In this document: piece after piece, positions 1 to 25,899 of the stretch | Layout of the letters: each line of letters opens with the position of its first letter | Position numbering within the stretch: position 1 is the first letter of the stretch | Source of the DNA: a virus | IMG/VR virus record: IMGVR_UViG_3300022934_002447 | Coordinates: 1-25,899 of that record | Length of the DNA stretch: 25,899 nt | Direction: 5' to 3' (one strand) | Position numbers and translations under genes: made by a program | Notes under the pieces: model-generated | The model's input: the letters and a program-made list of their open reading frames with translations, nothing else | The model's database searches: none | Told to the model about the DNA's origin: nothing

Positions 1-463
1 AGATCGTGAAGCTAACACAATCGCGAAAGAAACACGTCGCGGTAAAGGTAACTTCATCATCTGTTCTTCAGATGTTGCAAGTGCTCTAGCAGCTTCAGGC
101 ATGTTGGATTACTCACCAGCTCTATCAACAAACTTGAATGTTGATGACACAGGCAACACATTTGCAGGTGTTATGAATGGTCGTATCCGCGTATACATCG
201 ATCCATATGCAGACACCGATTACATCAACGTAGGTTATAAGGGTACTAACCCATATGACGCAGGTGTATTCTACTGCCCATACGTACCACTAACAATGGT
301 CCGTGCGGTTGGTGAGAACGACTTCCAGCCACGTATCGGGTTCAAAACTCGTTATGGCATGGCGTCAAACCCATTCGTTGGTGCAACTGCGGCAGACGGT
401 CTTGCGACTGTTCGCACAAACCAATACTACCGTATCTTCCGTGTAGACAACATCTTGACATAA
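1..463 (+). CDS. gp23: Major capsid protein gp23, C-terminal part (5' end outside window)
   Basis: The first complete codon is at base 2 and the frame stays open to a TAA at 461-463, giving the last 153 residues of a longer protein. The stretch reads RRGKGNFIICSSDVASAL early on and ends with YYRIFRVDNILT; both are close to the C-terminal part of T4 gp23, the main shell protein that forms capsid hexamers. In T4 the protein is cleaved by the gp21 protease during maturation; that cleavage site would lie upstream and cannot be seen. The codons are richer in C-ending forms (atc, ttc, aac) than in the neighbouring genes, as expected for the most highly expressed structural gene. Two hairpins follow directly, so this is the end of a transcription unit. 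Family assignment is secure; only the extent is partial. Confidence 0.95.
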   Translation, partial: DREANTIAKETRRGKGNFIICSSDVASALAASGMLDYSPALSTNLNVDDTGNTFAGVMNGRIRVYIDPYADTDYINVGYKGTNPYDAGVFYCPYVPLTMVRAVGENDFQPRIGFKTRYGMASNPFVGATAADGLATVRTNQYYRIFRVDNILT

Positions 464-476
464 GTCAAGTAAAACA

Positions 477-496
477 GGAGGGGAATCAACCCCTCC
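477..496 (+). other. GC-rich hairpin just after the capsid gene
   Basis: A perfect 7-bp stem GGAGGGG/CCCCTCC with a 6-nt loop lies 14 bases after the gp23 stop. It has no T-run behind it, so it is not by itself a classical terminator. It may act with the terminator at 518-542 or protect the 3' end of the capsid mRNA from exonucleases. Confidence 0.5.
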
Positions 497-517
497 ATTC
501 TATCTCCCTTATAAACT

Positions 518-542
518 GTGGCCCTTCGGGGCCACTTTTTTT
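518..542 (+). terminator. Rho-independent terminator after gp23
   Basis: A 7-bp stem GTGGCCC/GGGCCAC closes a TTCG tetraloop and is followed by seven T residues. UUCG loops are typical of strong T4 terminators. It ends the capsid transcript and insulates the next promoter. Confidence 0.9.
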
Positions 543-562
543 ACATACTGCTCACTTTTTTG

Positions 563-591
563 TTTACATTTGATTTGTAATATGTTATTAT
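563..591 (+). promoter_or_regulatory. Sigma70-like promoter for the 619-825 gene
   Basis: The hexamers TTTACA (563-568) and TATTAT (586-591) are separated by 17 bp, and TG at 583-584 gives an extended -10. Its layout matches the candidate promoters before gp55 and gp43, so it is probably an early promoter read by the host polymerase. No start site was measured. Confidence 0.6.
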
Positions 592-618
592 AGTATTATA
601 AGATGAAATGGAGTAATA

Positions 619-825
619 ATGAGAACTGTACACTATGTCGGAATGGATGATGCTACTTACCAACGAGCTCGTAGAGTTTGGGGTGGACCAGCATACTACC
701 ACAGATGGATGGACGATCGTGTCTGGACTGAAGTTGGTGACCAAGACGTAGTTGTTGTTGGTAATCCAAAGTACAGTCCATATGTTTGGGACGCTTCTTC
801 GGTTCCATCTCAATACACTGATTAG
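619..825 (+). CDS. Small orphan protein, 68 aa, unknown function
   Basis: A short monocistronic gene with its own promoter (563-591), a clean GGAG Shine-Dalgarno at 610-613 five bases before ATG, and its own terminator (829-850). I do not recognise the protein. It is rich in aromatic residues and arginine (RARRVWGG, YYHRWMDDRVW), has no membrane segment or signal peptide, and has a Val-rich stretch (DVVVVGNP) that could be a beta strand. The dedicated early-type promoter between two late structural genes suggests it is expressed apart from its neighbours, perhaps as a small host-takeover protein. That role is inference from position only. The regulatory signals on both sides make it likely to be a real gene. 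Confidence 0.7.
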   Translation: MRTVHYVGMDDATYQRARRVWGGPAYYHRWMDDRVWTEVGDQDVVVVGNPKYSPYVWDASSVPSQYTD

Positions 826-828
826 GAG

Positions 829-850
829 AAGCCTCTTCGGAGGCTTTTTT
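829..850 (+). terminator. Rho-independent terminator after the 68-aa gene
   Basis: The stem AAGCCTC/GAGGCTT closes a TTCG loop (836-839) and runs into six T residues (845-850). It lies four bases after the TAG stop and five bases before the late promoter at 855. Confidence 0.92.
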
Positions 851-854
851 CTTA

Positions 855-862
855 TATAAATA
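855..862 (+). promoter_or_regulatory. T4-type late promoter TATAAATA
   Basis: An exact match to the T4 late promoter box recognised by gp55 together with gp33 and the gp45 clamp. gp55 and gp45 are both encoded in this window. It sits between a terminator and the Shine-Dalgarno of a virion-type gene, the position expected for a functional late promoter. Confidence 0.8.
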
Positions 863-886
863 GAATAAAGTTTTTTGGAGCAAATA

Positions 887-1438
887 ATGGCAACTTTAAA
901 TCCCAGCTTGACAGTAGAGGCTAGCACTACATCTACAACTAGTTCTGGCTTAAATAATATTACTTTATTACAGCCTACAAACTTTAGTCTTACAATTGAT
1001 AGAAAAACTTTCCCTAACTTACAGTTCTTTTGTCAAACTGTATTGCATCCGGCTCTAAACGTAAACCCAGTTGAAGTTCCATTTAAAAAGGTTTCTTCGG
1101 TGCCATTTGCTGGTGATAAACTAAACTTTACAGAATTGACTGTAATTATTCTTGTTGATGAAGAGATGAATGCTTATACAGAAATGTATAACTGGATGCA
1201 AAGAATTGTTCAAACAAATGAAGTATCTCCAATCAATAGACAAGAAAACCAGCCTCCAACATATTCTGATATCACACTAAATATTCTAAGTTCTCATAAC
1301 AATAAGACTAGACAAATACAATATTATGATTGTATCCCCACAAGCCTTGGAGATATGACTCTAGAATCAACCAGTGGTGATAATACATTTGTAACCTTTC
1401 CGGCAACATTCAGATTCTCATCTTTTGAACTACGATAA
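887..1438 (+). CDS. Tail-tube-fold structural protein (gp19-like; possibly gp3 tail completion by position)
   Basis: A 183-aa protein. I chose ATG 887, six bases after GGAG (877-880), over the in-frame TTG at 875. After a Ser/Thr-rich N-terminus of about 30 residues, the body aligns by eye with T4 gp19: VPFAGDKLNFTELTV matches INVAGDRTFDDWTV of the tube protein, and the ends (PTSLGDMTLE and TFRFSSFEL) match PTNVGELQLD and a terminal beta strand. It is therefore a beta-rich tube-family protein of the contractile tail. T4-like marine phages often carry the tail completion gene 3 between gene 23 and uvsY, so it could be the tube terminator gp3 rather than the main tube subunit. I keep the call at family level. 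The late promoter in front suits a virion protein. Confidence 0.75.
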   Translation: MATLNPSLTVEASTTSTTSSGLNNITLLQPTNFSLTIDRKTFPNLQFFCQTVLHPALNVNPVEVPFKKVSSVPFAGDKLNFTELTVIILVDEEMNAYTEMYNWMQRIVQTNEVSPINRQENQPPTYSDITLNILSSHNNKTRQIQYYDCIPTSLGDMTLESTSGDNTFVTFPATFRFSSFELR

Positions 1439-1464
1439 ATACTATTATATTATGAGGGTATATT

Positions 1465-1908
1465 ATGGATCTAAAAGCGATACTTGAAGAGTGGGCAGTT
1501 GACTGTGTAATCAACGACTCTAGCCTTGATAAATCTTCACGCGAAACTCCAAAACTACATGCAAAATATCTTCAATTGCTGGCTGAAGCAAAGCTAGCAA
1601 AGAAACGTGCTGAGTTTCAGCAAAAGGTTTTATTGAAAGATAAATGGCTTTGGTATAATGGAAAGATGTCCGAAGAAAGAATCAAAGAGCTTGGATGGTC
1701 TTTTGATCCATTAGATGGTTTAAAGATTATGAAAGGCGAAATGGATTACTATTATGATAGTGATGTTGAGATTCAGAAATCAGAAGAGAAAATCCAGTAC
1801 TGGAAAACTGTAATTGAAACATTGACAGAAATTGTTACTAACTTAAATTGGCGCCACCAGACAATTAGTAATATGATTCGGTGGAAACAATTTGAAGCAG
1901 GTGTTTAA
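1465..1908 (+). CDS. uvsY: UvsY recombination mediator
   Basis: A 147-aa protein, slightly longer than T4 UvsY (137 aa), highly charged and mostly helical. It has an N-terminal DLKAILEEWAVDC segment, a Lys/Glu-rich middle and the C-terminal RWKQFEAGV typical of marine T4-like UvsY. In T4, UvsY forms a hexameric ring that loads the recombinase UvsX onto ssDNA covered by gp32. A GAGGG Shine-Dalgarno precedes ATG 1465, and the stop overlaps the next gene as TAATG. It sits with uvsW as part of the recombination-dependent replication set; uvsX itself is 21 kb downstream. A degenerate late box, GATAAATA (1434-1441), lies just upstream but is weak. The identification rests on sequence pattern plus gene order. 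Confidence 0.85.
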   Translation: MDLKAILEEWAVDCVINDSSLDKSSRETPKLHAKYLQLLAEAKLAKKRAEFQQKVLLKDKWLWYNGKMSEERIKELGWSFDPLDGLKIMKGEMDYYYDSDVEIQKSEEKIQYWKTVIETLTEIVTNLNWRHQTISNMIRWKQFEAGV

Positions 1909-2579
1909 TGTTTAATCATGTAGACCACGGAATTACTCTTCCAAAACTAACTCGAAAAACAACTGATACAGGCCGTAAGTATTTTACGCCTGAAGGTGGA
2001 TCTTATCCATCTATTACTACAGTTTTAGGTGCCTTCAATAAAAAAGGTATTATGGAATGGCGTAAAAGAGTCGGTGAAGAAGAAGCAAATAAGATTAGCC
2101 ATCAGGCTGCAGTACGTGGAACCGCAGTACATAAACTAGCTGAAGATTATATTGATAATGTAGAGAATTGGGATGAGGATGTTATGCCTAACAATCTTTA
2201 TTCCTTTAGCCATATTAAAAATATTATTGATACACGTCTGAATAATGTCTGGTTTCAAGAAGAGTTTTTATATAGTGATAAACTTGAGTGTGCAGGACAA
2301 GTTGACTGTATTGCTGAGTTTGATAATGAATTATCCATCATTGATTTTAAAACATCTCGTAAACCAAAGAAAGAAGAATGGATTCAAAACTATTTTATCC
2401 AAGCTTCATTTTATGCTGCAGCTTTTTTTGAAAGAACTGGTATTCCTATCAAGCAAGGCGTAATTATTATTACAGTGGATCATAGCGAACCACAAGTATT
2501 TAAAATCAATACATATGATTATCTACCAGAATTTATAAAATTAAGAAAAAAATATAGAGAATTAAAAGAGAATGGCTGA
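1908..2579 (+). CDS. PD-(D/E)XK (RecB/Cas4-type) nuclease
   Basis: A 223-aa single-domain nuclease. Recognisable elements are RGTAVHKLAEDY near residues 69-80 (the RGxxxH motif of RecB/Cas4-like nucleases), AGQVDCIAEF about residue 127 (motif II Asp), and SIIDFKTSRKPK about residue 142, where D, K and the later Q/Y (IQASFYAAAF) form the D-x-K and QxxxY signatures. The family cleaves DNA with Mg2+. In this neighbourhood it probably processes ends during recombination or replication; whether it is an exonuclease or a structure-specific enzyme cannot be read from sequence. It starts inside the uvsY stop (TAATG) and its own stop overlaps uvsW by 8 bases (ATGGCTGA), so all three are translationally coupled. 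The extra nuclease between uvsY and uvsW is common in marine T4-like phages, not in T4. Confidence 0.82.
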   Translation: MFNHVDHGITLPKLTRKTTDTGRKYFTPEGGSYPSITTVLGAFNKKGIMEWRKRVGEEEANKISHQAAVRGTAVHKLAEDYIDNVENWDEDVMPNNLYSFSHIKNIIDTRLNNVWFQEEFLYSDKLECAGQVDCIAEFDNELSIIDFKTSRKPKKEEWIQNYFIQASFYAAAFFERTGIPIKQGVIIITVDHSEPQVFKINTYDYLPEFIKLRKKYRELKENG

Positions 2580-4050
2580 TATAAAAGTCTATATGAAAGA
2601 TTATAGTATGATGTATGTTGACTGTGACGCTGGTCCAGCTGCAGAACTATCAGACTATTTTTCTTTTTACGTTCCAGGATATAAGTTCATGCCAGCTTAT
2701 AAGAATAAAGTATGGGACGGTAAGATACGACTTTTTAATCGCATGAACGGTGAGCTAAACGCTGGGCTATATGTGTATTTGTTAAAGTTTGCATCTGAGC
2801 GATCATATTCTGTTGACACTGTAGAGTCGGATCAATACGGATTTCCAGTTCCGGCTCATTCAGCTCCTGACTTATCTCGGTTACTTGCTGACGCAACGCT
2901 TCCATTTCAGCCTCGAGAGTATCAATACGATGCGATTGTAACAGCCCTAAAAAGAAATCGAGCAATTCTTTTATCTCCAACAGGTTCAGGGAAATCGTTT
3001 ATTATTTATCTGATAATGAAATACTATATTGAGATGTTAAAAGAAACTCAGAAGATTCTTATTATTGTACCAACTACATCTCTTGTTGAGCAAATGTATT
3101 CTGACTTTGAATCATATGGAATGAATGCTGAAGCGATATGCCATAAGATCTATTCAGGTAAAGATAAAGTTACAAAGAAACCAGTGATTATTTCCACATG
3201 GCAGAGCATATATAAATATCCTAAGAAATGGTTTCAACAATTTGGTATGGTAATTGGAGATGAGTGCCACGGGTTTAAATCCAAGTCGCTTTCATCAATT
3301 ATGAATAAAGCCACTGAAGCCAAGTATAGATTTGGTACCACCGGTACGCTGGATGGCACGCAGACTCACCAATTAGTTTTAGAAGGTTTGTTTGGACCAG
3401 TTTATAATGTAACTAAAACTAAAACTTTGCAAGATGATGGAACTCTTGCGCCTTTAGATATTAAAGTACTTTTGCTTAATTATTCAGAAGAAGTGAGAAA
3501 GAATTTTGGAAAAAAGACATACCAAGAAGAAATTGATTTCATTATTGGAAATGAGTCTCGTAACCGTCTCATTCGTAATCTCGCTTTGGATGCTAAAGGA
3601 AATACTCTCGTCTTATTTAATCGTGTGGACGCTCATGGAAAGCCTCTCTTTGAGATGATAAATAGTAAGGTAGAGGAAGGAAGGAAAGTCTTTTTTGTAA
3701 GTGGTGAAGTCGATACTTCTGATAGAGAAGCAATTCGACGTATTGTGGAGAAACAGAAAAATGCTATTATTGTTGCAAGTCTTGGTACCTTTAGTACTGG
3801 TATTAATATTCGGAATCTGCATAATATCATATTCGCTAGCCCAAGCAAGTCTCAAATTAAAGTTTTACAAAGTATCGGAAGAGGGCTACGCCAATCTGAT
3901 GACGGAAGAATCACAACACTCTACGACGTAACAGATGATTTACATTGGAAATCTCAGAAAAATTACACGCTCTTACATGGAGCATCTCGTGTAAAGATAT
4001 ATGAGAAAGAACAATTTAAATATAAAATCATAAAGGTAGATATCGCATGA
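2572..4050 (+). CDS. uvsW: UvsW ATP-dependent DNA helicase
   Basis: 492 aa, close to T4 UvsW (about 500 aa). This superfamily 2 helicase has a small N-terminal DNA-binding domain (residues 1-110), the Q-motif-like REYQYDAI, motif I SPTGSGKS (135-142), motif II DECH (230-233), TTGT in motif III, and motif VI QSIGRGLRQSDDGR near residue 436. In T4, UvsW unwinds R-loops and branches stalled forks. It thereby turns off RNA-primed origins and moves the phage to recombination-dependent replication. The start overlaps the nuclease stop; the end overlaps the next gene as ATGA. All helicase motifs are intact. A TATAAATA string at 3211 inside the gene encodes Tyr-Lys-Tyr and is probably chance. Confidence 0.93.
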   Translation: MADIKVYMKDYSMMYVDCDAGPAAELSDYFSFYVPGYKFMPAYKNKVWDGKIRLFNRMNGELNAGLYVYLLKFASERSYSVDTVESDQYGFPVPAHSAPDLSRLLADATLPFQPREYQYDAIVTALKRNRAILLSPTGSGKSFIIYLIMKYYIEMLKETQKILIIVPTTSLVEQMYSDFESYGMNAEAICHKIYSGKDKVTKKPVIISTWQSIYKYPKKWFQQFGMVIGDECHGFKSKSLSSIMNKATEAKYRFGTTGTLDGTQTHQLVLEGLFGPVYNVTKTKTLQDDGTLAPLDIKVLLLNYSEEVRKNFGKKTYQEEIDFIIGNESRNRLIRNLALDAKGNTLVLFNRVDAHGKPLFEMINSKVEEGRKVFFVSGEVDTSDREAIRRIVEKQKNAIIVASLGTFSTGINIRNLHNIIFASPSKSQIKVLQSIGRGLRQSDDGRITTLYDVTDDLHWKSQKNYTLLHGASRVKIYEKEQFKYKIIKVDIA

Positions 4051-4469
4051 ATCCAAAAAATGTAAATCAGTTTAAATTAGCTTCTGGTGATGAAATCATT
4101 TGTGAGGTGGTTGAATGGGATAGTGAAGAAAACGAAGGATTAATTGTTGTCCGTAACATGTTTTCAATTCATACTGTTGAAACACAGATGACGCGCATGC
4201 ATGCTTTGAGACCTTATATGTGTTTTCAAATGGGATCAGAATCTTTTCAAACATTAAGCTTAGATCATATTACTGTACAGGCTTTACCTTCATTAGAAAT
4301 GTTAAAGCAATATCAATCGGCAGTATCTCAAGAAGAAACAGATACTGATGAGATAAATAAAAAGATAGATGATTATATCAATCAAATGCGTGAAGCGATT
4401 AGTTCTGAAGAAGATCTAGAGATTGATGAAAATATTATCAAATTTCCTAATAAAGATAAACTACACTAA
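4047..4469 (+). CDS. Small protein with possible Sm-like N-terminus, unknown function
   Basis: 140 aa, not assigned to a known T4 gene. The first 85 residues look beta-rich: FKLASGDEIICEVVEW, EGLIVVRNMFSI and SLDHITVQAL are strand-like, in an arrangement reminiscent of LSm/Hfq folds (a 'sGdeI.g.v' opening). The last 45 residues are acidic and helical (EEDLEIDENIIKF). ATG 4047 overlaps the uvsW stop by four bases, so it is co-translated with uvsW. Its acidic tail and position just before gp55 would suit a protein binding partner in replication or transcription, but this is speculation. The gene ends a unit: 146 bases without a gene follow, holding the gp55 promoter. Confidence 0.75.
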   Translation: MNPKNVNQFKLASGDEIICEVVEWDSEENEGLIVVRNMFSIHTVETQMTRMHALRPYMCFQMGSESFQTLSLDHITVQALPSLEMLKQYQSAVSQEETDTDEINKKIDDYINQMREAISSEEDLEIDENIIKFPNKDKLH

Positions 4470-4561
4470 TATCTACCCCCACCAAAAAGCTCTTAATTTA
4501 TTATACACTATTTTTCCAGATTGTACATCCGAAAAATGAGCAAAATAAAATTATTTTTTTG

Positions 4562-4590
4562 TTTACAAACAACCCAATATAGTATAGAAT
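4562..4590 (+). promoter_or_regulatory. Sigma70-like promoter for gp55
   Basis: TTTACA (4562-4567), a 17-bp spacer and TAGAAT (4585-4590) lie 25 bases before the gp55 start, preceded by a T-rich tract. Hexamers and spacing are the same as at gp43 (16067-16095). An A/T-only inverted repeat (4542-4557) just upstream is too weak to call a terminator. The rest of the 4470-4561 spacer shows nothing I can name. Confidence 0.6.
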
Positions 4591-4615
4591 AAAACTATTG
4601 AATGAAGGATTTATT

Positions 4616-5212
4616 ATGTCAAAAAGAAAAAATATTCACTACGTAAATAATGCTGAGTTCTCTCAAGCTGTAGTTGACTATTGTAAATCATTACAAGAAG
4701 CCAGAGATAAAGAAGAAACTTTACCAAAAGTTCCGGACTATATTGCTTCGTGTTTTTTAAAGATTGCTGAAGGCCTTTCACATAAATCTAATTTCATTCG
4801 ATATACTTACCGCGAAGAAATGGTAATGGACGCAGTTGAGAACTGTTTAAAAGCGATTGACAATTATAATATAGAAGCCGCTACACGAACAGGAAAACCA
4901 AATGCTTTCGCTTATTTTACTCAGATATCTTGGTATGCATTTCTTCGTCGTATTGAAAAAGAAAAGAAACAACAGGATCTAAAACTCAAATACTTATCTC
5001 AATCTGGCTTAGAACAATATGTTTATGGTGATGTAACTGACGTAGCCGCAAATTCCGTAATGAACTCTTTCCTTGATCAGCTAAAAGATCGTATTGATAA
5101 AATTAAAGAAAAAGACACAGAATTTAAATCATATTTAAAAGAAGAAAAAACACGCCGGAAAAAAGTAATTCGAGTTGATTCCGATTTACAAGGCTTTATT
5201 GACGATGAATAA
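4616..5212 (+). CDS. gp55: RNA polymerase sigma factor for late transcription, gp55
   Basis: 198 aa from ATG 4616, which has AAGGA six bases upstream; the in-frame TTG at 4598 is not needed. The protein matches marine T4-like gp55: a sigma-region-2-like core with YREEMVMDAVENCLKAIDNYN and GKPNAFAYFTQISWYAFLRRIEKEKKQQ, followed by a charged linker. gp55 replaces host sigma70, directs RNA polymerase to TATAAATA promoters (exact copies at 855 and 14827) and is activated by the gp45 clamp. The extreme C-terminus, DLQGFIDDE, is a hydrophobic patch followed by acids, the kind of tail T4 gp55 uses to touch the clamp. It has its own early-type promoter, which makes sense for the gene that starts the late programme. 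It overlaps the next gene by 8 bases. Confidence 0.9.
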   Translation: MSKRKNIHYVNNAEFSQAVVDYCKSLQEARDKEETLPKVPDYIASCFLKIAEGLSHKSNFIRYTYREEMVMDAVENCLKAIDNYNIEAATRTGKPNAFAYFTQISWYAFLRRIEKEKKQQDLKLKYLSQSGLEQYVYGDVTDVAANSVMNSFLDQLKDRIDKIKEKDTEFKSYLKEEKTRRKKVIRVDSDLQGFIDDE

Positions 5213-5387
5213 AATTGCATATCTGAAGAGCTTACAAGAATCTCATTCTAAGCTCGACGAGCAAATTAAAGGACTTGGTCCTTATGCTCATTTGAGAATT
5301 AGTTTTTTAAAAAAACAAAAACTAATGCTGAAAGAAAAGATTGTAAAACTAGAGAATGAACTAAATGAAAATAGCAATACTGAATGA
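5205..5387 (+). CDS. DUF465 (YdcH-type) small coiled-coil protein
   Basis: 60 aa from ATG 5205, which lies inside the end of gp55; an upstream in-frame start at 5175 would extend further into gp55 and is less likely. The sequence fits the bacterial DUF465/YdcH pattern: LKSLQESHSKLDEQIKGL, a short turn, then FLKKQKLMLKEKIVKLE. That makes a two-helix coiled-coil hairpin. YdcH-type proteins are small cytosolic proteins common in proteobacteria; their molecular role is not established. The gene overlaps gp55 by 8 bases and gp47 by 23 bases, so it is translated as part of the gp55-gp47-gp46 run. The family is known mostly from cellular genomes, so it may be a host-derived piece. Confidence 0.72.
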   Translation: MNKIAYLKSLQESHSKLDEQIKGLGPYAHLRISFLKKQKLMLKEKIVKLENELNENSNTE

Positions 5388-6426
5388 TACTCATACTGGA
5401 ATTCGCAATTCTTCTGACATTTTTCTTGATAATGCAGAAACATTTTACACTGATGTATTTTTTCCTTATCTTTTGGAAAACGATATTCGCCATATCATTC
5501 ACCTTGGCGATTACTATGATAATCGAAAATTTATTAACTTCAGGGCTCTTAATCGGAACCGCCATCACTTTCTTAAACCATTACGAGAGTACGGCATCAC
5601 GATGGACATCATTCGTGGCAACCATGACACTTATTACAAAAATACTGGTGAGCTAAATTCTTTAAAAGAATTGCTTGGCTATTATATGAATGAAGTCAAT
5701 ATTATCCATGAGCCTACAATTATGGAATACGGTCCTATGAAAATTGGACTCGTGCCGTGGATTGATAATGAAAACGAAAAGCAGTGTATGGATTTTCTTT
5801 CCAATGCAAAATGCGATTGGATTGGCGGCCACTTTGAAATCGCTGGTTATGAAATGATGAAAGGTATTAAGAATGAACATGGTTTAGATCGTTCTCTCTT
5901 TAAACGATTTGAAAAGGTTTTATCAGGCCACTTCCATACAAAATCAGAACAAGATAATATCATGTATCTTGGATCACAAATGGAGTTCTTCTGGAATGAT
6001 GCGCATGATAGTAAACACTTTCACGTTGTTGATACAGAAACACGAGAAATTACTGCTATCCATAATCCTCATACTCTTTTCCATCGGATTTATTATGATG
6101 ATTCTAAATATGATTTTAACAATTATGACTTAGATCAGGTTGAAAATAAATTTGTAAAAATAGTTGTAATAAACAAAAACGACCTGTTTACATTTGATCG
6201 TTTTGTTGATAGAATACAAAATAGGAAGATACACGAACTGAAGATTCAAGAGAACTTTGCTGAATTTATTGGACAAAACGTAGATGACGAAAGCATATCT
6301 CTTGAAGATACAAGCACTTTACTAAATTCTTATATTGATAATGTAGAAACTGAATTGGATAAAGATCGCATTAAAAAAGAAATGCATGATCTGATGATTG
6401 AGGCACAAACCTTAGAAATAGCATGA
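5365..6426 (+). CDS. gp47: gp47 recombination endonuclease subunit (Mre11/SbcD family)
   Basis: 353 aa, near the T4 length (339). The calcineurin-like phosphoesterase motifs are all present in order: NDTHTG (D8, H10), HLGDYYDNR (D49), RGNHDTY (N86-H87-D88), then GGHFE and SGHFHTK, which supply the remaining metal ligands. gp47 is the Mre11-like nuclease of the gp46/gp47 complex. The complex resects double-strand ends to give the 3' tails used by UvsX and also degrades host DNA. The C-terminal 100 residues are charged and helical, as expected for the part that binds gp46. It overlaps the small upstream gene by 23 bases and gp46 by four (ATGA), which supports coupled synthesis of the two subunits. 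Confidence 0.95.
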   Translation: MKIAILNDTHTGIRNSSDIFLDNAETFYTDVFFPYLLENDIRHIIHLGDYYDNRKFINFRALNRNRHHFLKPLREYGITMDIIRGNHDTYYKNTGELNSLKELLGYYMNEVNIIHEPTIMEYGPMKIGLVPWIDNENEKQCMDFLSNAKCDWIGGHFEIAGYEMMKGIKNEHGLDRSLFKRFEKVLSGHFHTKSEQDNIMYLGSQMEFFWNDAHDSKHFHVVDTETREITAIHNPHTLFHRIYYDDSKYDFNNYDLDQVENKFVKIVVINKNDLFTFDRFVDRIQNRKIHELKIQENFAEFIGQNVDDESISLEDTSTLLNSYIDNVETELDKDRIKKEMHDLMIEAQTLEIA

Positions 6427-8138
6427 TTACATTTAAGACATTACGTTGGAAAAATTTCCTTTCTACCGGAAATTCCTGGAGCTCTATCGACTTTACTGTC
6501 CATAAGACTAACTTAATTGTTGGCCACAATGGTGCTGGTAAATCTACTATGCTTGATGCATTAGCCTTTGCGCTCTTTGGTAAAGCTCATCGTAATATAT
6601 CTAAGCCTCAGCTTGTTAACAGTATTAATAAAAAAGATTGCTTGGTAGAAATTAATTTTGAAGTATCAGGTTCAGAATTTAAAGTAGTACGTGGCATCAA
6701 GCCAAACAAATTTGAAATATGGAAAGATGGGACTATGATTAACCAGTCCTCTCATTCCAAAGAGTACCAGAAGATCCTCGAACAAAACATCATTAAGTTG
6801 AACCATAAGTCGTTCCACCAGATTGTTGTGCTCGGATCTTCCTCCTTCATTCCCTTCATGCAGCTCCCTGCACAGCATCGGCGTGATGTAATCGAGGATC
6901 TTCTGGACATTAATGTATTTTCTAAAATGAATAGTCTTTTAAAAGAAAAGAATAGCTTGTTGAAAGACGATTTAAAAGATATTGACTACAAGTATGAATT
7001 GGCAAAAGACAAGATTGATTTACAGAAAAAATATATTCGCGAAGTAGAGGAGTTAAGCAATGATCAGATCGAGGAAAAAGAAAACGAAATCTCCATTGCA
7101 GAAGAAACCATTTCGAGTTTACAGTTGGAAAACGTCAACTCGTCCGAAGAAATTGAAAAGCTCTCCGAAGGTCTTGACGAAAGTCTCAAAAAGAACAACG
7201 ATAAGAAGCAGACGCTCCTCCATTACGGAGCAGAGTTTAATCAAAAAATCAAACAACTTGTCAAGGACTCGAAGTTTTATGAAGAAAATGATACATGCCC
7301 CACATGTTCCCAAGATATTAATTCAGACCTTCGATCGGAGAAACTCTCCACCGCCAGATCCAAAGCATCAGAGATACAGAAAGCTTTGGACGATGTCGCT
7401 GAGCAGTCAGCTACTGTGGAATCAACTCTTACACGGCTTAACGATATCTCAAATGAGATCCGAACCAAAACCGCACTTATATCTGGCAACAATCGAGAGA
7501 TCGTACGGTTGCAAGGACAGATTAACAATCTCACCGCTGCCATATCAAAAATACGCGGCAATGATGGTGATGTAGCAAAATCAAAAGAAGACTTAGTAGT
7601 ACTCAATACTCAAAAAGATGATTTGTTCGAAAAAAGATTGTACATTAACGAATCTTTGAATTATAATATTGTAATACTAGAAATGCTAAAAGATACTGGC
7701 ATTAAAACAAAAATCATCAAACAGTATTTACCAGTTATAAATAAGCTTGTAAATCAGTACTTACAGGTACTAGATTTCTTCGTATCTTTCTATTTAGACG
7801 AAGCTTTCTCAGAAACAATTAAATCACGACACAGAGATGCTTTCTCTTATGATTCGTTTTCTGAAGGTGAAAAGCAACGTATTGATTTGGCTCTGCTATT
7901 TACATGGCGCCAGATTGCAAAGATGAAGAACTCGGTTTCAACAAACTTATTAATCTTGGATGAAACGTTTGATTCATCTCTGGACTATGATGGCGTGGAT
8001 AACCTAATGAAAATTATTCATACACTTGATGACGGTACAAACGTATTCGTAATATCGCATAAAGGTGAAATGCTTGATGGTAAATTTGCAAACAAGATCG
8101 AAGTTTACAAAGAAAAGAATTTTAGTAAAATTAAGTGA
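6423..8138 (+). CDS. gp46: gp46 recombination endonuclease subunit (Rad50/SbcC-type ATPase)
   Basis: 571 aa (T4 gp46 is 560). Walker A GHNGAGKST (34-42), then a long coiled coil interrupted by a zinc hook CPTC (C292, C295), then the ABC signature SEGEKQR (from residue 480) and Walker B LLILDE with D513-E514. This is the ATPase arm of the gp46/47 complex; two hooks join through zinc and ATP controls access of gp47 to DNA ends. It starts in the gp47 stop. One oddity is that codons in roughly 6740-6905 and 7080-7560 are C/G-ending (tcc, tcg, ctc, aag), unlike both flanks. This leaves a long open shadow frame there and may mark recombination within the gene. Confidence 0.96.
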   Translation: MITFKTLRWKNFLSTGNSWSSIDFTVHKTNLIVGHNGAGKSTMLDALAFALFGKAHRNISKPQLVNSINKKDCLVEINFEVSGSEFKVVRGIKPNKFEIWKDGTMINQSSHSKEYQKILEQNIIKLNHKSFHQIVVLGSSSFIPFMQLPAQHRRDVIEDLLDINVFSKMNSLLKEKNSLLKDDLKDIDYKYELAKDKIDLQKKYIREVEELSNDQIEEKENEISIAEETISSLQLENVNSSEEIEKLSEGLDESLKKNNDKKQTLLHYGAEFNQKIKQLVKDSKFYEENDTCPTCSQDINSDLRSEKLSTARSKASEIQKALDDVAEQSATVESTLTRLNDISNEIRTKTALISGNNREIVRLQGQINNLTAAISKIRGNDGDVAKSKEDLVVLNTQKDDLFEKRLYINESLNYNIVILEMLKDTGIKTKIIKQYLPVINKLVNQYLQVLDFFVSFYLDEAFSETIKSRHRDAFSYDSFSEGEKQRIDLALLFTWRQIAKMKNSVSTNLLILDETFDSSLDYDGVDNLMKIIHTLDDGTNVFVISHKGEMLDGKFANKIEVYKEKNFSKIK

Positions 8139-8150
8139 AGGAGCTAAATA

Positions 8151-8825
8151 ATGGAAATCAGCGCTAGCACAGTTAGTGTTCTCAAAAACTTTGCGGGGAT
8201 CAATAGTAATATTGTAATCAAACCTGGAAACAAAATCATGACTATTTCAGAAGCTAAGAATATCTTGGCCGAAGCTGAAGTACCAGAAAAATTTGATACC
8301 GTTGTTGGCATTTATGATTTACAAGAGTTCCTAAATGTGTTAGGATTAGTAGATAAGCCAACAGTACGTTTTGAAGATCAATACATGAACATTAACAGCC
8401 AGTCTGGTCGTGAGCTTGTAAAGTATTACTATGCAGATACAGAAATGCTTACAACACCAACTAAACCTATTACCATGCCTGAAGAAGACGTATGGTTTAC
8501 CTTGGACGAGAATACCCTCGCAGGGTTACGTAGAGCCTCCGCAGTGTTCGGACATGGCCAACTCGCCATTGAACCCTCAAATGGTACGATTAAGTTATCT
8601 GTGGTTGATCCAGACAATGCAACCGCAAATGAATATTCAATTGAAGTGGATGGAGGATATAAACAGGAATCATTTAAATTCATTCTAAATATTTCAAACT
8701 TACGTATGGTACAAGATACCTATGACGTAAAGATTTCGTCGAAACTAATTTCGCAATTTAAGGGTCAAGACTCCGATGTAGTTTATTGGGTCGCCCTAGA
8801 AAAGTCATCAACATATGGAGAATAA
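8151..8825 (+). CDS. gp45: gp45 sliding clamp
   Basis: 224 aa, almost the T4 length (228). The N-terminus (ISASTVSVLKNFAGINSNIVI) and the repeated clamp-domain pattern of strand-helix-strand units, with GTIKLSVVDPDNATANEYSIEVD in the second half, match T4-type gp45. The protein forms a trimeric ring loaded by gp44/gp62. It tethers gp43 to DNA and, in T4, also acts as the mobile enhancer of late transcription with gp55 and gp33. An AAGGAG Shine-Dalgarno lies just before ATG 8151 in the 12-base gap after gp46, a rare true spacer in this block, so gp45 probably has its own strong translation start. Its 3' end supplies the Shine-Dalgarno GGAG of the next gene. Confidence 0.93.
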   Translation: MEISASTVSVLKNFAGINSNIVIKPGNKIMTISEAKNILAEAEVPEKFDTVVGIYDLQEFLNVLGLVDKPTVRFEDQYMNINSQSGRELVKYYYADTEMLTTPTKPITMPEEDVWFTLDENTLAGLRRASAVFGHGQLAIEPSNGTIKLSVVDPDNATANEYSIEVDGGYKQESFKFILNISNLRMVQDTYDVKISSKLISQFKGQDSDVVYWVALEKSSTYGE

Positions 8826-8826
8826 C

Positions 8827-9051
8827 ATGGCTAAAGAAGATGAAGTAAAACTTGCACATGAATCACACGCACCAGTATACGATCTATCAAATCGTGTGTG
8901 TCGTTCAACTGTGGCAGTGATTGATACAATGGTACAACGTGGTGCTGTAAAAGGTGAAGAGCTTTCTACACTTGGCCAACTACGTGATCAAGCAGTTCAG
9001 CTAATTCAAATGGCTGAAACATATCAACAGGACCAAGCTGCAGAAGCATAA
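8827..9051 (+). CDS. Small helical protein after gp45, unknown function
   Basis: 74 aa from ATG 8827, with GGAG six bases upstream inside the end of gp45; the in-frame ATG at 8815 lies before that site and is less likely. The product looks fully helical (STVAVIDTMVQRGAVKGEELSTLGQLRDQAVQLIQ in pieces) and ends in an Ala/Gln/Glu tail. I cannot name a family. Position next to the clamp gene and strong coupling to it would fit a clamp- or polymerase-associated accessory factor, for instance a gp33-like coactivator. However, no gp33 motif is clear to me, and this remains a guess. Confidence 0.68.
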   Translation: MAKEDEVKLAHESHAPVYDLSNRVCRSTVAVIDTMVQRGAVKGEELSTLGQLRDQAVQLIQMAETYQQDQAAEA

Positions 9052-9057
9052 TTGTAA

Positions 9058-9888
9058 ATGAACTTACCTATTAAGCTACATGATAATGGCTGGACTGTCA
9101 TTGTTGATGAAGATATTAATAAACTAACGAAAGACCAAATTATTCAGGTCTTTCGTTTAGTAGTTACTAATATGGTTGTTGTATTTAAGAAACAATCTAT
9201 GACTCCTGAACAAGAAGTCAACTTCTGTAAAGTAGCTGGTACACTGCAGTATTATCCTCCTGACGACGATAGGGCTAAGCATATTGCGGTTGGTAATCAT
9301 ATTCTAAGAGTTACTGGAGAAAAAAATGCTGAATGCGAACCAGGTTTATTTGGTCACGTATCAGCTTTAGATTGGCATGCTAATCAGTGCAGTAATAAGA
9401 ATCGAGATCCTCTTATTTGGTTATACGGCGTAAAAGGCACCAAAGGAAGTCGTACAAGTTGGATCAACATGATCAAAGCGTATGAAGACCTATCAGAAGA
9501 TGATAAAGAATATATCAACGATTTTCAAATATACTGTGGTTATGAACCAGGAAAATATAGTCCTAGTACCTTTTTTCACACACATGTAAATAAACAAAAC
9601 TTGTTTAACTTAGTGATGGAAAATAAAGAAGGTCAAAAAGGACTATATTTTCCTTTTTTCCAAACATATGGTATTTACAATATCTCTGAAATGGAATATA
9701 ATTATGTATGGCAATTGCTATATGACCACGTGCTTAATGAGAAATATATCTATCATCATGATTGGGATGATGGCGATGTTGTGATTAGTGAGCAATGGTT
9801 GAGTGTACATAAGCGATGGGAATTTAAAGAAATGCAAAGTAGAGTTCTTCATCGTATTGCTTTTAATTACGATAAAATATATGATTGA
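9058..9888 (+). CDS. TauD/TfdA-like 2-oxoglutarate oxygenase with HxN in place of HxD
   Basis: 276 aa with TauD architecture. The iron-site region reads W106-H107-A108-N109, where TauD has WHTD. The distal half is normal: H251 (WLSVH) and R266 (VLHRI) are exactly 15 residues apart, as H255 and R270 are in E. coli TauD. Enzymes of this family use Fe(II), O2 and 2-oxoglutarate to hydroxylate small substrates such as taurine. Asn for Asp in the facial triad could weaken iron binding, change the reaction or leave a binding protein without catalysis; sequence alone does not decide. The start ATG 9058 has only a poor Shine-Dalgarno. The gene sits between gp45 and gp44 and overlaps the next gene by 8 bases. 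A perfect inverted repeat lies at 9126-9157. Confidence 0.8.
   Translation: MNLPIKLHDNGWTVIVDEDINKLTKDQIIQVFRLVVTNMVVVFKKQSMTPEQEVNFCKVAGTLQYYPPDDDRAKHIAVGNHILRVTGEKNAECEPGLFGHVSALDWHANQCSNKNRDPLIWLYGVKGTKGSRTSWINMIKAYEDLSEDDKEYINDFQIYCGYEPGKYSPSTFFHTHVNKQNLFNLVMENKEGQKGLYFPFFQTYGIYNISEMEYNYVWQLLYDHVLNEKYIYHHDWDDGDVVISEQWLSVHKRWEFKEMQSRVLHRIAFNYDKIYD
9126..9157 (+). repeat. Perfect inverted repeat inside the TauD-like gene
   Basis: Two 11-base arms, AACGAAAGACC and GGTCTTTCGTT, flank a 10-base centre, about 70 bases into the coding region. In RNA this is a stable hairpin. No T-run follows, so it is not a terminator; it could slow ribosomes or be an RNase or protein site. Confidence 0.7.
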
Positions 9889-10243
9889 TGGATGGCATAG
9901 TTGTAGACATATATGGAGAGTTTTTCCAGACAAAGACTCGTTTATATATGTAAATGATGCCATCCCTTTTTTAAAAACACCTAAACTACTTCAGTTTGAT
10001 GACATTGCTTGGAAAGGTATGAATATGCCTTTGATTAAATATGGAGATAGATACATAAATGCTGATATCAGCTTTCCAGGTATTGTAGTTGAAGATGGTC
10101 CGAATCCATTTGATAAAAAATATCGTATGATTGATGGTAGTCATAGGATGGCTAAAATGCAATATGAAGGCATGACTGAATCTTTTTTTCATGTTATTAA
10201 CACTGAACAGTTCTATTCGTTATTACGGGATACTACATTATGA
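9881..10243 (+). CDS. ParB-like (DGxHR-motif) small protein, putative
   Basis: 120 aa from ATG 9881, which overlaps the previous stop (ATGATTGA); earlier in-frame starts would lie deep inside the oxygenase gene. The clearest feature is YRMIDGSHRMAKMQYEGMTE (residues 81-100), which resembles the 'hxDGxHRhxAhxxxG' core of ParB/Srx-fold domains. It is preceded by a strand-like SFPGIVVEDG. ParB-fold domains bind nucleotides (CTP in true ParB) or act as nucleases; a phage homologue this short lacks the helix-turn-helix DNA-binding part. The function is therefore open. It lies directly before gp44 and overlaps it by four bases, so it is probably made at the same time as the clamp loader. Confidence 0.65.
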   Translation: MIDGWHSCRHIWRVFPDKDSFIYVNDAIPFLKTPKLLQFDDIAWKGMNMPLIKYGDRYINADISFPGIVVEDGPNPFDKKYRMIDGSHRMAKMQYEGMTESFFHVINTEQFYSLLRDTTL

Positions 10244-11175
10244 ACGACTTTTTATGGGTTGAGAAATATCGACCAAAGACTATTGAAGAAACAATACTGC
10301 CAAAAAAACTCAAACAAACATTTCAACAAATTGTTGACAAAGGCGAAATGCCTAATATGCTATTTACTGGCACAGCTGGTCTCGGTAAGACTACTGTGGC
10401 CAAAGCATTATGCAATGAACTCGATCTAGACTATATTCTAATCAATGGATCTGAAGAAGGCAACATTGATACTCTTCGTGGTAAGATTAAACAATTTGCT
10501 TCTAGTGTATCTCTATCTGGCGGATATAAAGTAGTCATCCTTGACGAGGCTGATTATCTTAATCCACAATCTACACAACCAGCTCTCCGTGGTTTTATTG
10601 AAGAGTTTAGTAATAACTGTAGATTTATCTTAACCTGTAACTTTAAGAATCGTATTATTGAGCCATTACATTCTCGCTGTGGCGTCTATGAATTTAATAC
10701 AACAAAGAAAGATTTAGCTGATTTAGCCGGTCAATTTTTTAAGCGTTTCGTATATATACTAGATCAAGAAAGTGTGGAGTACGATCAGAAGTCTGTCGCA
10801 GATCTCATTATGAAACATGCCCCTGATTGGCGGAGAGTATTAAATGAAGGACAACGTGGGAGTATTAGTGGTAATGGTATTGTTAATAATGATACTGGTC
10901 CTAGTGATATGGGCTTTAATGATCTCGCCCAGCATTTAAAAGTAAAAGACTTTAAGAAAATGCGTAGTTGGATTGTAAATCATATGGATATGGATACAAC
11001 TGCTATCTTTCGAGGTTTATATGACAATATGAATGAACTAGTTCAAAACCAAAGTATTCCACAGCTAGTTTTGATTCTGGCTGACTATCAATACAAAGAT
11101 GCCTTTGTAGCAGACCATGAATTAAATTTAGTAGCATGTATGACAGAAATCATGGCACAGGTACACTTTAAATGA
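10240..11175 (+). CDS. gp44: gp44 clamp loader large subunit
   Basis: 311 aa, close to T4 gp44 (319). AAA+ ATPase of the RFC/DnaX type: N-terminal LWVEKYRPKTIEE, Walker A GTAGLGKTT (44-52), Walker B LDEADYL with DEAD at 102-105, sensor 1 in LTCNFKNRII, and the SRC motif (145-147), whose Arg acts on ATP in the neighbouring subunit. Four gp44 and one gp62 open gp45 and load it at primer ends. The ATGA overlap with the upstream gene and the ATGA overlap with the desaturase downstream keep it in the long operon. Unlike T4, gp62 does not follow directly; it is 2.3 kb away, after four inserted genes. Confidence 0.95.
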   Translation: MNDFLWVEKYRPKTIEETILPKKLKQTFQQIVDKGEMPNMLFTGTAGLGKTTVAKALCNELDLDYILINGSEEGNIDTLRGKIKQFASSVSLSGGYKVVILDEADYLNPQSTQPALRGFIEEFSNNCRFILTCNFKNRIIEPLHSRCGVYEFNTTKKDLADLAGQFFKRFVYILDQESVEYDQKSVADLIMKHAPDWRRVLNEGQRGSISGNGIVNNDTGPSDMGFNDLAQHLKVKDFKKMRSWIVNHMDMDTTAIFRGLYDNMNELVQNQSIPQLVLILADYQYKDAFVADHELNLVACMTEIMAQVHFK

Positions 11176-11963
11176 AACTTATCATGAACAGCCTGAGTTG
11201 GAATGCAAAAATAAAATTTTGGCAAGGCCTTGCTTTTTTTGGTGGTCCTTTAGTCATTATATTTAATTTTAATTTAGAATATTTATTTTATGCATGGCTA
11301 TATTCATGGATCGTAGTTCATTTAGGTATTAGTGTTGTTATGCATAGAGGTTTTGCTCATAGATCATGGGTACCTAAAAATAATTTCATTAATATCATTT
11401 GCCATATTTTATCTACAATAAATGTAGTTGGTTCTGCAATTACATGGTGTGGAACTCATAGAATACATCATAGACATTCTGACACTGAATTAGATCCACA
11501 TAAAATTAAAGATACTGGATTAATTACAAAAATTAAATATTGGTTTAATTACTTCCCATCTCATAATGTTCCACTCAATGTAGTCCGTGATTTAACTAAA
11601 GATCCATATCATAGATTTTTCCACAGACATTATTTTAAAATATTAATAGTATATCAAATCATTTTATTGTCTATTAGTTTTGATGTTTATTTGTATGGAT
11701 TCATAGTCGCCACGATGTTTAGTTTACATACGATTTCATGGATTACAGTTGGTGCACATATTTTTGGAAATAAAACTGAGCATACTAGCGATGAATCACG
11801 TAACACTTTAATTATGGGCTATTACATGTGGGGTGAAGGTTGGCATAATAATCATCACAAAAAACCGTGGTCTTACGAATTTGGTTGGAATGCAAAACAA
11901 TTAGATATTGGAAAACACATTATTAAATTAATAGCAAAACCTGAGTCATTGAAAAGTGCTTGA
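11172..11963 (+). CDS. Membrane fatty acid desaturase (acyl-CoA/acyl-lipid delta-9 type)
   Basis: 263 aa membrane diiron enzyme. The three histidine boxes are complete: HRGFAH (58-63), HRIHHRH (96-102) and GEGWHNNHH (H225, H228, H229), the last in the form typical of delta-9 desaturases. Hydrophobic segments lie at about 20-55, 70-92, 158-180 and 178-195, as in the family. It would insert a double bond in host acyl chains, using electrons from a host carrier, and raise membrane fluidity during infection. Cyanophages are known to carry lipid desaturases, so the type is not new. Its place between the two clamp-loader genes is notable. ATG 11172 overlaps the gp44 stop; an alternative ATG at 11184 exists. 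Codon use is very A/T-rich, more so than gp44, suggesting later acquisition. Confidence 0.92.
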   Translation: MKLIMNSLSWNAKIKFWQGLAFFGGPLVIIFNFNLEYLFYAWLYSWIVVHLGISVVMHRGFAHRSWVPKNNFINIICHILSTINVVGSAITWCGTHRIHHRHSDTELDPHKIKDTGLITKIKYWFNYFPSHNVPLNVVRDLTKDPYHRFFHRHYFKILIVYQIILLSISFDVYLYGFIVATMFSLHTISWITVGAHIFGNKTEHTSDESRNTLIMGYYMWGEGWHNNHHKKPWSYEFGWNAKQLDIGKHIIKLIAKPESLKSA

Positions 11964-12519
11964 AGTTAAATTATATGATAATAGCCAAAAAGAGTTTTTA
12001 GAAGAGTTTTGTGCTCAAATGAAAAATGATGGTTTTATGCCTTGGTCATCTTTAGAAAGATTAAGAGTAAATAAAACGACTTATTTTGTTGTATATCATA
12101 AAGATAAAATAATAGCTATTAATGGAACATATAAAGATAATGACGACACATGGTTTCCATGCACTCGTACAGGTTGTTTAAAAAAGTATAGAAACTATTT
12201 AGTACCAACAAAAACTTTTGCAAGTACAACCATACCTATTAAGCTTTTGTGGTTACCTTGTTTACAATACGCGTTAGATAGAGGAGCTCAAAAATTAGTA
12301 GCTCATTTAAATTTTAAAAATTCAAATACTGGTTCATCGCAATATTATAGTAAAAAAACAGAAAGATTAATAAAATTAGGTTTAATTGAATATGATGGTA
12401 TAGAAAAAATAAATGGTATATACCAAGATAAATTTATTTTATTGATGCCTTCATTTAAAAACTGGTTGCAACAATTAAATGATGAGCCAATTACTATAAG
12501 AAAACACTCTCCTACTTAA
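11956..12519 (+). CDS. Unknown protein, possibly acetyltransferase-like
   Basis: 187 aa starting at GTG 11956, which overlaps the desaturase stop by 8 bases (GTGCTTGA); no good Shine-Dalgarno is visible, and the first internal ATG would cost about 20 residues. The order of elements is loosely like a GNAT fold: an N-terminal strand and helix (YDNSQKEFLEEFCAQM), strands TTYFVVYHKDKIIAINGTYK, a central helix LLWLPCLQYALDRGAQKLVAH, then NSNTGSSQYYSKKTERLIKLGL, which has the 'N..S...Y.k.GF' feel of the C-terminal acetyl-CoA half. The classical Q/RxxGxG/A loop is not evident, so I do not assign activity. It is very A/T-rich like the desaturase and probably arrived with it. Confidence 0.7.
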   Translation: MLEVKLYDNSQKEFLEEFCAQMKNDGFMPWSSLERLRVNKTTYFVVYHKDKIIAINGTYKDNDDTWFPCTRTGCLKKYRNYLVPTKTFASTTIPIKLLWLPCLQYALDRGAQKLVAHLNFKNSNTGSSQYYSKKTERLIKLGLIEYDGIEKINGIYQDKFILLMPSFKNWLQQLNDEPITIRKHSPT

Positions 12520-12534
12520 AAAGGAATTAAATTT

Positions 12535-12840
12535 ATGTCAGTAAATTCAATAATTCTATATACACAACCAAACTGTCCATATTGTGATATGATGAAAGAA
12601 ATGCTAGATAAAACTAGTTTTACGTATTATACAATTAATATTAAAGAAAACCCTGAAGCTCTTCAATTCATGAAAGAACAAGGGCATAAGACTGTTCCTC
12701 AACTATATTTTAAAGATATTCATATCAATAAAATGCCCACACAAGAGTATACATCCGAAGAATTGTATGGTATAATAGCTGATGTAATGGACCAACAAGA
12801 TTGGCCGTGGAGCGATAGCGGCATTGAACAAGGAATTTAA
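12535..12840 (+). CDS. Glutaredoxin
   Basis: 101 aa thioredoxin-fold protein with the glutaredoxin active site C14-P15-Y16-C17 right after the first strand (IILYTQPNCPYC), the cis-Pro motif TVPQLYF near residue 53, and a C-terminal helix. It uses glutathione to reduce disulfides. In T4-like phages such proteins feed electrons to ribonucleotide reductase for dNTP synthesis; an NrdA/B pair is not in this window. A clear AAGGA lies before ATG 12535, after a 15-base gap, so it has independent translation. The tail SDSGIEQGI is short and acidic. It stands between the unknown gene and the sulfotransferase, inside the block that separates gp44 from gp62. Confidence 0.93.
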   Translation: MSVNSIILYTQPNCPYCDMMKEMLDKTSFTYYTINIKENPEALQFMKEQGHKTVPQLYFKDIHINKMPTQEYTSEELYGIIADVMDQQDWPWSDSGIEQGI

Positions 12841-13488
12841 ATGACTCCGGCTGATAATATTTTATATTTTAATGATGATATTGATATTAGAATTTGTTTA
12901 AAAAATGGATATACTACATTAAGAACGGCTTGGCTATCATGCCATCATATGGAATATTATACGGGTCGATCTGAATCACATGTTCCAATCGGTGCGCCTG
13001 CAAGATACGAATTGGCAATGAAATACCAGGATATTTGGGATCAGCCATTTCGTAGAGGTTCTTACAGAATAGCAGTAAAACGTGATCCTATTCAAAGATT
13101 TATTTCAACAGTATCTTATCTTAACAATGTAAAATTAGAACCTAGATATACTGAGGATAAAAAACCATATATCGATCTTACTAATGTTAACAAAGATGAT
13201 ATTGATTCGGTGTTAGACGCGTTTGACAATCAAACATTAAAAGATGAGCATTTCTTTTCACAAAGCTATTTTATGGGTCAACCTAACGATTACGATAAAG
13301 TTTATGATATAACTGAACTACCTGAATTGCTATCATGGATGACTACAAAATGTAAACCTAAAAAACCAATTGAAAAACTTTGGGAGAATAAAACAAAAGA
13401 TACTTCAGCTAGAATTGAATTAACTGATAAACAAAAAATGCGTGTAATAAAATTGTACGCTAAAGACTATGCTAATGGATGGTATTAA
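12841..13488 (+). CDS. Sulfotransferase-like protein (Sulfotransfer_2 type)
   Basis: 215 aa. The N-terminal K21-N-G-Y-T-T fits the KxGxT/S loop that binds the 5'-phosphosulfate of PAPS, and R81-D-P-x-x-R86-F with S89 fits the 3'-phosphate-binding RDPxxRF motif. A later HFFSQSYFMG segment and the closing KLYAKDYANGWY are like those of Golgi-type sulfotransferases and their bacterial and phage relatives. The likely reaction is transfer of sulfate from PAPS to a sugar or small acceptor; the acceptor cannot be predicted. It begins directly after the glutaredoxin stop and ends in a TAATG junction with gp62. An APS-kinase-like gene at 24000 could supply PAPS. Some phage members of this family may be inactive, so activity is not assured. 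Confidence 0.78.
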   Translation: MTPADNILYFNDDIDIRICLKNGYTTLRTAWLSCHHMEYYTGRSESHVPIGAPARYELAMKYQDIWDQPFRRGSYRIAVKRDPIQRFISTVSYLNNVKLEPRYTEDKKPYIDLTNVNKDDIDSVLDAFDNQTLKDEHFFSQSYFMGQPNDYDKVYDITELPELLSWMTTKCKPKKPIEKLWENKTKDTSARIELTDKQKMRVIKLYAKDYANGWY

Positions 13489-13865
13489 TGAGCCCCTTTG
13501 ATTATGTAAATAGTATTAATGATACAAAAGAAGATATTATGGTAGATGATATCGCCGAAAAGAAATATCTACCATTCACTATAAATCGCTCACTTTCTTA
13601 TTTTAACGATACTGTTGGATTAGCAAATGTCATGAATCAGTATCACCACCTCGACCACAAACTGCAATATCACTTTCTTATAAATATAATTCGTAAACGT
13701 AAAAGATTTTCGAAATGGATGAAACCAACAACTGAGAGTGATATTGAAGTGGTGAAAGAATACTATGGATATAGCAATGAGAAAGCTAGACAAGTATTGC
13801 CTCTTCTGTCACCTGAAAAAATAACTATAATAAAACAGAAGGTGAGTAAAGGTGGAAGAAAGTAA
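13488..13865 (+). CDS. gp62: gp62 clamp loader small subunit
   Basis: 125 aa starting at ATG 13488 in a TAATG junction; an in-frame ATG nine bases upstream is less likely. The sequence matches the short gp62 of marine T4-like phages: SPFDYVNSINDTKEDIM at the start, FTINRSLSYFNDTVGLANVMNQ and a basic INIIRKRKRFSKWMKP segment. T4 gp62 is longer (187 aa), but the marine versions are about this size. With four gp44 subunits it forms the clamp loader, and its basic part contacts primer-template DNA. In T4 it follows gene 44 directly; here four metabolic genes lie between, so the usual 44-62 translational coupling that sets the 4:1 ratio is lost. regA follows. Confidence 0.87.
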   Translation: MSPFDYVNSINDTKEDIMVDDIAEKKYLPFTINRSLSYFNDTVGLANVMNQYHHLDHKLQYHFLINIIRKRKRFSKWMKPTTESDIEVVKEYYGYSNEKARQVLPLLSPEKITIIKQKVSKGGRK

Positions 13866-13890
13866 TGTAATTCAGTGGAGTCCAACAGAC

Positions 13891-14262
13891 ATGTTGGAAG
13901 TCACGCTAAATGAACCAGACGATTTTTTAAAAGTAAGAGAAACTTTAACACGTATTGGTGTAGCTTCTCGTAAAGATAAAAAACTTTTCCAATCATGCCA
14001 TATCCTACATAAACAAGGCCGGTACTTTATTGTACATTTTAAAGAGCTGTTTATGCTAGACGGTAAAAAAGCAAATTTAGAAGAAACAGATATTCAAAGA
14101 CGTAATACAATCGCTACGCTTATGAGTGATTGGGGATTAGTAGAGATTCAAGATCAAACCAAAGCTTCAAATTGTGCTCCATTAAGATTGATTAAAATCT
14201 TACCATACAAAGATAAGAATAATTGGGAGCTTTGTCCAAAGTATAATATTGGAAATAAGTAA
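13891..14262 (+). CDS. regA: RegA translational repressor
   Basis: 123 aa from ATG 13891, preceded by GGAG (13877-13880). This start aligns with T4 RegA (122 aa): MLEVTLNEPDDFLKVRETLTR against MIEITLKKPEDFLKVKETLTR. A GTG at 13852, overlapping gp62, would add 13 residues with no counterpart in T4; it remains possible. Other matches are LFQSCHILHKQGRYFIVHFKE and the C-terminal KYNIGN. RegA binds the initiation region of many early mRNAs, including those of gp44, gp45 and its own, and blocks ribosomes. Its place after the clamp-loader genes is conserved with T4. The stop overlaps the next gene as TAATG. Confidence 0.94.
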   Translation: MLEVTLNEPDDFLKVRETLTRIGVASRKDKKLFQSCHILHKQGRYFIVHFKELFMLDGKKANLEETDIQRRNTIATLMSDWGLVEIQDQTKASNCAPLRLIKILPYKDKNNWELCPKYNIGNK

Positions 14263-14780
14263 TGCTTCCAGAAGGTTTATTGGAATCAATTCAAAACAAA
14301 AAAGCTTTTCATGGCAGGCTAGATCTGCCTGAAAGCGCCTATCCACGATGGGATCAGTTAGTACCATATTTCGACCAATCTTTTTTAAATGGAAATCGAA
14401 GAGCTAGAGATCCACATAAGATTTTCGTAAATGTTGGTGATAATGATTTTCCAATTGTAAGATCTGTAAAGACTGAACTAGGAAAGCTTCTAAGTAGAAC
14501 TGGATTATCATGTCATTGCTATGCTGGATTTAGTCCTAATGCTATTGCCTCTCCACCACACAACGACGGAATGGAAGTTTTCTTTGTAATGATTCAAGGA
14601 TCCATGCCTTGGAAGATATTCGAAAATGGTTGTGACTATTCTGATGAAACGCAAACTTATACATCTAAATCTACATTCTCAAGACGTTTAGTTCAAGGAG
14701 ATTTTGTATATGTTCCAACTGGTGTTTATCATGTAGCTTTACCAGATAGTTCTAGAGTTGGATTTTCTTTCGGCTGGTAG
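14262..14780 (+). CDS. Cupin/JmjC-like 2-oxoglutarate oxygenase, putative
   Basis: 172 aa. The C-terminal half reads like a JmjC/cupin oxygenase: PPHNDGMEVFFVMIQG gives the metal pair H100-x-D102. LVQGDFVYVPTGVYHVAL then gives the distal H157 with the usual 'GD.lyvP.g..H' strand, followed by a closing SRVGFSFGW. Members of this fold hydroxylate proteins, nucleic acids or small molecules; the substrate is unknown. The N-terminal half (LDLPESAYPRWDQL, KIFVNVGDND) is unfamiliar. It starts in the regA stop and is the last gene of the long run that begins at gp55. A T-run (14783-14790) follows, but no convincing hairpin. Confidence 0.72.
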   Translation: MLPEGLLESIQNKKAFHGRLDLPESAYPRWDQLVPYFDQSFLNGNRRARDPHKIFVNVGDNDFPIVRSVKTELGKLLSRTGLSCHCYAGFSPNAIASPPHNDGMEVFFVMIQGSMPWKIFENGCDYSDETQTYTSKSTFSRRLVQGDFVYVPTGVYHVALPDSSRVGFSFGW

Positions 14781-14826
14781 AACTTTTTTTCATAGCGGCT
14801 ATTTACTTTTGGCATAGCTGATACTA

Positions 14827-14834
14827 TATAAATA
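14827..14834 (+). promoter_or_regulatory. T4-type late promoter TATAAATA before hsp20
   Basis: An exact gp55-type late box in the only gene-free stretch of this region (14781-14895). It predicts a transcript start near 14840 and a 5' leader of about 55 nt. A sigma70-like pair, TTTACT (14802) and TATATA (14825) with a 17-bp spacer, overlaps it, so the gene may also be read early. Confidence 0.78.
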
Positions 14835-14836
14835 AT

Positions 14837-14895
14837 AATGTAATGCGGAATGGTCCGGTTACATTTTCATTCTTGCTTGTAAAAAGGAGAAAACT
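14837..14895 (+). promoter_or_regulatory. Candidate ROSE-like RNA thermometer in the hsp20 leader
   Basis: Two hairpins fill the leader. Hairpin 1 (14837-14865) has arms AATGTAA/TTACATT and an inner CGGA/TCCG stem with an ATGG loop. Hairpin 2 (14870-14891) pairs UUCUUGCUU with the Shine-Dalgarno region AAGGAGAA across a 5-nt loop, with one bulged G and one U-G pair. The UUGCU segment facing AGGA is the hallmark of ROSE thermometers, which control small heat-shock genes in proteobacteria. Folding was done by eye; the outer part of hairpin 1 depends on the exact transcript start. Confidence 0.45.
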
Positions 14896-15366
14896 ATGAC
14901 AGGCGTACAATCACTATTCCCACGTTCATCTTTTGTTGGATTTGACCATCTACTCAGTGAACTGGATTATGTAGCAAAACATTCATCAGATAACTATCCC
15001 CCACATAATATTCTAAAGACAGGTGATCATGATTACCTTATTGAATTGGCTGTGGCTGGATTTAGTAAGGACGAACTTAACATTGAAGTTAAGGATCGTA
15101 CACTTACTGTGACAGGTGAACATGTGAGTAAAGGTCGCGAGTACATTCACCGTGGTATTTCCACTAAGAAGTTCAAACGCACCTTTAGGCTGTCCGAACA
15201 CGTAAAAGTAAACGGAGCAGACTTAGTAGACGGAGTATTGTCAGTAGAACTGAAATATGAAGTCCCGGAAGAACTGCGTCCTCGTAAAATCGAAATCGGT
15301 CATTACGAGGAAATAACAAATGACACACATTCAAACAGTAAGCAATTACTTACAGAGTCCGATTGA
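14896..15366 (+). CDS. hsp20: Small heat-shock protein Hsp20 (alpha-crystallin family)
   Basis: 156 aa with a short N-terminal arm (FPRSSFVGFDHLLSEL), then a full alpha-crystallin domain: PPHNILKTGDHDYLIELAVAGFSKDEL, LTVTGEH, and FKRTFRLSEHVKVNGADLVDGVLSVEL. The tail runs through PRKIEIGHYEE, which contains an I-x-I motif (IEI) used for oligomer assembly. Such chaperones hold unfolding proteins; phage copies are near universal in marine T4-like phages and may help virion proteins fold or keep the host alive during infection. AGGAG at 14885-14889 is six bases before ATG and is possibly masked by the leader hairpin. A late promoter lies 62 bases upstream. The last 47 bases overlap the next gene. 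Confidence 0.95.
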   Translation: MTGVQSLFPRSSFVGFDHLLSELDYVAKHSSDNYPPHNILKTGDHDYLIELAVAGFSKDELNIEVKDRTLTVTGEHVSKGREYIHRGISTKKFKRTFRLSEHVKVNGADLVDGVLSVELKYEVPEELRPRKIEIGHYEEITNDTHSNSKQLLTESD

Positions 15367-15577
15367 GGGCTTATTCGACCTATTCAAATCATTCATGAAA
15401 ATGCGTGAGGAGAATGCAAAAATTCGTGCAACGATCAAAGAGCTGAACAAGCTATCAGACAGAGAGTTGAACGATATTGGAATCGCACGAGGCGATATCT
15501 ATTCAGTAGCACACGACGATCCTTCACTTCGTCGTTCTGCAGCAAACACAAACTCTAATCTAAAGGGGTGGGTGTAA
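15320..15577 (+). CDS. DUF1127-domain small protein
   Basis: 85 aa; ATG 15320 has GAGG nine bases upstream, inside the hsp20 gene. The C-terminal half, NKLSDRELNDIGIARGDIYSVA (in pieces, from about residue 43), is the DUF1127 signature 'L.dreL.DIGlsR.dI'. The N-terminal half (IEGLFDLFKSFMKMREENAKIR) is an amphipathic helix. DUF1127 proteins are small Arg-containing proteins frequent in alpha- and gammaproteobacteria; some bind RNA or take part in phosphate and stress regulation. In a phage this may modulate host RNA metabolism, but that is inference. It is coupled to hsp20 (47-base overlap) and to the next gene (TAATG), so it shares the late promoter and possibly the heat response. Confidence 0.8.
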   Translation: MTHIQTVSNYLQSPIEGLFDLFKSFMKMREENAKIRATIKELNKLSDRELNDIGIARGDIYSVAHDDPSLRRSAANTNSNLKGWV

Positions 15578-15759
15578 TGGCTTTTTATACTGAAACAGTA
15601 GTTATTGATCATCGTTCGTACTTCCAAAAACTTTGGGCTGGTTTTAAAAACTGGTGTGAAGTAGTTGGATATAGCAGAGCAGCTGCGCACTTAGCATCTC
15701 AAGGATACTATGAGGAAGCTAAGAATTGCATGGAGCAGATTGCAAAGCTGAAAAGCTAA
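15577..15759 (+). CDS. Small protein, 60 aa, related in style to proteobacterial DUF1127 neighbours
   Basis: Starts at ATG 15577 in the TAATG junction with the DUF1127 gene, behind an AAGGGG Shine-Dalgarno. It has an N-terminal helix (FQKLWAGFKNWCEVVGYSRAAAH) and a second helix, LASQGYYEEAKNCMEQIAKL. The 'RAAAHLASQGYYEEAK' part resembles short alphaproteobacterial proteins that carry 'RAA.ELa..Gy.eeA'. I cannot give it a function. No membrane segment is evident. Position and spacing suggest that it works with, or at least is expressed with, the DUF1127 protein and Hsp20. Confidence 0.7.
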   Translation: MAFYTETVVIDHRSYFQKLWAGFKNWCEVVGYSRAAAHLASQGYYEEAKNCMEQIAKLKS

Positions 15760-15776
15760 TAGAAGAATCTTAGCAG

Positions 15777-15795
15777 AGGGGCTGTAATGGCCCCT
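15777..15795 (+). other. GC-rich hairpin between two small late genes
   Basis: AGGGGC and GCCCCT form a 6-bp stem with a 7-nt loop, 31 bases before the next start codon. There is no T-run behind it. It could be an mRNA processing or stability element within the hsp20 unit. Confidence 0.45.
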
Positions 15796-15825
15796 TCGAT
15801 CACAACACAGACACAGGAGAATATT

Positions 15826-16056
15826 ATGTCTAATCCTTATCAAATTCGTACTGACGTTCTAGCAATGGCAAAAGATATGCTAGACAAACAATACGATACG
15901 CAAATGAAAGTTGCGCAGACTATGTTCGAAGCAAATAAAGAGAACATGGAACTGGCGACCGAAGCATGGAATAAATACATCCCTAAAATGTATACTATGG
16001 AAGAAGTGATGGAAAAAGCCAACGAAATGTACTCATTCATTTCAGAAAAAAAATAA
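15826..16056 (+). CDS. Small helical protein, 76 aa, unknown function
   Basis: ATG 15826 has AGGAG (15815-15819) six bases upstream; an earlier in-frame ATG at 15787 lies within the hairpin and lacks a ribosome site. The protein is almost all helix and highly charged: MAKDMLDKQYDTQMKVAQTM, then ENMELATEAWNKYIPKMYTMEEVMEKANEMYSFI. Small proteins of this look recur in T4-like marine phages near the polymerase gene, but I know of no established role. It is the last gene of the hsp20 unit, directly followed by a terminator. The separate strong Shine-Dalgarno points to high expression. Confidence 0.75.
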   Translation: MSNPYQIRTDVLAMAKDMLDKQYDTQMKVAQTMFEANKENMELATEAWNKYIPKMYTMEEVMEKANEMYSFISEKK

Positions 16057-16061
16057 ATTTA

Positions 16062-16085
16062 GGGGGTTTACAAACCCCCTTTTTT
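16062..16085 (+). terminator. Rho-independent terminator with a promoter -35 box in its loop
   Basis: GGGGGTT/AACCCCC forms a 7-bp stem around TACA, followed by six T residues (16080-16085). The loop and its flanks spell TTTACA (16067-16072), the -35 box of the gp43 promoter. It closes the hsp20 unit. Confidence 0.88.
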
Positions 16086-16095
16086 ATGTTAGAAT
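16067..16095 (+). promoter_or_regulatory. Sigma70-like promoter for gp43, overlapping the terminator
   Basis: TTTACA (16067-16072), 17 bp, TAGAAT (16090-16095), with TG at 16087-16088 as an extended -10. Hexamers and spacing equal those before gp55. The predicted start is about 15 bases before the gp43 ATG, leaving a very short leader with GGAGG (16108-16112). Confidence 0.65.
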
Positions 16096-16116
16096 AACCT
16101 CAACACTGGAGGTTTT

Positions 16117-18660
16117 ATGGCATTCTATACATCAGTAAACCGTTATGGTAATTCTATCTTGTATCGTGGATACAGCGACAACGGTTCACCAATTACAACT
16201 AAATACAAATTTGCTCCTACACTATACTTACCTGTCAAAGAAGAATCAAACACTAAATCTCTCTTCGGGCACAATCTCAAAACTGTCAAGTTTGATAGTA
16301 TGCGTGAAGCAAAAGACTTTATTGAAATGTACAAAGACACTGACAACTTCAGTATCTTTGGTACCACTAACTATATCCATCAGTTTATTACTGAGAAGTT
16401 TCCTAAGGACATTCAATTTAATATCAAAGATGTGAATGTAGTAAACTTTGATATTGAGGTGGCTTCTGACGATGGATTTCCTACACCGGAAGAAGCTGCA
16501 TATCCAATTATCTCTATTGCTCTAAAATCAAGTAAATCTTCTGTATATCAGGTCTGGGGTCTAGACTCTTATGATCCTGAGAAATCAGAAGTAGATATGC
16601 GTGGCGATCTTATTCAATATCATCAATGTGAAACAGAACAAGAACTATTAACTAAGTTTCTTGCTTATTGGATGAAGAACTATCCAGATGTAATTACTGG
16701 TTGGAACTGTCGTTTCTTTGATATTCCATATGTGGTGAACCGTATTTCTTTAATTGGTTCTGAAACTGCAGCCAAGCGTCTTTCTCCTTGGGGTATGGTA
16801 AATGAACGTAATGTAAAGTCAATGAACCGTGAGCTACCAGCATATGAAATTGTTGGTATTCAACAGGCGGATTATCTAGAGCTATTTAAGAAGTTTGGTT
16901 ATTCTTATGGCGCTCAAGAATCCTATAAACTAGATCATATTGGTTATGTTGTACTTGGTGAACGTAAACTATCGTATGATGAACATGGTAATCTCTATAC
17001 TCTGTATAAAGAAGACCACCAAAAGTTTATTGACTATAATATCAAAGACGTTCAACTCGTAGATCGTATTGACCAAAAGATGGGATTGATCTCATTGGCT
17101 TTGACTATGGCATACAAAGGCGGCGTCAATGTTGGTGATACCTTTGGCACTACGAATATTTGGGAATCAATTATCTATCGCCGGTTGTTAAGCAAAAAGA
17201 TTATTTCACCTGTAAAACAAATTGATAAAGTTCCGTATGCTGTGGTTGGTAATCCAGAATCTGAACGTAAGTCAATTGCCGGTGGTTATGTAAAAGATCC
17301 ACATGTTGGTGCTCATGATTGGGTAGTATCTTTCGACTTGAACTCTCTATATCCTAATATTATTGTTCAACAGAATATTTCACCAGAGACTCTATGTAAA
17401 GATTACACCATACGCTTTCCACAAGGCGTAGATTATTATCTTTTCGACCATGATCGAACAAGGCAAGTTGATGATACATACGCTCTCGCCTCATCTGGTG
17501 TGCCCTTTGACCGGTCTAAGCAGGGCATTATCCCTGAATTGATTGTGGACTACTATGCAGAACGGAAAACCATTAAACGCCAAATGCTTGATGCTCAGTC
17601 CGAATATGAGAAGACAAAAGACAAATCTCTAGAGTCAAAGATTAATCAGCTTGAAAATAATCAGATGGCTATTAAGATCCTACTCAATAGTTTATATGGC
17701 GCATTGGCGAATAAGTACTTCAAGTATTTCGATAATGCTTTGGCTGAATCGGTTACCTTGACTGGCCAGACTGTGATTCGTTGGGCAGAAAAAGCTATCA
17801 ATGAAGAAATGAATAAGTTGCTTTCATCTGACAAAGACTATGTCATTGCAATTGATACTGACTCTGTTTATATTAACATGGGTCCATTGGTTCAGAAGTT
17901 TAATCCAAACGATCCTGTAAAGTTCTTAGATAAAATCTGTCAAGACCATTTTGAAAAAGTATTAGCAAAAGCATACGATGAATTCTATCATGTAATGAAT
18001 GGTTACACTCCTCGTATGGAAATGGCTCGTGAAGTCATTGCTGATCGTGGCATCTGGACAGCAAAGAAACGATACATTCTGAACGTACATAACTCTGAAG
18101 GCGTACAGTATGCTGAGCCAAAACTCAAGATGATGGGCATTGAAGCTATCAAGTCTTCTACACCTGAAGTGGTACGTGATAAGTTCAAAGAAATATTTAA
18201 AGTAATTATCAATGGTACTGAATCAGACACACAGAAATTTATTTCTAATTTCAAGTCTGAATTTAGTAAGCTTCCACCTGAAGCTATAGCATTTCCACGT
18301 GGTGTTTCTGAAGTTGACAAATGGAAAGATCGTAAAGATATCTATAGTAAAGGTACGCCGATTCATGTCCGTGGTTCTTTGTTATACAACTACTATTTGA
18401 AACAAAACAATTTAGAAAAAAAGTATGAATCAATAAAGAACGGTGAAAAGATTAAATTTGTTTATCTTAAAGTGCCTAATGTTATCAAAGAAAACGTTGT
18501 TTCATTTCCAGGTGTCTTACCAAAAGAATTTGATTTACATACATATATAGATTATAATTTGATGTTTGAAAAAACATTTATTGAACCACTGCGACCGGTT
18601 CTTGATGCTGTTGAATGGAGCCCAGAACCTAAAGCCACATTGGAGGATTTTTTTGTTTGA
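16117..18660 (+). CDS. gp43: gp43 replicative DNA polymerase (family B)
   Basis: 847 aa (T4: 898), complete. 3'-5' exonuclease: FDIE with D112 and E114, the same numbers as the T4 catalytic pair; [14 protein letters not shown] (Exo II); and [10 protein letters not shown] (Exo III). Polymerase: [12 protein letters not shown] with D407 (motif A), [16 protein letters not shown] (motif B), and DTDS with D580 and D582 (motif C), then KKRYIL. The C-terminal LEDFFV is a hydrophobic tail of the kind that binds the gp45 clamp. The protein copies both strands with gp45, gp44/62 and gp41. It starts its own transcription unit from the promoter at 16067. The stop overlaps the next gene's TTG. Confidence 0.97.
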
Positions 18661-19244
18661 ACAAGTTACCATATTCCGTCTTTATTGGGCGTGCGAGGGG
18701 GTTCGGTGGGTCCCTCCCACCTTCTGAAGAGATAGCAGATATGTTTACATATCTACAAGAAAACTATGAACCCAAACGTATACTGGAGTTTGGGTTTAAC
18801 TTCGGGCATTCAGCCACATGGTTTTTAAGAGCCTTTCCCGATGTAATATTTAAGTCATATGATCCTAAAGAGAGAACTGTAGGCGAAGAAAAGATTTGGC
18901 GCCAGTTTGCAAAACATTATAAATCTAGATTTAAGTTTCAAGCTGGGTTCTCTGCGGAAGCTAGACGAAGAGAAGACCCAGGTATCTACGACATGATCTT
19001 TATTGATGGAGGTCACACGTTTGGTGCAGTGTATGATGACATTGAGACTGCGCTCATGTTAAAGATTCCTATCCTTTTAATTGATAACATGGAACTCGAA
19101 CCACAACAAAAAGCTGTAAATGCTTGGAGTCAAAATCTACAGTTTACAAAACAATTCAAATATGTTACAATTAATACTGATGGAAATATTTATGAAAGAT
19201 ATGTGAATTTATATAATGTACTCTCTTACGATATTCAAAAGTAG
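18657..19244 (+). CDS. Class I SAM-dependent methyltransferase, putative
   Basis: 195 aa starting at TTG 18657, four bases inside the gp43 end, with GGAGGA (18642-18647) nine bases upstream; no ATG fits. The Rossmann methyltransferase core is seen: [16 protein letters not shown] (motif I, the SAM-binding loop, about residue 42), VIFKSYDP (motif II acidic end), and [20 protein letters not shown] (motif IV, about residue 112), then ILLIDNM. The IDGGH pattern is typical of the Methyltransf_24 group, which methylates sugars and small molecules. The substrate is unknown; with the sugar-nucleotide genes nearby, a sugar target is conceivable. The last 29 bases overlap the next gene. Confidence 0.8.
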
Positions 19245-20154
19245 ATATGATAACAAAACTCATAGGCGGCTTGACTTTGGCAGTTGGGCTGCCTTTGAAA
19301 GTTTCATATATAAATTATCAGAACGACAATTGAAGGGAAAACTTGATGCTGAACTTATATCACCAGCTACTTATTTACCTAATACGACTAGAGCAAACAA
19401 GAATGTTGTTACTTGGGGATCTTGGTGCGCTGTTGACGTTGACGATCATGAATTTGCAGGTAACCTAGAAAGCGAACTCAAGTCGCGTTATGGCGAACAT
19501 ACCTTTGTATGTTATAGTACTGCAAGTAGTACAGATGAAACTCCAAAGTTTCGGTTAGTCTTTCCATTAACTGAACCAATTGCATCTGATCGTATTAAAC
19601 ATTTCTGGTTTGCTTTAAACTCTGAACTAGAATCAATTGGAGATAAACAAACAAAAGACTTATCTCGTATGTATTATGTACCAGCTAATTATGATGGTGC
19701 GAATAACTTTGTATTCTCAAATAAAGATGGTAAGCATATAGAACCAGATGCTCTTATGGCTAAATGGGAATACAACGAGAAGCAAAACAGCAAAGACTTT
19801 CTTGACAGATTACCAGATGCTTGGAAAGAACAGATAATTGAGTACCGTAAAACCAAGCTAAATAATACTGATTACGTTTGGTCTGGTTACAGAGATTGTC
19901 CATTTTGGCCAAAGAACTTAGCGGCTGAATATATCTCAATATCAAATACTGGTTGGTATAGTCAAATGTATCGTATTATGATAGCCATTGCTGGTAAAGC
20001 TGTAGAACGTGGTTATCCTATTACGGCTCAACAAATAGTACAACTATGTCAAGAGTTTGATAGAGAAACTGGTAATTGGTATGAGAATAGACCAATGGAA
20101 ACAGAAGCGAATAATGCATTAGAATATGCATATAAGCATGGAGTGATACAGTGA
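19216..20154 (+). CDS. Archaeo-eukaryotic primase (AEP)-like protein, putative
   Basis: 312 aa. The middle of the N-terminal half resembles the primase-like domain found at the start of phage and plasmid replication proteins. SWCAVDVDDHEF supplies an hhDhD acidic pair (D74, D76), then CYSTASSTDETPKFRLVFPL (100-118) gives the 'ySTxSsxxxxpkxRlvxPl' block. LSRMYYVPANYDGANN follows, as the 'R..Y.P...' block does in those proteins. T4-type phages normally prime with the gp61 TOPRIM primase, so an AEP-like protein beside the polymerase would be an extra or different priming activity. The C-terminal half (from about 200) is unfamiliar and helical. It may be a DNA-binding relic without catalysis. The overlap with the methyltransferase gene is 29 bases. 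Confidence 0.62.
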   Translation: MYSLTIFKSRYDNKTHRRLDFGSWAAFESFIYKLSERQLKGKLDAELISPATYLPNTTRANKNVVTWGSWCAVDVDDHEFAGNLESELKSRYGEHTFVCYSTASSTDETPKFRLVFPLTEPIASDRIKHFWFALNSELESIGDKQTKDLSRMYYVPANYDGANNFVFSNKDGKHIEPDALMAKWEYNEKQNSKDFLDRLPDAWKEQIIEYRKTKLNNTDYVWSGYRDCPFWPKNLAAEYISISNTGWYSQMYRIMIAIAGKAVERGYPITAQQIVQLCQEFDRETGNWYENRPMETEANNALEYAYKHGVIQ

Positions 20155-20393
20155 ATGAGTTTAAAATTGGCATATTTAATCTTTTAAAAAAAATAATAGG
20201 TGGTAGTAGCGTTACACTGGCTGTAATTTATACGTTGGGCCATATTATAATTGCCATGACTTGTAATTATTTAATTACTGGTGCTAGATTAGATTTAGCA
20301 GCTGTTGATGCATTAATAGAACCTATTATAAACGGTTTTTGGTTTTATGCTTTACATAAGATTTGGAAAGGATTTCAGAATGAAAGCAGGTAA
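20151..20393 (+). CDS. Small inner-membrane protein (DUF2061-like)
   Basis: 80 aa from GTG 20151, in a GTGA junction with the previous stop, with GGAG seven bases upstream. Two hydrophobic helices are visible: about residues 19-43 (SSVTLAVIYTLGHIIIAMTCNYLI) read in pieces, and about 55-70. The ending EPIINGFWFYALHKIWKGF fits DUF2061, a family of small two-helix membrane proteins with a 'E...K...Yy.HE..W' C-terminus. The role of DUF2061 is unknown. Basic residues at both ends suggest that both termini face the cytoplasm. It could be a lysis-independent membrane modifier. The following cupin gene starts inside its last codons. Confidence 0.68.
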   Translation: MNEFKIGIFNLLKKIIGGSSVTLAVIYTLGHIIIAMTCNYLITGARLDLAAVDALIEPIINGFWFYALHKIWKGFQNESR

Positions 20394-20727
20394 GGTTTGG
20401 GGCACCACCGAACTAATTGAAGCGAATGGTGCATTGGAATTTCATCGTATTGAGATGGAAAAGGGTGGTGTATGTTCAAAGCACCTTCATCGTTATAAAT
20501 GGAATGGCTTCTACGTAGAAGAAGGTCAGATGCTGGTTCGCACATGGCAACGAGATTATGACTTGGTTGATGAGACTATTTTAAATCCAGGTGACTATCA
20601 TAAAGTTAAACCTGGTCTATATCATCAGTTTGAGTGTCTCGAATCTGGTATTGCGTATGAGCTATACTGGGCTGAGTTTAACCATAACGATATTGTTCGA
20701 GAGACTGTAGGACATGCAGGGAATTAA
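20380..20727 (+). CDS. Cupin-domain protein
   Basis: 115 aa from ATG 20380, which has AAGGA seven bases upstream; an upstream in-frame start at 20347 lies inside the previous gene. Single cupin: motif 1 GGVCSKHLHRYKWNGFYVEEG, read in two parts, gives two His ligands (HLH) but Asn where the usual Glu stands. Motif 2 is NPGDYHKVKPGLYHQFE, with the last His. Such cupins bind a metal and include sugar isomerases, epimerase-like sugar enzymes and sensors. With phosphomannomutase directly behind (14-base overlap), a mannose- or sugar-phosphate-related role is plausible but unproven. Confidence 0.78.
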   Translation: MKAGKVWGTTELIEANGALEFHRIEMEKGGVCSKHLHRYKWNGFYVEEGQMLVRTWQRDYDLVDETILNPGDYHKVKPGLYHQFECLESGIAYELYWAEFNHNDIVRETVGHAGN

Positions 20728-21418
20728 ATATATCTTTGATATAGATGGTACACTTACACCATCACGTGGAACTATGGATCCGAATTTCAAATCTTGGTTC
20801 TTAGACTTTATGAAATATAATACAGTTTACTTTGTAACTGGTAGTGATAAGAAAAAAACTTTAGAACAAGTTGGAACAAGGGTTTACAACGAAGCAAAAC
20901 TGGTGTATAATTGTTCTGGTAATGATGTTTGGAAAGGCGATAAAAATATCCGATCTGGCATCTTTCACTTACCGCCCGAACTAGAAGAAGATTTGAATAA
21001 TATTCTAAATGATTCTAAGTTCTATAGAAAGACTGGATTGCATATTGATACGCGCCCTGGTCTTGTTAACTTTAGTATTGTTGGTCGTAATTGCAACCTT
21101 GAAGATCGTGTTATGTATAAACAATGGGATGAACATAAAAACGAAAGACGAGAAATTGCAGAAGTCTTGTCTGAGAAATATCCATCACTTCGCTTTGACG
21201 TGGCTGGAGAAACAGGCATAGATATTACGCCAGCTGGTTCTGATAAATCTCAGATCTTAGTAGATTTTGAAGACATTAAAGACATTATGTTCTTTGGCGA
21301 TAAAATGGAACCCGGTGGTAATGATTACACATTATCTCTAGCAGTATCACGAGGTGGTGGCGTAATCCATCAAGTAAAAAATTGGGAAGGTACATGGAAA
21401 ATTCTAAAAGAGTTGTAG
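20714..21418 (+). CDS. Eukaryotic-type phosphomannomutase-like HAD hydrolase
   Basis: 234 aa. HAD core: D9-I-D11-G-T (motif I), VTGSDKKK (T42, motif II, with K for motif III) and FFGDKMEPGGND (D196, D204, motif IV). The cap domain contains NFSIVGRNCNLEDR, and near the end of it DITPAGSDKSQ. These are the phosphate-binding RNC and 'D..P.G.DK' segments of human PMM1/PMM2-type enzymes, which convert mannose-6-phosphate to mannose-1-phosphate. The combination of GRNC and FFGDK..PGGND is diagnostic of that family rather than of bacterial ManB (a different fold). Length is slightly below the usual 245-260. It overlaps the cupin and the nucleotidyltransferase gene, suggesting one pathway. Confidence 0.85.
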   Translation: MQGIKYIFDIDGTLTPSRGTMDPNFKSWFLDFMKYNTVYFVTGSDKKKTLEQVGTRVYNEAKLVYNCSGNDVWKGDKNIRSGIFHLPPELEEDLNNILNDSKFYRKTGLHIDTRPGLVNFSIVGRNCNLEDRVMYKQWDEHKNERREIAEVLSEKYPSLRFDVAGETGIDITPAGSDKSQILVDFEDIKDIMFFGDKMEPGGNDYTLSLAVSRGGGVIHQVKNWEGTWKILKEL

Positions 21419-21843
21419 GATTTACTGCATCTACATTTGATTTATTACATGCAGGACATATTGCAATGTTACGTGAAGCAAAATCAATGTGTGATTATTT
21501 GATTTGTGGTTTGCAGGTAGATCCATCAATGGACAGACCAGAAAAGAATGCGCCAGTTCAAACACTGGTAGAAAGGTGGACACAACTACAAGCAGTCAAA
21601 TATGTGGATGAAATTATTCCGTACCAGACCGAAAAAGATCTAGAAGATATTCTTGAGCTATTCCATATGGATTATAAAATCATGGGTCAAGAATATAAAG
21701 ACAAAGATTTTACTGGTAAAGAAATTTGCCGCCGCCGTGGCATTCAATTATATTTTAATAAACGTGACCACCGATTTAGCTCTAGTGGTCTCAGAGAAAG
21801 AGTTCATAATATACAAATGATGAAGGAACTAGAAGATGGCTGA
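21394..21843 (+). CDS. Cytidylyltransferase-type nucleotidyltransferase (TagD-like)
   Basis: 149 aa from ATG 21394; a TTG 12 bases upstream is in frame but less likely. The N-terminal GFTASTFDLLHAGHIAML holds the HxGH signature (H19-A-G-H22), and FSSSGLRERV near residue 128 is the 'S(S/T)xLR' motif of the family. In between, DYLICGLQVDPS and MGQEYKDKDFTG match glycerol-3-phosphate or ethanolamine-phosphate cytidylyltransferases. The reaction would be transfer of CMP or another nucleotide onto a phosphorylated alcohol or sugar. Whether it takes the mannose-1-phosphate made by its neighbour is not known; known GDP-mannose pyrophosphorylases have another fold. It overlaps the phosphomannomutase gene by 25 bases and the next by 8. 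Confidence 0.85.
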   Translation: MENSKRVVGFTASTFDLLHAGHIAMLREAKSMCDYLICGLQVDPSMDRPEKNAPVQTLVERWTQLQAVKYVDEIIPYQTEKDLEDILELFHMDYKIMGQEYKDKDFTGKEICRRRGIQLYFNKRDHRFSSSGLRERVHNIQMMKELEDG

Positions 21844-22762
21844 AATTGAATATCAACCAAAACGTAAACAAGAAAACTTGAAGATTGGCATTGTTGGCCA
21901 CGGCTTTGTTGGTAAAGCTGTTGACTATGCTTTCTCTACAGACAACGTAGAGAAATTTATTGTCGATCCACTTTATAATACGACTCTTGCAGACCTTGCA
22001 GAGTTTCAACCACAAATTACTTTTATTTGTGCTCCTACACCAAGTCGTGATGATGGTAGTGTAGATACATCTATTGTAGATGAAGCAGTAATGAAATTGA
22101 TTAATACTACACAATCTTTTATTGCAATTAAATCTACCATTACACCAGATGCTGCAGAACGTCTTACACGTTTTGATAGCCGTGTGGTTTATAATCCAGA
22201 GTTCTTGACTGAAGCAAATCCAAAGATGGATTTTGTAAATCAACAATTTAATGTTATGGGTGTCACTGACCAAGGTGCTGGACAATACCTTGAAGGAATT
22301 TATAACGCATTTAGTTTGTGCAATCCTGCTCAAAGTATTATGATGAGTCCAGTAGAAGCATCTCTATTTAAATATTCAGTAAACACTTATTTGGCTACAA
22401 AGGTAACGTTCTTTAACCAATTGAAACAAATCTGTGACGACTATGGCGCAAACTTTAATATGCTATCACGGACATTACCAATTGATCACCGTATTGGCCA
22501 TTCACATATGAAAATTCCTGGACCAGATGGTAAAGCTGGATTTGGTGGATCATGTTTCCCTAAAGATCTTAATGCATTTATTAAGTTTGCAGAAAAAGAA
22601 ACATCAGTGAATCCAACAATTTGGAAAGAAGTCCGCAAAGTAAACAATGAAATTCGTTCACAGTATGAACTAAGCGATCGGGAGAAAGCACAAAATGTCA
22701 ATTATGGACAAACTAAAGAAGAACAGCAAGATCAAGACAACGGAAGTTCTGAGTCAGAGTAA
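21836..22762 (+). CDS. UDP-glucose/GDP-mannose dehydrogenase family protein lacking the C-terminal domain
   Basis: 308 aa. NAD domain: G21-H-G23-F-V-G26, FICAPTPSRDDGSVD, AIKSTITP and NPEFLTEA (with the catalytic-region Glu). Central domain: FKYSVNTYLATKVTFFNQL (Lys and Asn of the active site) and GFGGSCFPKD with the catalytic Cys 240. It should oxidise a sugar-nucleotide C6 alcohol to the acid. Family members have about 390-440 residues; here the nucleotide-binding C-terminal domain is absent. Instead, a polar tail (TKEEQQDQDNGSSESE) runs 68 bases into uvsX in another frame. This looks like a deletion that joined the gene to uvsX, although the catalytic residues remain. ATG 21836 overlaps the previous stop. 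Confidence 0.88.
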   Translation: MAEIEYQPKRKQENLKIGIVGHGFVGKAVDYAFSTDNVEKFIVDPLYNTTLADLAEFQPQITFICAPTPSRDDGSVDTSIVDEAVMKLINTTQSFIAIKSTITPDAAERLTRFDSRVVYNPEFLTEANPKMDFVNQQFNVMGVTDQGAGQYLEGIYNAFSLCNPAQSIMMSPVEASLFKYSVNTYLATKVTFFNQLKQICDDYGANFNMLSRTLPIDHRIGHSHMKIPGPDGKAGFGGSCFPKDLNAFIKFAEKETSVNPTIWKEVRKVNNEIRSQYELSDREKAQNVNYGQTKEEQQDQDNGSSESE

Positions 22763-23735
22763 GTTCTTTACAGAAAAAGATATGATTTCAACAGATGTGC
22801 CAATGATTAATGTGGCACTCTCTGGATCTATTGATGGTGGACTAGCTCCAGGTATGACAGTACTTGCTGGTCCATCCAAACATTTTAAAACTTCTTTTGC
22901 TTTGCTTATGGCTGGTGCTTATATGAACAAGTATCCAGATGCTGTAATGCTATTCTACGATTCAGAATTTGGTTCGCCTCAGGCTTACTTTGAACAATTT
23001 GATATTGATGCTGAACGAGTATTGCATACTCCTATTGCAAACGTAGAAGAACTTAAATTTGATTTAATTGCTCAGCTCGAAGGTCTAGAACGTGGAGATC
23101 GAGTCATTGTAGTAATTGACTCTATTGGTAACTTGGCTTCAAAGAAAGAACTTGAAGATGCTATCAATGAGAAATCAGTTGCAGATATGTCTCGAGCAAA
23201 AGCATTAAAAGGCTTGTTCCGTATGTGTACGCCATATCTAACGATGAAAGACATTCCATTGTTGGCTATTAACCACACATATATGGAAATTGGCCTATTC
23301 CCTAAAGCCGTTGTTGGTGGTGGTACAGGCATTTATTATTCAGCCGACAACATTTGGATTCTTGGTAGACAACAAGATAAAAAAGGTACTGAGATCCAAG
23401 GCTATCATTTTGTTATTAATGTTGAGAAAAGCAGATATGTTAAAGAAAAGTCTAAGATTCCTATTACTGTTTCCTGGGACGGTGGTGTTCGCAGTTATTC
23501 TGGCCTTCTTGACGTGGCTCTTGCTGGTGGGTACGTTATTAAGCCTTCCAATGGCTGGTATGCAGCGGTGGATATGGAAACTGGTGAGATCGGTAGCAAA
23601 GTTAGGTATGATCAAACTCTAGAGAAAGAGTTCTGGGATCCTATCTTTAACGACACCGACTTTAAAGAGTTTGTCAAGAAACAATATACTATTGGATACA
23701 AAGATCAAGTATCAATGGATGAGATTGTAGAGTAA
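22695..23735 (+). CDS. uvsX: UvsX RecA-like recombinase
   Basis: 346 aa (T4: 391). The RecA/RAD51 core has Walker A GPSKHFKTS (59-67), in the GPSxxFKS form special to UvsX, Walker B RVIVVIDSIGNL about residue 138, and the conserved MRANALK-like SRAKALKGLFR. LLAINHTY follows, then GGGTGIYYSADNIW. UvsX forms filaments on ssDNA with UvsY and drives strand invasion in recombination-dependent replication. GGAG (22681-22684) is ten bases before ATG. The first 23 codons lie within the dehydrogenase gene, an unusually long overlap. The protein ends with an acidic tail and a TAATG junction to the next gene. Confidence 0.95.
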   Translation: MSIMDKLKKNSKIKTTEVLSQSKFFTEKDMISTDVPMINVALSGSIDGGLAPGMTVLAGPSKHFKTSFALLMAGAYMNKYPDAVMLFYDSEFGSPQAYFEQFDIDAERVLHTPIANVEELKFDLIAQLEGLERGDRVIVVIDSIGNLASKKELEDAINEKSVADMSRAKALKGLFRMCTPYLTMKDIPLLAINHTYMEIGLFPKAVVGGGTGIYYSADNIWILGRQQDKKGTEIQGYHFVINVEKSRYVKEKSKIPITVSWDGGVRSYSGLLDVALAGGYVIKPSNGWYAAVDMETGEIGSKVRYDQTLEKEFWDPIFNDTDFKEFVKKQYTIGYKDQVSMDEIVE

Positions 23736-24037
23736 TGAAAGAGAATAAAGATTATGAATTAACACCAGGAAATTACGATCATTGGAATATTCGGATATTG
23801 ACTGGTGAATATGTTGAAACGGTATTTAATTTTGGAGCTATTAAAGTATCTGATGATGGCGAAAGTCTGAACTATAGTAGTGAAATTATATCACACCAAT
23901 TTGGAGAAGACTGGAATCCAGACTCAGATCTAGGTTGGCATGAAACAACCGGGAATATACTTTTAGACATTCTAGAGCAAAATATGCAGAGATTAGAAAA
24001 TGAAGATACTGATAATGGGTCTACCGGGGAGCGGTAA
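23735..24037 (+). CDS. Unknown protein after uvsX, 100 aa
   Basis: Begins in the uvsX stop codon (TAATG). The protein is acidic with beta-like stretches (WNIRILTGEYVETVFNFGAIKVSDDG, in pieces) that alternate with loops, and a helical end (NILLDILEQNMQRLENEDTD). I do not recognise a family; similar small genes follow uvsX in other marine T4-like phages as far as I recall. Coupling to uvsX suggests a recombination or replication accessory role, without direct evidence. It overlaps the following kinase gene by 38 bases. Confidence 0.7.
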   Translation: MKENKDYELTPGNYDHWNIRILTGEYVETVFNFGAIKVSDDGESLNYSSEIISHQFGEDWNPDSDLGWHETTGNILLDILEQNMQRLENEDTDNGSTGER

Positions 24038-24419
24038 AACTTGGTTGGCTACTAGACTACAAGAACATTTAGATTGCGCTTGGTTTAATGCAGATGAAAT
24101 GCGGTCAATGGCAAATGATTGGGAGTTTAGCGAAGATGCTAGAATTCGCCAAGCAAGGCGTATGACTAATATCGCAGATTACGAGAAAGGTTGTGGCCGT
24201 ACAGTAATCTGCGATTTTGTTTGTCCTACTGAATTGACACGTTTTATCTATGATGCAGACATTACAATTTGGATGGATACTATTAAAGCAAGTCTTTTTA
24301 AAGATACCAATAAAATGTTTGAACCACCTACTGACTTTGACTATATTATAGAAGAGTTTATGGATGATGAACAAATTAAATTATTAGCAAGCAGGATAAA
24401 AGAAACGTATGGCATTTGA
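24000..24419 (+). CDS. APS-kinase-like P-loop kinase
   Basis: 139 aa. P-loop G7-L-P-G-S-G-K-T14, then FNADEMRSMAND, EFSEDARIRQARRM, and GRTVICDFVCPTELTR. These follow the APS kinase (CysC) pattern 'lDgDnvR.gln.dlgFs.edR.en.rR' and 'v.....sp....R'. APS kinase makes PAPS, the sulfate donor used by sulfotransferases such as the one at 12841. At 139 residues it is shorter than CysC (about 200) and lacks part of the lid, so another small substrate, such as a nucleotide or polynucleotide 5' end, is possible. It overlaps the previous gene by 38 bases and the next by 11. Confidence 0.78.
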   Translation: MKILIMGLPGSGKTWLATRLQEHLDCAWFNADEMRSMANDWEFSEDARIRQARRMTNIADYEKGCGRTVICDFVCPTELTRFIYDADITIWMDTIKASLFKDTNKMFEPPTDFDYIIEEFMDDEQIKLLASRIKETYGI

Positions 24420-24801
24420 TTACAAAAAACCTACAGTTCAAATGTTAGGCCGTTGGCAACCTTGGCACGATGGACATACTGAACTCTTTAAAAAAGCTCT
24501 AGCGAAAACTGGTCAAGTTGTAATTATGTGCCGTGACGTTGCTGGTGTAGATGCTGGAATGGGTAATGATGATAACCCATTTTATTTCAATACCGTACGG
24601 ACAAATATTGAAGATAAATTACTTGAAGCTGGGTTTACTTACGGTGAAAACTATGTTATAATAGTTGTACCAAACATTGTAGACATTAGTTATGGTCGAG
24701 ATGTTGGCTATACATTTACTCAACACGATCTTGGCAAAGATGTGCATGATATATCTGCTACTAAGATCCGAGCTCAAATGAGGAAAGATGGAAGACTATA
24801 A
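24409..24801 (+). CDS. NMN adenylyltransferase-like (HxGH) nucleotidyltransferase
   Basis: 130 aa. GRWQPWHDGHTELFKKAL (14-31) is the GRFQPFHxGH motif of NadM/NadR-type adenylyltransferases, with H20 and H23; ISATKIRAQM near residue 116 is the ISxTxxR ATP-binding motif. NVRDPxYFNTV-like NPFYFNTVRTNIED lies between. Such enzymes join AMP to NMN (giving NAD) or CMP to alcohol phosphates. NAD salvage genes are known in T4-like phages such as KVP40. Because ATP sulfurylase shares this fold and the neighbour looks like an APS kinase, a sulfate-activation role was considered, but the GRWQP form favours NadM. It is short of the usual 165-180 residues. Confidence 0.78.
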   Translation: MAFDYKKPTVQMLGRWQPWHDGHTELFKKALAKTGQVVIMCRDVAGVDAGMGNDDNPFYFNTVRTNIEDKLLEAGFTYGENYVIIVVPNIVDISYGRDVGYTFTQHDLGKDVHDISATKIRAQMRKDGRL

Positions 24802-25477
24802 TTTAAAATATAGAGGTGATAAACCTATTCAAGGCGTTTTTGGTGGTAAACCATTTCATAATTTTAATGTTGACGCTGATTTAGAACGAATAGATGAAGA
24901 AGTTTGTCGAGCTATGGCTACAAGCAACTTAGACTTTCTTCCAAACGTATATGGAGAAAAACCACCTGATTTTAAAGAAGACGGTGATTTACCTTTAGAA
25001 GATCCTAGAATGCCTAAAATTTCTGGTTTAAGCAACCAAGAGACTAGAAAATTTAGATACTTTAGAAGACAGATTGACGTCCCTTGGACTTTTGCTATTT
25101 CTCTTAAACCAAATAGATATGGAAATAGAGATGAAGATTTGAGACCTTGGTCGTCTGTAGCAAAAAAGACACCATATACTAAGCATGTAATAGAAAATAA
25201 AATGGGTTTCTCTACTATTGGTAGAGTAATGATATTTGCTTCATGGGGTGGATCTTCTGTTCCAATTCATGTTGATGAGGTTTATCATAAACAGGTAACG
25301 TTCATAAACTTTAATCCTGGACATTCTAGACCTGTTTATGTGTGGGATCCTATTTCAAAGAAAAAGATTTATAAACCAGAAGAATATAAGTTCTACACAT
25401 TTAACACAATGGATTATCATGGCGTAGATGCAGTTCCATTTTTTACTTACACTATTAGAGTTGACGGAGTACTATGA
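24788..25477 (+). CDS. 2-oxoglutarate/Fe(II) oxygenase-like protein
   Basis: 229 aa. The C-terminal third has the double-stranded beta-helix signature: SSVPIHVDEVYHKQ gives H161-x-D163, DYHGVDAVP gives H211, and YTIRVDG gives R224 for 2-oxoglutarate, 13 residues after the distal His. The triad is complete, unlike in the gene at 9058. The N-terminal 150 residues are Asp/Pro/Lys-rich and unfamiliar (PDFKEDGDLPLEDPRMPK). Substrates of phage oxygenases of this type include proteins, nucleic acid bases and small molecules; none can be chosen here. It overlaps the upstream gene by 14 bases and gp41 by four (ATGA). Confidence 0.72.
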   Translation: MEDYNLKYRGDKPIQGVFGGKPFHNFNVDADLERIDEEVCRAMATSNLDFLPNVYGEKPPDFKEDGDLPLEDPRMPKISGLSNQETRKFRYFRRQIDVPWTFAISLKPNRYGNRDEDLRPWSSVAKKTPYTKHVIENKMGFSTIGRVMIFASWGGSSVPIHVDEVYHKQVTFINFNPGHSRPVYVWDPISKKKIYKPEEYKFYTFNTMDYHGVDAVPFFTYTIRVDGVL

Positions 25478-25899
25478 GCAACGTAGAACAAGTTATATTA
25501 AGAAATATTCTGACTAACGAATCTTATATGCGTAAGGTTCTTCCGTTTATTAAACCAGAATACTTTCAAGGTGTGTACCATCAGTTATTTAAAGAGGTTG
25601 GTAAATTTGTTGGTAAGTATAACAAGCTTCCAAACATTGATGCATTTAAAATTGAAATTGATCAGAGTAATAAGTTTACTGATGAACAATACGCTCATGC
25701 AATGGAAATCTTACCAAACATTTTTGTTGGTGAGAAGCTAGATGATAAATGGTTAGAAGATACTACTGAGAAATGGTGTCAGGATAGAGCAATTCATAAT
25801 GCTATTATGGAATCAATTTCTATTATTGATGGTAAACATAAGTCATTAACGAAGAATGCTCTACCAGATCTCTTATCAAAAGCTCTTGGCGTATCCTTT
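25474..25899 (+). CDS. gp41: gp41 replicative DNA helicase, N-terminal part (runs off the window)
   Basis: 142 codons are open to the last base. The start ATG 25474 overlaps the previous stop and has GGAG (25466-25469) four bases upstream. The sequence (SNVEQVILRNILTNESYMRKVLPFIKPEYF, in pieces, then LFKEVGKFVGKYNKLPNIDAF) is the N-terminal helical domain of DnaB-family gp41 as found in T4-like phages. The ATPase domain lies beyond the window. gp41 forms the hexameric helicase that moves on the lagging strand and stimulates the primase. Gene order uvsX, small genes, gp41 agrees with T4-like genomes. Confidence 0.87.
   Translation, partial: MSNVEQVILRNILTNESYMRKVLPFIKPEYFQGVYHQLFKEVGKFVGKYNKLPNIDAFKIEIDQSNKFTDEQYAHAMEILPNIFVGEKLDDKWLEDTTEKWCQDRAIHNAIMESISIIDGKHKSLTKNALPDLLSKALGVSF

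Follow-up and report, generated by a model that had tools for sequence, protein, structure and literature searches.

A candidate ROSE-like RNA thermometer at the late hsp20 gene of a T4-like phage, and its two-hairpin counterparts in other phage hsp20 leaders

The closest described counterparts of the leader considered here precede ibpA in Pseudomonas, where two-hairpin ROSE-like thermometers have been experimentally proven (PMC3669281) and are probably the basis of the Rfam family ROSE_3 (RF02523). Like the phage leaders, they consist of two hairpins only, in a leader of about 60 nt before a small heat-shock gene, with a stable first hairpin and a second one in which U(U/C)GCU stands opposite the Shine-Dalgarno sequence (SD). 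The differences lie in the promoter, which is of the phage late type here and of the sigma-32 type in Pseudomonas, and in the presence in our locus of a candidate competitor on the coding strand and of a downstream coupling hairpin. The other ROSE families of alpha- and gammaproteobacteria, Rfam ROSE (RF00435) and ROSE_2 (RF01832), have the U(U/C)GCU/AGGA core in common with the phage element. Furthermore, the RF00435 model opens with a hairpin of the form N6-G(bulge)-CC..GG that resembles the first phage hairpin, a similar bulged-G hairpin exists in ROSE_2, and in E. coli ibpA (by eye also in ibpB) such a hairpin lies 5′ of the thermosensor, as in the phage. The ROSE model and, by eye, the leaders of Rhodobacteraceae have an extra middle hairpin, whereas the phage element has two hairpins in all. 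As for cyanobacteria, the thermometer of the small heat-shock gene hsp17 of Synechocystis, which is mentioned in PMC3669281, is a single SD-masking hairpin, in contrast to the ROSE type of proteobacteria present in cyanophages; both mask the SD of a small heat-shock gene.

In phages, one survey counts three RNA thermometers, those of lambda cIII, of SPbeta blyA (a fourU element) and of a sigma-70 gene, the last belonging to the Caudoviricetes member ctoMw15 (PMC11182007). They are instances of temperature-controlled translation in phages, a control that in our leader is predicted. These are single cases at other genes, none of them reported as a ROSE element at a small heat-shock gene, while the element described here is common, at one and the same gene, to hundreds of phages. 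In the open-access literature searched, no earlier report of ROSE elements in phages was found. As for the gene itself, T4-like cyanophages have hsp20 in their core genome, and a role in capsid maturation has been guessed (PMC3037559).

The window, that is, the whole stretch of 25,899 nucleotides of the IMG/VR record analysed here, is part of the genome of a T4-like phage of marine-type bacteria and encodes a family B DNA polymerase and UvsX. On its plus strand, as are all features below, hsp20 (14896-15366) encodes a small heat-shock protein of 156 aa (Pfam PF00011, E 4.8e-18), and its leader (14840-14898) is formed by two hairpins. In hairpin I (14840-14862), the outer stem GUAAU/GUUAC pairs 14840-14844 with 14858-14862, and the inner stem CGGA/UCCG pairs 14846-14849 with 14854-14857, leaving G14845 bulged. 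In hairpin II (14870-14891), the putative thermosensor, the anti-SD strand UUCUUGCUU (14870-14878) is paired to AAGGAGAA (14884-14891) around a GUAAA loop (14879-14883), closing in the SD of hsp20, AGGAG (14885-14889). The pairs U14870-A14891, U14871-A14890, C14872-G14889, U14873-A14888 and U14874-G14887 are followed, past the bulged G14875 that marks the ROSE core, by C14876-G14886, U14877-A14885 and U14878-A14884. A preliminary description of this locus, made by eye, had proposed two such hairpins, and both the coordinates and the pairs that it gave, including the single bulged G and the single U-G pair of hairpin II, proved exact.

Relatives of the window Hsp20 protein, 80 from IMG/VR first and then four further families, allowed the structure to be examined for conservation, and the leaders of the clade to which the window belongs were aligned (65 leaders, 69 columns). 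With no structure supplied, RNAalifold returned precisely the two proposed hairpins, with 16 pairs, seven of which have changed on both sides. The covariation score was 0.330, as against 0.130 in shuffled alignments (0/500) and at most 0.079 when the partners were slid; the share of paired cells and the number of double changes likewise exceeded 500/500 shuffles and every slid control. Thus, the expectation that related leaders would conserve the pairing through compensatory changes was strongly borne out, and the two-hairpin structure seen in the window is beyond chance. Hairpin I shows compensatory changes in six of its eight pairs, which interchange GC, CG, AU and UA in many combinations with 93.5% of cells paired, while its bulged G is constant. 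In hairpin II, the outermost pair alternates between A-U and U-A (33 and 17 cells, with 15 unpaired), and the core offers no variation because it is too conserved, the UCUUGCUUG strand being invariant in the clade amid variable flanking sequence. Among 60 diverse phage leaders, whose alignment had been fitted to the model and is to that extent biased towards compensation, 194 cells were changed on both sides as against 50.6 after shuffling, with 12 of 16 pairs compensated.

The hairpins appear to be placed with reference to the transcript. At T4 late promoters, transcription starts six bases past the last A of TATAAATA, and this spacing rule sets the predicted start of the hsp20 mRNA at G14840, the first base of hairpin I, from the copy of the element at 14827-14834. 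The late promoter that had been noted before hsp20 is in place, and in the window clade TATAAATA with at most one mismatch precedes 84 of 93 leaders, as befits a T4-type late gene. In 77 of those 84, it sits 8-11 nt 5′ of the bulged G of hairpin I, a placement found in 16% of shuffled sequence. Across these 77 leaders, the pairing of hairpin I reaches 96-100% from the predicted +1 on, that position itself being paired in 96% and a G in 72; it falls to 58% at position -1 and does not exceed that value from -1 to -6, and the pairing boundary tracks the promoter more closely than it tracks the distance from the bulge. As such a boundary would otherwise be hard to explain, hairpin I seems to act in the RNA and to open the mRNA, and it is predicted to form the 5′ end of the late transcript. 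A transcript start 3′ of 14870, which the preliminary description had named as evidence that would tell against a thermometer, is contradicted by the start predicted from this promoter placement in the 77 relatives. In the Pelagibacter phage HTVC115P, a TTGACA/TATAAT-like promoter can be recognised by eye at the equivalent place.

Assignment of the element to ROSE was approached through the Rfam models and through bacterial leaders. The search suggested in the preliminary description gave a divided answer: the window had no ROSE-type Rfam match at gathering or at permissive thresholds, while ROSE_3, a model trained independently of this work, ranked three other phage leaders first in their own genomes, those of Melnitz-3 (E 1.6e-6), C48C1 (1.3e-4) and the window-clade phage G001 (0.0023), all three under its cut-off. 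These ROSE_3 rankings, though sub-threshold, link the phage leaders with the Pseudomonas type. The null result for the window is weak evidence, because RF00435 misses most of the bacterial ROSE loci tried: of 14 hsp20 loci from bacteria, mainly alphaproteobacteria, it matched one, although the ROSE motif is present in nearly all of them. As a separate matter, this Rfam family looks under-covered. The best phage score for ROSE, ROSE_2 and ROSE_3 was 34.1 bits, below the curated cut-off of 43, and for this reason we call the element ROSE-like and place it outside the curated families. It has a U(U/C)GCU strand with a bulged G on the SD in the 3′-proximal hairpin, two hairpins, where two to four are allowed, with the SD in the last, a small heat-shock gene downstream, and compensatory changes that keep the structure. 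The reading of UUGCU opposite AGGA as a ROSE element had thus named the right class, and both the bulged G and the upstream bulged-G hairpin agree with Rfam ROSE.

Among the nearest bacterial Hsp20 genes found, mostly from Rhodobacteraceae, a relaxed ROSE motif occurs in 79 of 80 leaders. A covariance model built from the phage leaders gave no match at E 0.1 on five whole bacterial genomes and is therefore largely phage-specific; on the bacterial hsp20 loci alone, it matched eight of 80, with a best E of 2e-4. The phage element resembles an abridged bacterial ROSE arrangement, comparable to that of Pseudomonas. By eye, three hairpins can be drawn in those Rhodobacteraceae leaders whose proteins are nearest to the window Hsp20; every one of the three has a bulged G, apparently after a pyrimidine (for instance in L586, L544 and L538), and this repeated motif might be a site for a protein or for tertiary contacts.

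In the phage, a protein could be the agent of control. E. coli IbpA binds ROSE-type ibpA leaders via Arg93 (PMC10474464), and in a similar way the phage Hsp20 might bind its own leader and repress it until titrated by misfolded protein, the signal then being protein damage during infection and temperature a secondary one. The bulged-G hairpin, repeated in I and II, could serve as recognition site, and most phage Hsp20 proteins outside the window clade have an arginine at IbpA position 93. Within the clade, the residue is a lysine in 96 of 96 proteins, and since R93K abolishes the activity of E. coli IbpA (PMC10474464), self-repression is weakened there, though it may operate in other phages; overall, we rate it as quite improbable.

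Judged by sequence, phage hsp20 genes have a ROSE-like leader as a rule. Of 334 distinct hsp20 leaders of phages, 316 have the U(U/C)GCU..AGGA motif and 18 lack its strict form, and a bulged-G hairpin I could be fitted to 316 of 328; among starts of other genes sharing this SD, the motif was present in four of 212, a background that is perhaps slightly low because starts with CTTGCTTG were left out. The preliminary description, in which the thermometer appeared as a single case, had underestimated this spread. The covariance model of phage leaders, R2, was applied to 17 phage records (about 3 Mb) and matched the hsp20 leader at E <1e-4 in 15 of them; every match at that level is an hsp20 leader, and the single stray match has E 0.9. 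The positive records comprise the cyanophages P-SSM2, S-CRM01, S-ShM2, S-RIM8, ACG-2014g and S-CAM3, the methylophage Melnitz-3, the Pelagibacter phage HTVC115P, the rhizobial jumbo phages Phosso and Atu_ph07, as well as C48C1, AG-345-P14 and three IMG/VR contigs, of which S-ShM2, S-RIM8, ACG-2014g, S-CAM3 and Phosso contributed nothing to the training set. The two records missed, HTVC103P and S-B68, have variants recognisable by eye. Moreover, a DNA pattern describing the core in the window clade occurs at 120 sites, 91 of them before hsp20 and two at hsp20 genes truncated by the end of the DNA; nearly all the remaining sites lie inside other sequence without a suitable start.

Some records deserve a comment of their own. 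In Campylobacter phage A11a (L091, MG065691), an unverified record, both hsp20 leaders are those of the ibpA and ibpB genes of E. coli and represent contamination, and this match was set aside; it accounts for two rows among the leaders surveyed and for no sequence in model R2. In S-CAM3 (L600 565-640; NC_031906), the annotated hsp20 start at 159099 is probably 25 codons too far 3′, the ROSE-like leader indicating the ATG at 159024. P-SSM2 (L088 785-982) has a full manA RNA (Rfam RF01745, E 4e-49) before purL, shortly 5′ of hsp20.

How the leader would open was considered in nearest-neighbour folding models, whose energies do not include the non-canonical pairs of ROSE. Taken alone, the segment of hairpin II adopts the drawn hairpin as its stable fold at all temperatures tried, its free energy amounting to -9.3 (5 °C), -3.5 (37 °C) and -1.1 kcal/mol (50 °C). 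The leader without coding sequence behaves in the model like E. coli ibpA, closed and then gradually opening, and removal of the bulged G locks hairpin II; in Pseudomonas, the same removal locks the hairpin by experiment (PMC3669281). A gradual predicted melting, together with the position of hairpin I at the predicted 5′ end, would also suit a static structure, with hairpin I lending stability to the late mRNA and hairpin II doing no more than dampen hsp20 translation, and with no useful temperature response. The weakening bulged G and U-G pair are nevertheless kept across diverse phages where stronger pairing would be easy, and at bacterial small heat-shock genes this core has been proven to act as a thermometer (PMC3669281), which makes a purely static role unlikely in our view.

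The picture changes when coding sequence is included. The minimum-free-energy fold then keeps hairpin I, as foreseen, and replaces hairpin II, in this respect departing from the preliminary description, by a helix between GCUUGU (14875-14880) and codons 2-3 of hsp20, ACAGGC (14899-14904). With 30 nt of coding sequence, hairpin II of the window clade is closed in 31% of the model ensemble at 5 °C and in 8% at 37 °C, a minority form because GCUUG pairs with codons 2-3, while E. coli ibpA remains closed in the same model. The competing helix could be a switch with a lower threshold or a flaw of the energy model. In the former case, the thermometer would be refined into a bistable switch: its anti-SD would be paired to the SD in the closed state and to codons 2-3 in the other, which leaves the SD free, and switching would shift down to cool-water temperatures. 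Mean SD exposure in the model would agree, since with the native ACA GGC it rises from 0.35 (5 °C) to 0.64 (37 °C), but with the synonymous ACT GGT only from 0.11 to 0.19, and so would the codons themselves, which show zero synonymous changes in 93 and 91 sequences. Yet the cyanophage and methylophage clades freeze codons 2-3 equally, without CAGG and with little or no excess complementarity, so that the freeze is unspecific evidence and was rejected as proof of a switch; besides, the competing fold puts the SD and the AUG in one loop and might also hinder ribosomes. We hold this refinement to be rather doubtful. Elsewhere in hsp20, codon 107 (15214-15216; GGA in 94/94) and codons 125-126 (15268-15273; GAA GAA) are likewise free of synonymous variation in the clade.

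A further hairpin lies near the end of hsp20 (15279-15311; -14.8 kcal/mol, z -3.6), where UCCUCGUAA (15279-15287) pairs with UUACGAGGA (15303-15311) and hides GAGGA, the SD of the next gene. The latter (15320-15577) starts within hsp20 in another frame and encodes a DUF1127 protein of 85 aa (Pfam PF06568, E 1.3e-10); the overlapping frame exists in 90 of 90 relatives. Even inside coding sequence, the hairpin is kept in 93 of 93 clade members, in 90 by the pattern CCUCGU..(A/G)CGAGG, in two by the compensatory CCUCGC/GCGAGG and in one via G-U pairs, and codons 128-129 of hsp20 show no synonymous change in the clade. The conserved hairpin and the SD region of the DUF1127 gene together span 15279-15325 of the window. 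This element probably serves translational coupling, the DUF1127 gene being translated only when hsp20 is, and a heat gate at hsp20 would therefore control two proteins. DUF1127 genes are reportedly mentioned in work on the RpoH stress regulon of Rhodobacter.

Altogether, we consider it probable, on the strength of folding models and comparison, that a short two-hairpin ROSE-like RNA thermometer gates translation of the late hsp20 gene and, by way of the conserved hairpin inside hsp20, that of the overlapping DUF1127 gene. Transcription from the late promoter would begin at the foot of hairpin I, which, as a stable 5′-terminal hairpin, probably protects the transcript and aids the folding of hairpin II. 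The latter would close the SD with its bulged-G U(U/C)GCU strand until warming, or another loosening condition, opens it at some threshold and lets ribosomes initiate on hsp20; their passage would in turn open the hairpin near the 3′ end of the gene and allow DUF1127 to be made too. A wider proposal, in which a ROSE-type thermometer is standard for hsp20 across tailed phages of diverse hosts, including cyanobacteria, and the window clade, by means of a competing strand from the coding region, has made of it a two-state switch tuned to the temperature of the ambient water and coupled to DUF1127, is put forward as tentative and, taken as a whole, improbable.

Should the thermometer reading be true, phages would ration their Hsp20 chaperone by temperature or stress through a conserved heat gate, to their presumable benefit, and the very short list of RNA thermometers known from phages would gain a large conserved class. 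The output of infection would depend, via translation, on the temperature of the water, and a thermometer type of proteobacteria would be working in the viruses of cyanobacteria.
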